In this document: in pieces, positions 1 to 64,000 of the stretch
Position numbering within the stretch: the first letter of the stretch is position 1
Layout of the letters: each line of letters starts with the position of its first letter
From: an uncultured Planctomycetaceae bacterium
GTDB taxonomy: Bacteria; Planctomycetota; Planctomycetia; Planctomycetales; Planctomycetaceae
Direction: 5' to 3'
Assembly: GCA_937916515.1 (NCBI GenBank)
Contig: CALFSX010000153.1
Location: 1-64,000 of the forward strand
DNA length: 64,000 bases
Notes under the pieces: generated by a model
The model's input: only the letters and a program-made list of their open reading frames with translations
The model's database searches: none
Told to the model about the DNA's origin: nothing
Program-made: the position numbers and the translations under genes

Positions 1-587
1 GGCAAACGTCTCCAACCGGGCAAACGGGAGCGAGCACAAAGTCATCCAGCGGAAGCTCACCGTCCAATACAGCCTCCGGCAGCAAGCCGGGTACATCCGC
101 CAAAGCAACAGGAAGTAATCCTCGCAGCAATCCAAACCGAGACACCACCAGCAACTCAAGGCCCAAAGCCAACGACGAACCGCCTCTTGGAAAGCTCACT
201 CTCACTAATAAGTCTCGTGAAGAATTTCGTTCCACAGCTGGTCTGATGTATGTGAGAGGCAGTGAAGATGGTCACCGGTTAAAGCACGTTCTGCAACACG
301 CCAAAGACAATCTGGACAAACCGGTGCATGGAGTTTACAGCGGAGGCCGCGATCAAATTTTGGCATGGATCGATAAAGCCTACCTGAAAGGCAAACAGGG
401 CGGCAAAGGCACGCGAGTCGAAAACCAGGGCGGTCGCACGGTGTACACCGTGGACTTAGGCGAAAAAATCGGATTCGTTGGCGGCCAGGTTGGAGAGCGA
501 AAACGTCATCCGGATTGTCGCTATCTGCGACTTGTCATTCAAAACAACAACGAAGTTGTGACAGCGTATCCTTCTCAGTCTTTGTAA
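1..587 (+). CDS. C-terminal part of a protein ending in a putative EndoU-type nuclease domain (5' end outside window)
   Basis: The frame is open from the left edge (first full codon at 3), so the gene starts upstream. The visible 194 residues split into a Ser/Thr/Gly/Asn/Pro-rich stretch (about 1-60), like a surface-protein linker, and a compact basic domain (about 66-194). The domain has HRLKHVLQHA near its start, HGVYSG soon after, an AWIDKAYLKG helix and a VTAYPSQ ending. This order of early histidines and a terminal TAYP resembles the bacterial EndoU RNase domain found at the C-terminus of polymorphic toxins. The match is by eye only, and catalytic residues are not proven. No immunity gene is recognisable directly downstream. 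It could equally be an unrelated secreted protein with a similar fold. Confidence 0.55.
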   Translation, partial: QTSPTGQTGASTKSSSGSSPSNTASGSKPGTSAKATGSNPRSNPNRDTTSNSRPKANDEPPLGKLTLTNKSREEFRSTAGLMYVRGSEDGHRLKHVLQHAKDNLDKPVHGVYSGGRDQILAWIDKAYLKGKQGGKGTRVENQGGRTVYTVDLGEKIGFVGGQVGERKRHPDCRYLRLVIQNNNEVVTAYPSQSL

Positions 588-806
588 CCAAATCGTATGA
601 CGAGCAAACTTTGATTTGCTTCTCTGCACGCCGTTTGCAAAAAGCTAAGCAAAACAGTTTGCACAACGTGAATGTAACAAGGGCTTCGCCCGACGCCGTG
701 AAGGATAATTTTAATGCTTGCCTCATAGTCGCTGACCACGACGTGTTTTAAACGCAATGGCCTGATCTGCGAACCACCGGTTAGTAGACTGTACTGCATT
801 GACTCA

Positions 807-945
807 GCCACCAGTTTTAACTGGTGGTGAAACGGATCCCGAGTTATTCGTAGCCGGCTTTAGCCGGACTTCCTGTCATGGCTTTAGCCAGAATCGCCAT
901 GGCTGAAGCCACGAGTAAAGTCTGGCTAAAGCCAGCTGATTGGGA
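807..945. repeat. Cluster of short palindromes
   Basis: A hairpin CCACCAGTT/AACTGGTGG is followed by several copies of GGCTTTAGCC, GGCTGAAGCC and GGCTAAAGCC within 140 bases. A related CCACCAGTTGAAACT segment recurs near 962. The arrangement looks like degenerate palindromic intergenic repeats rather than a coding region. Confidence 0.5.
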
Positions 946-1063
946 ATTTCTGGCACCATTGACCACCAGTTGAAACTCGTGGCTGAAAGCTGGCGATAAA
1001 CGCCGTGAAAGCTAGTTTTCACGTGCACCCCGTAGTCGCCAACGCAGAACTCTTCACCGCGTT

Positions 1064-1178
1064 GGGCGAAGCCCTTCACCCAGTGGCGTAAATCGCGGCA
1101 AGTCGTGGGAATTGTCAATTGGCGAGCCGCTCCGTTGCCGCTGCGAAAATCACGCACTCACGGTGCTCGCACCATTTT
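1064..1178 (+). repeat. Family A intergenic repeat, degenerate copy
   Basis: Starts with GGGCGAAGCCCTTCACCC, continues with AGTGGCGT, then has the central block GCGAGCCGCTCCGTTGCCGCT and a tail CACGGTGCTCGCAC. These blocks recur in the same order in the copies at 4627, 11898, 25558, 38654 and 38776. Confidence 0.6.
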
Positions 1179-1632
1179 GAGATAACCTGGAAACCTTCGT
1201 ACGATCTACCAAAACGCGTCAGTCACAAACGCAAGTGGGCGCGAAACAGCGTAACCGAATTCGCCAACACCACCGACACGATCACACGCGTTTTCCCAAA
1301 CCGCCCAAGCGGGCCGCGCTACGCCATCAAACTGCGGCTGATTGCACCTTTGTTGGCAAAACATGCCGATTGGGCAATAGGATCAGCCAGTACTGCAATC
1401 GTGCGTTTTCGGAATCCACAAAAGCCGCTCGCCACTTGCTTCCGATAACGAACGCATCGGAGATTGCTACTGACCTGAATTCACGATTCGGCGACCATCC
1501 TCGCCCCAGACAGTTTTTCACACAACTGTCCCTCAGTTCAAAAACAACTCCGGTTTGTCAGTTCCAAACGAAGCGAGCGACTACGTTCGCCGCAACCCGG
1601 ATTCACTACTTCTGTACACAGAGGAGAGCTAT

Positions 1633-1845
1633 ATGTCTGATGAAACAACAGTTGAAAACGTAGATCAGGAATTCGAAGAAATCTGCAGCGACGAAGTCGA
1701 TCGCGTTGTGGAAATTCTGGACGGGCTGATCGAAAACGTGCAGAGCGAAAACATCAAGCACTTTTTGGAAGAAGCTTCCAGCAACATCTACTATCTGGTT
1801 TACGAAGACGCAGAAGACGAAGGTACGTTGGAACAGGCGGCTTAA
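1633..1845 (+). CDS. Small acidic protein of unknown function
   Basis: Seventy residues, strongly acidic (MSDETTVENVDQEFEEI at the N-terminus), with a predicted helical middle (VDRVVEILDGLIENVQ) and no membrane segment. I chose ATG 1633 because GAGGAG (1621-1626) lies 6 nt upstream. A longer in-frame start at 1555 would add a basic segment that does not fit the rest. A strong hairpin follows at 1910-1939. I recognise no family. The composition would suit a small protein-binding factor, but that is only a guess. Confidence 0.7.
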   Translation: MSDETTVENVDQEFEEICSDEVDRVVEILDGLIENVQSENIKHFLEEASSNIYYLVYEDAEDEGTLEQAA

Positions 1846-1909
1846 CGCCAATGGGCCGACACCCCATTTAAGAAACGCGTCGACAACGCTTCGTTGTTGA
1901 ACAAAGATG

Positions 1910-1939
1910 AAAGCCCGAAGGTCAGCCCCTTCGGGCTTT
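1910..1939 (+). terminator. Terminator-like hairpin after the small acidic protein
   Basis: Perfect 12-bp stem AAAGCCCGAAGG/CCTTCGGGCTTT with a 6-nt loop. The stem ends in TTT but no long T-tract follows. It lies between the small acidic protein gene and the vWA gene. Confidence 0.65.
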
Positions 1940-2073
1940 CTGCGTTGCCCCCGCCTTTTCCAGTCGGTACCTGCCATCAAATCACCCATTCTGTAAAATT
2001 CTTTTGCGGCTCACGCACCAGAAAAGGGCTCAGTCGCCTGCCTTTCGCGAATCTCGCAGATAAGATCTGCTTC

Positions 2074-4626
2074 ATGAATTGGCGGCTTATCTTTTCCGGC
2101 ATCCAGTCGACAGGCTGGACCATCATCGTTGTGCTTGCAGTTGCATTGGCAACTGTCTTGTTTGCGGTACTGCGTAAATACGAAGCCAAACTTGTGCCTG
2201 CCAGTGTCAGCCGAATTCTGCTGACATTGCGACTGCTGGTGTTGGCATTGCTGCTGATTGTGCTTCTGAAGCCGGTGCTGACGAAATCGTGGGACATCGA
2301 TCAACAACACAAACTTGTGGTTGGTTTTGATGTGTCAGAAAGCATGGAAACCGCCGATCGCCACGCAAGCCCCTCGGAAATGCTGCGTTGGGCTCAGGCA
2401 TTGGGCATGCTGGGCAACGACAGCACAGACGCTCTGTTGGAACGCTGGTTAGCCGACTACGACGCAGGACGCCAGCCAGACTGGGCATCGTCGCCAGACA
2501 ACGCGGCAGACGATTCCGCATTAGGCGCAATCCGCAGGCAGCACGTCGAAGGAGTATTTGCAGAGCTGGCCAAAATGCCGCGTACCGAATTCGTGCGCCG
2601 GCTATTGCAGTCTCGCCCCAACGACCTGCTGGCAAAACTTGGTGAATCTCAGAACGTCGACTTGCGAGTCTTCGGAATCGAACAACAGAGCATCGACAAT
2701 AAGCAATTATCTGACTTGCTGAATTCCAATCGCGAAGAAATACGCCCAAATGGAACAGACGCCGTGCGAGTGTTGTCAGATTCCATTGGAGATTCCGACG
2801 GCTCAAAAATTCAGGCCATCGTTCTGCTCACGGATGGACGCCAAACGGAAAAGGCAAACGCTGGTTCAGAAGCGGCTCATTTGGCAAGCCTGGGAATTCC
2901 CGTTTACTGCGTGCCCATCGGATCTCAGTTGTCGCCCCGAGACCTTTCCATTGCTTCTTTGCAGGTTCCGCAAACAGTGTTTCTGGATGACACGGCTCAA
3001 CTGCGAGCCACGTTTACATCAACCGGATATGCGGGTGACGATATCACCATCAAGCTGGAACAAGATGGTCAAGTGATCGATCAAAAAACGGTGACGGTCG
3101 CGGGAGACCACTTTGATGTCGACTTTGGAATCCCGTCTGCCGTTGCAGGCAATCAAAGTTACACGATTTCCACCGACGTGCAGATCGGCGAACTTCGCGA
3201 CGACAACAATTCACGCGACTTCACGGTTTCTGTCGTTGACAACAAGTCTCACGTACTGCTGATTGAAGGCGACGCTCGCTGGGAATTTCGCTACCTGAAC
3301 AGCGCGCTGGAGCGTGATCAGCGAGTCGAATTATCGACTGTGCTGTTTCGGCAACCCTTCATTCAGATGCTGAACAAAACCTACATGGATCAGCAACTAC
3401 CCGACATTGAAGTCTTTAAAGAACAGCTTGCCAACACAGACATTCTGCTGATTGGCGATGTTGCTCCAGAAAACATCCCGGAGGTCGCGTGGCTGGAAAT
3501 TGAAAAAGCGATCTCGGATGACGGGTTGACATTGATGATCATTCCCGGCAAACGCCACATGCCTCATCGCTTTCAATCGGAAACTCTGCAGCGACTGCTG
3601 CCCGTTGCTTCGTACACTCAGCAAAGCGCAGAACGCTACCAGCGATCTCGCCCGGAATCGCCGGCGTCTGCGTTTCGGCTGAAGCCAACGCCTGAAGCGG
3701 CAGATCTGATACTGTTTCAGTTCAGTTCCATCGATGATGCTCAGCAAACAGACCTGTTCAACTTGCCGGGCCACCCGTGGGCGTATTCCGGAATTGCCAA
3801 ACCCATAGCGTCTGTCTGGGCCAACCTGGAAATCCCCGGAGTTGACCTGGGCAACGGCGACGCTGCAGCCAGCGAACTGGCTGCGGTTGTGCATCAGTAT
3901 TACGGTTTCGGACAGGTCGTTTGGTTTGGAGTTGACAGTACGTGGCGTTGGAGATTTCGAGCGGGCGATACGTGGCATCATCGTTTTTGGGGCCAGGTCG
4001 TTCGTTGGGCTGCTCGAAATAAATCAGCCGCCGGCAACGACCAGGTGCGTATGACGCTGTCTGACGTTGTCGTTGACGAAACGGCTTCCGTCGATGTTTC
4101 ACTGCGATGGAACCCAAACCTTGTCACTCAACTGGAAGGTGCCACCGTCGAACTGATTGTCGAACAAATTAACAAAGACATCGCAGCAGTTGATGCAAAC
4201 GAAACTGAATCACAGAACTTTCAAACTGTCCCGCTGACTCCACTGGAAGGTGCCCCTGAACGATACACGGCCAAACTTCCCACATTGCGCCCCGGCACCT
4301 ACAATGTGCAACTGAACGTTAAGAACGCGGCCATGAAACTGGATCAGGTAGTGAGTTCGGAACTGGTTGTGCAACGACAGCTTTCGACCGAACTTGCGAA
4401 CGTCAGTTGTAATCGAGAATTCCTGCAACAACTGGCCACCACCACCGGCGGACAACTGCTGGAACCATGGCAGCTAAAAGATCTTCCGGAACTACTGAAG
4501 CCGCAAGACGAAGTCAACAGCGTCTTGCAGGAAGAAACACTGTGGGACCACTGGTCTGTAATGCTTCTGTTTTTTGCACTGCTGACGTCAGAATGGGGCA
4601 TCCGAAAAATGAACGGCCTGCCATAA
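2074..4626 (+). CDS. Large membrane-anchored von Willebrand A domain protein
   Basis: An 850-residue protein. Two N-terminal membrane segments (about 14-34 and 47-67) precede a vWA domain whose MIDAS motif is DVSESM near residue 86, with a matching TDGR near 253. A middle module starting around residue 392 (HVLLIEGDARWEFRYL) resembles the glutamine-amidotransferase-like region of planctomycete BatA-type proteins. A final hydrophobic segment (MLLFFALLTSEWG) sits near the C-terminus. This layout fits membrane proteins of the aerotolerance/MoxR-associated group, although no MoxR ATPase is adjacent. I chose ATG 2074 because the membrane segment begins just after it; an upstream start at 1894 would translate through the terminator hairpin. 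The stop codon abuts a family A repeat. Confidence 0.8.
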   Translation: MNWRLIFSGIQSTGWTIIVVLAVALATVLFAVLRKYEAKLVPASVSRILLTLRLLVLALLLIVLLKPVLTKSWDIDQQHKLVVGFDVSESMETADRHASPSEMLRWAQALGMLGNDSTDALLERWLADYDAGRQPDWASSPDNAADDSALGAIRRQHVEGVFAELAKMPRTEFVRRLLQSRPNDLLAKLGESQNVDLRVFGIEQQSIDNKQLSDLLNSNREEIRPNGTDAVRVLSDSIGDSDGSKIQAIVLLTDGRQTEKANAGSEAAHLASLGIPVYCVPIGSQLSPRDLSIASLQVPQTVFLDDTAQLRATFTSTGYAGDDITIKLEQDGQVIDQKTVTVAGDHFDVDFGIPSAVAGNQSYTISTDVQIGELRDDNNSRDFTVSVVDNKSHVLLIEGDARWEFRYLNSALERDQRVELSTVLFRQPFIQMLNKTYMDQQLPDIEVFKEQLANTDILLIGDVAPENIPEVAWLEIEKAISDDGLTLMIIPGKRHMPHRFQSETLQRLLPVASYTQQSAERYQRSRPESPASAFRLKPTPEAADLILFQFSSIDDAQQTDLFNLPGHPWAYSGIAKPIASVWANLEIPGVDLGNGDAAASELAAVVHQYYGFGQVVWFGVDSTWRWRFRAGDTWHHRFWGQVVRWAARNKSAAGNDQVRMTLSDVVVDETASVDVSLRWNPNLVTQLEGATVELIVEQINKDIAAVDANETESQNFQTVPLTPLEGAPERYTAKLPTLRPGTYNVQLNVKNAAMKLDQVVSSELVVQRQLSTELANVSCNREFLQQLATTTGGQLLEPWQLKDLPELLKPQDEVNSVLQEETLWDHWSVMLLFFALLTSEWGIRKMNGLP

Positions 4627-4712
4627 CAAGGGCTTCGCCCTTGACCCGGTTGCGTGGCACGCGACAAGACATGGGACGCTCTATTCGCCGAGCCGCGAAG
4701 TTGCCGCTACGA
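4627..4712 (+). repeat. Family A intergenic repeat abutting a stop codon
   Basis: Begins CAAGGGCTTCGCCCTTG directly after the TAA of the vWA gene and continues ACCCGGTTGCGTGGCACG. The far end is CCGAGCCGCGAAGTTGCCGCT. The junction TAACAAGGGC is the same as that after the anti-sigma gene at 25555. Confidence 0.75.
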
Positions 4713-5003
4713 AAGCCGATGAGCGCTAAGCGTGTGTGTCATTTCGGGCAAGGTGCAAACAAAGGCTTCCCTCAACGCCCTGACAGACGCCCCAAACCTC
4801 TGCGTTTCCCCTCTGCGTCTCTGCGCACTCTGCGCACTCTGCGATGAAGAATAACCACTCAACCGGCTAATTTTCAGAGGCCGTACCACAGCACCCCAAC
4901 GCCGTGAAGGGTTTTGCGCCGGAAGGTACAGTCGTTTAACCCGTTGTCGCTACGAACCTGATGCGTGCCAACACTTCACTGCAACGTTCCCATCAGCAAA
5001 TAC
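4713..5003. other. Non-coding spacer, possible decayed family A material
   Basis: No supported gene. A stretch near 4898-4970 (CGCCGTGAAGGGTTTTGCG, later CCCGTTGTCGCTACGAA) looks like a decayed family A copy. A run of pyrimidine-rich CTCTGCG repeats lies near 4798-4845. Confidence 0.45.
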
Positions 5004-5049
5004 AAAAGGCCCTGCAACCCACAACTTTTCAGTTGCGAACAACAGGGCC
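5004..5049 (-). terminator. Intrinsic terminator of ppa
   Basis: Read on the minus strand: GGCCCTG, an inner AACT/AGTT helix, then CAGGGCC followed by TTTT. It lies 26 bp after the ppa stop codon. Confidence 0.75.
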
Positions 5050-5075
5050 ATACACTCAACATTTTCAGTACTGAA

Positions 5076-5696
5076 CTAGCTGGCGTCGCCAAACTCGTCC
5101 TGGTAATCCAGCATTGCAGCTTCAACGACTTTTTCGGCATGTCGCCGGTCGTAGTTGGCTTCGATGGATACCTGTTGAGTCGTATCGCCGGGCATCACTT
5201 TGTAGGTTGTGAAGTAATGGCGAAGGCGATGCACAAGCGCTTGAGGCAGTTCGTCCAGGTCTTCGACGTGCGACCAGATATTGTCAGACGCCAGCACTCC
5301 GATAATTTTGTCATCTGCCTCGCCGTCGTCCAGCATCGGCAGGCCGCCGATGACTCGCACGTTAACGATCACTTCAGACTTCGTAATCGGCCGCTCGCTA
5401 AGTACGCAGATGTCCAACGGGTCGCAATCGCCTCGCTTGGCTCGAGGCATCATTGCGGCGACTCGCGGACCGCAGTATGTTCGAGGAATAAACCCATAAA
5501 GAGCGGGTGGCTGCGAAGATGTTCGTTGAGGCCGGTCGACTCGCAGATATCCCGTCACCTTATCAACTTCGTACTTTACAAGGTCAAAAGGTGTGATTTC
5601 GATGAAGGCATGTACCATCTGAGGCGGGTTGGGACCTACGTCTAGCCCGTGCCACGGATGGGGTCGCCACTTGTAAAACGCCTTCGGAAAAGTCAT
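5076..5696 (-). CDS. ppa: Inorganic pyrophosphatase, family I
   Basis: Hydrolyses pyrophosphate to two phosphates in the cytosol, pulling biosynthetic reactions forward. The 206-residue product carries the family I signature D-x-D-P-L-D (DCDPLD, residues 90-95) and the expected [10 protein letters not shown] segment upstream (67-76). I chose the ATG at 5696 because the protein then begins [15 protein letters not shown], the usual N-terminus of this group. Longer starts add about 60 residues unlike the family. The gene stands alone on the minus strand, divergent from the C1 cluster, and is followed by a good terminator. Catalytic aspartates are intact by eye. Confidence 0.93.
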
Positions 5697-6005
5697 AACG
5701 CTTGTATATCCTGTGCGAACTGTTCGTTCAGTGCTGTCAATACAGTCCAACAGCAACGACTCATGGACTCTAAGCAATCTCCCTAAACGTGAAAGCCCAA
5801 GTCTTTGAGATCTGTACGTTTTTTCGCACAAGGCACTAACCTTGTCTCGAATTTCCCGGTTCCAAACAAAGACAACGCCGATCAAGTGATCCCGAGCCGC
5901 AACTTATGCTGGTTTGCAGCAATCAAAACGGATATTTAGCCGTGAATCGTTGTCGACGATGATTGCCCAATGCACGCCCGATCAATATTTCCCGATCTGA
6001 GTTCT
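5697..6005. promoter_or_regulatory. Divergent promoter region between ppa and fhcD
   Basis: A 309-base spacer between outward-reading genes, so it should hold both promoters. I could not pick out a convincing -35/-10 pair or operator and saw no gene in it. Confidence 0.4.
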
Positions 6006-6902
6006 ATGTCACCACAGCCACAATCGCCCAAAATCGACAACACGTTCGCAGAAGCCTTCCCAATGGTGGGCACTCGACTGATCATTACAGCCATTGATCT
6101 TGAGCTGGCAACCACCGCTGCCATGGAATTCTGTGGCAACGCATCCAGCGTTATCGGCTGCGACTGCGAAGCGGGAATCGAACGAGGCCTCGGCCCCTCG
6201 CGAACTCCCGACAGTCGTCCGGGAGTCTCCGTGCTGGCGTTTGCCTTCAACAAAAAGTCGCTGGAAAAAGCGGTTGCCAGTCGAGTCGGCCAAAACGTGC
6301 TCACTTGCCCAACAACCGCGGTTTACTCTGGGCTAACCGATTCACCAAAAGAAGATCGCATTAAAGTCGGCGCTCAACTGCGATACTTCGGCGATGGTTT
6401 TCAGATTTCCAAAAAACTGGACGCTCGACGATACTGGCGACTGCCCGTGATGGATGGCGAATTTCTGTGTGAAGACGTGTTTGGAACTCGCAAAGGTATC
6501 GGCGGAGGAAACCTGCTGGTTTGCGGAGCTTCTCAGCTGGAAGCTCTGACCGCCGTGCGAGCTGCCGCGGCAGCCATCAACGACCTGGAAGACGTCATCA
6601 TGCCGTTTCCTGCGGGTATTGTTCGCAGCGGCTCAAAAGTCGGTTCGAAGTATCCTCAACTAAAAGCCAGCACAAATCACAAATGGTGCCCGACTTTGCG
6701 AGGCCAGACAGACACCGATCTGGACGCTGCTGAAAAAGCGGTTTACGAAATCGTGATCGACGGTTTTTCCGAAGCCGCGATTGCCAATGCCATGAAGGTC
6801 GGCTTACAAACAGCGTTAAACATGCCGGGTGTTCTGCGAATTTCGGCTGGAAATTATGGAGGCAAACTGGGGCCACATCATTTCCACCTCCACAAACTGT
6901 GA
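6006..6902 (+). CDS. fhcD: Formylmethanofuran:tetrahydromethanopterin formyltransferase
   Basis: Transfers the formyl group between (methano)furan-type cofactor and H4MPT in the archaeal-type C1 pathway. The 298-residue length matches Ftr/FhcD (about 297). Recognisable segments are TFAEAFPMVGTRLIITA near the start, CDCEAGIERGL, and a C-terminal SAGNYGGKLGPHHFHL. ATG 6006 gives the family's usual N-terminus; an upstream ATG at 5970 is less likely. It is the first gene of a co-directional cluster with fwdD-like, fwdB, fhcA and fhcC. The order differs from fhcCDAB in Methylorubrum extorquens. The role is firmly assigned from family knowledge; which direction the flux runs cannot be read from sequence. 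Confidence 0.93.
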   Translation: MSPQPQSPKIDNTFAEAFPMVGTRLIITAIDLELATTAAMEFCGNASSVIGCDCEAGIERGLGPSRTPDSRPGVSVLAFAFNKKSLEKAVASRVGQNVLTCPTTAVYSGLTDSPKEDRIKVGAQLRYFGDGFQISKKLDARRYWRLPVMDGEFLCEDVFGTRKGIGGGNLLVCGASQLEALTAVRAAAAAINDLEDVIMPFPAGIVRSGSKVGSKYPQLKASTNHKWCPTLRGQTDTDLDAAEKAVYEIVIDGFSEAAIANAMKVGLQTALNMPGVLRISAGNYGGKLGPHHFHLHKL

Positions 6903-7023
6903 TGCAGGTTTCACTCGTCTATTTATTCTAAAAGTGATTGCAGGCAAAGTCGGATATTGCAGGCATTCACACCTTCAACGTTTCGGTGTATTCAGCGTTC
7001 AGGTGTTGCAAAGAAAACAAGTT

Positions 7024-7359
7024 ATGTCAGAAAAACGGTTTATCCTGAATTCATCGCGGTCGTCCCGACAGGGAGCATTGATTAACGTTGGCAAAGATTC
7101 AGAAGAATATATTGCTCTGACCAGTTCCATGACCATGTCTGAACCGGACATGGCAGAAATTGGTCTTTCTGAAGGGCAAATGGCAATTGTGCGGACAGAA
7201 TTCGGAGAAGCACAATTCAAGTGTCAGGCAGGAAAAGTGCCCGACGGCATGATTTTTGTCCCGTATGGCCCGCCAACGTGTAAACTAATGGGAGGCGACA
7301 CAGACGGAACGGGAATGCCAACCTCAAAAGGCTGGGAAGTGGAAATCGTACCGGTTTGA
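7024..7359 (+). CDS. fwdD: FwdD-like molybdopterin-dinucleotide-binding subunit
   Basis: A 111-residue stand-alone molybdopterin-dinucleotide-binding domain of the FwdD/FmdD type, which in archaeal formylmethanofuran dehydrogenase completes the pterin pocket together with FwdB. Supporting motifs are SPROGRESSIVE_NONE-like early LNSSRSSRQGALINVGKD and a C-terminal FVPYGPPTCKLMGGDTDGTG followed by MPTSKG, where archaeal FwdD has a PxGPwaN...TGMPxFKG pattern. ATG 7024 starts MSEKRFILN; longer starts reach back into fhcD. Its presence beside fwdB argues that the complex still binds a tungsto- or molybdopterin cofactor. The assignment is by motif, not by search. Confidence 0.8.
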   Translation: MSEKRFILNSSRSSRQGALINVGKDSEEYIALTSSMTMSEPDMAEIGLSEGQMAIVRTEFGEAQFKCQAGKVPDGMIFVPYGPPTCKLMGGDTDGTGMPTSKGWEVEIVPV

Positions 7360-7458
7360 TGACGCCCAAAGCCGCAACACGACACGCAACAACAATCATC
7401 CATCCAACCTCGCCGCGACAGCACCGTCCAGCAGGCCAGACAGGAGACCAGATTTAGA

Positions 7459-7626
7459 ATGAACTCAAAACAACCTACCGACAAAAACCTTGCCGGGCCG
7501 GCCAGTCCTCATTTCTGCACCGATGCCGATAGTTCCGAAGAAGTGCCCGCCTGGACAGAAATCGAAGCAGGCCGCTTCATGCCTCGACGAGTTCGAGGCA
7601 GTAACCAGGGCCGAGCACTGGGCTGA
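7459..7626 (+). CDS. Possible small protein inside the C1 cluster
   Basis: A 55-codon ORF (MNSKQPTDKNLAGPA at the start, ending MPRRVRGSNQGRALG) between the fwdD-like gene and fwdB, in the transcribed direction. AGGAG at 7442-7446 lies 12 nt before the ATG, which is longer than ideal. The ordered part is the basic C-terminal half, with VPAWTEIEAGRFMPRRVRG. I recognise no family. Position between two subunit genes suggests a small accessory protein, but chance cannot be excluded without homologues. The rest of the 7360-7847 spacer shows nothing else. Confidence 0.45.
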   Translation: MNSKQPTDKNLAGPASPHFCTDADSSEEVPAWTEIEAGRFMPRRVRGSNQGRALG

Positions 7627-7847
7627 ACATTTACAGTCCCGTCGTCTGGTTCAGACGGCACTTGCAAAGAATAAGACAACCGAAATACAAACGCCCTCAA
7701 AATGGGCCACCCGCTTCAAATAAAAAAACTTTCACCTGAACAGAATTTACGGCACCGCAAAATCAGAACTCAGGCAAACTGCCGGCAACAGATTGTTGCC
7801 CACTGACGTTGATAATTTTGAAGTGCAAAACCGGAAAGAGCATTTCG

Positions 7848-9188
7848 ATGACTCTTCAGATTATTAACAACGCGACCTGTACTTTTTGTGGCTGCGTGTG
7901 TGATGACATTCAGCTGCATCACGACGAAGTCCGCATTCATGAAGCCAAAAAGGCGTGCGTCCTGGGCACCGCGTGGTTTCTGAATCACACGGCGGAAAAG
8001 AAATATCCGGACGCACTGATCGACGGCAAAGAAGCAACCGTGGAAGAAGCCATTCAAATGGCCGCCACACTGCTTCACGAAGCTGACATGCCATTGGTTT
8101 ACGGTATGAGCAACACAACCTGCGAAGCGCAGAAAGAATGTGTGGCTATGGCCGACATCCTGGGAGGGCTGCTGGACAGCCATACCTCTCTTTGACACGG
8201 TCCTACCGAAATCGCCGCCCAGTTGGGTGGTAAAGTTACGTGTACTCTTGGCGAAGTAAAACAGCGAGCCGACTTTATCGTGTATTGGGGAGGAAACCCG
8301 GCAGAATGCCATCCTCGCCACTTCACGAAATACACCATCATGCAGAAAAGTAAGTTTCTGCCGCGTGGTCGCAAAGACCGCACGATGGTGTTGGTCGACA
8401 TTCGAGAAACGAAAAGCGCGAAAGCGGCTGATATTTTTCTGCAGGTGAAGCCCGGTAAAGATTTCGAACTGATCACCATTCTGCGAGCACTCATCAAAGA
8501 CCAGCATGTCGGCGATGAACAGATCGCCGAAACCGGAATGACGCGCGCCGGTCTTGACGACCTTGTGCACAGAATGAAGTCTTGCAAATTTGGAGTCTTC
8601 TTCTTTGGCATGGGCCTGTCGATGACGCGCGGCAAACACATGAACAGCGCCGCACTGCTGACTCTGGCGGCGGAAATGAACGCGTTCACCAAGTTCGTGG
8701 CGATGCCAATGCGTGGTCATGGCAACGTGACAGGAGCCGACGTCATCATGCGATGGCAGACTGGATATCCGTTTGGGATCACCTTTAATCGAGGCTATCC
8801 ACGTTACAATCCGGGAGAATTCTCAACCGTGGATGTGCTGGTGCGAGGCGACTGCGACGCCGCATTTATTATCGGTGCCGACCCAGGCGCCACAATGCCT
8901 CAACCGGCCATCGATCACTTGGCGCGAATCCCCACGATCTGCCTGGACCCTCATGTGACCCATACCAGCCGTTTGGCTCGAGTTCACATCACAACAGCAG
9001 CTCAGGGAATCTCAGCACCAGGCACGGCATATCGCATGGACGAACTTCCGCTTCCGTTAAAGCCGGCGTTAAAATCACCGTATCCTTCGGACGAAGAAGT
9101 CGTGCGGCGTATCAACGAAGCGATCGCAAAGAAACCATTCTGGCTGCCAGACGGAAGCCAGCCACAAGTCGTCACAGCGATTGGGTAA
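7848..9188 (+). CDS. fwdB: Formylmethanofuran dehydrogenase subunit B, selenocysteine-containing (in-frame TGA recoded)
   Basis: The catalytic subunit interconverts CO2 and formylmethanofuran at a tungsto/molybdopterin site. The frame 7848-9188 codes for 446 residues with a single in-frame TGA at 8193-8195 (residue 116), in the sequence HTSL-U-HGPTEIAA. Archaeal FwdB has Cys or Sec at this place (x-C/U-H-G-P), the metal ligand. Homology continues without a break on both sides: before it VYGMSNTTCEAQ, after it CTLGEVKQRADFIVYWGGNP and HPRH. Cysteines 11, 14, 18 and 37 (CTFCGCVC...ACVLG) form a complete iron-sulfur site. Later landmarks are FGMGLSMTRGKH, MPMRGHGNVTG and GTAYRMD. A hairpin suiting a SECIS starts 18 nt after the TGA. 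ATG 7848 is preceded by GGAAAGAG. The alternative is a nonsense mutation, which the intact downstream frame makes unlikely. Confidence 0.88.
8214..8231 (+). promoter_or_regulatory. Candidate bacterial SECIS hairpin in fwdB
   Basis: Six-bp stem CCGCCC (8215-8220) with GGGTGG (8225-8230), extended by a G-T pair, and a 4-nt apical loop AGTT. The loop lies 25 nt after the TGA and carries a G at its second position. Both fall within the usual bacterial SECIS limits (loop 16-37 nt after the UGA, G in the first two loop positions). The coding context TGA-CAC-GGT-CCT resembles that in E. coli fdhF (U-H-G-P). Confidence 0.7.
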
Positions 9189-9361
9189 CTTAATCGTCCA
9201 GCCAGGCAAACCTGCAACGGTTGCTTTGAAGTAACGGAATAAAAGAAAACGTTTGGCAAAGCGAAAGAACAGCGAAAGCTGATTGCGGCTGGTGAAAGCC
9301 TCCGGAAAAACACAGGTTTCTACAACCCGAAGCCCCGACGGCGAGATAGTGAATAATACAG

Positions 9362-10996
9362 ATGCTGAAAATTACCGGCGGAAAAGTCTACGACCCCGCA
9401 AACGAAATTAATGGCCAGATCAAAGACCTTTGCATCGACGACAACGGTCGTTTTGTAGAATCCGTCAGCGGCGGACGAACGATCGATGCCACGGGCATGA
9501 TCATTTTTCCTGGCGGAGTGGATGTGCACACGCACGTCGCGGGCGGGGCCATGAATTTTGCCCGAGCCATGACGCCGGAAGATCATCGGCGAACTCAGGC
9601 ATTCATTCGTACTCAATCAAGACGCAGCGGTCTGGGTGGCATGGCTCCCACCACGTTTGCGACAGGCTATCTGTACGCCGGAATGGGCTTCACCACCGTC
9701 AACGAAGCTGCCGTACCCGTGCTTTCGGCCCGACACACGCACGAAGAACTGGCCGATATTCCGATCGTCGACAAGGCCACTCTAACACTGATGGCCAACA
9801 ACGAAATCATGCTCGACCAGATGCAGGCGGGCGAATACGAACGAGCCAAAAACGTCGTTGCCTGGTACCTGTGGGCAGCGAAGTCTTATGGCGTAAAAGC
9901 CGTCAACCCGGGCGGAGTCGCCGCGTGGAAATGGGGCAGCGACGCCAAACAACTGAACGATCCTATCGCAGGCTACAGCAGTCTCACGCCTGGTAAAATC
10001 GTCACCATGCTGGCCACCATCTGCGACGATCTGCAACTGCCTCACCCAATGCATCTGCACTGCAACAATCTTGGTGCCCCCGGAAATATTTCCACAACGC
10101 TGGACACGTTGAAGCATCTGGAAGGTCATCGAGCTCACATTGCTCACTCGCAATATCATGCCTATGGTGGAGACGACTGGGACACAATGTGTTCAGCCAC
10201 TTCTCAACTGGCCGAATACTTCAACACCCATCCCAACATCACCACCGATGCGGGAGCCGTCCTGTTTGGCGACACCGTGACGATTACAGCGGATGGCCCG
10301 TGGCAGCATTTACTGTACAAACTTACCGGCCGCAAATGGGGCAACCTGGATGTCGAGAACGAAACCGGTTGCGGCATCGTGCCTTACACCTATCGCCCCA
10401 GCAATCTTGTCAACGCCGTCCAGTGGGCCAGCGGCCTGGAACTGATGCTGTTAATCAAAAGCCCATGGCAGGTGTTCCTGTCAACAGACCATCCCAACGG
10501 TGGCTGTTTCTGGAGATATCCAGAAATTATTCAACTGCTAATGTGTGCCGATTTCCGCAAGGAATGTATCGCAAAGCTGCCAGACAAAATAAAAAACAGA
10601 ATCACACTTCCGGAAATCGATCGCGAATACACGCTTTACGAAGTCGCCACATCCATGTCTGCAGGACCTGCCAGAGCACTCGGGCTGCACCAAAAAGGAA
10701 ACCTTGGAATCGGTTGCGATGCAGATCTTGTCATTTATGAAGAAGAGATCGATATCGCACGCATGTTCAGCCACCCTCGCTATGTCATTAAAGCCGGTGA
10801 GATCGTGATCGAAGATGGCGACATCCGCGAAACGCCGCATGGACGTGAATTTCTGGTGAAGCCGTCTTACGCTCCTGAGACAGACGAATTTATGCGTCCG
10901 CTGTTTGAAGACTGTTATACGATGCAGTTCGACAACTATCCGGTTGAAATCGAACGCATCGAAAACCCCGACGTTCGCATTCTGCCAGGCTCATGA
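9362..10996 (+). CDS. fhcA: Formylmethanofuran dehydrogenase/hydrolase subunit A (amidohydrolase fold)
   Basis: Hydrolyses or forms formyl-(methano)furan at a binuclear metal site, linking free formate to the cofactor-bound formyl group. The 544-residue protein has the amidohydrolase ligand set in order: HTH in GGVDVHTHVAGG, the carbamylated-lysine region GVKAVNPGGVAAWKWG, HLHCNN, HIAHSQYHAYGG and the aspartate in FLSTDHPNGG. The nearly invariant MNFARAMTPEDHRR segment is also present. All metal ligands therefore appear kept. It is co-directional with fwdB, 173 bp downstream. In archaea this subunit makes formyl-MFR from formate delivered through a tunnel from FwdB; in methylotrophs FhcA runs as a hydrolase. 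Confidence 0.94.
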   Translation: MLKITGGKVYDPANEINGQIKDLCIDDNGRFVESVSGGRTIDATGMIIFPGGVDVHTHVAGGAMNFARAMTPEDHRRTQAFIRTQSRRSGLGGMAPTTFATGYLYAGMGFTTVNEAAVPVLSARHTHEELADIPIVDKATLTLMANNEIMLDQMQAGEYERAKNVVAWYLWAAKSYGVKAVNPGGVAAWKWGSDAKQLNDPIAGYSSLTPGKIVTMLATICDDLQLPHPMHLHCNNLGAPGNISTTLDTLKHLEGHRAHIAHSQYHAYGGDDWDTMCSATSQLAEYFNTHPNITTDAGAVLFGDTVTITADGPWQHLLYKLTGRKWGNLDVENETGCGIVPYTYRPSNLVNAVQWASGLELMLLIKSPWQVFLSTDHPNGGCFWRYPEIIQLLMCADFRKECIAKLPDKIKNRITLPEIDREYTLYEVATSMSAGPARALGLHQKGNLGIGCDADLVIYEEEIDIARMFSHPRYVIKAGEIVIEDGDIRETPHGREFLVKPSYAPETDEFMRPLFEDCYTMQFDNYPVEIERIENPDVRILPGS

Positions 10997-11084
10997 CCGC
11001 CCGCCGTGCAGGCTAAAACAGACCCACATGTGATCAGACACACACTCAACACGTCCACCTGTCGCTTTCTGAATCCTTCCTTCC

Positions 11085-11897
11085 ATGCCTATCACTTTGT
11101 ATCTTAAACAGGCCCCCGCAGTTCCACTGGAAACGGAAGTGCTTTCCCCGGACGTCATTTCGCAGCTTTCGAACACTGAAATTCGAAAGCTGACGGTCTA
11201 CCACGGCAAACGCCAGGTTCCGCTGGAAGAATTTTTTGACGTCGATGGAGAACACAGCGACGAACTTATCATTCACGGCGATCTGAACAAAGTGCGCTGG
11301 ATCGGTCGAGCAATGTCAAAGGGCAGCATCACTGTCCACGGCAAAGTCGGCATGCATCTGGGAGCATATATGAAAGGCGGTCGCATCGAAGTTCATGGCG
11401 ATGCCAGCGACTGGATCGGTGCCGAAATGAAGAATGGCTTCATCCACGTGCATGGCAACGCTGGCGGCCAGATCGGTGCCGCTTACCGTGGCTCGCTGGC
11501 GGGTATGAAAAACGGCACGATTATCGTCGATGGTTCTGCAGGCCTGGAAGTTGGCATGAGAATGCGTCGTGGCACGATTGTATTGGGCGGAATCGCACGT
11601 GACTTTACCGGCCTGCAAATGAAGGGCGGCACCATCATCCTGATGAGCGGCGCAGAAATTCGCACGGGTGCATGGATGAATCGCGGCACGATCATTTCTC
11701 TGAAGCCACTGCAGATGATGCCCACTTTCGCTTACGCCAGCGACTTCAATCCAATGTTCCTGAATGTGTATGCAAAGCAATTGAAGACATACGGAGTGAC
11801 CTTACCGTACGCCGCTTCCGCCGGAACTTACCAACGCTTCGCCGGCGACCTGTCAGTCCCCGGCAAAGGCGAAATTCTTGTGTGGCAGCCGGCCTGA
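11085..11897 (+). CDS. fhcC: Formylmethanofuran dehydrogenase/Fhc subunit C (beta-helix scaffold)
   Basis: Structural subunit that joins the formyltransferase and amidohydrolase subunits. The 270-residue product has the repeated G-x2-G-x3-M-x-x-G pattern of the FwdC/GltB C-terminal right-handed beta-helix, for example GKVGMHLGAYMKGG, GDASDWIGAEMKNG, GNAGGQIGAAYRG and GSAGLEVGMRMRRG. It is the last gene of the cluster, 88 bp after fhcA. Its TGA stop runs directly into a family A repeat (junction TGACAAGGGC), which replaces any ordinary terminator. The N-terminal region (PITLYLKQAPAVPLE) matches the bacterial FhcC style. Confidence 0.93.
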   Translation: MPITLYLKQAPAVPLETEVLSPDVISQLSNTEIRKLTVYHGKRQVPLEEFFDVDGEHSDELIIHGDLNKVRWIGRAMSKGSITVHGKVGMHLGAYMKGGRIEVHGDASDWIGAEMKNGFIHVHGNAGGQIGAAYRGSLAGMKNGTIIVDGSAGLEVGMRMRRGTIVLGGIARDFTGLQMKGGTIILMSGAEIRTGAWMNRGTIISLKPLQMMPTFAYASDFNPMFLNVYAKQLKTYGVTLPYAASAGTYQRFAGDLSVPGKGEILVWQPA

Positions 11898-12009
11898 CAA
11901 GGGCTGAACCCTTGACCCGCTGGCGTGGATGGCGGAAGGACGTGGAAAGTCCCAATCGCCGAGCCGCTCCGTTGTCGCTTCGAGAAAGAAGAGCACCGTG
12001 CTCTCATCA
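11898..12009 (+). repeat. Family A intergenic repeat abutting the fhcC stop
   Basis: CAAGGGCTGAACCCTTGACC follows the fhcC TGA directly, then GCTGGCGTGG, the block CGCCGAGCCGCTCCGTTGTC and a tail with GAGCACCGTGCTC. The palindromic tip is diverged from the usual AAGGGCTTCGCCCTT. Confidence 0.75.
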
Positions 12010-12125
12010 TTAGCGAATCCAGCAAGACGGCCATGAAGTCGCGAAAACAGAATCCTGCTTCGGCGTCGTGCTGACTTATAATGCAAATCAGGCGTAGTGA
12101 TGTGCGTTGAAAGGGAACTGCAGAC

Positions 12126-12707
12126 ATGAGCATCAGCGGACATGATCGGGTTAGCCCAATTTCAATTCAAGACTATCTGGACAGCGAGGCAACGTCCCGA
12201 AGAAAGCACGAATACGTCGATGGGCAGATCTATGCCATGGTCGGCGGACGGTATAATCACAATCTGGTTGCCAGCAATGTTTTGATTGAAATCGGCAGCC
12301 AACTAAGGCAAACCCCGTGCCGAGCTCTAAACTCCGATAGTAAAGTCAGAGTGCAGAACAACTTTTACTACCCGGACGTATCGGTCGTTTGCGGTGACAA
12401 CATTCGCGACGACGTCTATCAGGAGAAGCCGACGTTGGTGGTTGAGGTCCTTTCTCAGGGCACCCGACGCATTGATGAAGGTGAAAAATTGCAGGCTTAC
12501 CAGAAGATCGAAACGCTGGCGACGTACATCCTGCTGGAACAGGACTTTGCGGCAGCCACCGTCTATCACCGAACGCGCGAAGGCTTCACTCGCAAAGTTT
12601 ACGCCGGAATGGACGCCGTCATACCGTTGGCGGAAATCGGCACGCAGCTTTCATTACAAGCCGCATACGCCAATGTCACCTTTCAGCCAGAACCTGAACC
12701 CGAATAG
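12126..12707 (+). CDS. Uma2-family (DUF820) restriction-fold protein
   Basis: A 193-residue member of the Uma2/DUF820 family, which has a PD-(D/E)XK nuclease-like fold and is abundant in cyanobacteria and planctomycetes. Visible landmarks are RRKHEYVDGQIYAMVGG near the N-terminus, LNSDSKVRV, the acidic FYYPDVSVVCGD, and the terminal strand-helix pair PTLVVEVLSQGTRRIDEGEK...YQKIETLATYILLEQD. The D...ExL spacing suits a nuclease core. The true cellular role of the family is unknown. It stands alone between the C1 cluster and convergent uspA, with no partner antitoxin visible. ATG 12126 gives the standard start. Confidence 0.85.
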   Translation: MSISGHDRVSPISIQDYLDSEATSRRKHEYVDGQIYAMVGGRYNHNLVASNVLIEIGSQLRQTPCRALNSDSKVRVQNNFYYPDVSVVCGDNIRDDVYQEKPTLVVEVLSQGTRRIDEGEKLQAYQKIETLATYILLEQDFAAATVYHRTREGFTRKVYAGMDAVIPLAEIGTQLSLQAAYANVTFQPEPEPE

Positions 12708-12744
12708 CAGAACGCACTTCGAGCAGCCTTAAAACCCGAACAAC

Positions 12745-13707
12745 TTACAGTTCAATCGGGCACACAAAATCATCTGGCTTGATCGCCAGGATGGAACAGG
12801 GCAGTGCTGGCAGCAGTCGCTCCGCAGTATTGCCAAACAGCATTCCAGGAATACCATCTCGCCCCGAAGTCGCCATAATCAACAGGTCAATGTCCAGCTT
12901 TGCCAAGGCATCCAGAATACATTCGTCCGCCACACCCACTTCGACGTGTACCTGAACACCTTTACCAACGGTCCGATAGTCTGTTAACGCTAGTTGCTGA
13001 TGAAGGATCTGTTCTGCATTGGCGACTGCCTTTTCTCGCTCCGCTGCAAAAATCTCCGGCGACGCAACCATTCTGGCAACTCGTCGCTCACCATCGTTGT
13101 CGACCACATGCATCACGTTCAAGCGAACGGGCAACCGTTGCCCCAAAGCAACGCCGGCATGCAGAACGTCTTCCCCGATATCAGATAAGTCAGTTGCAGC
13201 CAGAACGTCCAGATCGGCGTCGTCATCGATTCTCGGTTTCACCAGCCACACCGGGCAGGCAGCATTTCGCAACAGTTTCAGCCCCGTGTTCCCAAACAGC
13301 AATCGGCTGATGGCGGCCTGTTCACGAGTACCACACATAATCATATTATCTGTGGCGGGGCCAGCCGCTTTCAAAATTTCCAGCCAGGGCCGGCCAAAGG
13401 CAACGGTCTGAATCACCTCAACCGGCCGTCCCATTCTGGCTGTATATTGTTCCTTAAGATCGGCAAGAACAGCACTGGCTTCGGCGTGCTCCGCAAGCGA
13501 TTCAGCTTTCGCTTCTTCCTCCGATTCGAAGAATCCGGCCTCTGCCTCTTCCAGCACACAAATCAGTTCAACTGTCGAATCCATCGCCTCAGCAACTTCA
13601 AACGCCTGCCGAACGGCAAGTCGTGAGGGAGCCGCCAGGTTTGCAGCATTCCATGGGCGACTTTCGGGCATCATGACGCCCACGACGATCTTTTTCACAC
13701 TGAACAT
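12745..13707 (-). CDS. Tandem universal stress protein (two UspA domains)
   Basis: A 320-residue cytosolic stress protein with two UspA domains in tandem. The first (about 1-155) starts KKIVVGVMMPESR and ends MIMCGTREQAAISRLLFGNT. The second (about 165-320) starts LDVLAATDLSDIGEDVLHAG and ends LLIMATSGRDGIPGMLFGNT. The G-x9-G-[S/N]-type segments suggest nucleotide binding, though the consensus G-x2-G-x9-G-S/T is only partly met. I chose ATG 13707 because it starts just before the first beta strand. It follows the LptF/G-type permease gene by 38 bp on the same strand, so they are probably co-transcribed. Confidence 0.88.
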   Translation of the reverse strand: MFSVKKIVVGVMMPESRPWNAANLAAPSRLAVRQAFEVAEAMDSTVELICVLEEAEAGFFESEEEAKAESLAEHAEASAVLADLKEQYTARMGRPVEVIQTVAFGRPWLEILKAAGPATDNMIMCGTREQAAISRLLFGNTGLKLLRNAACPVWLVKPRIDDDADLDVLAATDLSDIGEDVLHAGVALGQRLPVRLNVMHVVDNDGERRVARMVASPEIFAAEREKAVANAEQILHQQLALTDYRTVGKGVQVHVEVGVADECILDALAKLDIDLLIMATSGRDGIPGMLFGNTAERLLPALPCSILAIKPDDFVCPIEL

Positions 13708-13745
13708 GGAACGATTCCCGCTGCGTCTAAAGAGAAAAGTGCTGG

Positions 13746-14927
13746 CTAATGCTGGACGACTTTTCGAAGTACAAAAATGCCGGCCACGGCCAGAACAGTA
13801 TTCGGAACCCACATCGCCCACGCCGGATCAACGGTTCCACTTTTGCCAAGGTTCACCATCAGAAATGTAACGGGATAGTAAACCAACAGAATTGGCAGGA
13901 AACACATGATAAAGGTGGTAATAAACTGCCGCCGTGCCTGTAAAATCGCAAAGGGGCCACCCAAAAAGGCAAAGAAAAGACAGCTGCCTGCCATGGCGTA
14001 GCGACTGTGAATTTCTGTGTTCAACTTTCGATTGCGATGGTCGGCCAGTCGTTCATAGCCAGCATATTCCTGCATTTGCTCACTGCCCAACTGATGAAAG
14101 TCACCTGTCAATAATAACATGGCGGCTTCCTGATCACGCTGCAACTGGTTGATAACCGTATTAGACTTGAACTCACCCATCGTGGCGTAGATATCGTCAA
14201 TCGTCAGATGTCGAGCATTCCGTTTTGAAATTTCTTCATCCATCGGAAACGCGATTTCTTTTTCGCTCATCGCAAACCCGGAATCTCTTCCAGGAATACT
14301 TCCGCGTGGGTTCGTCAAATGCACAACGACCTCTTTGTTCTCCAGATCAAAACTGATTTTCGCTTTGTCAGCGGTTACAGTCACCTGACGATGATCTGCC
14401 TGGCGATAGCGAAACGTGGGCTTGATCAATTCACGATTTATGACGGCTTCAACTGTAATGCTGTAGCCCTTTTCCGGTTTACTAAGCTGATGTTGAGATT
14501 CCAGCAGGTCCAGAAAAATGTCTTCAATCGCCTGAGCAACAATGCGTTCCATGCTTTCAACGGCCCATGGAGTCGCGTAGTTGGTAAGACCAAATGAAGC
14601 AATTGCCAGCACGAATCCCAAAGCATAAGCCGGTATCAGTAACCGCAACGGATTGACTCCCGCGGCTTTCACGGCGGTCACTTCCAGATCACCCGCCATG
14701 CGCCCATAAACAATGGTCACGGCCAGCAATAAGGTGGCCGGTATCGTGAATGGCAACATACTGGGCACGACAAATGGCATGATCTTCAGAATCTGCTCGC
14801 CACCCAGTCCCTGATCTCCCGCTTCACGAACCAGGCCCACAAAAACCAGCATCACTGTCAGCACAACAACCAGCAGCAGGAAAACTCGCAGCAGTTCGCT
14901 CAGAATATAGCGTTGCATCATCTTCAT
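13746..14927 (-). CDS. LptF/LptG-type permease (YjgP/YjgQ family)
   Basis: Inner-membrane subunit of the type that, with LptB, extracts lipopolysaccharide and pushes it to the outer membrane. The 393-residue protein has the family plan: short cytoplasmic start MKMMQRYILSELLRVF, a first membrane helix, a PFTIPATLLLAVTIVYGRMAGD segment (about 59-80) with the conserved E-x-x-A-x-x-A-x-G (EVTAVKAAG), a large periplasmic beta-jellyroll domain in the middle, and three closing membrane helices. Whether it is LptF or LptG cannot be settled here, and no second copy or LptB lies in the window. Upstream of tandem uspA, probably in one operon. Confidence 0.85.
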   Translation of the reverse strand: MKMMQRYILSELLRVFLLLVVVLTVMLVFVGLVREAGDQGLGGEQILKIMPFVVPSMLPFTIPATLLLAVTIVYGRMAGDLEVTAVKAAGVNPLRLLIPAYALGFVLAIASFGLTNYATPWAVESMERIVAQAIEDIFLDLLESQHQLSKPEKGYSITVEAVINRELIKPTFRYRQADHRQVTVTADKAKISFDLENKEVVVHLTNPRGSIPGRDSGFAMSEKEIAFPMDEEISKRNARHLTIDDIYATMGEFKSNTVINQLQRDQEAAMLLLTGDFHQLGSEQMQEYAGYERLADHRNRKLNTEIHSRYAMAGSCLFFAFLGGPFAILQARRQFITTFIMCFLPILLVYYPVTFLMVNLGKSGTVDPAWAMWVPNTVLAVAGIFVLRKVVQH

Positions 14928-15341
14928 GCGCGGTCACCTTTGCGACGCACATTGAAGCGTGAAACAGTTCGATATGTAGGCGGTGAAAACAAAACGCATC
15001 CCTGCGATGAAACTCTGCCAACCGCAATCGCAGCGACATCGTGTCGATGCAAACTGACTGGGTAACGTAGGTTATGACGTTTCCGAAATCCCAACAACAT
15101 CAATTCCGGTTAACCGCGACAACAAAAACAAGACATAAATCACTTACAGTAAACACGTTACAGCGAACAACTCCCCCGAAACACCGCAATCGCACGTGAA
15201 TTGAACACCAGCGATTCCCTGTGGCGACCCATTTTTTTCAGTGGACGCCCAAGATCTTCAGAACACCGTACGGAACACTCTTACATAGTTACGTTTCAAG
15301 GTATGAACAAAACTCAGCGGTACAGATCAAGGGATTTTCGC
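14928..15341. promoter_or_regulatory. Divergent spacer between the permease and pseudopilin genes
   Basis: A 414-base spacer with no gene I can support; it must hold promoters for both outward-reading genes. An ATG at 15201 in frame with the pseudopilin exists, but the protein it would add is unlike the family. Confidence 0.4.
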
Positions 15342-16490
15342 ATGCACAACGAACAGCAAAACCGTAACGGATTTACGCTACTGGAACTCGTCGTTGTGAT
15401 TTTCATCATTGTCATTCTGGTGGCGTTATTGCTGCCCTCAATCAGAACAGCAAGAGAACCAGCGCGACGAATGCAATGCCTTAACAACATTCGCAACGTC
15501 AGTGTTGCCATTCATAACTTTGCCAGCAGCAATCACAGTCGTCTTCCCAATCAAGCATATTACCCCAGCAATCTCACGACGAATAACGGCGAACTCGAAA
15601 CATTCGAAGGCCGTAGCTGGGTTGTTGAACTTCTGCCGTATCTCGACGGCAACTCCTACTACGACCGCTGGCAAAAAGACCAACCATGGAACAGCACTTT
15701 TAAAGCAGGCGAAGATGACGTTTCTAACTCCTCCATCGCCAGCACTTATGTTTCGTGCCTGGCGTGCCCCAATGATGAATCCGCGTTTCAAGTGCCTGGC
15801 GGACTTAGTTATGTCCTGAACTGTGGCATCGGCGACCTGAACTGGCACACAAAAACCGGCATTCGCGATGCCGACCACCTGGAATCCGGTCAGCACTATC
15901 TGATTGAACCGTTCGACTGGAACGGAAACGGCATTCTGCCACCCGAAGACCAGGAAGACGCGCTAATCACCAGCGACTTCACCGTCTTCTGGCCGGACTT
16001 CCCTGCACCAACAGGCAGTGATGCTAAACCAAAGCCTCGCGCAGCACACGCTCTGAGCAAGATCTACGATGGAACCTCAAACACGGTTATGATTGGCGAG
16101 AACCTCAAAGCTGGTACACGTCCGGACCAGACGCAAACGTCGTGGGCCGATCCTCAAGTCTGCAGCAGCGGATTCATTCTTCCAATCGACGCCAAACGCA
16201 TATCTCCCACATCGCATGCCACTGACGGAAGCCTGGCAACACTGGTTGTGTCGAAGCCAAACAACCCCGCCATTAACGCTTCAACGAATACAGAAGAAGG
16301 TACGGCTCCGTTTCTGAATTCTAATCATCCGGGAATTGTCACCGTCAGCTTCCTGGACGGTTCGGCCAAAACGCTGAGCGAAAACATCGACATGCAGGTT
16401 TACGCTCGCCTGTTGACGCCATGCGGCACCATGGAACGCGATATTGAAGGTTTCGTTCCGGAGCAGACTCTTGATTCCGATGAATTTTGA
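15342..16490 (+). CDS. DUF1559 type II pseudopilin-like protein
   Basis: A member of the DUF1559 family, greatly expanded in planctomycetes and probably exported through a type II secretion/pilus-like system. The 382-residue protein has a class III-like prepilin signal, NRNG|FTLLELVVVIFIIVIL, with cleavage expected between Gly10 and Phe11. It then has the family's CLNNIRNVSVAIHNFASSN motif, YDGTSNTVMIGE, and the C-terminal HPGIVTVSFLDGSAKTLS, matching the H-x-G-G...F-x-D-G-S pattern. ATG 15342 follows AAGGGA by about 8 nt. An in-frame ATG at 15303 is possible, but prepilin leaders are normally short. Function beyond export is unknown for the family. Confidence 0.9.
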   Translation: MHNEQQNRNGFTLLELVVVIFIIVILVALLLPSIRTAREPARRMQCLNNIRNVSVAIHNFASSNHSRLPNQAYYPSNLTTNNGELETFEGRSWVVELLPYLDGNSYYDRWQKDQPWNSTFKAGEDDVSNSSIASTYVSCLACPNDESAFQVPGGLSYVLNCGIGDLNWHTKTGIRDADHLESGQHYLIEPFDWNGNGILPPEDQEDALITSDFTVFWPDFPAPTGSDAKPKPRAAHALSKIYDGTSNTVMIGENLKAGTRPDQTQTSWADPQVCSSGFILPIDAKRISPTSHATDGSLATLVVSKPNNPAINASTNTEEGTAPFLNSNHPGIVTVSFLDGSAKTLSENIDMQVYARLLTPCGTMERDIEGFVPEQTLDSDEF

Positions 16491-16743
16491 GTTGCCAGAA
16501 CGCAGGCTGCTGGTCAAAAAACGGCATAACTGATAGATGCTGATACCTGCGTCAAGTACGGCCTGAAGTGACGACCCACGTCACCTGCCAGCAGTTCGAC
16601 GCCGCAATTTTGTTGTTCGCGGCGGCAAACCGAACGTTCGTGGTGTGAAGTTGGAAGCAGGCTGCTAGAGTTTCCCTGACTCTGCCATCGCGACCTCCGT
16701 TCTGACACCCGATTAAGCGTTTCTTGCAGCCTGAATTCCGGTC

Positions 16744-17562
16744 ATGTTCCACCTGCGTGTGTTCGCCACATTTTTTCGCAACTCGCTGATTCGCGAGATG
16801 ATGTTTCAGGGAAATTTTCTGATTCAAATCATCACGCGCGCGTTTTGGTTTTTTGCTCAGATCGCTTTATTCAAAGTGATCTTTGAAAAAGTGCCCAGCA
16901 TCAATGGCTGGACGCAGGACCAGTATTTCGCCTTCATGGCCACCGGCATGCTGATCAATGGCATCGTCGAAACGTTCTTTATGCCAAACTGCGCCAGCTT
17001 CAGCGAACAGATTCGCACGGGCCGACTAGACTTCGCTTTGTTAAAACCTGTTGACACTCAGTTTTTGGTGTCACTGGAACGAGTCAACCTGGCGATGGTC
17101 AGCCAGGTGCTGCTGGCGGCGGGACTGCTGATCAACTCGCTGTACAGGATTGGCGAACCGATTTCCGTTCTGCAACTGGTCATTTACTTATTCTACGTGA
17201 CCACGGGAGTTTTGTTTTTCTATTCGATGATGATCGTCACCGCCTGCAGCAGCATCTTTCTGGGACGCAATCAGGGGCTGTACGATTTCTGGTTCTACAT
17301 CACCGTATTCGGTCGCTATCCGCGAAGCATCTATGATGGTCGCGATCCGTCGCAGATTGAAGGCGGAGAAATCCTGCAGTTCGGTTTTTCCTACATCATG
17401 CCGATTCTACTGGTGATCACGGTTCCCGCACGAGTGATCGTGAATACTCTGGACCAGAAGCACTGGGCGGTCGTGTCTTTGCTGGCCGCTGTTGCAGGAC
17501 TGGTGATTGCTCGCGGTGTGTTCAAGTGGTCCCTGAACCATTACCGCAGTGCCAGCAGCTGA
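16744..17562 (+). CDS. ABC-2 type permease subunit
   Basis: A 272-residue integral membrane protein with about six hydrophobic helices, for example FFAQIALFKVIF, LVIYLFYVTTGVLFFYSMMI and WAVVSLLAAVAGLVIARGVF. Conserved ABC-2 family (DUF990-like) features are RAFWFFAQIALF, an IRTGRLDFALLKPVD loop, and the late FSYIMPILLVITVPARVI. Such subunits pair with an ATPase and a sister permease to export an unknown substrate. Neither partner is adjacent here, so they are presumably encoded elsewhere or upstream in another arrangement. The gene stands alone between the pseudopilin and convergent hisS. Confidence 0.82.
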   Translation: MFHLRVFATFFRNSLIREMMFQGNFLIQIITRAFWFFAQIALFKVIFEKVPSINGWTQDQYFAFMATGMLINGIVETFFMPNCASFSEQIRTGRLDFALLKPVDTQFLVSLERVNLAMVSQVLLAAGLLINSLYRIGEPISVLQLVIYLFYVTTGVLFFYSMMIVTACSSIFLGRNQGLYDFWFYITVFGRYPRSIYDGRDPSQIEGGEILQFGFSYIMPILLVITVPARVIVNTLDQKHWAVVSLLAAVAGLVIARGVFKWSLNHYRSASS

Positions 17563-17693
17563 AACAGAAGACCTGCGGCCACCGCTTTATTTCCGTCGTC
17601 GCTGTATTTCCTCGCACAGCTGTACTGCCGCCCAAGGTGTTGTTGCGGGCTTTTAGGCGAGCGGCAGATGGAAATCTACCCACGATCAAACCA

Positions 17694-17756
17694 CCGTCAT
17701 TCCCGCGCAGGCGGGAATCCAGCCGCACTGGGTTCCCGCCTGCACGGGAATGACGG
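17694..17756. repeat. Palindromic CCGTCATTCCCGCG-type repeat
   Basis: CCGTCATTCCCGCGCAGGCG at the left and the matching TGCACGGGAATGACGG at the right form a long imperfect hairpin between convergent genes. This type of ATTCCCGC...GCGGGAAT repeat is widespread in unrelated bacteria (compare dRS3 of Neisseria). A related copy lies at 53719-53812. Confidence 0.75.
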
Positions 17757-17779
17757 TCAGCTCTTTCATGCCGCTCGCC

Positions 17780-19120
17780 TTACCGGACAAGCCCCGCAAC
17801 AAAATTGACAAGTTCAGAGGTTGACACTTCCTGCTGCGAACCATCGGCCAACCCTTTCACCTGCCACATGCCCGCCGCAAATTCGTCGGCACCAGCAATC
17901 AAGGCAACGCGGAACCCTTTTTTATCGGCATACTTCATTTGTTTGCCGATACCTTTGGCTTCCGGGTACACCTCGGCACCAATGCCGGCAGCTCGCAGCG
18001 ATCTGGCGACCTTCATATAGTCGGCCAATCGATCCTGCTCAAACATTGTGACCAGCACGGGCGCTGGAGTGGTGGCTTTTTGAGTCATCCCCAGCTCTTC
18101 CATGGCCGCCAGCATGCGATCCAGTCCCAGACTTGCTCCCACGCCAGGCAGTTTCTGCGAAGTAAACAGTTCTGCCAGGTTGTCATAACGACCGCCCGAA
18201 CAAACGCTGCCAATGCCAGGAAGATCTCCCAGCAGTGTTTCGTAGATGGTGCCGGTATAGTAATCCAGTCCGCGAGCAATCGACACGTCCAGGGAAATTC
18301 GCCCTTCCGGTATACCGCACGCATTTGCCGTTGCGAATAATTCACGCAGGTGGCTGACCCCGACTTCTCCCGTTTCGCTGCCCGCCAGCATGCCTTCCAA
18401 CGTTGACAGAATCTGTTCGGGAGTGCCATCCAACTGTGCCATATCCAGAACACTGCCAGCCTGTTCGGCCGTCACACCAACGTGTTCCACCATTTCTTCG
18501 ACAACTTTATCGCGGCCAATTTTGTCGAGCTTATCAAGGCATCGAAGAATGCCGACAGCGTGTTCCTGCAGTCCGTTCTTTTCCAGCAGCCCGTTCAGGA
18601 CTTTTCGATTGTTGACTCGAATCGTAAAGCGTTCGATGCCGATCTTTTCGAACAGATCGTTGATCACCATCAGAGTTTCAATATCCGTGGCGTTGCTGGT
18701 GCTGCCGATAGTGTCAAAATCGCATTGCATGAATTCACGAAAGCGGCCCCGAGCCGGACGTTCGCCTCGCCAAACGGGTGCAATGTGGTAGCGGCGAAAC
18801 GGTATTCCAAGCTCCTGAATGTGTTGAGCCGAATAGCGAGCCAGCGGCACCGTCAGATCGAAGCGCATGGCCACATCACGGTCACCCTGATCGGTAAATC
18901 GAAATACCTGCTTGTCAGATTCCTCTCCCCCCTTGCCCAACAGCACTTCTGCATATTCCAGCGCCGGCGTGTCAATTGGGGCGAACCCGTAGCTGCGGTA
19001 AACCTGCCGAGCCGTGTCCATTAGATGTTCGCGGGCCATCATCTGGTCAGGCAGGAAATCACGAAAACCTCTTAGAGTTTGCGGCTTAATCTTTTGCTTT
19101 GACGGCGACTTTTCAGACAT
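17780..19120 (-). CDS. hisS: Histidyl-tRNA synthetase
   Basis: Class II aminoacyl-tRNA synthetase that charges tRNA-His. The 446-residue protein shows class II motif 2 in FRRYHIAPVWRGERPARGR, the histidine-specific RGLDYYTGTIYE, and motif 3 in GASLGLDRMLAAM. The N-terminal RGFRDFLPDQM matches the usual RGTRDxLP start, and a C-terminal anticodon-binding domain follows (VLVTMFEQDRL... to the end). Length is normal. It is transcribed alone on the minus strand. A strong candidate for an essential gene, with no unusual features seen. Confidence 0.96.
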   Translation of the reverse strand: MSEKSPSKQKIKPQTLRGFRDFLPDQMMAREHLMDTARQVYRSYGFAPIDTPALEYAEVLLGKGGEESDKQVFRFTDQGDRDVAMRFDLTVPLARYSAQHIQELGIPFRRYHIAPVWRGERPARGRFREFMQCDFDTIGSTSNATDIETLMVINDLFEKIGIERFTIRVNNRKVLNGLLEKNGLQEHAVGILRCLDKLDKIGRDKVVEEMVEHVGVTAEQAGSVLDMAQLDGTPEQILSTLEGMLAGSETGEVGVSHLRELFATANACGIPEGRISLDVSIARGLDYYTGTIYETLLGDLPGIGSVCSGGRYDNLAELFTSQKLPGVGASLGLDRMLAAMEELGMTQKATTPAPVLVTMFEQDRLADYMKVARSLRAAGIGAEVYPEAKGIGKQMKYADKKGFRVALIAGADEFAAGMWQVKGLADGSQQEVSTSELVNFVAGLVR

Positions 19121-19711
19121 AACAATTCAACTGGAATTCGGTTCAGAAAACGTGTTTGGGCACCGCTAACGACAATTTCAGCCGCCGCAATGTTCGCAGC
19201 AAGCACAGTAGAGTTCGCGAAAGGCAAATTCCACGGCGAGTGAGGCGACTTCTTAAGTTGGCAGCCAATTGACGGCCAGTTTCTCAAAAACACGGGTGGC
19301 AAGGAATTCTGCGATCGCCTGATTTGTAGATATCCAAAATCCCCGGACGTTTCAGGACGCCCATCCAAATCGGTTGAATAACGGCCTTCAGACGAAAAGC
19401 ACTTCCTTTGAGCCATGCCCGCACACCGCCCTTATCAAAATGGCAATAGCTGCCATGAGGAAAACCCAATATAGCATCAGGTCGGCCAATAAAGAACAAC
19501 CGGGCAACCTGGGGCCAGTTTGCCGACCTTAACTGTCTTATCACCAAGCAAAACCAGATCTGCATTTCCGCCGAATTCAGGCGTAGCCGAATTCAGGCGT
19601 ATTGTTCACGTTGCGACCTTAGGTCCTGCTTGTTATAAGTGCTCGCTAGCTGCGTCTGTATAGGAAGACATGTGGCCTGCGCTTGAGAAGTTTTAGCTCA
19701 TAGTGACAGGG
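19121..19711. other. Non-coding spacer upstream of hisS
   Basis: About 590 bases with no supported gene. A minus-strand frame of 93 codons (19284-19565) has a typical non-coding composition. A 16-base unit CCGAATTCAGGCGTAG/T occurs twice in tandem near 19572-19603. Confidence 0.4.
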
Positions 19712-19803
19712 AACATGTTGATGTTGAGTTAAGTTTTCAGAGCGACCTGGTCGAGTTTCTGAACAGCGGCCTAAACAGCCTGAGACACAGCCTCGATAGA
19801 GTC
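19712..19803 (-). repeat. Family B intergenic repeat, diverged copy
   Basis: Contains AAGTTTTCAGAGCGAC, GAGTTTCTGAACAGCGGC and CTGAGACACAGCCTCGAT, in the same order as the better copies at 20391 and 27453 (TTTTCTGAGCGAC..., GTCTGAGGCACAGCCTCGTT). Confidence 0.6.
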
Positions 19804-19814
19804 TTACACAAAAT

Positions 19815-19908
19815 GATGCGAGCACGGTGCACGCATCTTTTCTGAATGACAACGGAGCGCTGCCGAGCGGCAGCTCAAAAAATGGGCTGCGGGCCTCCCG
19901 CGTTAGGA
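19815..19908 (-). repeat. Family A repeat, reverse orientation, upstream of the DUF3467 gene
   Basis: Starts GATGCGAGCACGGTGCACGC, then ATGACAACGGAGCGCTGCCGAG, and ends CCTCCCGCGTTAGGAA. The inner part is diverged, but the tail and central block match the copies at 38654 and 38776. Its end supplies the purine-rich AGGAA before ATG 19917. Confidence 0.6.
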
Positions 19909-19916
19909 AAAAGCTA

Positions 19917-20309
19917 ATGGCAATAAAGAAAGTCAGGAGAAAAGAAGTGAGCGACGAAGAAACTAAAGAATCTGCTCCAGCAAGTGCACCAGCAGCTGCT
20001 GCACCTCAACAGACTCAGGAAGTTGTCGTTGATGACAGCGGAGCCAACGCGGGATATGCAAACTTCTGTCGCGTTTCCAGCACTCCAGAAGAACTGATCC
20101 TGGACCTCGGCCTGAACCCAACGCCATACGCAACGGGCAAAGTCGACGTTAAGGTTAATCAGCGAATCATCCTGAATCACTTTACAGCCAAGCGTCTGTG
20201 GAGTGCTCTTTCAATGGCGCTGCAACGACACGAACAGGCATTCGGCGTTCTGGAAACAGATGTTCGCAAGCGAGTGAAAGCTCCAGCTGTTGATGGCCCT
20301 GCGTCATAG
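19917..20309 (+). CDS. DUF3467 family protein
   Basis: A 130-residue protein with the DUF3467 core [22 protein letters not shown] (about 66-87) and the following [21 protein letters not shown]. Function of the family is unknown. Two starts are possible. ATG 19917 lies behind AGGAA from the adjacent repeat. GTG 19947 lies 7 nt behind a good AGGAG (19935-19939) and would remove a basic [10 protein letters not shown] leader. I report the longer form. Residues about 11-45 are Ala/Ser/Glu-rich and probably disordered. A strong intrinsic terminator follows, so the gene is monocistronic. Confidence 0.82.
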
Positions 20310-20336
20310 TGGCAGCAATTGCTGACTAAGAACAGT

Positions 20337-20369
20337 AAAAGGTCGAGGCATCATGTCTTGACCTTTTTT
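20337..20369 (+). terminator. Intrinsic terminator of the DUF3467 gene
   Basis: Stem AAAAGGTCGAGGC with GTCTTGACCTTTT around a 5-nt loop, ending in six T. It lies 27 bp after the stop codon. Confidence 0.88.
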
Positions 20370-20390
20370 CATGCGCCAAAATAAAACGAA

Positions 20391-20510
20391 ACCGTTAGAC
20401 TTCGTAAAGCAGCGAACTTGTTCACGTTAAGTCAATTTTCCTGAGCGACAACGGAGCGTTTCTGAGCGTCGGCTCAAATGGTCTGAGGCACAGCCTCGTT
20501 AGAATCTGAA
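20391..20510 (+). repeat. Family B intergenic repeat
   Basis: ACCGTTAGACTTCGTAAAGC, GCGAACTTGTTCA, CTGAGCGACAACGGAGCG and GGTCTGAGGCACAGCCTCGT occur in this order. The copy at 27453 has the same blocks. GCGACAACGGAGCG is also the central block of family A, so the two families share a module. Confidence 0.75.
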
Positions 20511-20615
20511 AGCAATGGGGTAACGGGCGGAACAGAACGTTGCCACGGTCGCCGTAGACGGCCAACGGAAAACTCTCACTCATCCCCATTCGTTTGCTTT
20601 TCTAGAGCAATTTAC

Positions 20616-20706
20616 CTTTTGTTGTGGCCGGTTTTGGCTTGTCGGAACCAGCCCACATCGCCTGGTTCGCGTTCTCCGCGGCCACAAGTCAGCGAAATTC
20701 GCTGCA
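20616..20706 (+). repeat. Family D intergenic repeat next to an ATG
   Basis: CTTTTGTTGTGGCCGG, TGGCTTGTCGGAACCAGCCC and TCTCCGCGGCCACAAGTCAG occur here and, with small changes, at 27162-27252. The copy ends right at the first ATG of the following hydrolase gene. Confidence 0.65.
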
Positions 20707-21603
20707 ATGGAAATCGGCTTCATGATGCGATCTGGCTTCATCATTTGTCTTCTGTTTACTCATACGACGCTGGCGTCTGACGTTCAAAAAGTATTTGTCT
20801 GGCCGGATCTCGCACCGAATGAAACGGCACACAATGAAGGCCACGCCATGCCGCTGCGGGCCAACGAAGATCCGCCGGTTACTCGGCTTGTAGAAATACG
20901 TCGCCCCTCAATCGACGTATTTCCAGCGGACAAACCCAACGGAACCGCCGTCGTTATTTTACCTGGCGGAGGCTTCGGAAAAGTTGTCCCCGATAAAGAA
21001 GGCTCAGAAGCTGCCCCCTGGCTGAACAAGCTTGGAATTTCTGTATTCGTTGTGCGATATCGAACAAACGAAACGACACCAAAATCGGAGCCTGCATGGA
21101 AGCGCCCTCTGCAGGATGCTCAACGAACAATACGCCTTATCCGCCATCGAGCGAGCGAATGGAACGTCGACCCTCAAAAAGTTGGCGTACTTGGGTTTTC
21201 CGCTGGCGGACAAGTCGCCTCCATTCTTCACACTCGAAACATCGCGACCGACTATGAAGCTATCGACGAAGTCGACAAACAACTTGCCAGACCCGATTTT
21301 TCGCTGCTGATTTACCCATGGCAGATCATGAACCCTGCAACTCAACAATTGCTGGAAGACATTCAACCGGCAAAAACTTCGCCCCCCGCTTTTATCGTAC
21401 ACACCCACGACGACAACTCGTCTTCGCTGGGAAGCGTGCTGGTTTATACCGGACTAAAACGCCACAACGTTCCTGCAGAACTGCACGTCTACGCCAACGG
21501 CGGCCACGGTTATGGCATGAGACCAGTAGCTGGCTCCGAAATCGGAACATGGCCCGATCGAGCGACGTCATGGCTGCAGCACCGAGGCCTCGCTGACAAA
21601 TAG
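20707..21603 (+). CDS. Secreted alpha/beta hydrolase (esterase/acetylxylan-esterase-like)
   Basis: A 298-residue exported hydrolase. A signal peptide (MMRSGFIICLLFTHTTLAS) is followed by an esterase fold with the oxyanion segment VVILPGGGFGKV, a nucleophile elbow GFSAGGQ (Ser near 165) and a C-terminal catalytic histidine in YANGGHGYGM (near 266). The acid is probably in the HTHDDNSSS segment. This resembles planctomycete endo-1,4-beta-xylanase-B-like/BD-FAE esterases that deacetylate polysaccharides. Start is uncertain: ATG 20707 abuts a family D repeat, and ATG 20722 or 20725 gives a cleaner signal peptide. Confidence 0.85.
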   Translation: MEIGFMMRSGFIICLLFTHTTLASDVQKVFVWPDLAPNETAHNEGHAMPLRANEDPPVTRLVEIRRPSIDVFPADKPNGTAVVILPGGGFGKVVPDKEGSEAAPWLNKLGISVFVVRYRTNETTPKSEPAWKRPLQDAQRTIRLIRHRASEWNVDPQKVGVLGFSAGGQVASILHTRNIATDYEAIDEVDKQLARPDFSLLIYPWQIMNPATQQLLEDIQPAKTSPPAFIVHTHDDNSSSLGSVLVYTGLKRHNVPAELHVYANGGHGYGMRPVAGSEIGTWPDRATSWLQHRGLADK

Positions 21604-21798
21604 CGACAGGCTTCACCGCGACACCAAACCACCCGCGTACGCCTTCACTTGTGACGGTGGCATGTTGTGTTAGCTTGCACAATCGCTGGTGAAGCAGTTA
21701 TCACGCTCTGCGTAGATACCGCCTCCACTTCGTTGAGTTGCGAAGTCCAGCGGCTCAAAATCACTCGTCCACACAAAGAATCAAGAAGCAATCGTCTC

Positions 21799-22716
21799 AT
21801 GAGTTCACTGGAAATTATTGCTGGCAAAACACGCATTGGATGGATCGGAACCGGCGTTATGGGGGCCAGCATGTGCGGCCATCTGATGGACGCTGGGTTT
21901 TCCGCCACGGTCTACAACAGAACCAAAGCCAAGGCTCAGTCACTGCTGGAAAAAGGGGCCACGTGGGCTGACAGCCCCGCTGATGTGGCAAAGAATTCCG
22001 ACGTGATTTTTTCCATCGTTGGATTTCCTCAGGATGTTCGGTCTGTGCTGCTGGGCGACACGGGAGCACTTTCGGCGGCAGCCCCCGGAAGTATTCTGGT
22101 AGACATGACCACAAGTCAACCCAGCCTTGCGGTGGAAGTTTACGAAGCGGCAAAAGCCAAAGGTGTCGTCAGTGTGGACGCACCGGTTTCCGGTGGCGAC
22201 GTCGGTGCGAAAAACGGAACGCTGTCGATCATGATCGGCGGCGATGCCGACGTTGTGGAATCGTTGCAACCATGCTGGAACGCCATGGGAAAAACGATCG
22301 TGCATCAGGGGCCAGCCGGGGCAGGGCAGCACACCAAAATGGTCAACCAGACTCTGATTGCCACCGGCATGATCGGCGTCTGTGAAGCATTGCTATACGG
22401 TTACAAAGCGGGACTGAATCTGGACACCGTCATGAAGTCCGTTTCCAGTGGAGCAGCGGGAAGTTGGTCGCTGTCGAACCTTGGGCCGCGAATTATCGAC
22501 AACAACTTCGATCCGGGATTCTTTGTGGAACACTTCATCAAAGATATGGGTATCGTTCTGGAAGAATCAAAGAAGATGGGGCTGTCGATGCCCGGTTTGG
22601 CGTTGGGACATCAGCTGTACCTGTCGGTGCAGGCCAAAGGCTACGGACGCAATGGAACTCACGCACTTCAGCTTGCGTTGGCCTCGCTGTCTGACATCGA
22701 CTGGAAGAATCGCTGA
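21799..22716 (+). CDS. NAD(P)-dependent beta-hydroxyacid dehydrogenase family protein
   Basis: A 305-residue member of the 3-hydroxyisobutyrate/tartronate-semialdehyde reductase family. The N-terminal dinucleotide motif is [16 protein letters not shown]. The substrate-binding segment is [18 protein letters not shown], and the catalytic lysine sits in [11 protein letters not shown]. The C-terminal helical domain has LSNLGPRI and [12 protein letters not shown]. The exact substrate (hydroxyisobutyrate, tartronate semialdehyde or succinic semialdehyde) cannot be told from motifs. I chose ATG 21799, a short distance before the Rossmann strand; an upstream frame from 21667 has no family-like sequence. 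It stands alone on the plus strand. Confidence 0.9.
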
Positions 22717-23001
22717 TCGCGAAAAAGCGAGTCCATCAGAACTTCAACGTCGGTCCTCCAAGCCAGGAACCTGCTTTCGCAGGGGCGGCGTTGCGAACGA
22801 AAAACGATGCCAGTTACCGAAAAACCACGCAATTTGCAGTGTATGAATCCCTTTTTTGAGTAATCCCGGGCGATTCCGGCGATTGAACGAAGCGGTATCT
22901 GACGCAGCTGGCGGTTGTGCTATCCTTTCAGGCTTTTGAAGGTCGCCTTGTCTGCGACAGTTTTTGTCCCTGCAAACACCAGTAAATAAACGTGGCTTAA
23001 G

Positions 23002-23988
23002 ATGAAATATGACGTGTTCGGCGTTGGCAACGCTTTGGTAGACATTCAGGCTCAGGTCAGCGATTCACTTCTGGCGGAAACCGGATTCGACAAGGGCATC
23101 ATGACTCTGGTCGATGATGCTCAACAACAGGCGGTGCTGGCAAAATTACAGGGCCTGCCATTGAATCGCTGTGCTGGCGGATCAGCCGCAAACACCATTG
23201 TGGGTGTGGCCGACTTCGGCGGGAAAGCAGCTTATGTTGGAAAAGTCGCCGCCGACGAAGTGGGCGAGTTCTTTCTGAAAGACATGCGAGAAATGGGCGT
23301 CACGATTGAAGTGAAGCCCGCAGATGTCGGCCAAACAGGAACCTGTGGCATTCTGATTTCCGAAGACGCTCAACGAACGATGCTGACAAACCTTGGCGTA
23401 TCGTCAACATTGACGGAAGCGGACATTGATGAGAACGAACTGAAGCAATCGAAGTACGTGTACATTGAGGGCTATCTGTTAACCGGCGACACCACCAAAG
23501 CGGCGGCTTACAAAGCCATTGAACTGGCCAAAAAGCACGGCATCAAAGTCGCCTTTACTGCGTCGGATCCGTTTTTGGTCAACATGCTGAAAGACGAAAT
23601 CTGGAACCTGATTAAAGGCCCGGTTGACCTGCTGTTTTGCAACGAAGAAGAAGCAAAAAGCCTGACCGGAAAAAATGATCCGATTGAATGTGCGGCAGAA
23701 ATTCATCGCCACGCCGAAAACGTCGCCATGACTCTGGGACCAAACGGTTCCATCATCATGCACGGTGGCGAAGCAATTGCCATCGAAGGAGTTTCAGTAG
23801 CCGCAATTGACACAACCGGGGCTGGCGACATGTACGCTGGCGGCCTGTTGTACGGCATCACAAACGGCCTGTCCTGGAAACAGGCGGGACATCTGGCTTC
23901 GCATGCCGCAGCACGAATCGTCAGTCAACTGGGTGCCCGAATTCAGACTCGATTTACGCCGGAAGAAGTGCAGAAGCTGATTGGCTAG
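23002..23988 (+). CDS. PfkB-family sugar/nucleoside kinase, adenosine-kinase-like
   Basis: A 328-residue ribokinase/PfkB-family kinase. Visible signatures are the early [11 protein letters not shown], the [28 protein letters not shown] segment (PfkB signature 1), [12 protein letters not shown], and the ATP/anion-hole motif [16 protein letters not shown] with the catalytic aspartate. The overall sequence is closest to the adenosine kinase-like group common in proteobacteria and planctomycetes. Substrate is inferred, not shown. The gene precedes the ECF sigma factor gene by 129 bp, with a strong hairpin between them, so the two are probably separate units. Confidence 0.9.
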
Positions 23989-24080
23989 GGTGTTATATCC
24001 CTGGTTAACCAGCACGTTTGTGCCGATTTCCAGACTGGCACAATTGAGATAAACAGCAGCAATTGGCTCCAACGATCACT

Positions 24081-24111
24081 GGCCTTTCAGCGTAGAACAA
24101 GCTGAAAGGCC
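24081..24111 (+). promoter_or_regulatory. Hairpin that may mask the ribosome site of the ECF sigma gene
   Basis: Perfect 11-bp inverted repeat GGCCTTTCAGC/GCTGAAAGGCC with a 9-nt loop. The only good Shine-Dalgarno-like sequence (AAAGG, 24105-24109, 8 nt before ATG 24118) lies inside the 3' arm. No T-tract follows, so a terminator is less likely. Confidence 0.6.
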
Positions 24112-24117
24112 CGAGAA

Positions 24118-24765
24118 ATGCTGAAAATGAGCGATTCGGACGCGAATTTTGGTTCGTCCGAGGCAGAAATGGAATCTGATGATTCCATGGTGTCTCAGGC
24201 GACAGATGCGCGCTTGGTTGAACAGGCTCGGCGAGGCGATACGGCGGCGTTTGGCCAGTTAGCTCAACGTTACGAACGGCGAGTTATCAAGGTGATTCGA
24301 CGCTTCATGCCCGATCGTGACCTTTCACTCGATCTTGCTCAGGAATCGTTTCTAAAGGCGTTTGACCGCCTGGAGCAGTTCGATCCGTCGCGACGCTTTG
24401 GCCCGTGGATGTTTCGAATTGCCGTGAATACCACGTACGACCACCTGCGCAAGATCAAACGAAAAGGGAAATGGGCGCTCTTCAGCGAGGCGGGAGAGGA
24501 TCGAGTTCCCGATCCGGCGGCTGCAGATCCACGTGGAGACCTGGACCTTTCTCAGGAAGTTCACATCGTTCTTGCAGACATTCCGGAAGCGTATCGAACC
24601 GTTCTTGTCCTTCGCGACCTGGAAGGTTTTTCAACGTCAGAAGTTGCAGCTGTCACTGAACGCAGTGAAGCCACAATTCGCTGGCGATTGGCTGAAGCTC
24701 GCCGCATGTTTAAAGACGCATGGGAACGACGAGATCGAAGCATTGAAGAAGAAAAATTAGGTTAG
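24118..24765 (+). CDS. ECF (extracytoplasmic function) RNA polymerase sigma factor
   Basis: A 215-residue sigma-70 family member of the RpoE type. Region 2 covers about 36-105 (ARRGDTAAFGQLAQRYERRV, then DLAQESFLKAFDRLEQFD and FGPWMFRIAVNTTYDHLRK). Region 4 covers about 145-200 (IPEAYRTVLVLRDLEGFSTS and SEATIRWRLAEARRMF). A Ser/Asp/Glu-rich N-terminal extension of about 30 residues precedes region 2. The next gene codes for a zinc-finger anti-sigma factor, so the pair is presumably a stress-responsive switch. ATG 24118 is favoured because AAAGG lies 8 nt upstream; ATG 24127 is the alternative. Confidence 0.93.
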   Translation: MLKMSDSDANFGSSEAEMESDDSMVSQATDARLVEQARRGDTAAFGQLAQRYERRVIKVIRRFMPDRDLSLDLAQESFLKAFDRLEQFDPSRRFGPWMFRIAVNTTYDHLRKIKRKGKWALFSEAGEDRVPDPAAADPRGDLDLSQEVHIVLADIPEAYRTVLVLRDLEGFSTSEVAAVTERSEATIRWRLAEARRMFKDAWERRDRSIEEEKLG

Positions 24766-24885
24766 CCTGCAGCACTGGCCAGGCCCCAATCTGCAGCACT
24801 CAAGGCAGGATGCGGAGACAGAAAAATCGCTCACAGCCTGAACAAATCAAACGTTTAACTCAACACGATGAGTGAATTGTCCGGA

Positions 24886-24972
24886 AGCGACAACGGAGCG
24901 GCTCGGCGATTAGAACTTTCCACGTTCTCTCGCGTGCCACGCCACTGGTCAAGGGCGAAGCCCTTGTTGGGA
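24886..24972 (-). repeat. Family A repeat, reverse orientation, before the anti-sigma gene
   Basis: AGCGACAACGGAGCGGCTCG, then CGTGCCACGCCACTGG, then CAAGGGCGAAGCCCTTG, ending TTGGGAAG. The end segment GGGAAG acts as the likely ribosome site for ATG 24985. Confidence 0.75.
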
Positions 24973-24984
24973 AGTACATCGATT

Positions 24985-25557
24985 ATGCAAAAGCAAAGCC
25001 TTAATTGTGCGGATGCTCGTCATCTGGTTCATCTTGCGGTCGGTGATGACACTTTGCCGGAAGAAGAATTACGCCTAACGGATCACTTGCATACTTGTGC
25101 GGACTGTCGCCAGTATCACGCTGGTATGGTTGATGCCATGCACGTGATTGAAAAAGTGCGAGACGACGACAGTGTCGAAATTCCAACTGGCTCAGTTTGG
25201 CCCGCTTTGGCCGACAAACTGAAGGCTCGCCAGACAATTGTTCATGCACCGCGAGAACGACGATTCAACGGTGCCGTGGCGACGTTATGTGCCTGCTCGT
25301 TGATGCTGGCTTTTGTCTCTGCCGTGAAAAGCCTGCCATCCAATTCCCCGGAATCGATTGCCGGTTACCCACCAGCTTCAGCAATGAGTGTCAACTTCCA
25401 GAACAACAATCCAGCACCGCAAACGATGCAACGGCAGCTTGTTCAGGTGGCTGGCCCTAACGGCACAACATTGTGGGTCGATCCCTATACCGGCCAGGCG
25501 TTCGTTCCCAACGTCATGAAAACACTGGGCGACGGAAGCCCGGACATGAACTTCTAA
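24985..25557 (+). CDS. Zinc-finger anti-sigma factor
   Basis: A 190-residue single-pass membrane protein. The cytoplasmic N-terminus has the anti-sigma zinc motif H34-x3-C38-x2-C41 (HLHTCADC) with an upstream Cys8. A membrane helix (about 93-113, GAVATLCACSLMLAFVSAV) leads to a periplasmic tail ending in GTTLWVDPYTGQAFVPNV. It should bind and hold the sigma factor encoded 219 bp upstream until a signal is sensed. I chose ATG 24985. The longer frame from 24868 would translate a family A repeat, giving a SDNGAARRLEL peptide that recurs wherever this repeat is read. The gene ends in TAA directly joined to another family A repeat, so it is bracketed by the family. Confidence 0.85.
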   Translation: MQKQSLNCADARHLVHLAVGDDTLPEEELRLTDHLHTCADCRQYHAGMVDAMHVIEKVRDDDSVEIPTGSVWPALADKLKARQTIVHAPRERRFNGAVATLCACSLMLAFVSAVKSLPSNSPESIAGYPPASAMSVNFQNNNPAPQTMQRQLVQVAGPNGTTLWVDPYTGQAFVPNVMKTLGDGSPDMNF

Positions 25558-25650
25558 CAAGGGCTTCGCCCTTGCCCCGGTGGCGTAGGACGATGAAGCA
25601 GGTGGAGCGTTCGAACCGCCGAGTCGCTGCGAACTAAGCTCAGCAACGTG
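25558..25650 (+). repeat. Family A repeat abutting the anti-sigma stop
   Basis: CAAGGGCTTCGCCCTTGCCC follows the TAA directly, then GGTGGCGTAGG, TTCGAACCGCCGAGTCGCTG and CAGCAACGTGCC. Confidence 0.75.
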
Positions 25651-25758
25651 CCAACAGAATTTGAAACCAGCTAGCCGTCCGGTAGGAACCGGACCTAAAC
25701 TCAAGTTGATCTGCTACAAAAGCAGCCAACCGGACGAAACCGCAGGCACGTACAAGAT

Positions 25759-25822
25759 AAGCTCGGAACAACAGCAACGGGAAGACTCATCCTCGCTCCC
25801 TTGCTGCTGTTTCGAGCTTTTT
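25759..25822 (+). terminator. Long intrinsic terminator downstream of the sigma/anti-sigma pair
   Basis: Imperfect stem AAGCTCGGAACAACAGCAAC with TTGCTGCTGTTTCGAGCTT around a long tip, ending in TTTTTC. Smaller hairpins precede it: GTCCGG/CCGGAC at 25671-25688 and CTGCT/AGCAG near 25711-25725. The 25660-25822 stretch might therefore be a small structured RNA or a processed trailer. Confidence 0.7.
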
Positions 25823-25903
25823 CTTTGCGCCGCTAAGCGTTTACAACACACTGCAGAAATCCTGCCGAACGCGTTCGGTGTGTTGTTTGCAACAAAGTCG
25901 AAA

Positions 25904-27133
25904 CTATTCGAGCGAATGCACCAGCAGGCCGCTTCTTAGCTTAGGTTCAAACCAGGTGCTTTTAGGTGGCATAATCTGGCCAGCATCCGAAACGGCCATG
26001 AGCTGATCGATGGATGTCGGATACATGGAAATCGCACAAGCGCACTCGCCGCTTTTGACTCGCTTTTCAAGTTCTGCGGTACCTCGAATGCCACCCACGA
26101 AGTCGATTCGAGAATCGGTTCGAACGTCGCCAATACCAAAGATCGGCCCCAGAACGCGAGATTCAACAATAGCCACGTCCAGCGATTCAATCGCATCGCT
26201 GTGATCAATTGACGCTGGCGGAATCGTGACCGTGTACCACGAATTTTCCAGATAGACGCAAAACATGCCTGCCGATGTGGGCACCGGATTGTTGGTCGGC
26301 TCAACAACGCCTACTTCTGTAAGTCGCTTCAAAACGTCGTCGGCAGACTGATTGTTCAGATCTTTGACCAGGCGATTATAGGCCAGAATGTTCAGCTGCT
26401 GTGCCGGAAACAGAACCGTCAAAAACCAGTTGTATTCTTCATCGCCGGTGTGTCCTGGATTCGCCTTGCGACGCTCTGCGCCAGCTCGCCATGCACTGGC
26501 GGAACGGTGATGTCCATCAGCAACATAGAAAAACGGAACCTCAGTCAAATTCGCAACACAGGCAGCCGCGTCTTCAATTTTCCAGACTGTATGCTGAACT
26601 CCATCGGGAGCCGTGAAGTCGTACAGGGGAGCAGTTTCAGTGGCCTTGGCGACCGCGGCATCCACAGCCGCAACGTCTCGATAGGTCAGAAAAACGGGCC
26701 CGGAATGAACGTTCAACGTCAGCACGTGACGAGTACGATCGTCCTCTTTGTCTTTGCGAGTCTTTTCGTGTTTTAGAATCAGGTTATTTTCATAGTCGTC
26801 AACGTGGCAACAACACACGATTCCGGTTTGAGCAACGCCGTTCATAATCTGGCGATAGGCGAACAAAGACTCAGCGTCATCCTGAATCAGATGGCCGTCT
26901 GCCAGCAGTCGCTCAAGATTCTTTCGACCGGTTTCGTAAACTTCGTCCGCGTAGGCACTGGTTTCTGCTGGCAGATCAATCTCCGGGCGAACGACATGCA
27001 GAAAGCTAAGTGGATTGCCGTCTGCCAGAGCGGTTGCTTCCGGGCGATTAACAACGTCGTAGGGAACCGATGCGACCTTGTCGGCGGCATCCTTAGCAGG
27101 GCGAATAGCTTTGAACGGTTTAATTCGTGGCAT
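25904..27133 (-). CDS. DUF1015 family protein
   Basis: A 409-residue cytosolic protein of the DUF1015 family, often encoded near serine-biosynthesis genes and of uncertain function. Family landmarks are MPRIKPFKAIRPAKDAADKV at the start, VASVPYDVVNRPEA, LKHEKTRKDKEDDRTRH, the signature FFYVADGHHRSASAWR, and a C-terminal PPKSTWFEPKLRSGLL. I chose ATG 27133; a longer start adds 71 residues read through a family D repeat. No serA/serC gene lies nearby. The biochemical role is not established, so I give only the family. Confidence 0.9.
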   Translation of the reverse strand: MPRIKPFKAIRPAKDAADKVASVPYDVVNRPEATALADGNPLSFLHVVRPEIDLPAETSAYADEVYETGRKNLERLLADGHLIQDDAESLFAYRQIMNGVAQTGIVCCCHVDDYENNLILKHEKTRKDKEDDRTRHVLTLNVHSGPVFLTYRDVAAVDAAVAKATETAPLYDFTAPDGVQHTVWKIEDAAACVANLTEVPFFYVADGHHRSASAWRAGAERRKANPGHTGDEEYNWFLTVLFPAQQLNILAYNRLVKDLNNQSADDVLKRLTEVGVVEPTNNPVPTSAGMFCVYLENSWYTVTIPPASIDHSDAIESLDVAIVESRVLGPIFGIGDVRTDSRIDFVGGIRGTAELEKRVKSGECACAISMYPTSIDQLMAVSDAGQIMPPKSTWFEPKLRSGLLVHSLE

Positions 27134-27161
27134 GACAGTGTCAGTCTTTGGAGCACTTAAG

Positions 27162-27252
27162 CTTTTGTTGCGGGCCGTCCTGGCTCGTAGGAACCGGCCC
27201 ACATAATAGAAATTCCGCTCTCCGCGGCCACAAGCCAACGTGAAATGCAGCA
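27162..27252 (+). repeat. Family D intergenic repeat
   Basis: CTTTTGTTGCGGGCCG, TGGCTCGTAGGAACCGGCCC and TCTCCGCGGCCACAAGCCAA repeat the pattern seen at 20616-20706. It lies just upstream of the DUF1015 gene. Confidence 0.65.
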
Positions 27253-27452
27253 AGTGATCGATCGAACGTTTCGGGCAATCGGATTGAAACGACTGTCGAT
27301 GATTACTCCAAGACAAACGCGGAGCAACCTTTCGGAATTCAGTCAATTTCCAGAGTATGAGAGTCCAAATCAGCTAAAAGCAGCGGGAAAGCAGGCCAAA
27401 AATTAACTCACCGGTTCCGGCAGATCTGCAGTCACCAGTCGGGAATGCACGC

Positions 27453-27572
27453 TAACCGATTAGACTTCTTAAAGCAGCGAACTTGTTCATATTGAGTCAG
27501 GTTTTCTGAGCGACGTAGTCGCGTTTCCGAGCGATAGCTCGAATGGTCTGAGGCACAGCCTCGTTGGAATCC
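27453..27572 (+). repeat. Family B intergenic repeat
   Basis: AACCGATTAGACTTCTTAAAG, GCGAACTTGTTCA, TTTTCTGAGCGACGTAGTCG and GGTCTGAGGCACAGCCTCGT match the copy at 20391 in order and spacing. Confidence 0.75.
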
Positions 27573-27658
27573 TTCGGTCTTCCGAGAATTGCGGGCAATG
27601 CAAAAACTGCGGCCAGCATTCAGTGGAACCAGGTCGGTACCGTCCGTAGACTTCCGCG

Positions 27659-27889
27659 ATGGAAACAGAACGAAACCTTGGCATACAACCCATTGCCGAA
27701 TTACTGGCTCAGCTGCACCTGACGCCGCACAAGCTTGTTGAATGTTCAACAGAACAGTTGACTCACAAGCTGGTGTCGCGAGCGATCAAGGGACGCCGCT
27801 TGACCAAAAACTCAAAAGCAAAAGTCATCAGAGCGATGCAGGTCGCGACTGGCGAAAGCTACACGTCAGAGCAATTGTTCAACTATTGA
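27659..27889 (+). CDS. Small helical protein of unknown function
   Basis: A 76-residue protein with predicted helices separated by turns (PIAELLAQLHLTPHKLVE, TEQLTHKLVSRAIKGRRL, NSKAKVIRAMQVATGESYT). This looks like a small helix-turn-helix or DNA-binding fold, with several Lys/Arg in the middle. I recognise no named family. It is followed by a strong intrinsic terminator, which supports real transcription. The upstream side is a family B repeat, and no good ribosome site is visible before the ATG. A small regulator is possible but not shown. Confidence 0.65.
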   Translation: METERNLGIQPIAELLAQLHLTPHKLVECSTEQLTHKLVSRAIKGRRLTKNSKAKVIRAMQVATGESYTSEQLFNY

Positions 27890-27958
27890 TCGTTGTTGGC
27901 TGGCGGATGAATTCCTCTGCCAAGCCCAAATAGCGTTGCTGCCAGCAGACCCAATAAG

Positions 27959-28004
27959 AAAACGGACACCACGTTTAAAGCATGGTGTCCGTTTTAATTT
28001 TTTT
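27959..28004 (+). terminator. Strong intrinsic terminator
   Basis: Stem AAAACGGACACCA with TGGTGTCCGTTTT, followed by AA and eight T. It ends the small helical-protein gene and may also serve the convergent gene at 28064. Confidence 0.92.
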
Positions 28005-28063
28005 TGCAGTGGGCGTCGACTGATCTGGATCGCTAAGACTAAAGCGGCGATCGCTGGCCGATC

Positions 28064-29002
28064 TTAATGCAGTGTGAACACAGCTGGATCGTCGATGATA
28101 AACGGGGTTGACCAGGTCTGACCGTCGTTTTGGTTGACGTTGTTGAAGAACTGAGTCGCAAACACTTCAGCGGAATAGCTGTAAGGATAGCTGGAATAAA
28201 GATGATCTGATGCACGCAGGTCTTCGACGCCTTGCCGAGCATAATAGTGCACTCGTCCGTCAGGTGTGACAGACATGCCAAACGTCCACCAGCCTGGAGT
28301 CAGCTTGATGCTCTTCACTTCATGACCTGTGTTGTTGCCTCGAATCAGCAGCACAGCTTCGTCTTCTTCGTAGCGAGGATCTGTTTCGCTGTGGAATTCA
28401 AAGAAGAACCCAGGCCAGTAAGATTCTTCTTCTCGAACAGTGCGAGAAAACAGAAAGCCCTTCTTCTTCTCCGACGTCGTTGTTTTGCAGTCGATGCGGT
28501 AACCAAAGTGAGAACCAGAACGGTTCTCCCAGTTCTGAAATGGTGGCAACCAAATTCGGCAGGTGCAGCTTGGGCTACGAGCAGCTGATGTTTGTCCGAT
28601 GCGCGAAGAGCAGGCCATCACAAAGTCATCCTGTTCCATCTGCCGGCTTGGCCGATGTGGAATTCCGGAATTCAATGTCTGCAGCTTCAATGCAAAATTG
28701 CTGCCCGGCAGGCCACCTGCTGGAGCTGGCACGCGTTCAATGACGTCTGGCTGGCCGCGTTTGGGGCTTTCAAACCAGCGACCGTTGCTGGAACCACCAA
28801 GCGGACGACGTTCCAATTCGTCCTGTTCACGGCTGGCCTTTTCACCGTTTGGGTGCCATTTCCAATTAGGATCTTCAAAGTCATCGCCAACATTGCTTTG
28901 GCGAATTCCGGTGCCCGGAACGACCTGACCATCAGCACTGGCAAAAAACACAGGAATGGCAATAACAAAGCAAGTTACGCGGAGCAACTGAGGCGACTTC
29001 AT
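28064..29002 (-). CDS. Secreted protein of unknown function
   Basis: A 312-residue exported protein. The signal peptide is MKSPQLLRVTCFVIAIPVFF with likely cleavage after ASADG. The mature part has DDFEDPNWKWHPNGEKASRE early, a cysteine pair in SPSCTCRIWLPPFQNWENR, and a strand-rich second half (WPGFFFEFHSETDPRYEED, then GWWTFGMSVTPDGRVHYYAR). The FEDPNW start and the layout suggest a jelly-roll (lectin/glucanase-like) fold, as in many planctomycete surface proteins. I know no function. The gene is alone on the minus strand and convergent with the small helical-protein gene. Confidence 0.78.
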   Translation of the reverse strand: MKSPQLLRVTCFVIAIPVFFASADGQVVPGTGIRQSNVGDDFEDPNWKWHPNGEKASREQDELERRPLGGSSNGRWFESPKRGQPDVIERVPAPAGGLPGSNFALKLQTLNSGIPHRPSRQMEQDDFVMACSSRIGQTSAARSPSCTCRIWLPPFQNWENRSGSHFGYRIDCKTTTSEKKKGFLFSRTVREEESYWPGFFFEFHSETDPRYEEDEAVLLIRGNNTGHEVKSIKLTPGWWTFGMSVTPDGRVHYYARQGVEDLRASDHLYSSYPYSYSAEVFATQFFNNVNQNDGQTWSTPFIIDDPAVFTLH

Positions 29003-29560
29003 GTCGCGGTCCCCTTCTCTGGCAGGAATCCGTTATCGGAGGAATTTCTTGAAGAGCTCTCAGGCAGCCCTTCTCGCATCCATGCGATCAGGGCAATTTG
29101 CTTGAGTGTGTGAACCGGTTGACTGACTGCAACTGGCCGTACCTTCAGCATCATGCGGAAAGTGGCGGCAAATCAACAATCAAAGCCCACAGCCGGAGAT
29201 ATCGGCAATCCCGACACAGGCATCACAGCCAAATCCACCGCATCAGCCATGCTCAGCCGTTCTGACGTGGCTTAACCGTTGCCGTTTACCACCCTTGTTT
29301 AATCGTTAATGTCAGCGAAGTAGCCGTTCTGGTTTTTCGGCAAAAGCTGCCGGTGTTATCCTTGGTCGCAGTCGATCGGAAGTCTGCCTGACAAAAAAAT
29401 GCGAAGGGCTGTCGGGCACCCGGCGAAAACAAGCTCAACAGAACAAGGCAAAGCAGCGGCCCGCGAATCACGCAACCGCCCAAAGGACGCTCGAAACCGA
29501 ACTAAATTGAACGCAGGACGCACCCAAACCTGCGACGTTAGAACTCAGAAATGTTGACCT
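29003..29560. other. Divergent spacer between the secreted protein gene and holA
   Basis: About 560 bases with no supported gene. Frames on both strands are short and without recognisable sequence. It should contain the promoters for both outward-reading genes. Confidence 0.4.
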
Positions 29561-30556
29561 ATGCACGCGACCGAATTTCTAGCAAAGAACAGTACACTGC
29601 CTGAAGTGCCCGTGCTGGTTCTTTATGGAACGGAACGTTTTCTGAAGATGGAAATTCTGAGCCTGATTCCAGGTGCCGCCGAAGACGACGACTCAGCAGA
29701 AGTCACTCGAGTTAACGGGAAAGATGCGGAACTGAGAACAGTGTGCGACGAATTGCTGACGGTGTCGATGTTCGGCGATCAGCGAATTGTGATGATTGAC
29801 GAAGCCGATGAATTTGTGACCAAAAACCGCCCCGGTCTGGAAAAGTACGTCGAAAAGCCAGCCCGAACATCACTGTTGATTCTGGATGTGAAAAGCTGGC
29901 CGAAAAACACAAAGCTGGCAAAAGCGACGGCCAAAGTCGGCTTAAACATCGAATGTGGCGAACTTAAGGGCGCAGCTTTGGCGCAGTGGCTCATTCGCAC
30001 CGCAAAAGAAGAACACCAAAAGAAACTGGATCACACAACCGCCCAACTGATTGTGCAGCTTGCTGGCGACAGCCTGGGCTTGCTCCAACAGGAACTCAAC
30101 AAGCTTGTTTCCCTGGTGGGCGACGTCGAAACGATCACTCAGGAAGACGTAACCCGAGTCGTCGGCGGTTGGCGTTTGGAAACCACATGGACCATGCTGG
30201 ACGCCATTCGGGACGGGCAGGTCGGAATGGCGTTGGAATGCCTGGACAAGCTGATTCTGGCGGGTGACGCTCCGCAGAAAGTGCTGGGCGGCCTTACGTT
30301 TACGTTTCGAAAATTCGCTGAAGCCACTGAATACGCTCGCCAAACTCGCGACCTGACGGGAGCTCTAAAATCAGCGGGAGTTTTCCCAAACGCCGTTGGA
30401 GCTGCGGAAGGCTATCTGAAACGAATCGGCTTTGAAAAAGCCAGTCGCATTTTCCAGATGCTGGTGGAAGCAGACGCCAACATGAAAGGCGGCAGTAGGG
30501 TTGATCCGAAATTGCAGCTGGAAGCGCTGTTTGTGCAGCTTGCAACTAAGGCCTGA
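29561..30556 (+). CDS. holA: DNA polymerase III delta subunit
   Basis: Clamp-loader subunit that opens the beta sliding clamp. The 331-residue protein shows the family plan: an N-terminal domain with VLVLYGTERFLKMEILSLI, a second domain with SMFGDQRIVMIDEADEFV, the segment NIECGELKGAALAQWLIR, LQQELNKLVSLVG near 190, and a collar domain ending in KGGSRVDPKLQLEALFVQLA. Length and motif order match HolA. It is convergent with the CPBP protease gene, with only 35 bp between them. No unusual features. Confidence 0.92.
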   Translation: MHATEFLAKNSTLPEVPVLVLYGTERFLKMEILSLIPGAAEDDDSAEVTRVNGKDAELRTVCDELLTVSMFGDQRIVMIDEADEFVTKNRPGLEKYVEKPARTSLLILDVKSWPKNTKLAKATAKVGLNIECGELKGAALAQWLIRTAKEEHQKKLDHTTAQLIVQLAGDSLGLLQQELNKLVSLVGDVETITQEDVTRVVGGWRLETTWTMLDAIRDGQVGMALECLDKLILAGDAPQKVLGGLTFTFRKFAEATEYARQTRDLTGALKSAGVFPNAVGAAEGYLKRIGFEKASRIFQMLVEADANMKGGSRVDPKLQLEALFVQLATKA

Positions 30557-30591
30557 AGCCCACACGGCACTCACGTTCTAAAAACCAAAAA

Positions 30592-31197
30592 CTATGCCTT
30601 ACGATGGCGGCGATAGTCCCAAAGCACAACCAGAAATGCGACAAGGTCGTAAACGGAATGTGCCGTAATCGGTATCAGCAGATTGGGCGTTGATTCCAGG
30701 CTCATCAACGCTGTCAGGTACAGCCCGGTAAGTCCGGCAAGCCACGCGTATAGTGGTGTAATTGCGTGAGCCAGACCGAACAGGATGTTCACAAACATGA
30801 TCGCAAATGTGGGGTTAATCGATCTGGCCCACTGAAACAGGAAGCCTCGAAACAGCACTTCTTCGCAAATCCCCGCCATCAAGGACAGGAACACAATGTC
30901 GATCAAACGACACTGATCCAGCATAGGGCCAATTAAGTCACGCAGGAACACGCGTATTTGATTAAGTCCGTTGCTTCTGGACAAAAACGAAGCCACCAGA
31001 ATCAGCAACATCGGCCCAGTTGCCAACACGCCCGTCCCAAATGACTTCCACGACCAGTGCAATTCAGCCGTGGGATGAACGTCCATCAAGAACCCAAGAG
31101 CGAATGCCACCAACAGCATGCCGCCTTCAAACAGCCCCGCTCCCGTTAAGAACTGAGACAGAGTTAGCGGCTCTGATGGTTGTGAGTTGTCTGGCAT
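30592..31197 (-). CDS. CPBP-family intramembrane metalloprotease
   Basis: A 201-residue membrane protein of the CAAX-protease/bacteriocin-processing (CPBP, ABI) family. The diagnostic motifs are present: motif 1 ICEEVLFRGFLFQWAR with the catalytic EE and R, motif 2 in FGLAHAITPLYAW, and the final PITAHSVYDLVAF. Several hydrophobic helices surround them. Functions in the family range from prenyl-protein processing to bacteriocin self-immunity, and none can be assigned here. I chose ATG 31197, which starts MPDNSQPSEPLTLSQF; a start 69 bases upstream adds an unlike segment. Upstream on the same strand is the candidate small RNA. Confidence 0.88.
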   Translation of the reverse strand: MPDNSQPSEPLTLSQFLTGAGLFEGGMLLVAFALGFLMDVHPTAELHWSWKSFGTGVLATGPMLLILVASFLSRSNGLNQIRVFLRDLIGPMLDQCRLIDIVFLSLMAGICEEVLFRGFLFQWARSINPTFAIMFVNILFGLAHAITPLYAWLAGLTGLYLTALMSLESTPNLLIPITAHSVYDLVAFLVVLWDYRRHRKA

Positions 31198-31447
31198 TTT
31201 AAGGTTGTCTTTGAGTTTACAAGAAACGCGACACCTGCTGAATGTGCCAGCAAAATGCAACAACACGCGACTCTGGCTTTACGGCATTGACGAATCGCCG
31301 CACCCCAAACGCTTGGCACGATAATACCGGACTGCGCATGAGATCGGTCTTCGCAAACATCAACCGTCGACAGAAACGGACAAGTACCTGTAGCGACCGG
31401 CGTTGCCTGAACCGTAGCGAGTCGCCAGAAGTGCGAAAAGGCAAAAG

Positions 31448-31490
31448 AAAAAAGGCCGATCGGAATCCAAAGAATCCGTCGGCCTTTTTC
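31448..31490 (-). terminator. Intrinsic terminator closing the candidate small RNA
   Basis: On the minus strand GAAAAAGGCCGA and TCGGCCTTTTTTC form an A/T-flanked stem with an inner CGGA/TCCG helix and a run of six T. It is nearly symmetric and could act in both directions. Confidence 0.88.
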
Positions 31491-31665
31491 AGTAGTGGAA
31501 GTATTCAGGTTTCTCAGGCCTTCAACTTCGACACGCTCTCAATTTCTGTAGTTCGTTTCTCAGGCGAACCACAATCTCTCTCTATTTGCTGCACATTTGG
31601 CAGCGACTGCTTTCTCAGGGCAGTCAGGGTTCGGGATCTCACTCCGAACCAGTCTCTCTCTGAGA
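31449..31665 (-). ncRNA. Candidate small RNA with repeated CCTGAGAAA loops
   Basis: Reading the minus strand, a -35 TTGTAA (31695-31700) and -10 TATTAT (31670-31675) precede a roughly 210-nt stretch with no coding frame that ends in a strong terminator. Inside are four hairpins. One (31605-31625) has stem GACTGC/GCAGTC and loop CCTGAGAAA. Another (31547-31573) has a 9-bp stem TGTGGTTCG/CGAACTACA and the same 9-nt loop. A third (31628-31650) has stem GGTTCGG/CCGAACC and loop AGTGAGATC, and a fourth (31588-31604) has stem GCTGC/GCAGC. CCTGAGAAA occurs a third time at 31510-31518. The linkers are GAGAGAGA-rich. The 5' end can read TTTCTCAG, the exact complement of the loop CTGAGAAA. I match it to no known RNA family. 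The -35/-10 spacing of 19 is slightly long. Confidence 0.62.
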
Positions 31666-31669
31666 AAAG

Positions 31670-31700
31670 ATAATAAGCAATCACGATGCCAAACTTACAA
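31670..31700 (-). promoter_or_regulatory. Candidate promoter of the small RNA
   Basis: On the minus strand TTGTAA and TATTAT are separated by 19 nt, a few bases before the first hairpin of the candidate RNA. The rest of the spacer up to tadA (31701-31959) shows no other gene. Confidence 0.45.
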
Positions 31701-31959
31701 CGCTGCCTGGCAAAAACAGGCCAACAGCACGTCATCGACCAACGTAAAACATTATCACAAAACCACTTACAACAAGTTCACAATTCCGTCACTGGTCCCA
31801 GGACTCATCATCACGGCGACCAGGTCAGGTCGAATTTGCAATTTGTACAACTGATTTAGATTGCAGTTCTTACAAATCTTGGCGTTTTGTGCATTGGAAT
31901 TGTCGACCTTTCAAAAGTAGCTTGTCGCCCTCACGCGGCTTAAAGCTATTGGAACATTC

Positions 31960-32451
31960 ATGTCAGACATCACCCCCGCCAACGTATTGCATCCTCACGA
32001 CATCTGGATGAAGCGTGCGCTGGACCAGGCGGTCGCTGCGTATGATCAGGGTGAAGTTCCTGTGGGAGCTGTCATCGTTCACAACGGTCGGATTATTGCG
32101 GAAGCCTGCAATCAGCGAGAAACGTTGAATGACCCAACAGCTCACGCAGAAATGATTGCCATCACTCAAGCGGCCCAGTCTCTGCAATCATGGCGGCTGA
32201 TTGACTGCACTCTGTATGTCACTTTAGAACCATGTCCGATGTGCGCTGGAGCGATTGTGCAATCTCGTATTCCGTTTGTGGTTTACGGCACAGCAGACCC
32301 CAAAGGCGGAGCGTGCGACACGCTGTTTAACATCACGTCTGACATTCGACTGAATCATCAGGCGGCTGTATTGGGTGGCGTGATGATGGAAGATTGCAAG
32401 GCTTTGCTTCAGCAGTTTTTTCGTGAACAACGAGCACTCGGTAAGAAGTAA
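31960..32451 (+). CDS. tadA: tRNA-specific adenosine deaminase
   Basis: Converts adenosine 34 of tRNA-Arg(ACG) to inosine, allowing wobble decoding. The 163-residue protein has the deaminase zinc site: H-A-E in [14 protein letters not shown] and P-C-x2-C in [13 protein letters not shown]. The characteristic early segment [20 protein letters not shown] and the late [16 protein letters not shown] are also present. Length is normal. A guanine or cytosine deaminase is less likely given the PKGGA segment. It is transcribed alone, with a long upstream spacer. Confidence 0.95.
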
Positions 32452-32907
32452 ATGCGGACAACAAACTTGAGGGAATTCCTTCAATTCGTCCGGTGCAAAT
32501 AAGTTCTGAAAACGCGTTCGCGCAGATTCTGCTGCTTCGTGATCGACGTCACACGACTTACGTCGATTCGTTCGTGTTCGACAAAAAAGAATGTGACTCA
32601 GAACTTTAAACGGTATTGACCCATTTTCGGGCTTGGGTTAAATCTCTTCCCGGCGTCACATCCGACACGGCAGTTTCAGCCAGTCAGCGACGTTACCTGT
32701 CACGTTTAGTCACTTCAACACATTCGTGTTTTACTGCGGGCTTGCTCAAAGCTCGCTCCACTCCAATTCACCCCACCATTCGCAATTCAGCGGTGCGTTC
32801 AAGGACGAACCATCGACGAGCTGCGTCTTCTCAACTCTTCTGTCTTGCGAATTTCACGAACCCGCAATTCGTCGCGATGCGGAAAGTTCCTCTCAGGGAA
32901 GAAACTT
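32452..32907. other. Spacer before the YTV-like protein gene
   Basis: About 450 bases with no supported gene. A plus-strand frame from 32616 ends inside the next gene in another frame and has no recognisable sequence. The stretch near 32880-32905 (CGGAAAGTTCC, then CAGGGAAGAAAC) supplies the ribosome site for 32908. Confidence 0.4.
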
Positions 32908-34158
32908 ATGTTCTACCGAAAATTGTTTCTGACTGCTGCAATTTCAGCAGTGCTTACAAATCAATCCGCTGCGAACGCTCAGCTCTTCAACCGGGGCTGC
33001 AACTCCTGTTCGGCCGCGTCCGCACCAGTGATGCAGGCTGCCAGTTGCACGCCGATTCAGCCGGTGCAGACATCGTGCTATCAGACGGTACCCGTTACGA
33101 CGTACCAGCGAGAACAGCAAAAAGTTCGAGTTCCCTACTATCAAACAGCCATGGAAACTCAAACCGTAACTGTGATGGAACCCGTCACTCGACAGGTCTC
33201 ACGTGAAATCCCAACTGTCAGCTACAAGACGGTTGTTGAAAACCGAGTCGTTAACCGCGACATGGGACGCTGGCAAACAAACTACACTCCTGTCGCCAAG
33301 TGCGATCCATGTCAGGTTGATCCTCGACCAGGCATGATTGGCTGGCTAAACCGTACGGGCTATTCATTCCGATCAGCATTCGTGCCGAACTATCGCACAT
33401 CTCGACAATACGTGCCCAACATGGTCACCTGCAATGTGCCAACCACTCGGCAAGTCGCCGTTCATGGTACTCAAAAAGTTGTTGAGAACATTACCGAAAT
33501 GGTACCTCGCCAAAAGACGGTTCAGGTTGAAGTCAGCAAGCTGGCCTGGCGTGAAGAAACACAAACAGTCATGAAGCCAACCACGGCTTACCGAACTGTT
33601 CCAATCGGCAGCTCACTGGCCTACGGCTACGGTGGCAGCAGCCAGGTAGCGTATGGCTATGGTGGCAGCTCAATGGCTTATGGTTATGGCGGCTACGGAT
33701 ATCCGGCAACGGCCTACATCGTGGACGAAAGCAACACCAGTCGATCGGCCCTGCTGCCGGAAGAAGATCCCAACTTCAAAGATACAGACACAACTCGTTC
33801 AGCACGCAACACGTTTGACAAAGATCTTCCAGACGATCCAAACGCCCGAACGTTTCAACGCACGGAGTCGGATAAACCGGGCTTCCAACGCAGCAGCTTC
33901 AACCGCACACTGCCACCAGCGGCTAATGACAGCTTGAAGCAGTCGCCAAACACTTTTAAATCGGATGAAGAATTGAGTCCGTTTCCACCAGCAACTCAGC
34001 GTGATTCCCGAGCCTACCAGAACAACTACACTCAGGCCACGCTTCGCCCGGCATCTCGTGGCTGGAAAAGTAGCAGTCGCTCAACTTCAGACAACAGCAG
34101 CACTGCATCCGACGATCGAATCGCGATCCCTGGTCTCTCAATGACTGATCGCAACTAG
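32908..34158 (+). CDS. YTV-like repetitive surface protein
   Basis: A 416-residue exported protein. The signal peptide is MFYRKLFLTAAISAVLTNQS with cleavage near ANA|QLF. The first half holds degenerate repeats of about 12-20 residues built on VPVTTYQREQQKVRVPYYQT, METQTVTVMEPVTRQVS and YKTVVENRVVNRD, the style of the YTV domain of planctomycete cell-wall proteins. There are also paired cysteines (CNSCSAAS, CDPCQVD). A Gly/Tyr-rich block (SLAYGYGGSS repeated three times) follows, then a long polar tail likely to be disordered. The cysteines and Tyr-rich repeats suit a cross-linked envelope protein. ATG 32908 follows GGGAAGAAAC. The exact role is unknown. Confidence 0.8.
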   Translation: MFYRKLFLTAAISAVLTNQSAANAQLFNRGCNSCSAASAPVMQAASCTPIQPVQTSCYQTVPVTTYQREQQKVRVPYYQTAMETQTVTVMEPVTRQVSREIPTVSYKTVVENRVVNRDMGRWQTNYTPVAKCDPCQVDPRPGMIGWLNRTGYSFRSAFVPNYRTSRQYVPNMVTCNVPTTRQVAVHGTQKVVENITEMVPRQKTVQVEVSKLAWREETQTVMKPTTAYRTVPIGSSLAYGYGGSSQVAYGYGGSSMAYGYGGYGYPATAYIVDESNTSRSALLPEEDPNFKDTDTTRSARNTFDKDLPDDPNARTFQRTESDKPGFQRSSFNRTLPPAANDSLKQSPNTFKSDEELSPFPPATQRDSRAYQNNYTQATLRPASRGWKSSSRSTSDNSSTASDDRIAIPGLSMTDRN

Positions 34159-34345
34159 TGTTTTCAACCGCGACATTTCGTAGTGGAACGAAACCAAACC
34201 AACGCAACAGAACCACTGGCTGTGAAACACCGCCAGCCGTCCCTTCCTGATTTCCACGGCTGGCATCCCTTCCCCAACTCCTTTCACATCCCTTCAATCC
34301 CCTCCCCAACTCCCTTCTCTTCGTGTTCCTGATGCGTCCCCTCGC

Positions 34346-34375
34346 GGCACCGGTATCATACCGGTGCCCTTTTTA
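34346..34375 (+). terminator. Intrinsic terminator after the YTV-like gene
   Basis: Stem GGCACCGG/CCGGTGCC with a 7-nt loop, followed by CTTTTTATT. It lies about 190 bp after the stop codon. The pyrimidine-rich stretch 34230-34320 before it holds no gene. Confidence 0.8.
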
Positions 34376-34538
34376 TTGCGCGAAATTCAAAATCGACGAT
34401 CCTGAACGATTTCCGGGGAAGCAATGTCTTCAGTTACCGCTAACAACGCAGCGTTGCCTTGACGCCAAGTACAGCCAACCTTCAAACTTCGCCACAAATA
34501 CCTCAACGTGAACTATCGCGCCGGGACATTTATGAATC

Positions 34539-35489
34539 GTGTCGAAAGAGTGTTTCTTGTCCTCTGAAACTGAACCATCATCGGAGCAACACAAGCCCTC
34601 AGCGGCACCAACAGGTGATGCAACGACTGCCGAAATGATTCTGATGGGCACCGGAACCAGCATTGGTGTTCCGGTGGTGGGTTGCAACTGCCACGTTTGC
34701 AAGTCGACGAACCCCAGAAACCACCGCCTGCGCTCCGGCGTTCTTGTTAACGCTCCGCAAGGTGAATTCGTCATCGACACCGGCCCGGAACTTCGGCTGC
34801 AGTTGCTTCACAATGGAGCATCACTGGTACGAGCTGCCTTGTTCACGCATGCTCATGCAGATCATATCATGGGCCTGGACGATCTAAGGATTTTCGGATT
34901 TCGCATTGAGAAAGAACTGTTGGATATCGGCCGACGCGAAGCAGAACAGGCGGGCACGGAATTCGACGAAGCTGCCTTCCAATTGTCTCGACCTGGCCAG
35001 ATTCCGCTGTATTGCGAACGAATCGTTGAGGACGCCATTCGACATACCTTTCACTACGCATTCTCTGACCCATCCGGCCACAGCCATCGTTTTGCCGCTC
35101 CCAGACTTTGTTTTGAACAAGTTACCCCCGGCGAAACGTTTCGCATTCTGGGGTTGGACGTGTTACCGATTCGCCTGAATCACGGCCAACTGCCGATTTT
35201 GGGTTACCGCATTGGCAACGTGGCTTTCTGCACCGATGTCTCCACGATTCCGGCTGAAAGTCGCGAACTGCTGCAGGGCCTGGATACTCTGGTGATCGAC
35301 GCACTTCGCTATAAACCTCATCCAACACACCTGACCGTCGACCAGGCCGTTCAGTGGGCCAATCGGCTGCAACCACGCCGAACCATTCTGACTCACATGT
35401 CACACGAACTTGAATACGACCAACTGCAAAACGAACTGCCAGATGGCATCGAACCCGGATATGACGGCCTGCGAATTCGATTGGTATAA
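34539..35489 (+). CDS. PhnP-like MBL-fold metallo-hydrolase
   Basis: A 316-residue metallo-beta-lactamase-fold phosphodiesterase of the PhnP type. It begins the fold with LMGTGTSIGVPVVGCNCHVC, including the structural zinc cysteines C-x-C-x2-C. It then has VIDTGPELRLQLL, the core motif THAHADHIMGLDD (H-x-H-x-D-H), and late ligands in FCTDVSTIP and ILTHMSHE. PhnP proper cleaves cyclic ribosyl phosphates in phosphonate use, but no phn genes are near, so the substrate is open. The start is unclear: GTG 34539 gives a polar 32-residue leader, while ATG 34635 begins right at the fold. Confidence 0.87.
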   Translation: MSKECFLSSETEPSSEQHKPSAAPTGDATTAEMILMGTGTSIGVPVVGCNCHVCKSTNPRNHRLRSGVLVNAPQGEFVIDTGPELRLQLLHNGASLVRAALFTHAHADHIMGLDDLRIFGFRIEKELLDIGRREAEQAGTEFDEAAFQLSRPGQIPLYCERIVEDAIRHTFHYAFSDPSGHSHRFAAPRLCFEQVTPGETFRILGLDVLPIRLNHGQLPILGYRIGNVAFCTDVSTIPAESRELLQGLDTLVIDALRYKPHPTHLTVDQAVQWANRLQPRRTILTHMSHELEYDQLQNELPDGIEPGYDGLRIRLV

Positions 35490-35737
35490 AACGGCCAGGT
35501 TGCAAATCGAGCAGGTTTGGAATCGCGAGACAAAGTAGCCATCACGCTGTGCCTGGTTCGTGGTGATTCTGAGGAATCGAAGTCGACTGGCTGGAAACCG
35601 TCTGGTTTCAATGCGAAAATTGATCGCCCCGGTGAAATGTCGTGCTGGCCCAGTGCCAAACACAATACGCGATGCGGTTTAACAGAAAAACTCGCCGCTT
35701 CGAAGAATCCTGAGCAGCGCGAAATTAGAAACAGTTC

Positions 35738-36688
35738 ATGACGCTACCTGAAGAAACTCTCAAAAAAACTCGCCGACAGAAAGCTTTCGCCGTTCTGCCG
35801 ACGCTGCTGACTCTTGGGAACGCGATCTGTGGTTTTGGAGCGATCACGATTCTGGCTCGAGTTGGCCCAACTTTCGATGTCGGGCTGCACGACCCCTCTG
35901 TCGCGTGGGACCCGGCCATGGAAATGGTGAAGGCGGCACAGCTGATCTTTCTGGCCATGTTGTTTGACGCCCTTGATGGCAGCGCCGCTCGACTCACAAA
36001 CCAAACCAGCGAATTTGGAGCCATGCTGGACAGCCTGTGCGATGCCGTCAGCTTCGGCGTTGCTCCTGCATTTATGATGTTAAAGCTGGCCGATCCAAGA
36101 CATCACCTGATGGAAACGCTAAGCGGAAAAATCAGCTCGCCCGTCGGCATCGACCTGCAGGCTCCGTTCGACTATTCGATCGACTTTCTGTGGGCGATTG
36201 CGGCCTTATTTCTTGCCTGTGCAATTCTGAGGCTGGCTCGCTTTAACGTTGAAACGGATGAAGAAGATACTCACGAAGGCTTCAGCGGCCTGCCTTCTCC
36301 CGCTGCTGCGGCTGTGATTGCCAGCCTGCCAATTGGAGTGATGGCTTTAAAAAAGAAAATGGTGGGAGCCGCAGCTGTCACATGGGCCCAACAAGTAGGG
36401 GGAGTTGTTCTTCCGGCGTTGGCCGTAATTCTGCCATTTATCACGCTGGCCACCGCCGTGCTGATGGTTAGCCGCATCAAATACCCGCACCTGTTTAACC
36501 AGATTCTTAAGGGCGATCAGGGCCGCATGCAGTTGCTGCAGCTGGTGTTCACGCTGGCATTGATCTTTGCCGTTGGTGGAGTTGCCGTGCCGGTTATCCT
36601 GTGCTGGTTCGCCTTTGCCGGGCCGTTTAAAGCGGCGTGGGGAAAGTACGTAAAACCCCGATTTTCTCGTACAAGTGCCAGCAACTGA
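35738..36688 (+). CDS. pssA: CDP-diacylglycerol-serine O-phosphatidyltransferase
   Basis: Makes phosphatidylserine, the precursor of phosphatidylethanolamine, at the inner membrane. The 316-residue protein carries the complete CDP-alcohol phosphotransferase motif D-G-x2-A-R-x8-G-x3-D-x3-D in LDGSAARLTNQTSEF and GAMLDSLCD. It has about eight hydrophobic helices (for example VLPTLLTLGNAICGFGAIT and LVFTLALIFAVGGVAVPVIL). The PssA assignment over PgsA rests on length and on the RLARFNVETDEEDTHEGFSG-like loop (FSGLPSP). No psd gene is adjacent. It is probably monocistronic. Confidence 0.88.
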   Translation: MTLPEETLKKTRRQKAFAVLPTLLTLGNAICGFGAITILARVGPTFDVGLHDPSVAWDPAMEMVKAAQLIFLAMLFDALDGSAARLTNQTSEFGAMLDSLCDAVSFGVAPAFMMLKLADPRHHLMETLSGKISSPVGIDLQAPFDYSIDFLWAIAALFLACAILRLARFNVETDEEDTHEGFSGLPSPAAAAVIASLPIGVMALKKKMVGAAAVTWAQQVGGVVLPALAVILPFITLATAVLMVSRIKYPHLFNQILKGDQGRMQLLQLVFTLALIFAVGGVAVPVILCWFAFAGPFKAAWGKYVKPRFSRTSASN

Positions 36689-36873
36689 CCACTGACCACT
36701 GATCAGATGATCCGCCATTCGGGAATCTCGTGAAAGTTCGACTCACTTCGTGCAATCTGGCTTTAAGACGCTAGAATCACCCCGCAACATACGTGGCTGA
36801 CCGCTAACTCGGTCGTTTGCCTTCAGTTTTATCGTCTCTTGCAGACGTAGCCTTTGTTGCACAGCTTTATCAA

Positions 36874-37521
36874 ATGTTCACCGGCCTCGTTGAAGGACAA
36901 GGTACAGTCAGAATCCTCCAAGAGGAAACTGATGGCCTGCGCCTCACGATAGCCCCTGACGCCAGCTGTTTTTCTTCCAACGAAGTTGCCATCGGCGACA
37001 GCATCGCCATTTGCGGCTGTTGTCTAACCGCCGTGAAAATCGCGGAAGACAGCCTGGACTTCGAAGCGGGCGAAGAAACGCTTTCCAAAACAAGCCTTGG
37101 GGACTTCAAAGTTGGCACGCGAGTCAACCTGGAACGCTCACTGGCCGTGGGAGCTCGATTAGGCGGCCATTTCGTGCAGGGTCACGTAGACGGCGTCGCC
37201 ACCGTTGATCTAATCGACCGCAGCGGCGAATGGGTTAACATGTGGTTTAAAGTGCCACCCGAATTAACGTTGCTGATGGTGCCCAAGGGGTCGATCACCG
37301 TCGATGGCATCAGCCTGACTCTGGTGAATGTGGAATCCGACCGATTTTCTGTCGCGTTAATCCCGCATACTCTGGAAGTCACCACACTTGGTGATCGAGC
37401 TGTGGGGCAACGAGTGAACATCGAACAGGATGTTCTTGGAAAGTACGTTGCCAAACTGATGTCGCGAGAAGGCGGCGTAAGCCCCTGGGACTTTGTCAAT
37501 AAAAATACGACCCCTGAATAA
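36874..37521 (+). CDS. ribE: Riboflavin synthase, alpha subunit
   Basis: Dismutates two 6,7-dimethyl-8-ribityllumazine molecules to riboflavin. The 215-residue protein has the two lumazine-binding barrels in tandem. The first starts MFTGLVEGQGTVR, the second GGHFVQGHVDGVATV. Further conserved segments are CGCCLTAV, LGDFKVGTRVNLERSLAVG, SITVDGISLTLV and LIPHTLEVTTLG. ATG 36874 gives the classic MFTGLVE start; an upstream ATG at 36817 is unlikely. It is followed closely by rsmA in the same direction (41 bp). No FMN riboswitch was apparent upstream. Confidence 0.96.
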   Translation: MFTGLVEGQGTVRILQEETDGLRLTIAPDASCFSSNEVAIGDSIAICGCCLTAVKIAEDSLDFEAGEETLSKTSLGDFKVGTRVNLERSLAVGARLGGHFVQGHVDGVATVDLIDRSGEWVNMWFKVPPELTLLMVPKGSITVDGISLTLVNVESDRFSVALIPHTLEVTTLGDRAVGQRVNIEQDVLGKYVAKLMSREGGVSPWDFVNKNTTPE

Positions 37522-37562
37522 ACCAACCTCGAACAAACAAACCTGGAACGAAACGGAAGTTA

Positions 37563-38489
37563 GTGAAAGACAGAAGCCGGCAAACTCGATCCTACCTGAT
37601 GGAGCTGTTTCAACAGCACGGCTTCAACCCGCGCTCTGATCTGGGGCAGAACTTCCTGATTGATATTAACCTGATTGAATTTGCCGTTCGCGCGGCCGAA
37701 CTTACGGTCGATGATATCGTGCTGGAAGTCGGACCGGGCACGGGCGGTATGACGACGTTTCTTTCCGAACAAGCCGGAAAAGTCATCAGCGTAGAAGTCG
37801 ATCGCAACATGTTCGCTCTGGCAACAGACGCGACTTCTCACTGCGACAACGTCACCCTGATCAACCGCGACATCCTGAAAAACAAAAACACGATTGCTCC
37901 GGAAATCACCGAGCTGTTAATCACAGAACTGGCGGCAACACTAAATAGCCAACTTAAGCTTGTTGCCAACCTGCCTTACAGTGTCGCCACACCGGTCATC
38001 ACCAACCTTGTCGCTTCGCAGCTTCCATGGCAACGTATGGTCTGCACGATCCAGTTGGAACTGGGCGAAAAGATGGTGGCTCAACCAGGCGAATCCAATT
38101 ATGGAGCTCTGGCGGTCTGGCTGCAGTCACAATGCAGCGTCAAGATTATTCGCCGTTTAACTCCCAACGTATTCTGGCCTCGCCCCAAAGTGAATTCAGC
38201 TATCGTCAGTATCTGGCGACACGACGGACGTGGCGACAAGATTCTGGACAAGAAGTTCTTTCAGGATTTTCTGCGACGGCTGTTCCACCATCGCCGAAAA
38301 CTGATGCGGCGAGTACTGGTGGGAATGTACAGCAAACAACTTTCCAAGACAGACGTCGACACGCTGATGGAAGAACTCGGCCACGATGCGGAAACTCGAG
38401 CGGAAACGCTGGACGTGCCGACGTTTGTCAAACTCGGAAACAAGTTCTGCGAAGCTGTCCGTGCAGCAGACGCAAAACAGGATTCATAG
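37563..38489 (+). CDS. rsmA: 16S rRNA dimethyladenosine transferase
   Basis: Dimethylates two adjacent adenosines near the 3' end of 16S rRNA. The 308-residue protein has GQNFLIDINLIEFAV, the SAM-binding motif LEVGPGTGGMT, EVDRNMFALA, and the catalytic motif ANLPYSVATPVI. The C-terminal helical domain has the typical RLFHHRRKLMRRVLVG segment. The gene starts with GTG (37563), 41 bp after ribE, and is probably in the same operon. An inserted-looking stretch around NTIAPEITELLITELAATLN between the SAM domain and NLPY is longer than in E. coli. Confidence 0.94.
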   Translation: MKDRSRQTRSYLMELFQQHGFNPRSDLGQNFLIDINLIEFAVRAAELTVDDIVLEVGPGTGGMTTFLSEQAGKVISVEVDRNMFALATDATSHCDNVTLINRDILKNKNTIAPEITELLITELAATLNSQLKLVANLPYSVATPVITNLVASQLPWQRMVCTIQLELGEKMVAQPGESNYGALAVWLQSQCSVKIIRRLTPNVFWPRPKVNSAIVSIWRHDGRGDKILDKKFFQDFLRRLFHHRRKLMRRVLVGMYSKQLSKTDVDTLMEELGHDAETRAETLDVPTFVKLGNKFCEAVRAADAKQDS

Positions 38490-38544
38490 TATTTAACGGG
38501 CAGTGCCAGGTTTCATCAAACGTCAGCATTTCGGTCAGCCGCAT

Positions 38545-38613
38545 CAGCCGCAGGGCGTTAGCCCCGGTTCTTGAGGATCATGCGAAAAAACCGGGGCTAA
38601 CGCCCTGCGGCTG
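38545..38613. repeat. Perfect 25-bp inverted repeat hairpin
   Basis: Arms 38545-38569 and 38589-38613 are exact reverse complements (the core GGGCGTTAGCCCCGGTT pairs with AACCGGGGCTAACGCCC) around a 19-nt loop. It lies 55 bp after rsmA and could terminate transcription, but has no T-tract. It looks like a palindromic dispersed repeat. Confidence 0.85.
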
Positions 38614-38653
38614 ACAAAGACTTGGCGATGTCAGTTAGGTTTAAAATCAAAAC

Positions 38654-38768
38654 GATGCATGCACGGTGCCTGCATCATTCATCATAGCGACAACGGAGCG
38701 GCTCGGCGGTTGAAACTATCCATCTGGTTTCAACGTGCCACGCCACTCGGTCAAGGGCGAAGCCCTTG
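38654..38768 (-). repeat. Family A repeat, reverse orientation (first of a tandem pair)
   Basis: GATGCATGCACGGTGCCTGC, ATAGCGACAACGGAGCGGCT, GGTTTCAACGTGCCACGCCA and CAAGGGCGAAGCCCTTG occur in this order. The next copy begins 7 nt later. Confidence 0.85.
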
Positions 38769-38775
38769 CAAAATT

Positions 38776-38893
38776 GATGCTCGCACGGTGCGAACATCTT
38801 TTAACCATAGCGACAACGGAGCGGCTCGGCGGTTGAAACTGACCATCTGGTTTCAACGTGCCACGCCACCGTGTCAAGGGCGATGCCCTTGTT
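38776..38893 (-). repeat. Family A repeat, reverse orientation (second of a tandem pair, upstream of guaB)
   Basis: Same blocks as the preceding copy, starting GATGCTCGCACGGTGCGAAC and ending CAAGGGCGATGCCCTTGTTA. Its right end runs into GGAAG, the probable ribosome site of guaB. The hairpins CGAGC/CACGG-type tail and the AAGGGC tip are both kept. Confidence 0.85.
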
Positions 38894-38907
38894 AGGAAGT
38901 GCGTCAT

Positions 38908-40389
38908 ATGCAGGATCGCATCGCATACAAAGGCCTTACATTCGACGACGTTTTGCTGGAACCTGGTTACAGCGAGCTTGTGCCTTCCGACGTCGATCTG
39001 GATTCGATGCTGACTCGCAACATCCCGCTGCATGTTCCAATCATCAGCAGCCCAATGGATACTGTGACAGAAAGCGATATGGCCATCGCAATGGCACAGG
39101 TCGGCGGCATCGGCATCATTCATAAGAACATGTCGATTGCTCAACAGGCGATGCAGGTTGATCGAGTTAAACGCAGCGAACACGGGGTGATTGTTGATCC
39201 TGTGACGTTGCCGCCGGAAACCAGTGTGGGCGAAGCATCACGAATTATGGACGAACGCAATATCGGTGGCGTTCCCATTACCGTTGACGGCAAACTGGTG
39301 GGCATCCTGACGCGTCGCGACTTACGATTTCTGGATCGCAAAGACCGACCGGTTCGCGAAGTGATGACCAAGGAAAATCTGGTCACCGCACCGGAAAATA
39401 CCAGCCTTGAAGAAGCAGAACGCATTCTGCTGGAAAACAGAGTCGAGAAACTGCTGCTGGTGGACGATCAATATCAACTGAGAGGCTTGATTACGATTAA
39501 GGACATCGACAAAAACCTGCAGTTTCCGCAGGCGTCGAAGGACTTACGCGGACGATTGCGGGTTGGCGCAGCAGTCGGCGTTTTAGATCTGGATCGAGTC
39601 GCTCAATTGGTTGAAAAAGGTGTAGACGTTCTGGTTGTGGACAGTGCTCACGGGCATTCTCTGAACGTTATTGAGACGGTCAAAGAAATAAAAAGAAAAT
39701 TTTCTATCGATGTCATCGCCGGAAACGTCGCGACATCCGAAGGTGCAAAGGCTCTGGCAGATGCGGGAGTCGACGCTGTGAAAGTTGGCATCGGTCCGGG
39801 ATCGATTTGCACAACGCGAATCATTTCCGGAATTGGTGTTCCTCAACTTTCAGCCATTGCCAATGCGGCCAAAGCACTGGCTGGTTCGGGTATCCCGGTT
39901 ATTGCCGACGGCGGCATTCGATTTAGTGGAGACATTACCAAGGCACTTGCTGCCGGAGCGTGGTCCATTATGGTCGGCGGTCTGTTGGCGGGGGTTGATG
40001 AGAGTCCTGGTGAGATGATTCTTTTCCAGGGACGAAGCTTCAAACGATACCGTGGCATGGGATCGATGGGAGCAATGGTGAAAGGAAGCAGCGAACGTTA
40101 TCGACAGGGAAAAGTCGATGGCAAGGATACGTCCAAGCTGGTTCCGGAAGGTGTAGAAGGACGCGTTCCGTACAAAGGCGGATTGCAACCAGTCATTTAT
40201 CAACTCACTGGCGGACTTCGTTCCGGCATGGGTTATGTCGGCGTTGGGTCGATTAAGGATCTCCGCGAGAAAGCTCGTTTCATCGAGATTTCTGCGGCTT
40301 CGGTTAGGGAAAACCATCCTCATGATATCGCTATCACTCAGGAATCGCCGAATTACTCGGTGGAACATTCGTCAGACGGCCACAACTAA
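38908..40389 (+). CDS. guaB: IMP dehydrogenase
   Basis: Oxidises IMP to XMP, the first committed step to GMP. The 493-residue protein has [20 protein letters not shown] at the start, two CBS domains inserted at about 95-210 ([20 protein letters not shown] and [20 protein letters not shown]), [18 protein letters not shown], and the active-site loop [14 protein letters not shown] with the catalytic cysteine. The late MGSMGAM segment and the [11 protein letters not shown] flap are present. ATG 38908 is behind AGGAAG, supplied at the end of a family A repeat; GTG 38899 is the alternative. Its 3' end overlaps the possible start of the next gene. Confidence 0.96.
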
Positions 40390-41611
40390 GCTCATTCAGG
40401 CAACAGGACCAGCACTGGTCCTGTGTGCCGCAATGTGCTGTCCGTCGCTGTTTTGCCCAACACTCGCCGCTCAGGCCGCCGCAGACAACATCCTGCCGCC
40501 GGTAGTGCCAGAACCTGTTGACGTAACACTGCCTGCGGCAAACCTGTCACAGTTGAACAATCCACAGGATGTCTCCGGCCGGATCTCACTGGACGTATTG
40601 GCCACAAAGCCGGCGACCACAGACGAAAACAACACGAAGACACCTGAGACAGCAGAATCCGACGCGGCGGCAGCGAATGCCCGCCAGCAAAGTCGCGATC
40701 TTATGAACGCGTTACGCAGCGGCCGAACGCTGGTCACGCCAACGCCAGCAGCAACCCCTGTCGCAAACGCTAAGCCAGCTGCAACGTCAACAGAAAAGCT
40801 ATCAACACTTCAGTACGTTGAAACTGATGGTATGCGGATGAACTCGATCCTGCTGACAGGCGGTGACGAAGAAGCGGGAACCATAAAGCTGCCCGAAGTT
40901 TCCGGAAGCGAGCCCGTGCTGACAATTGATGGCTCGACAATCCTGCCAGAATTGCCAGCAACGTCCGGCAACCCTCAGTATTACAACAACGGCTATTCAA
41001 AACAGGATCTGCGACGTGCGAAGCGAGCCGCCAACGGTGGCGGAAAGTTCATTGAATTTTACGATCCCGAATTGGAACACTTCGACGCTGGCGACTACGA
41101 ACGATCGGTCTTGCTGGTTGGAAGTCAGGACGAGGTGGAAGACAACAATCGCGAAGCCAGCGAACTGCTTTCTCGCAAACTTACGGACATCAAACCAACA
41201 CTAAGCTACGCGTGGGGCGACCTTGAAAAGAAATCTCTGCCTGACGATTTCCACAAACGCATGGACAATGGTGAATATACAGAGACACCGGCTCCACGCA
41301 CTGTGCTGCAATGGGAACCAACAAATATTTGGTACCACCCACTTTACTTTGAAGACGTCGGCCTGGAGCGGTACGGCCACACTCGCAAGCCGTGGGTTCA
41401 GCCTTTTGTATCCACAGGCAAGTTCTTTGGCCAGGTGGCGATGCTGCCATACCAAATGACACTGCATCCACCGAAGGCGAAAGAATTCGCATTGGGACAT
41501 TATCAGCCTGGTGAATGGGCTCCAAAAAAACGCTATCAGGTACCATTCAACGAAGAAGCCACCACAGTTGAACTGCTGTGGATCACAGGACTTATCCTGC
41601 TGATTCCGTAG
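40322..41611 (+). CDS. Secreted planctomycete-type protein of unknown function
   Basis: A protein of about 429 residues whose frame begins inside the end of guaB. The likely export signal is [16 protein letters not shown] followed by [10 protein letters not shown], with cleavage near AQA|AAD. The start is uncertain: ATG 40322 overlaps guaB by 68 bp, and ATG 40433 would cut into the signal. The middle is low in order (many Thr/Ala/Glu). The last 130 residues are conserved-looking: [54 protein letters not shown] and [13 protein letters not shown] know no function. A terminator follows, so guaB and this gene may form one unit. Confidence 0.75.
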
Positions 41612-41655
41612 ACCGCAGACTTCAAGGTGATTGCTGAGTTAAAATCCTGCACTTC

Positions 41656-41697
41656 AAAAGGCGTTGAATCCATTCGGGTTCAACGCCTTTGTTTTTT
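41656..41697 (+). terminator. Intrinsic terminator
   Basis: Stem AAAGGCGTTGAA/TTCAACGCCTTT with a 10-nt loop, followed by GTTTTTT. It ends the guaB-region unit. Confidence 0.92.
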
Positions 41698-41800
41698 AAG
41701 CACCAGAACAATTGCTCAGCACTCACCAAAGAGGCCTGCGCCTGCGAACCGACTCAGATAGCGATTGACGCCAGTGCTGCATCACAGCTCAATGCCGAGG

Positions 41801-41856
41801 GTAGTGGATCCTGTTAAAGATCCTGCGACACTGGGATCTTTAACAAGATCCACTAC
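41801..41856. repeat. Inverted-repeat hairpin with 23-bp arms
   Basis: Arms 41801-41823 and 41834-41856 (GTAGTGGATC... and ...GATCCACTAC) are reverse complements with one mismatch and a 10-nt loop containing GCGACACT. It sits between convergent units and looks like a dispersed palindromic element. Confidence 0.8.
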
Positions 41857-41896
41857 AACAAATCCGAATTCTTAGCGATGACGCAGCACCAGCAAC

Positions 41897-44842
41897 CTAC
41901 TCCGCAACGTCGCGATGAAGCACATCTGCAGTCTCGGAATCCAACTCTTTAACCGGGTCGCCCCAGAGGCGATCCGGCGGGATCACCATTTCACGAGCGC
42001 CATCAATATACAACACGCGTTTGGGGTTGAGTGGCAGATCGTTGTCATCTGGAATTTCATCGTCATCTTCATCGTCATGTGGCCCGTGGAGATTAGGACC
42101 GCGAATGCCATTCTTCCAAAGGATGGGTTGACGACCATCAACTTGTATTGCTATCGGCGGCGACAGACGGAAGGAATACAGCCTAAAGTCCATACCGAGT
42201 CCATCGCCTGAATACGGAAACGTACCACCGCTGCGGAGATCGATCAGTACATACTCATTATTCTCACGCATCTCCGTTTCAAACAACGTTGCTGGAAACT
42301 GCCCGTTCTTCCTTCGGTATATCTGCAAGGCAACTATCAGCTGAGTAGCCCGCGTGCTATCGATTGCCGCACTCCAATCACCTGGAACAAATGAATATTT
42401 CCCACTACTGTATTGAGCCCAGTCAGTAACGCTGTCGCCGTAACGACGCATCTCGTTATCAACTGTCGCCATAGCACGACGAGCCAATCTTTCCAATCTT
42501 GCGTGCCGATAGTCATCCCCGTTTTCGATCGCCGACGCCGCATTGATGACCGAAAGAAACCGCATACGCTCCACCCAACTCATCGACTTGAAGGTTCGAG
42601 GCAACTCAGCCAGATTCTCCGGGTCTACGTTAGCCCCGTGCAGCTCAAACCAGGCAGCCCTAAGATACTCGCGCATTGGCGTGTCCAACCGCAAACGATA
42701 CGCGATCGCCACAAGTTGAGCCTGCATGTTTCGCAGGTTTTCGGCAGTCACCGCGTCATCCGAGACCAGTTCGTGCAGGTGTTGATCAACCACCCGCTGC
42801 CAAATGTTGGTCGCCTGCTCCAACCCCGCATCGGACGCCTCGCTCCTCAGATAACACAGAATATACTTCGCCTGCGCAAGTCGCTGAATGGCCTCACCAA
42901 AATCTCCTGCATCACGCAACCGTCGAGCTTCCTGAATCAGCACTGTAGTAACAGGTTCCGCAAACGAAACAGACCATGGCTTCTGGTACTGTTCCGGCAA
43001 TCGGAATGCCATGTCCTCCCCGAGAGTCTCGCGTATCTTATCGACCTCAAGGATCGCTGCTTTCTGGTGCTGGCTTGAACGCGTGGTAATCGCTGATGGA
43101 GACTTAGCGGCATTCAACTCCACAGGAACAGCATTTGTTATTCGTGCCAGACTTTCCCAGGACGAATTCCAGGCAGCAACATTTCGTGGCAATCGCTCGT
43201 TGGCATGCGTCTCCACACCAGACACCAACTCTGGAGGAATTTCGTTGCTAAGTCGGAACAATTCCAACGGCAACACAAGGCGCCCCACATTGTACATCGG
43301 CCACATGCAGAACACCGGCACTGCCACAAGTAGAATGTGACGGAAATCGTATTTCCACGATTCTGTTTGATGGTCCATCCAATAGCGCCGCGTGATCACC
43401 GGCAGCAAGAGCAGCGACACGATTAGTGGCCACGCTGTTAGCCAGCCAGGAACATCCGACAGATAAACATAGCCCAGAAAAATCGTATAACCCACATAGG
43501 CGAAGATTGCGACAAACGCTGACACAAAGGCTTTACGTATCCAGACTGAACTCAAGTGGCCAATGGCATAACCGCCGAGAAGCCACGCAAACACTGTCGG
43601 CAGCAGGAAAACAATTGGCGTACTGCCATTCTCGCCCCATTCCAGACGACTGAACAATATATTGATCTCGTTCAACATTTCCGCCAACGACGCTTGATCC
43701 CGTGCAGACTGACGTCCCATCAGCCCGTCTGCCAACACAAACGCGGCAGCCAGTGAAAACAGCACTGTCAGCCAAACGGCATGGCGAGTCAGCAGGACGG
43801 TTGTTGATGACACTCCTCGGTGAGCCCAAAACAGACCACTGCGGTTGCGTTGGTCGTTACGAAATGTGCGTAAACCACACTCCAGAACAATCAGGCTCAG
43901 CAAAGATAACGGTGCCGGAAAAAAGTTCGTGTAGCGCATCCAGACAGCGGGAATCAGCAACAGCAGACACACAAACGCAAAGGGAATCGCTGATCGCAGT
44001 TGTTGCCACAACAGTACTCGAAACGTCCGGCTGCTAACGGGAGAACGCATGGCCCACGTTTGCAGCCGAGTCGCCAGAAAACCAGTGCCACTTTCCCGAA
44101 TCCGTACTGACGGTCGATGCTGAAAACGCTGAAATAGACTCACTGCATCCAGTCGACGAATCCCTCGGTGCCACCCAGGCAAAATGTAAATGCTTAAACC
44201 AACCGCCAACAGCGACAAAGTCATCGACCACCAAACGATGGGTTCCGAAATCGCACCTCTGTGGAAGGGGCTTCTCGAACCGTACAACGCCGCAAAAACG
44301 ACCAACGAAACTCCACAACCACAGATGGCAGCAATCACTTTTCGACAGTAGAGGCTCCAAAATAACGTCAGCGACAGAAACGCCGTTGTTGTAGCAGCCA
44401 ACTTCATCAGGCCAGCAGCTTCATCACTGTTCAGCCATCGCAGTTGCAAACCTTCAAAAACCGACTCGCCTTTAATCAAACATGCGACGCCATAAATGAC
44501 GCAGACCGAAATGCCTGAAACAACCATGTACAACAACGTGGCCAGCACCGTCGTTGTCAACTTAGCCAACAACAGCGTGCTGGTTTTCATAGGAAGGTTC
44601 CGCAGCCAGGGAGCCGTCCCGTTGTCTTCTTCGCCAGCAAACAGATACAGCAACGAACAGGTCGCACAAATCAATCCGATTCCCGCGGACAACACGATCA
44701 TGGCCGGGAAAGGACGATCAATAACATTCAAAAACGTGCTCATCCACAGCGCCAGGCACATCGCAAACGCAAACAGAGCCAGCCAAAGATTGCGCTGGCT
44801 GCGGTATTCTTTCCAAACCAGTCTCAGGAAGGGCGTGTGCAT
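41897..44842 (-). CDS. ABC exporter membrane protein with a large soluble C-terminal region
   Basis: A 981-residue protein. The first about 520 residues hold some 12 hydrophobic helices in two halves, starting MHTPFLRLVWKEYRSQRNLW, the usual opening of ABC-2 type permeases. The remaining about 450 residues are soluble, with helical-repeat-like ARRLRDAGDFGEAIQRLAQA, then RATQLIVALQIYRRKNGQFP, a stretch resembling pseudopilin-like C-terminal domains, and an acidic GPHDDEDDDEIPDDND loop near the end. The ATPase and a GntR regulator lie just upstream, so this is the transported-pathway component. Substrate unknown. Fusion of a permease with a large C-terminal region is common in planctomycetes but its role is unknown. 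Confidence 0.8.
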   Translation of the reverse strand: MHTPFLRLVWKEYRSQRNLWLALFAFAMCLALWMSTFLNVIDRPFPAMIVLSAGIGLICATCSLLYLFAGEEDNGTAPWLRNLPMKTSTLLLAKLTTTVLATLLYMVVSGISVCVIYGVACLIKGESVFEGLQLRWLNSDEAAGLMKLAATTTAFLSLTLFWSLYCRKVIAAICGCGVSLVVFAALYGSRSPFHRGAISEPIVWWSMTLSLLAVGLSIYILPGWHRGIRRLDAVSLFQRFQHRPSVRIRESGTGFLATRLQTWAMRSPVSSRTFRVLLWQQLRSAIPFAFVCLLLLIPAVWMRYTNFFPAPLSLLSLIVLECGLRTFRNDQRNRSGLFWAHRGVSSTTVLLTRHAVWLTVLFSLAAAFVLADGLMGRQSARDQASLAEMLNEINILFSRLEWGENGSTPIVFLLPTVFAWLLGGYAIGHLSSVWIRKAFVSAFVAIFAYVGYTIFLGYVYLSDVPGWLTAWPLIVSLLLLPVITRRYWMDHQTESWKYDFRHILLVAVPVFCMWPMYNVGRLVLPLELFRLSNEIPPELVSGVETHANERLPRNVAAWNSSWESLARITNAVPVELNAAKSPSAITTRSSQHQKAAILEVDKIRETLGEDMAFRLPEQYQKPWSVSFAEPVTTVLIQEARRLRDAGDFGEAIQRLAQAKYILCYLRSEASDAGLEQATNIWQRVVDQHLHELVSDDAVTAENLRNMQAQLVAIAYRLRLDTPMREYLRAAWFELHGANVDPENLAELPRTFKSMSWVERMRFLSVINAASAIENGDDYRHARLERLARRAMATVDNEMRRYGDSVTDWAQYSSGKYSFVPGDWSAAIDSTRATQLIVALQIYRRKNGQFPATLFETEMRENNEYVLIDLRSGGTFPYSGDGLGMDFRLYSFRLSPPIAIQVDGRQPILWKNGIRGPNLHGPHDDEDDDEIPDDNDLPLNPKRVLYIDGAREMVIPPDRLWGDPVKELDSETADVLHRDVAE

Positions 44843-44922
44843 AGTGGTTATCCGAAGTTTGCTTAGCGCTGAATACGGTTATGCAGCATAAAACACTGAT
44901 GGCAGCTGCAAAATTAAGGCAA

Positions 44923-45867
44923 CTACAGCCCAGGAGACGTATCAATTAATGGGCCGTCAGCAGCTGTAAACATAGAATCGCGGCGGTATTCACGAAGCAT
45001 GGCCAGCAGAATGTCTTCCAGGTTCGGCTTGCGAAACTGCGGTTCAGGCAGACCTGCCGATCGACAGGATTCCAGCAGCCGATTGGAATCCAGTTCCTTC
45101 ACCATCCACACGTGTTCGTGACCAAATTTCACGTGAGCTAAACTGGTGCCCGGAATCGCCGGTGACGCAGTGGTGGCATCCGGAAGACTTAACACAACTT
45201 CTGTGGTGGTCCGCTTAAGATTTTCCAGGCTTTCCACACACAACAACTTTCCATTCAGCAAAATGGCCACCATGTCGGCCACGCGTTCCACTTCAGAAAC
45301 CTGATGACTGGACAACAACACCGTGCGACCTTCCGCAGAAACATCAATCATGCTCTCCAGAAATTCACGGCGCACCAATGGATCCAGCCCAGACGTGGGT
45401 TCATCCAATATCAACAGTTCCGGGCGGTGAGCCATCGCCAAAGACAGCGCGACCTTGGCTCGCATGCCTTTCGACAACGCGGAGATCTTCTGGTGACTTT
45501 GCAGATCAAACTTTTGCAGTAAACGCAGATATTCCTGCTGATAGCCGGATGGATAAAATCCAGCTGCAAACCAACCGATTTCATCAGCCGTCATCCAGTC
45601 GTACAGTGGAGGCTGGTCGGCGACGTAACCTACACGTCCGCGAATTTCCAACGTGTGAGTTCTGCTGTTCATGCCCAGCACTTCTGTCGTGCCCATGTCG
45701 GCGTGTTCCAACCCCAGCAGCAAGCGGATAGCCGTGCTTTTGCCTGCACCGTTGGCTCCCAGCACAGCGCACACAACACCGGGTGGCACCGATAAAGAAA
45801 CGTTTTCCAGAGCCACGGTTTTTCCAAACCGTTTTGTAACATGGGATAGTTGAATGACGGGTTTCAT
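44923..45867 (-). CDS. ABC transporter ATP-binding protein
   Basis: A 314-residue ATPase for the adjacent membrane protein. Walker A is GANGAGKST near 38-46, the signature is LSKGMRAKVALSLAMAHRPE, and Walker B is LLILDEPTSGLDPL followed by the SSHQVSEVERVAD switch histidine. A C-terminal extension (about 220-314) is typical of export-type ATPases. ATG 45867 begins MKPVIQLSHVTKRFGKT. The GntR gene precedes it by 78 bp and the permease follows after 80 bp, making one three-gene operon on the minus strand. Confidence 0.94.
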   Translation of the reverse strand: MKPVIQLSHVTKRFGKTVALENVSLSVPPGVVCAVLGANGAGKSTAIRLLLGLEHADMGTTEVLGMNSRTHTLEIRGRVGYVADQPPLYDWMTADEIGWFAAGFYPSGYQQEYLRLLQKFDLQSHQKISALSKGMRAKVALSLAMAHRPELLILDEPTSGLDPLVRREFLESMIDVSAEGRTVLLSSHQVSEVERVADMVAILLNGKLLCVESLENLKRTTTEVVLSLPDATTASPAIPGTSLAHVKFGHEHVWMVKELDSNRLLESCRSAGLPEPQFRKPNLEDILLAMLREYRRDSMFTAADGPLIDTSPGL

Positions 45868-45945
45868 GGGGAAGACTTTCCTGATGCTTGAACATTGACA
45901 ATGACTTAGCAGACCTGAACGCAAGACCAAGGCCACCGACTTCCG

Positions 45946-46338
45946 TCACCCGCTGTCCTGCTGAGTCAACGATTGCCATTCGGAATCAACCAGGCTGCGG
46001 ACTTCCTGTACGGAAATCTGATTCTGCAAAGCTTCCTGCAAAACCGAACGCAGGCGATCTCGAATCATCTGCAGACGATCCTGTCGACAGATATCGGGAG
46101 CCGCCGCACTGACGCTCATGCCCGTACCGCGAATCGAATCCAGCACTCCCTGCTGCTGCAGTTCTCGATACGCTCGAGCCACCGTATTCACGTTCACCGC
46201 CGCCTGCACGGCCAGTTCGCGAACCGAAGGCAGGCGTTCGCCGACCAGCAGGCTGCCGTTGGCAATTGAGAACTTGACCTGCCGTTCGATCTGTTCGTAG
46301 ATCGGAATGCCGTTTCCGGCGTCAATGTGACAAATCAT
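45946..46338 (-). CDS. GntR-family (YtrA-type) transcriptional regulator
   Basis: A 130-residue regulator with the short YtrA-type layout: a winged helix-turn-helix (PIYEQIERQVKFSIANGSLL, RLPSVRELAVQAAVNVNTVA, RAYRELQQQGVLDSIRGTG) and a C-terminal tail of about 50 residues that dimerises. It has no ligand-binding domain. YtrA-type regulators usually control an adjacent ABC-transporter operon and their own expression, which matches the downstream ATPase and permease genes. ATG 46338 is favoured because the fold starts soon after it. A perfect inverted repeat just upstream (46356-46375) is the likely operator. Confidence 0.92.
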   Translation of the reverse strand: MICHIDAGNGIPIYEQIERQVKFSIANGSLLVGERLPSVRELAVQAAVNVNTVARAYRELQQQGVLDSIRGTGMSVSAAAPDICRQDRLQMIRDRLRSVLQEALQNQISVQEVRSLVDSEWQSLTQQDSG

Positions 46339-46355
46339 GCGTGGCTCCACAATAC

Positions 46356-46375
46356 TGTAATAGTTACATATTACA
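46356..46375 (-). promoter_or_regulatory. Likely operator of the GntR regulator
   Basis: TGTAATA (46356-46362) and TATTACA (46369-46375) form a perfect 7+7 inverted repeat with a 6-nt spacer, centred about 27 bp before the regulator's ATG. Size and placement match YtrA-type autoregulatory sites. Confidence 0.65.
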
Positions 46376-46442
46376 CTAGCCACAGATCGGCGACGCGTCA
46401 ATCTCCAAATTCGAAAATTCTGCGATCAGCATCGCGCGCAGC

Positions 46443-46472
46443 AAAAAAGCTGCGAACATGGTCCGCAGCTTT
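46443..46472 (-). terminator. Intrinsic terminator of rplX
   Basis: On the minus strand AAAGCTGCG and CGCAGCTTTTTT pair around a 9-nt loop, with six T at the end. Confidence 0.88.
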
Positions 46473-46502
46473 CAGGCTATTTGTTCTGTTCCGAAGTCGT
46501 GA

Positions 46503-46841
46503 CTACTTCGTTTTTGGGGCGGCAATCTGACGCAATCGAGCACCACTTCGCTTGGCGAATAGCTCTTTGCTGCCGTCTGCGGCAACTCGTACACCAACGC
46601 GTGTTGGCTTATTGGTTTCCGGGCAGATCAGCTGACAATTGGAAGCGTCGATGGCCAGTTCCATGTGCAATCGACCGCCCTGAGGACTCTTGGGATGGCC
46701 GCGTTTTACGTGCTTGTACACTTTGTGTACGCCTTCAACGACAACCTTGCCCTTTTTCAAGTCGACGGACAGAACGGTTCCGCGAGTTCCTGCGTCATCG
46801 CCAGCGATGACTTCTACTGTATCACCTTTGCGGATTTTCAT
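46503..46841 (-). CDS. rplX: 50S ribosomal protein L24
   Basis: A 112-residue ribosomal protein that initiates assembly of the large subunit. The KOW motif lies at the N-terminus (MKIRKGDTVEVIAGDDAG and GTRGTVLSVDLKKGKVVVEG), followed by KHVKRGHPKSPQGG. The second half has CPETNKPTRVGVRVAADGSK. Length and composition are normal. Unusually, it stands alone: neighbours are a GntR regulator and a deoxyhypusine-synthase-like gene instead of rplN and rplE. It has its own terminator. The promoter must lie in the upstream spacer. Confidence 0.95.
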   Translation of the reverse strand: MKIRKGDTVEVIAGDDAGTRGTVLSVDLKKGKVVVEGVHKVYKHVKRGHPKSPQGGRLHMELAIDASNCQLICPETNKPTRVGVRVAADGSKELFAKRSGARLRQIAAPKTK

Positions 46842-47238
46842 TACCGTAACTCTAACTAACGTGGGGCTTTAGGATGATCTCGCGACTGCCGGGAAGTTCC
46901 GGCATCGCCCGATCGGACATTCATCGACTCTTTCGACAGCTCAGTTGAGCCGGACCGTCGGAAAGCGAAGCAGGGAAGGATGACCACTTTCTTTCAAGGA
47001 ATCAACCCAGCATTCGTCCGGTTTGGACTTTGGGCTGTAAATTTTCGCTGGAAGTCCCGCCAACGGGAACCCATTGGTGGTCGCATGCCTGCAAATCACG
47101 TCAAATTACCCGTAAATCGCCGTTTCCCCTGCCGCAAATCTTCAAGCAGTCGCTCGGCAGGGCTTTTCACAAATGGCTAGCCGATTAGACTGCCATTCTT
47201 CAAGCCAACTTATTCAATCGACAAATCGAGACGAAAAT
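46842..47238. other. Divergent spacer between rplX and the deoxyhypusine-synthase-like gene
   Basis: About 400 bases with no supported gene. Should hold both promoters. No structured L24-type leader was evident by eye. Confidence 0.4.
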
Positions 47239-48333
47239 ATGCAGCATCGAGACCTTCATGACGGCCGTTCAGACGGATTAAAGCCTCTTGTCAGCCTGGA
47301 CCTGAGCCAGGTGAACAGCTTTTCCGACCTGCTGTCGGCCATGTCTGATACCGCATTTTCCGGGCGATCTGCTGGCGAAGCCGCCCGAATTATGACCAAT
47401 ATGTTCTCCGACAGCAGCTGCGGAGTCGTCATGACGATTTCTGGAGCCATGACGGTAGCCAAGCAGGGAAAAATCGTCTGCGACCTGATCGACCGAGGTT
47501 GCGTACAGGCCATCATTGCCACGGGAGCTCTGATCGCTCACGGCTTGACGGAATCAATCGGGCTTAGCCATTACAGAAGCGACCCAAATCAAAGCGACGA
47601 AGAGCTGTTCGAAAAAGGCTATAACCGCATCTATGACACTCTGGAAATGGAAGCCAACCTGAACGACATTTCCGTGATGGTCGCCACCGTTTTAGCAGAA
47701 GAAACGCCCGACGGAGGCACGTGGTGTTCAAGTTCGTTCTGCAAAGCGATCGGCAAACGACTTAGCGAGCAGAACCTCGGCACCGGAATTCTGCGAAGTG
47801 CGTACGAAAAGAACGTCCCCGTGTTTATTCCAGCCTTTACCGACAGCGAACTAGGTCTGGACTTTTCGACGTGGGCCATCATGGCCAGCTTGAAAGCTCA
47901 GGGACACGCGAACCACAAAGACGCCAATCTGGCTCAGGCCTTGGAAAACGTACCAGCCTTTAATCCGTTTCTGGATTTGTTTGAGTACGCTCGCCGAGTA
48001 ACCAGCTTCGACAACCTGGGCATCTTCACCATTGGTGGGGGTGTGCCTCGCAACTGGGCTCAACAGGTGGGCCCGTTTATCGACGTCACCAACGATCGCT
48101 GCGGCACGGCATTCACGCCGCCTCGATTTCGCTATGGCGTGCGATTGTGTCCGGAACCCGTTCACTGGGGCGGATTGTCTGGCTGCACGTATTCAGAAGG
48201 CGTCAGCTGGGGCAAATTCTTCAGTCCGGCCGATGGTGGGCAATTTGCCGAAGTGTATTCCGACGCTACCGTCATTCTGCCATTGCTGGTGAAAGCCGTA
48301 TTTGAACGCATGGATGCGGCCGCCAAATCGTAG
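47239..48333 (+). CDS. Deoxyhypusine-synthase-like protein
   Basis: A 364-residue member of the deoxyhypusine synthase family. The NAD-binding parts SGAMTVAKQGKIVCDLIDRG and ATGALIAHGLTESIGLSHY are clear. The catalytic lysine region GCTYSEGVSWGKF corresponds to the EAVSWGK motif of the eukaryotic enzyme. GGGVPRNWAQQVGP is also typical. Bacteria lack eIF5A, so the substrate is not deoxyhypusine; bacterial relatives act on polyamines, such as homospermidine synthesis. The substrate here is not determined. Starts at 47239 (MQHRDLHDG) or 47173 are both possible; the shorter one is closer to the family start. Confidence 0.85.
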   Translation: MQHRDLHDGRSDGLKPLVSLDLSQVNSFSDLLSAMSDTAFSGRSAGEAARIMTNMFSDSSCGVVMTISGAMTVAKQGKIVCDLIDRGCVQAIIATGALIAHGLTESIGLSHYRSDPNQSDEELFEKGYNRIYDTLEMEANLNDISVMVATVLAEETPDGGTWCSSSFCKAIGKRLSEQNLGTGILRSAYEKNVPVFIPAFTDSELGLDFSTWAIMASLKAQGHANHKDANLAQALENVPAFNPFLDLFEYARRVTSFDNLGIFTIGGGVPRNWAQQVGPFIDVTNDRCGTAFTPPRFRYGVRLCPEPVHWGGLSGCTYSEGVSWGKFFSPADGGQFAEVYSDATVILPLLVKAVFERMDAAAKS

Positions 48334-48358
48334 TGGAACTTGCAGCAGAATCTGCCGG

Positions 48359-48397
48359 AAGGCTGTGAAGTTGGCAAACTTCGCAGCCTTCAAGTTT
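48359..48397 (+). terminator. Intrinsic terminator
   Basis: Stem AAGGCTGTGAAGTT/AACTTCGCAGCCTT (one wobble) with a 4-nt loop, followed by CAAGTTTTC. It lies 26 bp after the deoxyhypusine-synthase-like gene. Confidence 0.85.
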
Positions 48398-48529
48398 TCA
48401 TAAACCGGCAGAAGGCAACATTCCGCCGAAAACCGATGGTGACGTGGAAAGCGAATCTGTTCTACAATCACTGAGCGGTTCTGCATTTCTGCTGGAATCG
48501 TGAGTTGGCTTTCCTTAAGACATGTTCAC

Positions 48530-50497
48530 ATGCTCGGAGTTGCAAGGATGCGTTCCGCACATTTCAAAATCGCCGTACTTCTGTTTGTTGCCGTCAATGG
48601 ACGAGCGGACGCTCAGGCTCCTTCAGCGGAGCAGATTCTGGGACAGTTCCGTCCTGCACATTCAGATATCGAATACGACACTCCCGATCCCAAAGACTTC
48701 GCCAAGTGCAAAGTTGATATCGAGCGAGATAAATCAACCGCTGGCTTTGTCGTTTACGGACCAACCGGCGAAGTGCTGCGTCGGTTTACAGACACAAACG
48801 CAGACAACAAGGCAGACCTGTTTCGCTATTATCGAATGGGCCTGGAAGTTTACCGAGACATCGACAGCGACAAAAACGAAAAGCCCGACCAGCACCGCTG
48901 GATGAACTGGGGCGGCATGCGCTGGGGCATCGATCAAAACGAAGATGGCAAAATTGATTCGTGGCGAATGCTGTCCGCACAGGAAGCAGCTCGCATTGCC
49001 GTGGAAGCCATGGTGCGTGGAGACATCGCCGCCTTATCCGGAGTCATGATTAACGCCGAAGACGTTAAGTCCATTCAGGCCAGCAGCGACGTTGCTAAAC
49101 AGTTGTTGCAGTCGGCCGGTGATCCAACGGCCGAACTTCGTAAAATTATGGCGGCCAGCAAATCGCTGAACGCACGTTCTCGCTGGGTGCGTTTCGATCC
49201 TCCGGTTCCCAGCCTTGTTCCCAGAGAAGATGGCAAGGCCGCAATCGATCTGACAGTTTTCGAAAACGCCATGGCCATCATTGAAAACGGCGACACTCAC
49301 GAATTGGTTTCGATTGGTGAAATGATCAAAGTGGGCGAAGTCTGGAAGCTTGTACAGATTCCTCGACCACTGGATTCGGAAAACGCTCAGGTTCAGATTG
49401 GCGGTATCATGATGCAGCCGCAAATGTCGAACGGCGGCTTCAATGCTCCACCGGAAATGGCCAAAGAAATGGAAGTGCTGTTGGGCGAACTTCAAAAGCT
49501 TGACGAAAGCAGCCCCAGCACCAACGTCACTCCTGAAGCATTGGCAAGATACAATCAGCTGCGAGCTGACGTGATTGAAAAGATTATCCGCATCGCTCCC
49601 ACAGACCAGGAACGACTGCAGTGGATTCAACAATACGCCGACGGCATCGCAGCCGCCGTGCAAACCGGCGAATACGACGACGGACTGAAACGTCTGGTCG
49701 CTTTGCAGGATCAGGTCAAAGTCAACAACGACCTGTTGGGCTATGTTTGGTATCGCCGCTTACTGGCAGAATACGCTGTGCGTCTGAAAGTTGATGACAA
49801 CACGCAACGCCAGGCCGCTCAGGATTGGTGGTTGAAACAACTGGAAGTATTTTCCGAAAAGTGGCCTAAGTCAGAAGACGCCAGCGACGCCATGGTGCAG
49901 CTTGCGATCAGCCTTGAGCTGATGGGACGGCTGGACGATGCCAAACGCTGGTACAACCAACTGGTCACCGATCACGCTCGCACCAACGCGGGCATTCGAG
50001 CTCGCGGAGCACTGCGACGACTAAACCTGGCCGGTAAACCGCTACAACTTGAAGGCCGCAACCTGACCGGACAGCAAATTAGTGCGGCTCAATACGCTGG
50101 CAAAGTCACTCTGGTTGTCTTCTGGGCAACGTGGGCCAAACCGTACACGGATGATCTGCCCAAACTGACGCAGGTACACACCAAGTATCAGCGTTCCGGA
50201 TTTGAAATTCTGGGTGTGAACCTGGATGCCGACGCATCCGGCATTAAAGACTATCTGGCCAGGTACGGCGGCAACTGGCAGCACATTCATGATGCCGGTG
50301 GTACAGACGGCCAACTGGCAAAGGACTTCGGCATTGTTTCTATGCCGACGATGTTCATCGTTGACAAGTCTGGTAAAGTGGCAGGAGCCGTCACCGCAGA
50401 CAACCTGGAAGAAGCCGTCAAAACGCTACTGCTGGGCGAAAGCCTGGAATCGGCCGCTCGTCAGGGAGCAACCCTGGCACCTGCATCCATCCAATAA
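48530..50497 (+). CDS. Secreted protein with a C-terminal thioredoxin-like fold lacking the CxxC cysteines
   Basis: A protein of about 655 residues. The signal peptide is MRSAHFKIAVLLFVAVNGRA with cleavage near ADA|QAP. The middle (about 120-500) has Trp-rich and helical-repeat regions, including WFKDA-like LELMGRLDDAKRWYNQLV. The last about 150 residues match TlpA/AhpC-type thioredoxin folds: GKVTLVVFWATWAKPYTDDL, GFEILGVNLDADASGIKDY and FGIVSMPTMFIVDKSGKVAG (with the cis-Pro). The usual W-C-x2-C is WAKP, so it cannot do dithiol chemistry. ATG 48530, 48548 and GTG 48500 are all possible starts. Part of the 3' end is duplicated at 53842. Confidence 0.82.
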   Translation: MLGVARMRSAHFKIAVLLFVAVNGRADAQAPSAEQILGQFRPAHSDIEYDTPDPKDFAKCKVDIERDKSTAGFVVYGPTGEVLRRFTDTNADNKADLFRYYRMGLEVYRDIDSDKNEKPDQHRWMNWGGMRWGIDQNEDGKIDSWRMLSAQEAARIAVEAMVRGDIAALSGVMINAEDVKSIQASSDVAKQLLQSAGDPTAELRKIMAASKSLNARSRWVRFDPPVPSLVPREDGKAAIDLTVFENAMAIIENGDTHELVSIGEMIKVGEVWKLVQIPRPLDSENAQVQIGGIMMQPQMSNGGFNAPPEMAKEMEVLLGELQKLDESSPSTNVTPEALARYNQLRADVIEKIIRIAPTDQERLQWIQQYADGIAAAVQTGEYDDGLKRLVALQDQVKVNNDLLGYVWYRRLLAEYAVRLKVDDNTQRQAAQDWWLKQLEVFSEKWPKSEDASDAMVQLAISLELMGRLDDAKRWYNQLVTDHARTNAGIRARGALRRLNLAGKPLQLEGRNLTGQQISAAQYAGKVTLVVFWATWAKPYTDDLPKLTQVHTKYQRSGFEILGVNLDADASGIKDYLARYGGNWQHIHDAGGTDGQLAKDFGIVSMPTMFIVDKSGKVAGAVTADNLEEAVKTLLLGESLESAARQGATLAPASIQ

Positions 50498-50520
50498 GGC
50501 GGACGGCGAAACAAACGAAT

Positions 50521-50558
50521 TGCAGACAGCAGAAAATGAAGATTTTCTGCTGTCTGCA
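50521..50558 (+). terminator. Terminator-like hairpin
   Basis: Perfect 17-bp stem TGCAGACAGCAGAAAAT/ATTTTCTGCTGTCTGCA with a 4-nt loop GAAG, followed by TTTACGG. It lies 23 bp after the thioredoxin-fold gene. Confidence 0.75.
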
Positions 50559-50923
50559 TTTACGGACATCCACAAACTCAAGCTGCAGGCAACTGTGGGA
50601 CGTTTCGTTGGGTGTCAGTTTTGACTCGGACATCTATCACGCTGAGGCCATTCCAGACTCTGGAGAGATCGACTTCGAAATCGATGAAGCGATTGTCGAA
50701 GTCGGCTTGAGTTCAGGGACTAAGGAACTGCCCCGAAATTATATCCAGATTTGTGAGTCATAATATTTGCCCGGATTGGACATGCCAAACACGGTCGAAA
50801 CGTTATTTGATTTCCCGACGTCGTTGCACGTTGCGCCAGGTGAGTCGCGGAGACAGTGTGAATTATTGAATCAACGCGGCTGGGAAAAAGTGCTGCATCC
50901 TTAGAAACCTGGGCCATCCACCC
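50559..50923. other. Gene-poor stretch, possible gene remnants
   Basis: No confident gene. Plus-strand frames read VSFDSDIYHAEAIPDSG (ending 50763) and MPNTVETLFDFPTSLHVAPG (50782-50904), both short and unmatched to any family I know. They may be remnants of genes removed in the rearrangement around 50.6-54.2 kb. Confidence 0.4.
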
Positions 50924-51349
50924 TCAGCCAAACACGCCGATTCGCTCGATGCATCTTAAATTCCTCCCACACTGTCGTTCAACAAGCAAAACATACGCTT
51001 GACAAGCCGCCGAAGATTCTAAACAACACACACCTAAGGCGTCAACACGGGTGGCTGGCCCACCGTTCGCCCTGAGCCAGCCCGCGCACTCGTCAAGCTT
51101 GGCTCGCTGCTCGTCGCTGTAATCGTTGTTGGTTTCAATGCCATCGAGAAGCTGCAGCATGCCGACACCCCACTGAATTTCCGGATCGAGGTTCATATGG
51201 CGGGCCTTCGTCTTTGGCTTCGGAGGAGCCAGGTGAGCCAGAGCCGACTGTCGCAGGCGATGGCCGGCTGAACAACTCGCCGTGCGATAGCTCGTCCACT
51301 TGCTGTCGCCATCGAGAATCCGATTGATCAGGCGCGAGACTTTGTGAAC
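50924..51349 (-). CDS. Doubtful ORF, possible gene remnant
   Basis: A 141-codon minus-strand frame starting MVHKVSRLINRILDGDSKW. It has MNLDPEIQWGVGMLQLLDGI and WLRANGGPATRVDALGVCC in the second half, with no signal peptide or recognisable domain. The region upstream of the start is the family C hairpin, so a longer start would translate that repeat (AVRSAGGNRPYIH). It may be a true small protein or a decayed fragment. I keep it only because the composition is protein-like. Confidence 0.3.
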   Translation of the reverse strand, partial: VHKVSRLINRILDGDSKWTSYRTASCSAGHRLRQSALAHLAPPKPKTKARHMNLDPEIQWGVGMLQLLDGIETNNDYSDEQRAKLDECAGWLRANGGPATRVDALGVCCLESSAACQAYVLLVERQCGRNLRCIERIGVFG

Positions 51350-51363
51350 CATGTCCACGCAGT

Positions 51364-51440
51364 GAATGTAGGGCCGGTTCCCACCGGCCGATCGAACGGC
51401 CAAAGGTGCTTTGGCCGGTGGGAACCGGCCCTACGGCTAC
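51364..51440. repeat. Family C hairpin repeat, full copy
   Basis: Perfect 22-bp arms at 51368-51389 and 51413-51434 (core GGGCCGGTTCCCACCGGCC) around a 23-nt loop with ATCGAACGGCC. The left half, TAGGGCCGGTTCCC..GGCCGATCGAAC, recurs at 53535. Confidence 0.8.
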
Positions 51441-51446
51441 TACAAT

Positions 51447-53396
51447 TCATTCGGCAGAGGCACCCTGGCTTTCACTAGCCGATAGATGTTTTTGCAGCAG
51501 TCCAGACCACGCAACCTGGTCCGCTTGGGCCAACTTTAGCTCATATTCCTGACAACACGTTCGTACGCTGACAACCGTGTAAAGGCTCATGGGAATCCAA
51601 ACCAGGAGCCCCACCACAATCATCGGCTTAGCAAAGTGCGAAGGCAGGATACAATGGCGCGGTCCCCTATCGAGTGAAGATATGTTGCTCCATGCACAGA
51701 CAGAATAAAACAGCTCAGCCATGCCGACGAACAACAGCAGTCGCAACAATCCCCCACAATCCGCCCACTCGCTGAAGTGCTGCCAAAAAACCAGCCAATT
51801 GCTCTCCCCCTGAAGACTACCGGGTGTTTCTCCGATTCCTAGAACCATTGACCGAAACCACCCGCCCCGTCCGTGATCCGGTGGAAATGTGATCGAGCAA
51901 AACACCATGACCTGGAGAACGATCCATGCGACTGAGTTTGGAGTCTCACAAACGCCACGCCGCCGCCACCGGACGACGACGATGGCAAATGCAACGAGAA
52001 CTATGGCGATCTGCAATTTATAGGCCAACCCCCAAAACTCAATTCGTGAATAAGCAACGAATGTTAGCAGAAACGCGTAAACCATCCGCCAGAACACCGA
52101 CGGACCTACGCCGTTTGTTCGACGACAATTCAGTCGACCTAACAGCACACCGATTAAAACGATGCTAAGAGCAAGGAAGTCGTAGGCTAGATGGTAGGAT
52201 ATTGACAACAGATTATATTTCGGCAACGGCAGGTAGGGGCCAGAATCATCGCCGAACATGCCAATAGCGGGCTTGCCGGAAAACTCAGCTTTCGCGTGGA
52301 GCTCTGCGTTTTCTGACCGTCGAATCAATTCCTCCCGGCGCGTATCAACGGAGTCGTTTTGAAACCGCATGAGCAGAGCTTCCAACGGGATGTCAGGCCT
52401 GTTGATTTTGCGCAAGTGCGACTCAAGGCCTTGCCTTAAGTTGCCTCTCATGAATCTAACTTCAAATGCAATATCCTTGTACGTCTGAAGGTGCATGTTG
52501 TTGTCAAGATCTAACTGCCTGAGCACTGATTCAAAGAGATCGATCTGTTCAGCACTCTCCTCAAAGAAACCCGATGCAAGAAATCGTTCGAATCGCACTT
52601 TTGCTGCGTACTGAAAACGCTCAGTAAGGAAACCAATATTAAAGCCAATGTACGATGGAATAAGTTCGAACGGGTGCACGCCAAGCGTAACGGCTACTGT
52701 CCAGTTTGAGTCCGTTTCGAATACTGGAGGTTGGAAATCAGATTTCCTTGCACCGGATGCAAAGTGACGATCTCCCGTGGACAAATCGGTTGGCTTCCCC
52801 CCGTACGGATTTGGGTACACGCTTCTGATGGATCGGTGGTCTTCGAATGCGCTCTTCTGCCAACAGAGCATCGCCATAGCGTAATCATAAATTGCATTAT
52901 CAGGATCCAGGGATGAGCCTTCGTTTAAGGCTGACATTTGCTCGGCAAATGAAGACGGACTATAGCCGGAAATAACCAGGATCAGAGCGGCCTGCATGCG
53001 TCGAAGACGAATGTCGTCTTGTATCGTGTCGATGGCACGCTGACACAGCGAGACCCCAAGTCGTGCAATGGGCGCTCGTTCAATGTGATCGTTCCCATGT
53101 TCTTCCAGCAGCATCCACGATACTGCGAGTGTCTCTTCAATGGTCAACTCGCTCTCTCCAAGACGCTGCCAGAATTCGAGAGCTTCGCCAGGGTCGTATG
53201 GTGGAACTCTGTTGGCCGGAGCCCCAGTCACTAACACCTCACCAGCTTCGACGACACCCCAACGCAATGCCCATAACCCATATGGCTCGGCCACGACGCA
53301 GCATATGCACCAGCCCCCACAAATTGCCCCCAAAAGTATTAGGGACCAATATAATCTAGACGTCAGAGATTTTGGGTAGACTTCTTCGTCCGACAT
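51447..53396 (-). CDS. Large membrane protein of unknown function
   Basis: A 649-residue protein. One N-terminal membrane helix (LYWSLILLGAICGGWCIC, about 15-35) is followed by an extracytoplasmic region of about 380 residues with helical parts (EETLAVSWMLLEEHG, RRMQAALILVISGYS, LFESVLRQLDLDNN). The C-terminal third has six or seven hydrophobic helices (for example FLALSIVLIGVLLGRLN and QIAIVLVAFAIVVVRW). ATG 53396 lies about 6 nt behind GGAG and is preferred; the longer frame runs into repeats. It resembles planctomycete proteins whose repeated helical region precedes a membrane bundle, but I know no function. It is flanked by direct repeats. Confidence 0.72.
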   Translation of the reverse strand: MSDEEVYPKSLTSRLYWSLILLGAICGGWCICCVVAEPYGLWALRWGVVEAGEVLVTGAPANRVPPYDPGEALEFWQRLGESELTIEETLAVSWMLLEEHGNDHIERAPIARLGVSLCQRAIDTIQDDIRLRRMQAALILVISGYSPSSFAEQMSALNEGSSLDPDNAIYDYAMAMLCWQKSAFEDHRSIRSVYPNPYGGKPTDLSTGDRHFASGARKSDFQPPVFETDSNWTVAVTLGVHPFELIPSYIGFNIGFLTERFQYAAKVRFERFLASGFFEESAEQIDLFESVLRQLDLDNNMHLQTYKDIAFEVRFMRGNLRQGLESHLRKINRPDIPLEALLMRFQNDSVDTRREELIRRSENAELHAKAEFSGKPAIGMFGDDSGPYLPLPKYNLLSISYHLAYDFLALSIVLIGVLLGRLNCRRTNGVGPSVFWRMVYAFLLTFVAYSRIEFWGLAYKLQIAIVLVAFAIVVVRWRRRGVCETPNSVAWIVLQVMVFCSITFPPDHGRGGWFRSMVLGIGETPGSLQGESNWLVFWQHFSEWADCGGLLRLLLFVGMAELFYSVCAWSNISSLDRGPRHCILPSHFAKPMIVVGLLVWIPMSLYTVVSVRTCCQEYELKLAQADQVAWSGLLQKHLSASESQGASAE

Positions 53397-53534
53397 AAGT
53401 AACTCCGTGTTTGGCAATACAGTCGTCGCAGGGCAGGCTTCCGTCAGCCATGACGTACAATAGCAAAGTTGCATTGATCCGCGACCACGTGGTAGCACCT
53501 GGCCACCGGGTGCCAATCCTACGTCAACCAAATA

Positions 53535-53586
53535 GTGAATGTAGGGCCGGTTCCCGCCGGCCGATCGAACAGCCAAACGGCTACTG
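53535..53586. repeat. Family C repeat, half copy
   Basis: AGTGAATGTAGGGCCGGTTC, CGCCGGCCGATCGAAC and CGGCTACT match the left half and end of the copy at 51364 in the same orientation. The two lie either side of the large membrane protein gene. Confidence 0.7.
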
Positions 53587-53718
53587 AACGCGACCGGCGA
53601 ATCCAGGAACGTAACAAGCACCGCTGCAACGATGGGCAGCTAAACGTGCGGGCCATCCACCCCGAAAAGTACCGCACCGATGGGAGCCACCCCTCTGTCG
53701 TGTCATCCATCCACGCGC

Positions 53719-53812
53719 GTCAGGCCCGCAAACGCGGGAATGAGGCTGGCACAACGCTCTGGGTTCCCGCCTGCGCGGGAATGACACGGATAAGCTGGGT
53801 TCCCGCTCCAAC
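53719..53812. repeat. Palindromic TTCCCGC-type repeat, tandem copies
   Basis: GTCAGGCCCGCAAACGCGGG, GGGTTCCCGCCTGCGCGGGA and GGGTTCCCGCTCC are spread over 90 bases. Same type as 17694-17756. Confidence 0.6.
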
Positions 53813-53841
53813 AATTGCTGTCCACCCGAAAAGATTGCATG

Positions 53842-54176
53842 AGCCAATGGCTGCAAATCCATGATACTGGCGGCAGGGATGGACAACTGGCAAAAGACTT
53901 CGGCATTGTTTCCGTGCCGACGATGTTCATCGTTGGCAAGTCTGGTAAAATGGCAGGAGCCGTCACCGCAGACAACCTGAAAGAAGCCGTCAAAATGCTT
54001 CTACCGGGGAAAAGCTGGAATCGGTCGCTCGCCGGGGAGCAACCCTGGCACCTGTCGCAATCCAATAAGGCGGACGACGAAACACAGGACTTCCGGACGG
54101 CAGATACTTCCCACCGTCCGGAGATGACAGATCTCTGCACGTTCAAGCTGCAGTAAGTTGTTGAACGTTTCGTTGC
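53842..54176 (+). pseudogene. Frameshifted remnant of a paralogue of the thioredoxin-fold gene at 48530
   Basis: The translation QIHDTGGRDGQLAKDFGIVS and VPTMFIVGKSGKMAGAVTAD is nearly identical to the last part of the 48530 protein. The upstream four-fifths of the gene are absent. A one-base deletion (AAAGCCTGG in the first gene, AAAGCTGG here) shifts the frame after KMLLPGK. Nucleotide similarity goes on past the original stop (TCCAATAAGGCGGACG) to about 54176. A hairpin TCCGGACGG/CCGTCCGGA (54092-54122) sits where the other copy has its terminator. Confidence 0.8.
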
Positions 54177-54206
54177 CGATCGCCTGCAGTCGAAAGTCTG
54201 AAGCCA

Positions 54207-55811
54207 ATGCCCAGAACTCAAACGCCCAGCCCAAACTGCATCCGCCACACGATCTGCCTCAGCCTGTTCGTGCTGCTTAGCTGCACTGTTCCGCTAAAGC
54301 CAACGTTCGCGACCGACGCACCGCGACCGAATATCATCGTGATCTACACCGATGATCAGGGTTTCGGCGACGCCAGTTGTTTGAACCCGGATTCAAAGTT
54401 CAAAACGCCCAACTTTGATCGACTGGCGGCGGAAGGCATCAGCTTTACAGACGCCCACTGCAGCGACACGGTTTGTACTCCTTCTCGCTATGGCCTGCTG
54501 ACTGGTCGCTATAGCTGGCGAACAACTTTGAAGACGGGCGTCTTTGGAGCAGAAAAGAAATGCCTGATCGAAGACGGTCGCATCACTCTGGCATCGCTGC
54601 TGCGTGATCGTGGTTACCATACCGCGATGGTGGGCAAGTGGCATCTGGGCATGGACTTTCCTGGTGAACAAGATTCTCGCGACTGGACGAAACCCGTTCT
54701 GGACATGCCGCTTGATAAGGGCTTTGACTATTTCTTTGGCATACCCGCTTCCCTGAACTACGGAATTCTGGCGTGGTTTGAAGGCCGACACGCAAAAGTG
54801 CCACCCACATTCTTTACCGAAAAGAAGCCGAACAAGCTGGCACTTTCAGATTACCGCATCAATCCGCCATACCAAGCGACGGCTGAAGAAACGAACCAAG
54901 CACTCGGCAAACGCGGCATTGAAGTCGCCTCCGACTTTGTCGATTCCGAATGTCTGACACGATTCACTGACAAAGCCATTGAATACGTGCAGAGCAGGGC
55001 ACAGGCAGCAAACAACGGCGAACCGTTTTTCCTTTACTTGCCGTACACTTCGCCTCACAAGCCCGTTATCCCCTTACCCGAATTTCGTGGCCAGGGCGAA
55101 GCCGGAGCGTACGGCGAATTTCTGATTGAAACCGACTACCACGTCGGACGCCTGATGACAGCGCTAACGGAACAAAAGCTGGACGAAAACACGCTGATCA
55201 TTTTCTCCAGCGACAACGGGCCGGAAACTACGTGGAAGCAACGCATCGAAAAATTTCAGCATCACAGCAACGGCATTTACCGAGAAGGCAAGCGGTCAAT
55301 TTACGAAGGCGGTCATCGAGTTCCCTTTTTTGTACGCTGGCCTGCCGGTGTAAAGTCGCCGGGACGAGTTTGCCGCAAGACAATTTGCCAGACAGACGTG
55401 CTGGCAACTCTGGCTGAACTACTAAACAGCGAACTTCCTGCCAATGCGGGTGAAGACAGTGAAAGCTTCCTGCCCGAATTCTTTCACACCGATTCAACAG
55501 CTTCGCGTTCTGCGACAATGCACCACGGTATTTCCGGAGAGTTTGCAATTCGATCGGGCGACTGGAAGTTGATTTTACCTTACCGAAAAAAGAAGGCTGA
55601 ACTCTACAACCTAAAATCCGACCCATCAGAAACCAACGACATCGCCAGTATGCACGAAGACACAGTGGCCCAGCTAACTCAGCAGGCAACCAGTCTGGTA
55701 CTGAATGGCAGAACAACGCCGGGCGTCAATCAGCCCAACGACACCGGCTACTGGGACGATCTCACGTGGATAGAGAAATCAGACTACGAAGCCGCTCACG
55801 CAGGGCAGTAG
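54207..55811 (+). CDS. Secreted Cys-type sulfatase
   Basis: A 534-residue exported sulfate-ester hydrolase. After a signal segment (TICLSLFVLLSCTVPLKPT, cleavage near TFA|TDA) it has the type I sulfatase plan: metal-binding DD in NIIVIYTDDQGFGD, the formylglycine motif C-x-P-S-R in DTVCTPSRYGLLTGRY (Cys to be oxidised by FGE), VGKWHLGMD, and late FSSDNGPE with the second metal site. The substrate is likely a sulfated polysaccharide, as for most planctomycete sulfatases, but that is inference. It is followed 58 bp later by the serine hydrolase gene. The N-terminal Met at 54207 has no strong ribosome site. Confidence 0.94.
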   Translation: MPRTQTPSPNCIRHTICLSLFVLLSCTVPLKPTFATDAPRPNIIVIYTDDQGFGDASCLNPDSKFKTPNFDRLAAEGISFTDAHCSDTVCTPSRYGLLTGRYSWRTTLKTGVFGAEKKCLIEDGRITLASLLRDRGYHTAMVGKWHLGMDFPGEQDSRDWTKPVLDMPLDKGFDYFFGIPASLNYGILAWFEGRHAKVPPTFFTEKKPNKLALSDYRINPPYQATAEETNQALGKRGIEVASDFVDSECLTRFTDKAIEYVQSRAQAANNGEPFFLYLPYTSPHKPVIPLPEFRGQGEAGAYGEFLIETDYHVGRLMTALTEQKLDENTLIIFSSDNGPETTWKQRIEKFQHHSNGIYREGKRSIYEGGHRVPFFVRWPAGVKSPGRVCRKTICQTDVLATLAELLNSELPANAGEDSESFLPEFFHTDSTASRSATMHHGISGEFAIRSGDWKLILPYRKKKAELYNLKSDPSETNDIASMHEDTVAQLTQQATSLVLNGRTTPGVNQPNDTGYWDDLTWIEKSDYEAAHAGQ

Positions 55812-55869
55812 TTGACGTTGCAGCTCACAAAATCGGATAGTTGTCTCTTCAAAAAAAACGAGGTGTGGA

Positions 55870-57240
55870 ATGCGACTGTTTATTGCGATAGCTATTTGCC
55901 TTCAGGTTGCTCCGACGCTTGCTCAGGAAGTCTTCAAGTACGAACAAAAAATTGATGCACTTGTTTCACCGTACCTGGAAAACGACAAAGTCAATGCTGT
56001 ATCCATTGGTGTCATATCAAACGGACGAACATGGACAAAAAGTTTCGGCCGCCTGAACGACGACGGATCGAAGGTGCCTGACAAAAACACGATCTATGAA
56101 ATTGGATCGATCTCCAAGGTATTCACGTCTTTATTATTGGCCGAAGCTGTTGAAAGCGGTCGCCTGAAACTGGATGACCCCATCAGCACCGTCATGACGG
56201 AGCTTTCAAAGCACAACCCGACTGTCGGTAATTCAATCACATTCAAACATCTGTCGCACCATGAGTCCGGACTTCCAGTGATGCCGGACAACTTAGACCC
56301 CGCGGATCCGACAAACCCATTCAACGGGTACGACCGCAAGATGCTCACGGACTACATGCTGTCCGTCAAACCCACCAGACAACCAAACGAAGCCTATGAG
56401 TATTCAAATCTGGCTGTTGGCCTGTTGGGCGATCTTCTGGCGCGGCAAAACAATGTCAGTTATGAAACGCTGCTGAAAGAGAAACTGACCGCTCCTCTTA
56501 AAATGGCCGACACCGGGCTCGTTCTGACTCCCGAACAACTTCAGCGATTCGCGACACCTCACAACGCCGCACTTCTTCAAGACAAGGCATGGGACTTTGA
56601 CGCTCTGGCCGGCTGCGGAGCGATTCGCAGCACTGTTCACGACATGCTGCTGTTTGCAGAAGCTTCGCTAAACCCTCCAGACGGACCACTGAAAAAACCA
56701 ATTGAACTTGCATGGAAACAACACAAACCCAGTAAGAATGGCCAGCACGCGATGGGGCTCGGCTGGATGATTGCTCTGGACGGTTCCACTCGATGGCACA
56801 ACGGCCAAACGGGCGGCTACCAGGCCATGATGCTTATCAGTCGCCCAATGAAGTGCTCCGTTGTGTTGCTTTGCAATACCGCAGGTTCCGGAACGGACGC
56901 TCTGGCAGAACAGATCATTCAGACCGTTATGGGAATTGATGTACCACCCAAAACATTCGTCAAAGAATTCAAAGTAAAACCGGAAGTGGCCCAGCGTCTG
57001 GAAGGCAAATACCAACTTGCTCCAGGCGTTGTGATTACCGTGCAGGTCAAAAACGGTCGCATGATGGCTCAATTGACGGGCCAGCAGTTTCTGGCATTGC
57101 TACCGAAAAGCGAAACTGAATGGAAATATCAACTGGTTGACGCAACTCTTAAATTCGAACTTCCGGATACGGGCAACAGCCCCAAAGTCACACTGCTGCA
57201 GGCTGGAAGAGAAATGCCGAGCCCGCGAATATCCGAATAG
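55870..57240 (+). CDS. Secreted beta-lactamase-family serine hydrolase
   Basis: A 456-residue exported member of the class C beta-lactamase/penicillin-binding (COG1680) family. The signal peptide is MRLFIAIAICLQVAPTLAQ. The catalytic motifs are S-x-x-K in EIGSISKVFTS, Y-x-N in YEYSNLAVGL, and H-x-G in WHNGQTGGYQAM. A C-terminal domain (about 360-456, LEGKYQLAPGVVITVQVKNG) resembles the DUF3471-like lobe attached to many such esterases. Function could be an esterase or D-aminopeptidase; true beta-lactamase activity is not implied. It is close downstream of the sulfatase gene, probably co-transcribed. Confidence 0.9.
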   Translation: MRLFIAIAICLQVAPTLAQEVFKYEQKIDALVSPYLENDKVNAVSIGVISNGRTWTKSFGRLNDDGSKVPDKNTIYEIGSISKVFTSLLLAEAVESGRLKLDDPISTVMTELSKHNPTVGNSITFKHLSHHESGLPVMPDNLDPADPTNPFNGYDRKMLTDYMLSVKPTRQPNEAYEYSNLAVGLLGDLLARQNNVSYETLLKEKLTAPLKMADTGLVLTPEQLQRFATPHNAALLQDKAWDFDALAGCGAIRSTVHDMLLFAEASLNPPDGPLKKPIELAWKQHKPSKNGQHAMGLGWMIALDGSTRWHNGQTGGYQAMMLISRPMKCSVVLLCNTAGSGTDALAEQIIQTVMGIDVPPKTFVKEFKVKPEVAQRLEGKYQLAPGVVITVQVKNGRMMAQLTGQQFLALLPKSETEWKYQLVDATLKFELPDTGNSPKVTLLQAGREMPSPRISE

Positions 57241-57305
57241 TCGAGGACAAAAATTTAAGCCTCCGCCAGAATCATATCAGCGGCGCCACACAGCAGAACT
57301 CAAGC

Positions 57306-58199
57306 CTATTCTGAATACGCCGCCTGCTGAATTTGCTGTGAGGACTGAGCGTCTGAGCCAATTTCGTAAGCCCTCCAACGTCCAATCGCATGCCCACCGA
57401 TAACACCGGCGACATAGCCAAACGGAAGGCTTCCTGAGATCACGTTGCCAACATACGAACCATAGGCTGGGTATAGAATCTGATAGGCTTCTTGCTGAGC
57501 CTGAACATCCTGCGTCGTGTGGATATATCCCAACGCGTCTCCCGTTGCCCTGGCTTCGTGGTATAAGGGCACTCCCGGAATCAGGTAGGCGGCAGCATAA
57601 GTGCCTTTCCACTTTCTTCCTGCAAAGTCTTTGGCATGCCCTGCTTCGTGAATGGCGATCGCTGGAATGTCTGAATACAGATGAACCGTATTAGTGAAGG
57701 GGTTGAAGTGATCTCCACCGAAGACTCGCCCAGGAATCAGAGTTTCCCCCAACACAGACAGTGTCCCCAAAGTATAGCGCCATCCTGGACCAACAGATTT
57801 ATTGGCCACAAGTCTGCGCCAGTCGTCGCCAGGATGATACTGGTTGATTCGGACCTTCACCGTCCCCAGACTATTGTCGCCGAGGTATTGAGCGATCGCA
57901 GACTCAGTGTCGGAGCCGATGTTGTGATTTTCGACACGATGGTCGAACAGCAGAATTTTATTGGGAATGCCCCAGATCCAGCCCGCCGTGTCCAGAAACT
58001 TATTCGGTCGCCCTCGTTCAATCGGCGTTTGAGTAACAGCCGCCAGCTCAGCGCATTCTTTGTGCAGTTGAGCCGTGCCGTACGAATACGGTAACGTCGC
58101 GCAGCCACTGCAGCAGAAGCTAAACGCAGCGATCAATGTAACAAAGAAAGCAGCGTTTAATAAACGATGGGGGGAGTTCAGATTATGGGTCATTCTCAT
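57306..58199 (-). CDS. Putative lipoprotein with an HEAGH zinc-peptidase-like motif
   Basis: A 297-residue lipoprotein candidate. The N-terminus has a hydrophobic stretch FFVTLIAAFSFCCSG ending in a lipobox-like CSGCATL with Cys to be lipidated. The middle has VFGGDHFNPFTNTVHLYSD and AIAIHEAGHAKDFAG, where HEAGH is the zinc-ligand pair of many metallopeptidases. The third ligand is not identified. The C-terminus carries hydrophobic Gly-rich segments (GNVISGSLPFGYVAGVIGG), perhaps membrane-associated. ATG 58199 or 58193 give the signal; a longer frame has no support. Role unknown. Confidence 0.75.
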   Translation of the reverse strand: MRMTHNLNSPHRLLNAAFFVTLIAAFSFCCSGCATLPYSYGTAQLHKECAELAAVTQTPIERGRPNKFLDTAGWIWGIPNKILLFDHRVENHNIGSDTESAIAQYLGDNSLGTVKVRINQYHPGDDWRRLVANKSVGPGWRYTLGTLSVLGETLIPGRVFGGDHFNPFTNTVHLYSDIPAIAIHEAGHAKDFAGRKWKGTYAAAYLIPGVPLYHEARATGDALGYIHTTQDVQAQQEAYQILYPAYGSYVGNVISGSLPFGYVAGVIGGHAIGRWRAYEIGSDAQSSQQIQQAAYSE

Positions 58200-58611
58200 G
58201 ATCGCATATTGTTTTACGTAAGCGAAGCATTTCCAATACCAACGCTGAAGAGTGGGCTCAAGGACAAACGATTCTCTACATGACCTTCGACTTGTCATTC
58301 TCAAAGCAGCAGGCCACCTCAATGGTGACACAGCCTGCTCATTACGTGTTCTAGCAATTCCGAAAAATCTCAACAAGACGACTCCGGACGTGCAGCGATT
58401 TCACGATTGAGGTAGAGCTGCCAGCAAAAGTTGGAGAAAGTCCCCCCGAGAATGGAATGGATCAATCCAGCAACGCACTGTCATGTGGCTCCGCTTCTCG
58501 AAATATCGCCGATCGAAAACAGTTGGTTGCCGCCACAAGCCTGAACGCTGATCGACAAGAACAGCAAGTTGACTGTGTGCCAGTTGCTTAGTCAGCTATT
58601 CTGGTCGCACA
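58200..58611. other. Spacer between the lipoprotein and ATP-grasp-like genes
   Basis: About 410 bases without a supported gene. The region near 58300-58350 has a GGCCACCTCAATGGTGACAC segment of no recognised type. Should hold divergent promoters. Confidence 0.4.
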
Positions 58612-59913
58612 ATGAAACTATTTATTCCCAACCTGAATTTTGAAGACGAGCTTTCCGCAAGGTCGTCGAAAATTAATCCACAGACTCAGGCGGCCATTGA
58701 TGATCTGGCTCCCTTGATGGGATTGCTTGTTGATGCGGGAGATGCCGTTCTGGTTAATCTCAATGCGGTGCCGGATGACTTACCGAGCTGCCTGCAGCAC
58801 GTGCGATTTGCCACAGCAGAGCAAATTGTTTCAGAACAGAAGTCCGTCGCAAAAATCGGCGATCGAGAAATTGTCCCATGGGGCTGGACTTCTCGCATTT
58901 TGCAAACGGCCCAGACATTGAACACTGCGGTCAACAACGCTCCTGAATTGCATGTTGTGAAGCAGATCAACAGTCGCGCCTTCAGTGCCACGTTCGATGC
59001 CGTGCAGTGCAGCGATGAAAGCTCACTTCCATTCGGCAACGAGCGCTTCGGCAGGCTGTGTTTGACAATGGAAGAGTGCACAAACGCAATCAGAAAAATG
59101 GTTGCTGCACGCTACAGTCGCTGGGTGGCTAAACCGCAGCTTAGCAATGCCGGTCGCAATCGACTGCTGGTAACCGGCTGCGAACTCAACGACCAGCAGC
59201 AAGGTTGGCTGGCCAAACAAATCTCCCTGGGCGGCGTGTACCTGGAACCGTGGATTCAACCAATTTCGGAATGCGGACTTCAGTACGTAATTCACCCAAT
59301 CACAACTGGCAACGGCGAAGTTTCAGCCAGCAACAGCTCGATCGAATTCATCGGGGCAACTCGCCTGATCAACGACGACGTCGGGCGCTATGCGGGCAGT
59401 ATGATTGGCCTGGGCGCAGAATCGGAAACGCAGTGGGCTTCGTCAATTGAATACGGAATGCAGGTTTGCCTGGCAGCTCAGGCGGCGGGCTACTTCGGGC
59501 CACTGGGAATCGACAGTTTTCAGTTTCAAAACGCTTCAGGAGAACTGGGCGTCCGGCTTTGTAACGACGTGAACGCTCGGTTTACGATGGGGCGACTTGC
59601 TGTGGCGCTCAGGCAGAATCTGCAGGAAAACTACAGCGGACTTTGGTGTCAGTTGCCGGTTGCTCAGCAGCTTAATCGGCTCAAAACGAATAATTCTGAC
59701 AGCATTCAGGAACTGATATCCGCAATGCAAAACGTTTTGACGGCGCAAGGCGAAAACGACGTATTTATAGAAAGGACAAGTCCGCTATCGATAAGTGGCC
59801 GCCCCGTGCGAACAATGACACTATTGATAAGTGGACCAAATCCGCAACAACTTCTGACGTGCCACACGACGCTTCAGCAATTTGTAAAACGTGCGTCGCC
59901 CGGAATTAAGTAG
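58612..59913 (+). CDS. ATP-grasp-like protein of unknown substrate
   Basis: A 433-residue cytosolic protein. The middle has VAKPQLSNAGRNRLLV and GGVYLEPWIQPISECGLQY, like the ATP-binding loop and central strands of ATP-grasp ligases. The late GYFGPLGIDSFQF and RLCNDVNARFTMGRLA match the G-x-x-G-x-D...E-x-N-x-R pattern, although the metal-binding Glu before Asn is replaced (LCNDVNAR). Substrate unknown. Relatives in methylotrophs take part in H4MPT synthesis, but no other such gene is adjacent, so this link is weak. It precedes the glycosyltransferase gene by 57 bp. A fragment of a family B end follows the stop. Confidence 0.65.
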   Translation: MKLFIPNLNFEDELSARSSKINPQTQAAIDDLAPLMGLLVDAGDAVLVNLNAVPDDLPSCLQHVRFATAEQIVSEQKSVAKIGDREIVPWGWTSRILQTAQTLNTAVNNAPELHVVKQINSRAFSATFDAVQCSDESSLPFGNERFGRLCLTMEECTNAIRKMVAARYSRWVAKPQLSNAGRNRLLVTGCELNDQQQGWLAKQISLGGVYLEPWIQPISECGLQYVIHPITTGNGEVSASNSSIEFIGATRLINDDVGRYAGSMIGLGAESETQWASSIEYGMQVCLAAQAAGYFGPLGIDSFQFQNASGELGVRLCNDVNARFTMGRLAVALRQNLQENYSGLWCQLPVAQQLNRLKTNNSDSIQELISAMQNVLTAQGENDVFIERTSPLSISGRPVRTMTLLISGPNPQQLLTCHTTLQQFVKRASPGIK

Positions 59914-59970
59914 CCTGAAGCACAGCCTCGTCAAACACAAATATTCAAACGCAGAACTATTCGAGCACTC

Positions 59971-60804
59971 ATGCCTGAAGAATTGCAAAACAAGAACGTT
60001 CGCCCCTGGTCGACGGAATGGTACGAAATTCAGAAGCAGACACTTGGTGAATCCGCCTGTCGTCAGCTGGGATTTTATGCCATTCCTGACGACATGCGAC
60101 TGTCCGTCGTCATCCCCGTTTACAACGAAGAAAAGACTCTGCGAAATCTGGTCGATCGTGTTCGCGAAGTGCCGATCAGAAAAGAGTTGATTCTGGTTAA
60201 CGATTGCAGCCGCGATCTTTCTCGCGAAATCATGGAAGAACTACAGGCGGAATCAGAAGGTGATGATTTCAACCGTATTCGCACATTCCACCACGACGTG
60301 AACCAGGGGAAAGGGGCAGCCTTACGAACCGGCTTCAGCAATGTGGCAGGCAACATCGTCATCATTCAGGACGCCGACCTGGAATATGATCCCAGCGAGT
60401 ATCCTCGCCTGCTAAGACCGATTGTGGAAAACAAAGCAGACGTTGTCTATGGCAGCCGATTTCTGGGCGACCAGGCTCATCGAGTTCTCTATTACTGGCA
60501 TTCGGTGGGAAATCAGTTTCTGACGTTTTTGTCGAACTGTTTTACCAACCTTAATCTGACGGATATGGAAACCTGCTACAAAGTTTTCCGCCGCGAAGTT
60601 GTTGACGAGCTGACTCCCAAACTTGTGCAGAATCGGTTTGGCTTCGAACCGGAAATCACCGCAAGAATGGCGAGACGACGTTATCGCATTTATGAAATGT
60701 CTGTCAGCTATTCCGGGCGAACATACGCCGATGGCAAGCACATCGGCTGGAAAGACGGTTTCAAGGCCATCTGGTGCATCGTGAGATTTGGCCTGGCAGA
60801 TTAG
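59971..60804 (+). CDS. Glycosyltransferase family 2, dolichol-phosphate-mannose-synthase-like
   Basis: A 277-residue GT2 enzyme. The fold starts [20 protein letters not shown] at about 48, the nucleotide-sugar site is in [11 protein letters not shown], the D-x-D motif is [14 protein letters not shown], and [19 protein letters not shown] follows. This is the DPM1-like group that uses a polyprenyl-phosphate acceptor, with [17 protein letters not shown] typical of it. No C-terminal membrane helix is present. A leader of about 45 residues ([19 protein letters not shown]) is unusual and its role unknown. Likely functions are envelope polysaccharide or lipid glycosylation. Confidence 0.9.
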
Positions 60805-60987
60805 CGAGTGCGGCGAAATGAGTGAGAGGGCGGCCACTCACGGGTGGCACCTTCCTTCAGCGATTGCAACATGGCGTTCCATTTTCCGCCCCCAGGCGAG
60901 ACGACGAACTTAATGTGAGTTGCCACACCCCGTCGCTGTGTGTCATGATTATCTGCGTTCTACTTTCGCACCTGAAGGGATCGCACG

Positions 60988-62439
60988 ATGAATCGTTGGC
61001 TACTATCCATTTGCCTTAGCCTATTAGTGTTTGATGCAAACACTGGTAATTGTCAGGAAACCTCAGCAGCAAAAATGCCGCAGGTGCTTAAAGCTGGCGC
61101 TGCCATCAGTAACATTACGCCGCCGCTTGGTGAACTGATTGTCGGTGGATGGCAGCCGTTTCCGGCAAAGCATATCCACGACGAGCTGTTTGCCAGATGT
61201 CTTGTGCTGGATGATGGCAACACTCGACTGGCCTTCGTTATTTGCGACAACGTCGGCATTCCGCGAGAAGTGTTTGATTTAGCGGGAAGCCAAATTGAAG
61301 AAGCAACAGGGCTGCTCAAAACTCACGTATTGATGGCGTCGACTCACACGCATTCAGCCACAACGGCTCGCGGCCCCAGCAAAGTTATCTGGCAGGACGA
61401 ACTGACAGACTATCAGAAATTCATCGCCAGCCGTATCAGTGACGGAGTCCAGATAGCGATCAACAATTTAGAACCGGCAAAGATCGCGTGGGGAACTGTT
61501 GATGAACCTTCGGAAGTCTTTAATCGACGCTGGTTTGTGACGGACCCCAATCTGCTGACAAACCCGTTCGGCGAAACCGACAAAGTGCGAATGAATCCAC
61601 CAGCGGGCAGTGCGTCGTTGTTGCGACCTGCCGGGCCAACCGATCCGCAGGTTTCGTTTGTGTCGGTTCAAAGCACATCCGGCAGGCCGATTGCCTTGCT
61701 GGCCAACTATTCTCTGCACTACGTTGGCGGTGTTCCCGTCGGTGACGTTTCGGCGGACTACTTCGGATACTTTGCGAAGAAGATCGAACAGAAACTGGAT
61801 GCCGGCGACCAGGAAAAACCTTTTGTGGGCATATTGTCCAACGGCACCAGTGGCGACGTCAACAACATTAACTTTCAAACGAAAAGCGTCAGACGCGAGC
61901 CTTATTCAAAGATGCAGGAAGTTGCAGAAAAGGTCGCGGCTAAAGTTTACGAAGCTCACCAACAACTAAACTTTACAGAACACGTCACGTTGGCAGCGGA
62001 AACGTTTGAGCTACCTCTGAATGTTCGACAACCAACACCGGAAATGCTCGAACACCTTGCTGCCGCAACTGCAAGCCAGCCGGTCGATGCGAAACGCCAA
62101 AGCAAGGAACAGATTTATGCAGAGCGACTTGCGAAACTAAAGGATGCTCCGGAATCAATCACTGTTCCATTGCAGGCATTTCGAATTGGTGAACTTGGCA
62201 TTGCGGCCATCCCGTTCGAAACGTTTACAGAAATCGGCCTGGAACTAAAACAGCGAAGTCCACTGAAACAAACATTCACCATCGAACTGGCCAACGGATC
62301 GTTTGGGTATCTGCCAACACCCGAACAACATTTACTGGGCGGCTACGAAACGTGGCTTGGGACAAACTTTGTAGAGCACAAAGCATCTCGCAGAATTACC
62401 GAAACACTGCTTCAACTATTTGCAAAACTTCAGCCGTGA
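60988..62439 (+). CDS. Secreted neutral/alkaline ceramidase-like protein
   Basis: A 483-residue exported protein resembling the N-terminal domain of neutral/alkaline non-lysosomal ceramidases. The signal peptide is MNRWLLSICLSLLVFDANTG with cleavage near NCQ. Family landmarks are LKAGAAISNITPPLGELIVG, DELFARCLVLDDGNTRLAFV, THTHSATTARGP with the zinc histidines, and FVGILSNGTSGDVNNINF. The C-terminal immunoglobulin-like domain of true ceramidases is absent. Planctomycetes have many such proteins with unproven substrates. It is alone in its orientation, with a spacer on each side. Confidence 0.85.
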   Translation: MNRWLLSICLSLLVFDANTGNCQETSAAKMPQVLKAGAAISNITPPLGELIVGGWQPFPAKHIHDELFARCLVLDDGNTRLAFVICDNVGIPREVFDLAGSQIEEATGLLKTHVLMASTHTHSATTARGPSKVIWQDELTDYQKFIASRISDGVQIAINNLEPAKIAWGTVDEPSEVFNRRWFVTDPNLLTNPFGETDKVRMNPPAGSASLLRPAGPTDPQVSFVSVQSTSGRPIALLANYSLHYVGGVPVGDVSADYFGYFAKKIEQKLDAGDQEKPFVGILSNGTSGDVNNINFQTKSVRREPYSKMQEVAEKVAAKVYEAHQQLNFTEHVTLAAETFELPLNVRQPTPEMLEHLAAATASQPVDAKRQSKEQIYAERLAKLKDAPESITVPLQAFRIGELGIAAIPFETFTEIGLELKQRSPLKQTFTIELANGSFGYLPTPEQHLLGGYETWLGTNFVEHKASRRITETLLQLFAKLQP

Positions 62440-62850
62440 ATCAGAAAGCTCAACGACTTCACACTTCAACTGCGACGTTGCGCTACAAATGCAATGCGTT
62501 CTGTGTGGCCCGCTGAAATGCTGACGCGTGAAAATTCTGACCTGTCCTCAAACCTGCTTGCCAAAAACATGGCTCTTTCACTACCTCCCTGCGTTCAGAC
62601 CGGAATATGGGGCAAATAGGAAGTGCGGGAACGCTATTCACGGGTAACATTTTTTCGTGGACGGTTTCAAGTTTGACAGGGTTTGATCTAAACTGCCCAT
62701 CAGACATGGAAGCCACTAAGTAGCGGCTTCTGCGGCACGAAACCAAATTTAGATCAGTCAGGACGACTGACGGATTTTTGCCGTTCGGAGTAGTAGTCGC
62801 TGCCGTAACACGCAGCAAATTCGGAATGGAATCCGAGAAAGGACTCTGCC
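62440..62850. other. Spacer before the citrate-synthase-like gene
   Basis: About 410 bases with no supported gene. A minus-strand frame (62483-62866) reads through the start of the next gene and shows no domain. A promoter for the citrate-synthase-like gene is expected here. Confidence 0.4.
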
Positions 62851-64000
62851 ATGGAGCATTCATCACCCGCTCCGCATCTGGTGAACGGACTTCGCCAACT
62901 GCTATCCAACGTTCAATCGAATCCGGAAGTTGATCATTCCGGATTGAAGGGGCTGGTTTGTGGAGAGACCGACCTGATCGGTTTCCACAAAGATGGTGTT
63001 GAGTACTGCGGTATCAACGTTGCTGAATTGTGCGACGAAGGTTCCTTTGAAGCAGTTGCCTGGTTACTGCTGAATCAAACATCAGCCGATGCAGAGCAGC
63101 TAGCCGATATCTGCTCCATACTTTCCGAATCCGCTGTTGTTGATCATCCGGCTGCCAGCACAATTTCCTGCATTCCATTGCAGACTCGCCCACTGGATCT
63201 GTTTCCGTTGTGCGTGTCACTTCTATCTTGTTTCGACCCGACTCCAGGCGACAGCGACCTGGCCGCATCTCAGTCGCAATTTTGGCGAGTCCTTTCGCAA
63301 CTGCCCGTATTGCTGCACGTTGCGTTCGGTGGCAAACTGATCGATGGAAGAATCGCTCCGTCCGGCGAAGGAGCAATGACATATGCCGGCCAGTTGTTGC
63401 AGGTGCTTCGACAGGATAGCCGACCACCTACGGCTGCCGAAGAACACGCGATGAATGCCGTGATGATCTGCGAATGCTTAACTGAAATGCGTCCTGCTTG
63501 TTTCTCGGCTCGTTTTTTTGGCAGTGCGGTTAACGACGTTGTGGCAGGAGTTAAAGCCGCGTCGTCTATGTTTGTTTCGCAGCTTCGAAACGACCCGTTT
63601 GCATGGACGGCCGCCAGGTTGCAGGAATTCGAATCGCCGGAAGACGCCGAAACATGGCTGAAGTCTCGAAGCCAGCAGGCAATGCCATTCGGGTTTCAGT
63701 CCAGCCAATCAGATAGTCGCGCGAAGCTGCTGAAGAACCAATGCCGCGAGCTTCTGGGGGGAATTGACCAGATCGTGATGGAATCCAGCGCCAGTCGCCT
63801 GGAAACGGTACTGGCCCGTGAAGGACAATTTCCGACCACAGATTGGGCGGCCGCTCGAGTTTTAACGATGTTGAACGTGCCGGAAGATCGTATTTCTCTT
63901 GCAATCGGCATTGCCCGAATGGTTGGCTGGGCGGCTCAAACAATTGAACAGCACGTGTCTGGCATCAAACTGCTGCCCAGCCTACGCTACGCTGAAAGTT
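62851..64000 (+). CDS. Citrate-synthase-like protein lacking the catalytic histidines (3' end outside window)
   Basis: The frame from ATG 62851 is open to the right edge, giving 383 residues. The fold is clear: GLKGLVCGETDLIG and CGINVAELCDEGSFEAVAWL at the N-terminus match citrate synthase, followed by RPLDLFPLCVSLLSCFDPTP, MNAVMICECLTEMRPACFSA, SDSRAKLLKNQ, FPTTDWAAARVLTMLNVPED and ARMVGWAAQTIEQ. The active-site histidines are missing. HGGANE is replaced around SSMFVSQLRNDPFAW, GFGHRVY by MPFGFQSSQSDSR, and the AH of GWxAH by AQ. The first conserved His in lhADHgxN is also changed. Only the Asp in PxxD remains (FPTTD). It probably does not make citrate. A pseudo-enzyme or regulatory subunit is possible. 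Confidence 0.8.
   Translation, partial: MEHSSPAPHLVNGLRQLLSNVQSNPEVDHSGLKGLVCGETDLIGFHKDGVEYCGINVAELCDEGSFEAVAWLLLNQTSADAEQLADICSILSESAVVDHPAASTISCIPLQTRPLDLFPLCVSLLSCFDPTPGDSDLAASQSQFWRVLSQLPVLLHVAFGGKLIDGRIAPSGEGAMTYAGQLLQVLRQDSRPPTAAEEHAMNAVMICECLTEMRPACFSARFFGSAVNDVVAGVKAASSMFVSQLRNDPFAWTAARLQEFESPEDAETWLKSRSQQAMPFGFQSSQSDSRAKLLKNQCRELLGGIDQIVMESSASRLETVLAREGQFPTTDWAAARVLTMLNVPEDRISLAIGIARMVGWAAQTIEQHVSGIKLLPSLRYAES

Follow-up and report, generated by a model that had tools for sequence, protein, structure and literature searches.

Selenocysteine (Sec) in the catalytic subunit of formylmethanofuran dehydrogenase has a published precedent within Planctomycetota. The main-text account of Kim et al. 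(2016; PMC4807772) describes a Sec-containing fmdB in the planctomycete P2 (Rhodopirellula), located in an fmdD-fmdB-fmdA-fmdC operon; a Lake Washington fosmid carries its closest match. This settles a doubt in the initial annotation of the DNA studied here, which had read an in-frame TGA in fwdB as likely Sec but knew of no such case in planctomycetes; given that account, the Sec-FwdB of the present locus adds one more example to a case already published. Bacterial SECIS elements have been modelled as hairpins located 16-37 nucleotides from the UGA codon, with an apical loop of 3-9 nucleotides carrying a G in one of its first two positions and an upper stem of 4-16 base pairs, and archaeal SECIS elements are mostly found in the 3'-UTR (PMC13188914). 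The same 2026 review lists 119 bacterial selenoprotein families or subfamilies (its Table 1) and still calls the role of selenium in enzymes with a Sec-metal centre unknown (PMC13188914). Our searches of the open literature for selenocysteine in Fuerstiella and for novel planctomycete selenoproteins returned nothing.

The window, by which we mean the whole stretch of 64,000 nucleotides analysed, comes from a genome assembly of 8.3 Mb with a completeness of 99.3%, whose closest named relatives are Fuerstiella MAGs, identifying it as a planctomycete. The genes of interest follow each other on the plus strand in the order ftr-fwdD-small ORF-fwdB-fwdA-fwdC (Table 1). All operon partners of FwdB (fwdA, fwdC and fwdD) are thus present, although for fwdD it is the Pfam domain that passes its cut-off and not the FwdD-specific model. 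No RNA family was matched in an Rfam search of the window, and a scan of the window judged by eye revealed no other obvious split frames.

Table 1. Features of the fwd locus, in window coordinates.
Feature	Position	Strand	Evidence
ftr/fhcD, formylmethanofuran:H4MPT formyltransferase	5970..6902	+	TIGR03119 407 bits; FTR and FTR_C Pfam domains
fwdD, molybdopterin-dinucleotide-binding subunit	about 7024..7359	+	PF01568 35 bits; FwdD model 69 bits, under curated cut-off
Small selenoprotein candidate, 71 aa, predicted Sec at residue 56	7459..7674	+	Present in 95/101 Sec-FwdB loci
Putative Sec (UGA) codon of small selenoprotein candidate	7624..7626	+	TGA in 95/95 homologues
SECIS-like hairpin of small selenoprotein candidate, GTCGTCTG-GTT-CAGACGGC	7641..7659	+	Pairing and covariation
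fwdB, formylmethanofuran dehydrogenase subunit B, predicted selenocysteine form, 446 aa	7848..9188	+	TIGR03129 494.5 bits
Probable Sec (UGA) codon 116 of FwdB, presumed Mo/W ligand position	8193..8195	+	TGA in close homologues, TGC/TGT in Cys orthologues; alignment with solved FwdB chains
SECIS-like hairpin of fwdB, GCCGCCC-AGTT-GGGTGGT	8214..8231	+	Codon constraint peak; Leu126 TTG 90/90
fwdA	9362..10996	+	TIGR03121 674 bits
fwdC	11085..11897	+	TIGR03122 268 bits

The initial annotation had stated that the 446-codon fwdB frame contains a single in-frame TGA with homology unbroken on both sides, and both statements held: residue 116 is the only internal stop, and the match to TIGR03129 spans residues 8-425 with a score well above the curated cut-off of 327.8 bits. 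This was the only model passed above its cut-off, a formate dehydrogenase alpha match being weak. The TGA lies in the context DSHTSL-U-HGPTEIAAQLGG, giving the motif L-U-H-G-P, and C11, C14, C18 and C37, which we take to be the ligands of the N-terminal [4Fe-4S] cluster, are invariant in an alignment of 16 sequences. Codon 116 is TGA in all 102 close FwdB homologues read, which come from several planctomycete families and have an intact frame beyond it, while 14 FwdB orthologues carry a Cys codon (TGC or TGT) at this position. In partly overlapping sets, the same single TGA was found in 13 of 39 related genomes, in 8 additional sequences of a phylum-wide sample and in all of the best 80 named homologues from the genome collection. 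TGC or TGT occupies the codon in 8 of the 39 related genomes (FwdB identity 54-58%) and in more sequences of the phylum-wide sample, and Cys-codon relatives overall show 54-60% identity. Because the same TGA recurs across related genomes, phylum sample and named homologues, it is, judged from these comparisons, neither a sequencing error nor a product of chance. U116 aligns with Cys in solved FwdB chains (8rja_B) and with an X in the best match, 9sfi_Q, which is consistent with Sec. A tree of 61 FwdB proteins placed the Sec rows in one group with a support of 100/100, adjoined by Cys orthologues that do not clearly form one group (71/50). Stops in two distant FwdB relatives (G018 and G026) were considered as Sec and rejected, as they fall where the alignments end, at the C-terminus; a third such relative, G036, was likewise left out of the Sec count. 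The same genome also encodes, on contig C236 (L065, positions 5015-6334), a lone Cys-type FwdB paralogue with 43% identity and the motif SLCHGPS; the neighbouring ORFs scanned there contain no further Fwd subunit, and those that could be named encode an efflux adaptor and a sulfatase.

Codon conservation along fwdB, examined in 90 distinct sequences, is highest directly after the UGA, with the top 12-column windows all falling inside residues 114-136 and the top three inside residues 114-128. Leu126 is encoded by TTG in every one of these sequences, while TTG accounts for 23% of the Leu codons in the gene; Gln125 is likewise always CAG, and Ala124 is GCC in 85 of 90. Together, these three codons form the AGUU loop and upper stem of a hairpin consistent with the bacterial SECIS model in its loop, its spacing (25 nucleotides from UGA to loop) and its stem (7 base pairs). 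Its base pairs are kept in 93-100% of the sequences, and its mean folding energy of -15.35 kcal/mol compares with -11.28 kcal/mol for synonymous random versions, although in 7 of the 90 the lowest-energy structure is paired differently. Cys orthologues differ in sequence in the hairpin region. The single-sequence fold of the hairpin in the window is only mildly low against shuffles (z -1.46), and it is the comparative data, not the single-sequence fold, that carry weight for this element.

The genome also encodes the machinery for which the initial annotation had proposed a search, and the findings that it had named as refuting Sec did not turn up. The genes selA, selB, selC and selD are all located on contig C72, with a tRNA-Sec of 77.6 bits (anticodon TCA), SelA of 500 bits, SelB of 311 bits and SelD in the form of a fusion. 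In the latter (L064, positions 3955-6195), a pyridine nucleotide-disulfide oxidoreductase domain precedes SelD at the N-terminus; the SelD matches in three relatives (G028, G038 and G016) each contain one TGA, probably also Sec. Among the 39 related genomes, SelD scored above cut-off in 24, which include all 13 with a TGA-FwdB. SelA and SelB are present in 13 of these 13, the SelA of G012 and the SelB of G015 being fragmented and under cut-off, and a strong tRNA-Sec was found in 11, with no match above cut-off in G006 and G015, where assembly gaps may account for it. Taken together, the exchange of Cys and Sec at residue 116, which the initial annotation had proposed to look for, the Sec machinery in the genome, the conserved SECIS-like hairpin and the intact, conserved frame support its assignment of selenocysteine to this residue. 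The UGA very probably encodes Sec at the metal-binding site of FwdB, which is by far the best reading, and by homology this Sec would be a ligand of Mo or W.

Between fwdD and fwdB lies an unannotated ORF with an in-frame TGA of its own, which the initial annotation had missed. Its distribution follows that of Sec-FwdB closely. In a class sample of 398 genomes, the small protein was found in 80 of 80 Sec-FwdB genomes and in none with a readable FwdB without Sec. Three further genomes contain it: in one (G660) a cut fwdB also shows the TGA, and in the others (G731 and G001) fwdB is cut before residue 116. In the phylum sample it occurs in 10 of 10 Sec-FwdB genomes versus 0 of 382 others, and among the related genomes in the same 13 that carry TGA-FwdB, plus G001. 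Four of the six Sec-FwdB loci without a copy begin within 200 bases of fwdB; in the other two (L133 and L138), no small protein was detectable in the 3 kb upstream. No copy was found in the 14 Cys-FwdB loci, and in several of them a FwdD-like end stands directly upstream of fwdB. Every strong match to the small protein has the TGA, and no Cys form was seen in the class sample, where matches drop from E 5e-19 to about 7e-4, the best of the latter proving to be noise when read. Weak stop-free matches in two genomes of the class (G581 and G528) were discarded, since they come from a single repeated sequence, unrelated to the small protein, in which a stretch MPKRIRGS..GR occurs by chance. Both genes are present in K23_9 (L136), a named complete genome. 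A Sec-FwdB (74%) and the small selenoprotein also occur together in a MAG labelled Acidobacteria (gp6) (L166); it is either mislabelled or mis-binned, or the genes were transferred.

Given that the Sec-FwdB rows form a single clade, the co-occurrence of the two genes largely reflects one history of joint inheritance, and the small selenoprotein could be real but a passenger of the operon lineage, unrelated to the Sec site of FwdB. We regard this as possible but unlikely. The protein is retained over the whole clade, across which FwdB identity falls to about 71%, and it is absent from the only genome that breaks the pattern. In that genome (G694; locus L188, G694:C2:22500-31500), FwdB (69% identity) is closer in identity to the Sec forms than to the Cys forms, but DR---HDLTQ stands in place of the segment around HTSLUHGPTE, leaving no Cys or Sec, and an N-terminal Cys motif of the Fe-S type is altered (CTACSC). 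The genome retains fwdA (83%) and fwdC (71%), while neither fwdD nor the small selenoprotein was found within the 9 kb read, and a search of that genome for the small protein gave no match. G694 thus appears to have turned independently to a non-redox, Fhc-like hydrolase complex. The pattern implies, from a single case, that the small protein belongs with the part of the complex that holds the metal and Sec and not with FwdA and FwdC, and it suggests a dedicated partner of the Sec-Mo/W site.

A second alternative is that the small ORF ends at its TGA and represents a leader peptide or regulator, possibly responsive to selenium, with the hairpin as a regulatory RNA element. The ORF is short and located upstream of fwdB in the operon, and its tail beyond the hairpin is poorly conserved, both of which would suit a leader. 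However, the 24 codons ahead of the TGA show diversities of 0.19 and 0.18 at first and second codon positions against 0.58 at third positions (78 distinct tails), indicating strong selection at the protein level. The core motif reads W-x-x-[IV]-x-x-G-R-x-x-P-x-R-x-x-G-S-x-x-G-x-x-L-G-U-x-F, and the codon following G-R-x-L-G (with two motif variants, GGKLG and GGVLG) is TGA in 95 of 95 homologues, which would hardly be expected of an ordinary stop given that the true final stops of the ORF are mixed (38 TGA, 30 TAA and 19 TAG among 87 read). The frame beyond the TGA always continues as U-x-F, mostly followed by x-V-P, and the residues between UGA and hairpin are conserved as protein: the Phe two codons past the UGA is kept in 85 of 85 sequences with change at the third base only (TTC/TTT), and the Pro in 74 of 85. 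A Ser/Gly/Pro/Asp-rich stretch then precedes the variable tail, and this stretch is encoded by the hairpin, which also argues against a leader by matching the SECIS model in loop (GUU), spacing (22 nucleotides from UGA to loop) and stem (8 base pairs in the window, with covariation). At this fixed spacing, 95.5% of cells are paired and 26 cells are changed on both sides in 36 sequences, which were picked for the best hairpin at that spacing, a choice that favours pairing; 0 of 500 shuffles reached the observed pairing, and slid versions were 23-48% paired. As a control for this choice, a stem of at least 7 base pairs was found in 74% of all distinct sequences versus 2% after shuffling. Many of the sequences with PPGPG instead of SSGSD retain a GUC or GUU loop one codon closer to the UGA. 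With these results, we consider termination at the small TGA improbable and prefer its decoding as Sec.

For fwdB itself, a pseudogene or a true stop yielding a truncated product of 115 residues has nothing in its favour beyond the stop codon, and is scarcely credible with the TGA at the same residue in 102 sequences from several families, the frame intact after it, Cys orthologues and a full Sec machinery. Codon reassignment is known in other bacteria, but insertion of another amino acid such as Trp or Cys at TGA, by reassignment or suppression, has a negligible chance of being correct here, given the use of TGA as a stop in these same genomes (as in the final stops of the small ORF), a tRNA-Sec(UCA) with SelA, SelB and SelD in the genome, and Cys as the orthologous residue.

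The explanation we favour is a Sec-dependent Fwd operon with two Sec codons, each guided by its own hairpin, in which the small protein may serve the metal-Sec site; as a whole we hold it to be highly likely. The product of the operon would be a formylmethanofuran dehydrogenase that depends on selenocysteine and works in the tetrahydromethanopterin C1 pathway. The UGA at 8193-8195 would be read as Sec by SelB and tRNA-Sec under the direction of the hairpin at 8214-8231, and the selenium of FwdB would, by homology, be a ligand to the bis-MGD-bound Mo or W. The UGA at 7624-7626 would likewise be decoded as Sec, directed by the hairpin at 7641-7659, resulting in a selenoprotein of 71 residues. 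Sec insertion at both UGA codons, deduced from these comparisons, is strongly supported, not proven. Two observations suggest that the small protein serves the metal-Sec site, for example in cofactor maturation, in protection or as a small subunit: it is linked to Sec-FwdB, and in G694 it is missing along with fwdD. Our first guess is that it may help to mature or protect the bis-MGD/Sec centre, or form a small subunit. Conserved Cys residues are missing close to its Sec, which makes a simple redox protein of the CxxU type unlikely. Its predicted structure, in which a short pair of strands (residues 32-42) is the one feature, is of low confidence (pLDDT 62), and a profile of its pre-Sec part had no match in the PDB; with such a fold and no conserved Cys partner for the Sec, any assigned role is a guess. 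We consider it likely, with somewhat less assurance than for the operon as a whole, that this protein is the first member of a new family of selenoproteins that has no Cys homologues and is dedicated to the planctomycete Sec form of formylmethanofuran dehydrogenase.

The Sec-FwdB found here extends the published observation and proves to be common within Planctomycetota, and the new point is the second Sec codon in the same operon. If the explanation is true, an enzyme and its own partner would both be selenocysteine-dependent inside one operon. Gene callers will report the small protein as a truncated ORF of 55 amino acids or overlook it, and searches for Cys/Sec pairs miss it because no Cys form was seen. 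Should it mature or protect the Sec-metal centre, it would offer a route to test what selenium does in such enzymes, and two SECIS-like hairpins in one operon provide material for the little-studied SelB.

Compared with known systems, the small protein resembles catalogued small bacterial selenoproteins in being short and in having a single Sec and a SECIS-like hairpin of bacterial type, but neither by name nor by motif can it be assigned to any of the 119 families (PMC13188914). It differs from them in having no UxxC or CxxU motif, no match to NCBIfam or Pfam at E up to 1 with the UGA read through, and no Cys homologue found. The planctomycete P2 shares with our genome the phylum, a Sec fmdB and the presence of both Sec and Cys forms, while the main text of that report, where it treats selenoproteins, makes no mention of a second one between fmdD and fmdB (PMC4807772). 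The formate dehydrogenase alpha subunit belongs to a related superfamily and shares the Sec-H-x-P metal-ligand motif (PMC13188914), but has other partners and another substrate. The Sec-FwdB of Methanopyrus and Methanococcus (TIGR03129, motif UHxP) is the same subunit with Sec at the same position before HGP, and M. kandleri has a Cys isoform beside the Sec form in one genome, as does the genome studied here with its Cys-type paralogue. By contrast with these archaea, the present locus is of the bacterial type in its Sec decoding, carries its SECIS-like hairpin within fwdB and has the gene order ftr-D-small-B-A-C.

Follow-up and report, generated by a model that had tools for sequence, protein, structure and literature searches.

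What does the minus strand between tadA and the CPBP gene encode? The window analyzed here (the whole stretch of 64,000 nt) contains at this place a cluster of hairpins in which one nonamer recurs on unrelated stems, and the initial annotation proposed it as a candidate small RNA with a protein-binding or titrating role. Is it a gene, how far is it conserved, and what might its repeated loops bind?

A predicted small RNA gene and its promoter

The minus strand carries the nonamer CCTGAGAAA at 31611-31619, 31556-31564 and 31510-31518, in agreement with the threefold occurrence initially annotated, and at two of these sites the nonamer forms, as also annotated, the entire 9-nt loop on a stem of at least five Watson-Crick pairs. 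The third copy is the loop of a weaker, interrupted hairpin. Also recovered were the further loop AGTGAGATC (31635-31643) on a 7-bp stem and the purine-rich GAGAGAGA linkers. In the 64-kb window we counted five copies of CCTGAGAAA against 0.66 expected, a number reached in none of 100 shuffles. Of 85 minus-strand hairpins in the window that combine a 9-nt loop with a stem of five or more Watson-Crick pairs, just three have a NNTGAGANN loop, and all three belong to the small RNA element. The region folds at -99.8 kcal/mol compared with -72.8 kcal/mol for shuffled sequence (z -5.8), and the fold contains the four hairpins and the strong terminator that had been proposed for this strand. The terminator appears as a strong 3' hairpin with a T-run, yet is absent from the list of a simple terminator scan. 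Since the opposite strand also folds strongly (z -5.1), the assignment of the strand rests on the promoter, enhancer and terminator together. Placing the start 12 nt beyond the -12 element's GC and the end within the T-run gives the following parts of the locus, from upstream to downstream.

31861-31875, minus strand: distal enhancer palindrome TTGTAAGAACTGCAA, present in 29 of 29 homologues
31836-31850, minus strand: proximal enhancer palindrome TTGTACAAATTGCAA, spaced from the distal one by 25 bp
31677-31692, minus strand: sigma54 -24/-12 promoter TTGGCATCGTGATTGC, GG-N10-GC, in 29 of 29 homologues
31448-31665, minus strand: predicted small RNA of about 218 nt, from sequence evidence
31652-31662, minus strand: linker 1, CAGAGAGAGAC, at the RNA 5' end, retained by most homologues
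31628-31650, minus strand: hairpin 1, stem GGTTCGG/CCGAACC, loop AGTGAGATC
31605-31625, minus strand: hairpin 2, stem GACTGC/GCAGTC, loop CCTGAGAAA
31588-31604, minus strand: extra hairpin without the motif, stem GCTGC/GCAGC, loop CAAATGT
31575-31583, minus strand: linker 2, AGAGAGAGA
31546-31574, minus strand: hairpin 3, stem TTGTGGTTCG/CGAACTACAG, loop CCTGAGAAA, loop core in 29 of 29 homologues
31534-31542, minus strand: linker 3, TTGAGAGCG (GAGAGAGA in relatives)
31498-31529, minus strand: hairpin 4, interrupted stem, loop CCTGAGAAA (31510-31518)
31448-31489, minus strand: intrinsic terminator hairpin, AAAAAGGCCGACGGATTC...GATCGGCCTTTTTT, seen in the fold

Two parts of the initial annotation are not supported. 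It had placed a promoter-like pair ahead of the RNA; a scan of the small RNA region returned no sigma70-like promoter, and the promoter is instead of the sigma54 type with a distant enhancer. It had also suggested an internal switch, in which the 5' end of the RNA would pair with the loop. Part of the proposed complement TTTCTCAG falls ahead of the predicted start, and among the 29 homologues only that of the window's own genome has such a 5' end, with TCTCAG close to the start.

At the position equivalent to the promoter, GG-N10-GC is found in all 29 homologues, with flanking consensus bases that deviate in some. Each of the 29 also has at least two palindromes approximately 130-205 bp upstream of the promoter, matching TTGYAAN3TTRCAA with at most two mismatches (typical site TTGTAAN3TTRCAA), spaced as a rule by 25 bp and in some homologues by 26 or 35 bp; farther upstream of the tandem enhancer no palindromes were seen in these homologues. 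A search of 170 whole genomes showed the tandem pattern to be nearly exclusive to the small RNA; the matches in G032, G008, G161, G163, G175, G181 and G035 are not followed by an RNA of this kind. From these sites, a dedicated enhancer served by an activator with nearly a single target is likely. Comparison of 94 sigma54-activator matches across six genomes did not single out a candidate for that activator, because the several present in all RNA-bearing genomes are also present in genomes that lack the RNA. By sequence, the locus thus combines what is expected of a sigma54-dependent small RNA gene: the promoter, a distal enhancer, a predicted non-coding transcript and a terminator.

Conservation of the loop core on changing stems

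A DNA search of 58 relatives located the element in six further genomes of the genus and in one of another genus. Seven complete copies align well, and their consensus consists of invariant loop cores on variable stems, with 13 pairs altered on both sides. The covariation score of this alignment was reached by none of 500 shuffles and was lost when the pairing partners were slid. The covariance-model search in other planctomycetes that had been proposed as a check was run on 170 genomes of the family and yielded approximately 31 convincing copies, distributed over six genera (g1, g6, g48, g69, g72 and g64), and a search at the level of the order gave the same result as that of the family. Outside the planctomycete family, a phylum-wide draw of 392 genomes contained no full-length match. 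The full model was also unmatched in G001, which belongs to the window's genus, and in three g72 genomes, where assembly gaps are possible. The weak hits of the model in other genera (L079-L082, L084 and L085) proved for the most part to be terminators or the ends of coding regions; L086 is an isolated hairpin. Neither the promoter nor the enhancer was found at any of them. Those RNA-carrying records that bear names are metagenome assemblies of Planctomycetaceae, Planctomycetales or Planctomycetota bacterium.

Our detailed reading covered 29 homologues. In their MAFFT alignment, changes on both sides were seen at 9 of the 12 pairs predicted for the two central hairpins. The loop core TGAGA, counted in the model-fitted alignment with agreement from the MAFFT alignment, is present in 29/29 copies of hairpin 3 on 11 different stem pairs and in 27/29 copies of hairpin 2 on 14. 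Loss of the loop motif's conservation on changing stems had been named at the outset as grounds for abandoning the candidate; the loop is in fact maintained while the stems change in a compensatory manner. The GAGAGAGA linkers are retained among the homologues. Other parts are exchangeable: five homologues have an unrelated terminator instead, and the position of the extra hairpin holds a different UGAGA hairpin in some relatives or is empty.

The motif composition of the 29 RNAs is consistent with this pattern. Relative to dinucleotide shuffles, TGAGA is found 136 times against 36 expected, AGAGAGA 75 against 10 (7-fold enriched) and GAGA 303 against 152. GGA is depleted, with 70 occurrences against 143 expected, and is unpaired only 7 times across all 29 RNAs and in none of the window's loops. 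Each RNA has on average 2.8 UGAGA hairpins and between one and five GAGA linkers, with only one strong UGAGA hairpin in some homologues. In a divergent homologue (L056; G115:C151:78500-79400, minus strand), the promoter and enhancer are retained and the one clear loop is CCGGAGAAA, which holds a GGA as in CsrA sites.

In the 13 loci that were compared, the RNA is divergent to tadA in 10 and no other gene is constantly attached; the minus-strand element is therefore predicted to be a stand-alone small RNA gene. The plus strand of the window encodes, at 32845-34158, a 437-aa repetitive protein that has no match in Pfam; in 9 of the 13 loci a homologue is found close to the RNA. Viral contigs contained distant tadA relatives only. 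Rfam searches at gathering and permissive thresholds gave no family at gathering score for the small RNA, with only the terminator resembling CsrC (E 4.7). The element is predicted to encode a conserved small RNA that has not been described before.

The same hairpin on other RNAs

We also searched with a model of the single hairpin. Since its hairpins had been picked on TGAGA, all figures for conservation given above were taken from column-based analyses. In the window's genus, this model returned only the small RNA and lone, mostly intragenic matches. Twenty matches outside the small RNA were fetched from this genus and taken as chance, because they are lone, lie mostly in long open frames and have neither promoter nor tandem enhancer. 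With no other hairpin-bearing RNA found in this genus, targets there would need a plainer site. A dispersed repeat in genome G001 (L095, L096, L098 and L104) has a hairpin resembling GCCGG/CCGGC with the loop CCTGAGAAA, followed by ATGnnCACGAGCCnGAATGGTTCACGAGA; the identity of the loop is possibly due to chance.

Within genus g72, whose assemblies are of mixed quality, the single-hairpin model located two further conserved places. The first is a second small RNA (L083:540-860, L262-L269, L272, L276 and L277). All 11 copies that extend far enough have a sigma54-like GG-N10-GC at one fixed position, preceded by a conserved TTRACAAAATCGTTAA-like sequence of its own and without the tandem enhancer. 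The RNA has GAGAGAG linkers, a hairpin GGCGG/CCGCC with the loop CCTGAGAAA and two more hairpins, and in L272 and L083 there is an additional inserted hairpin with the same loop. The other place is the end of a gene for a small protein with a helix-turn-helix (PF12728) and a receiver (PF00072) domain (L232-L241, L247, L248, L255 and L270, near position 1505). Here the stop codon TGA lies inside the loop, the stem is formed by the coding part together with the 3' UTR, and a terminator follows shortly after. The sole variable pair in the coding part of the stem is C-G, U-A or A-U, and it pairs in 11 out of 11 distinct sequences. The presence of one loop element on three unrelated RNAs of g72 points to a single shared trans-acting binder, and we regard it as the strongest evidence for such a binder. 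As to the role first suggested for the RNA, the recurrence of the loop on the two other g72 RNAs favors a bound partner.

A putative decoy and its relation to known systems

What might this RNA do? We give a somewhat better than even chance to its being a sigma54-dependent, stand-alone small RNA that works by titration, as a decoy for a trans-acting regulator. An enhancer-binding activator at the two palindromes, together with sigma54 polymerase, would switch the RNA on under some signal. The RNA would then display several copies of a hairpin with a loop of about 9 nt, NNUGAGANN, along with GAGAGAGA linkers predicted to be single-stranded. These copies may capture an RNA-binding protein that normally binds such elements in mRNAs, and the captured protein would be released from its mRNA targets. 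In g72, the second RNA could be a sister sponge, and the helix-turn-helix/receiver mRNA, through its stop-codon hairpin, could be a target. We favor the decoy because the RNA extends over six genera with covarying stems and a fixed loop core, because the promoter and tandem enhancer accompany every homologue read and the enhancer is almost exclusive to it, and because UGAGA hairpins and GAGA linkers are multiple per RNA, with TGAGA and AGAGAGA in excess. It is further suggested by the recurrence of the loop on two unrelated g72 RNAs, one with an extra hairpin in two genomes, and, by analogy, by the RsmZ-like layout (PMC12047976) and the precedent of CrcZ as a sponge under sigma54 (PMC5501646, PMC6296734). 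Against a decoy, the single strong UGAGA hairpin of some homologues is few for a sponge, and the window's own genus yielded no other RNA bearing the hairpin.

The partner protein could be a CsrA paralogue with altered recognition, although this is a guess and we consider it rather improbable. The 29 genomes tested for CsrA have 2-16 copies each, and in a sample of the paralogues the core is retained while the copies differ, including in the C-terminal strand and helix. One paralogue is encoded on the window's contig beyond the window (G000:C153:78404-78556, minus strand), approximately 47 kb from the RNA. More broadly, we tentatively envisage, at well below even chance, a global post-transcriptional system parallel to Csr/Rsm, in which a UGAGA-loop/GAGAGA-linker code would be presented by sigma54-driven sponges under separate enhancers, and an RNA-binding protein, possibly a re-specified CsrA paralogue, would also bind the stop-codon hairpin of an mRNA. 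With the stop codon inside the loop of the bound mRNA hairpin, the protein might exert its effect when translation terminates or at the 3' end of the message.

The main rival to the decoy is base-pairing: the UGAGA loops and GAGAGA linkers might anneal to mRNAs at UCUCA or CU-rich stretches, in the manner of the sigma54-driven Qrr RNAs. Base-pairing RNAs under sigma54 are known, and the loops are predicted to be exposed and are fixed in sequence like a seed. However, the usual helper, Hfq, is absent from 29/29 of the relatives' genomes tested, the genome shows no excess of the 9-mer CCTGAGAAA (91 sites, counting both orientations, against approximately 86 scaled from the window shuffles), and the motif is repeated across loops and linkers. 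Moreover, the g72 mRNA hairpin carries the motif in the same sense rather than as the complement, on a covarying stem. We consider antisense action unlikely. Far less probable is a classical CsrA sponge with a drifted GGA code that binds ordinary CsrA. The abundance of CsrA, the layout and the GGA in the loop of the divergent G115 copy would fit such a sponge, but GGA is depleted and rarely unpaired in these RNAs, and a simple pattern search found no GacA-type box upstream.

We give an equally low standing to hairpins that serve as sites for an RNase, processing or stability factor on an RNA whose product works in another way, such as that of a riboregulator or ribozyme-like fold. A stability or processing role is plausible for the g72 hairpin, which covers a stop codon just before a terminator, but repeated loops with linkers and a dedicated enhancer suit titration better, and we saw no sign of a catalytic core. 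The idea that the hairpins between tadA and the CPBP gene arose by chance and have no function retains next to no probability; the comparative data already contradict it, with the conservation, covariation, promoter, enhancer and terminator retained in six genera, even beside different neighbors.

We found no characterized planctomycete small RNA regulator in the literature, in which our coverage of subscription journals was thin. A conserved loop-code RNA in relatives that lack Hfq and are rich in CsrA provides a concrete handle on planctomycete regulation: the RNA could be used as bait for the RNA-binding protein, the enhancer for the activator and its signal, and the loop for the regulated mRNAs. 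Should the partner be a CsrA paralogue, it would reveal how the CsrA family shifts its recognition code.

The putative decoy resembles several known systems in part. RsmZ has eight GGA motifs divided between loops and single strands (PMC12047976), and like RsmZ and CsrB the RNA described here is a multi-hairpin non-coding RNA with one motif in loops and linkers and a terminator at its end; some genomes have a second RNA with the shared motif, and the CsrA family is present and here expanded. It differs in having UGAGA in a 9-nt loop with GGA depleted, and in its sigma54 promoter with a distal enhancer, and a simple pattern search upstream of the 29 homologues found no GacA/UvrY-type box. CrcZ is an Hfq sponge (PMC5501646) whose sigma54 promoter is accompanied by CbrB sites (PMC6296734). 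Our RNA shares with CrcZ/CrcY the stand-alone gene, the sigma54 promoter, the upstream activator sites and a repeated motif proposed to titrate an RNA-binding protein, but there is no Hfq, the A-rich AANAANAA occurs in 2 of 29 RNAs, and the enhancer consists of true palindromes 25 bp apart, whereas the CbrB subsites are non-palindromic. Like the Qrr genes with LuxO, the small RNA gene is predicted to depend on sigma54 and is preceded by tandem palindromic activator sites, and the half-site TTGYA resembles the LuxO half-site TTGCA. In contrast to Qrr, the site here is TTGTAAN3TTRCAA (15 bp), the loops are repeated, and Hfq and an Rfam match are lacking; exact LuxO sites (TTGCAN3TGCAA) are found in none of the 29 homologues. 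The GlmY/GlmZ system with RapZ comprises sigma54-controlled small RNAs of which one is a decoy for a protein (PMC7073468), and we found no resemblance to GlmY/GlmZ in sequence, structure or Rfam. The RNA is thus set apart from Csr/Rsm by the GGA motif, from CrcZ by the absence of Hfq and of A-rich repeats, and from Qrr by a different enhancer and, again, the absence of Hfq. Judged from sequence, it is probably sponge-like in its working yet outside the Csr/Rsm, CrcZ and Qrr families, with a motif that is new.
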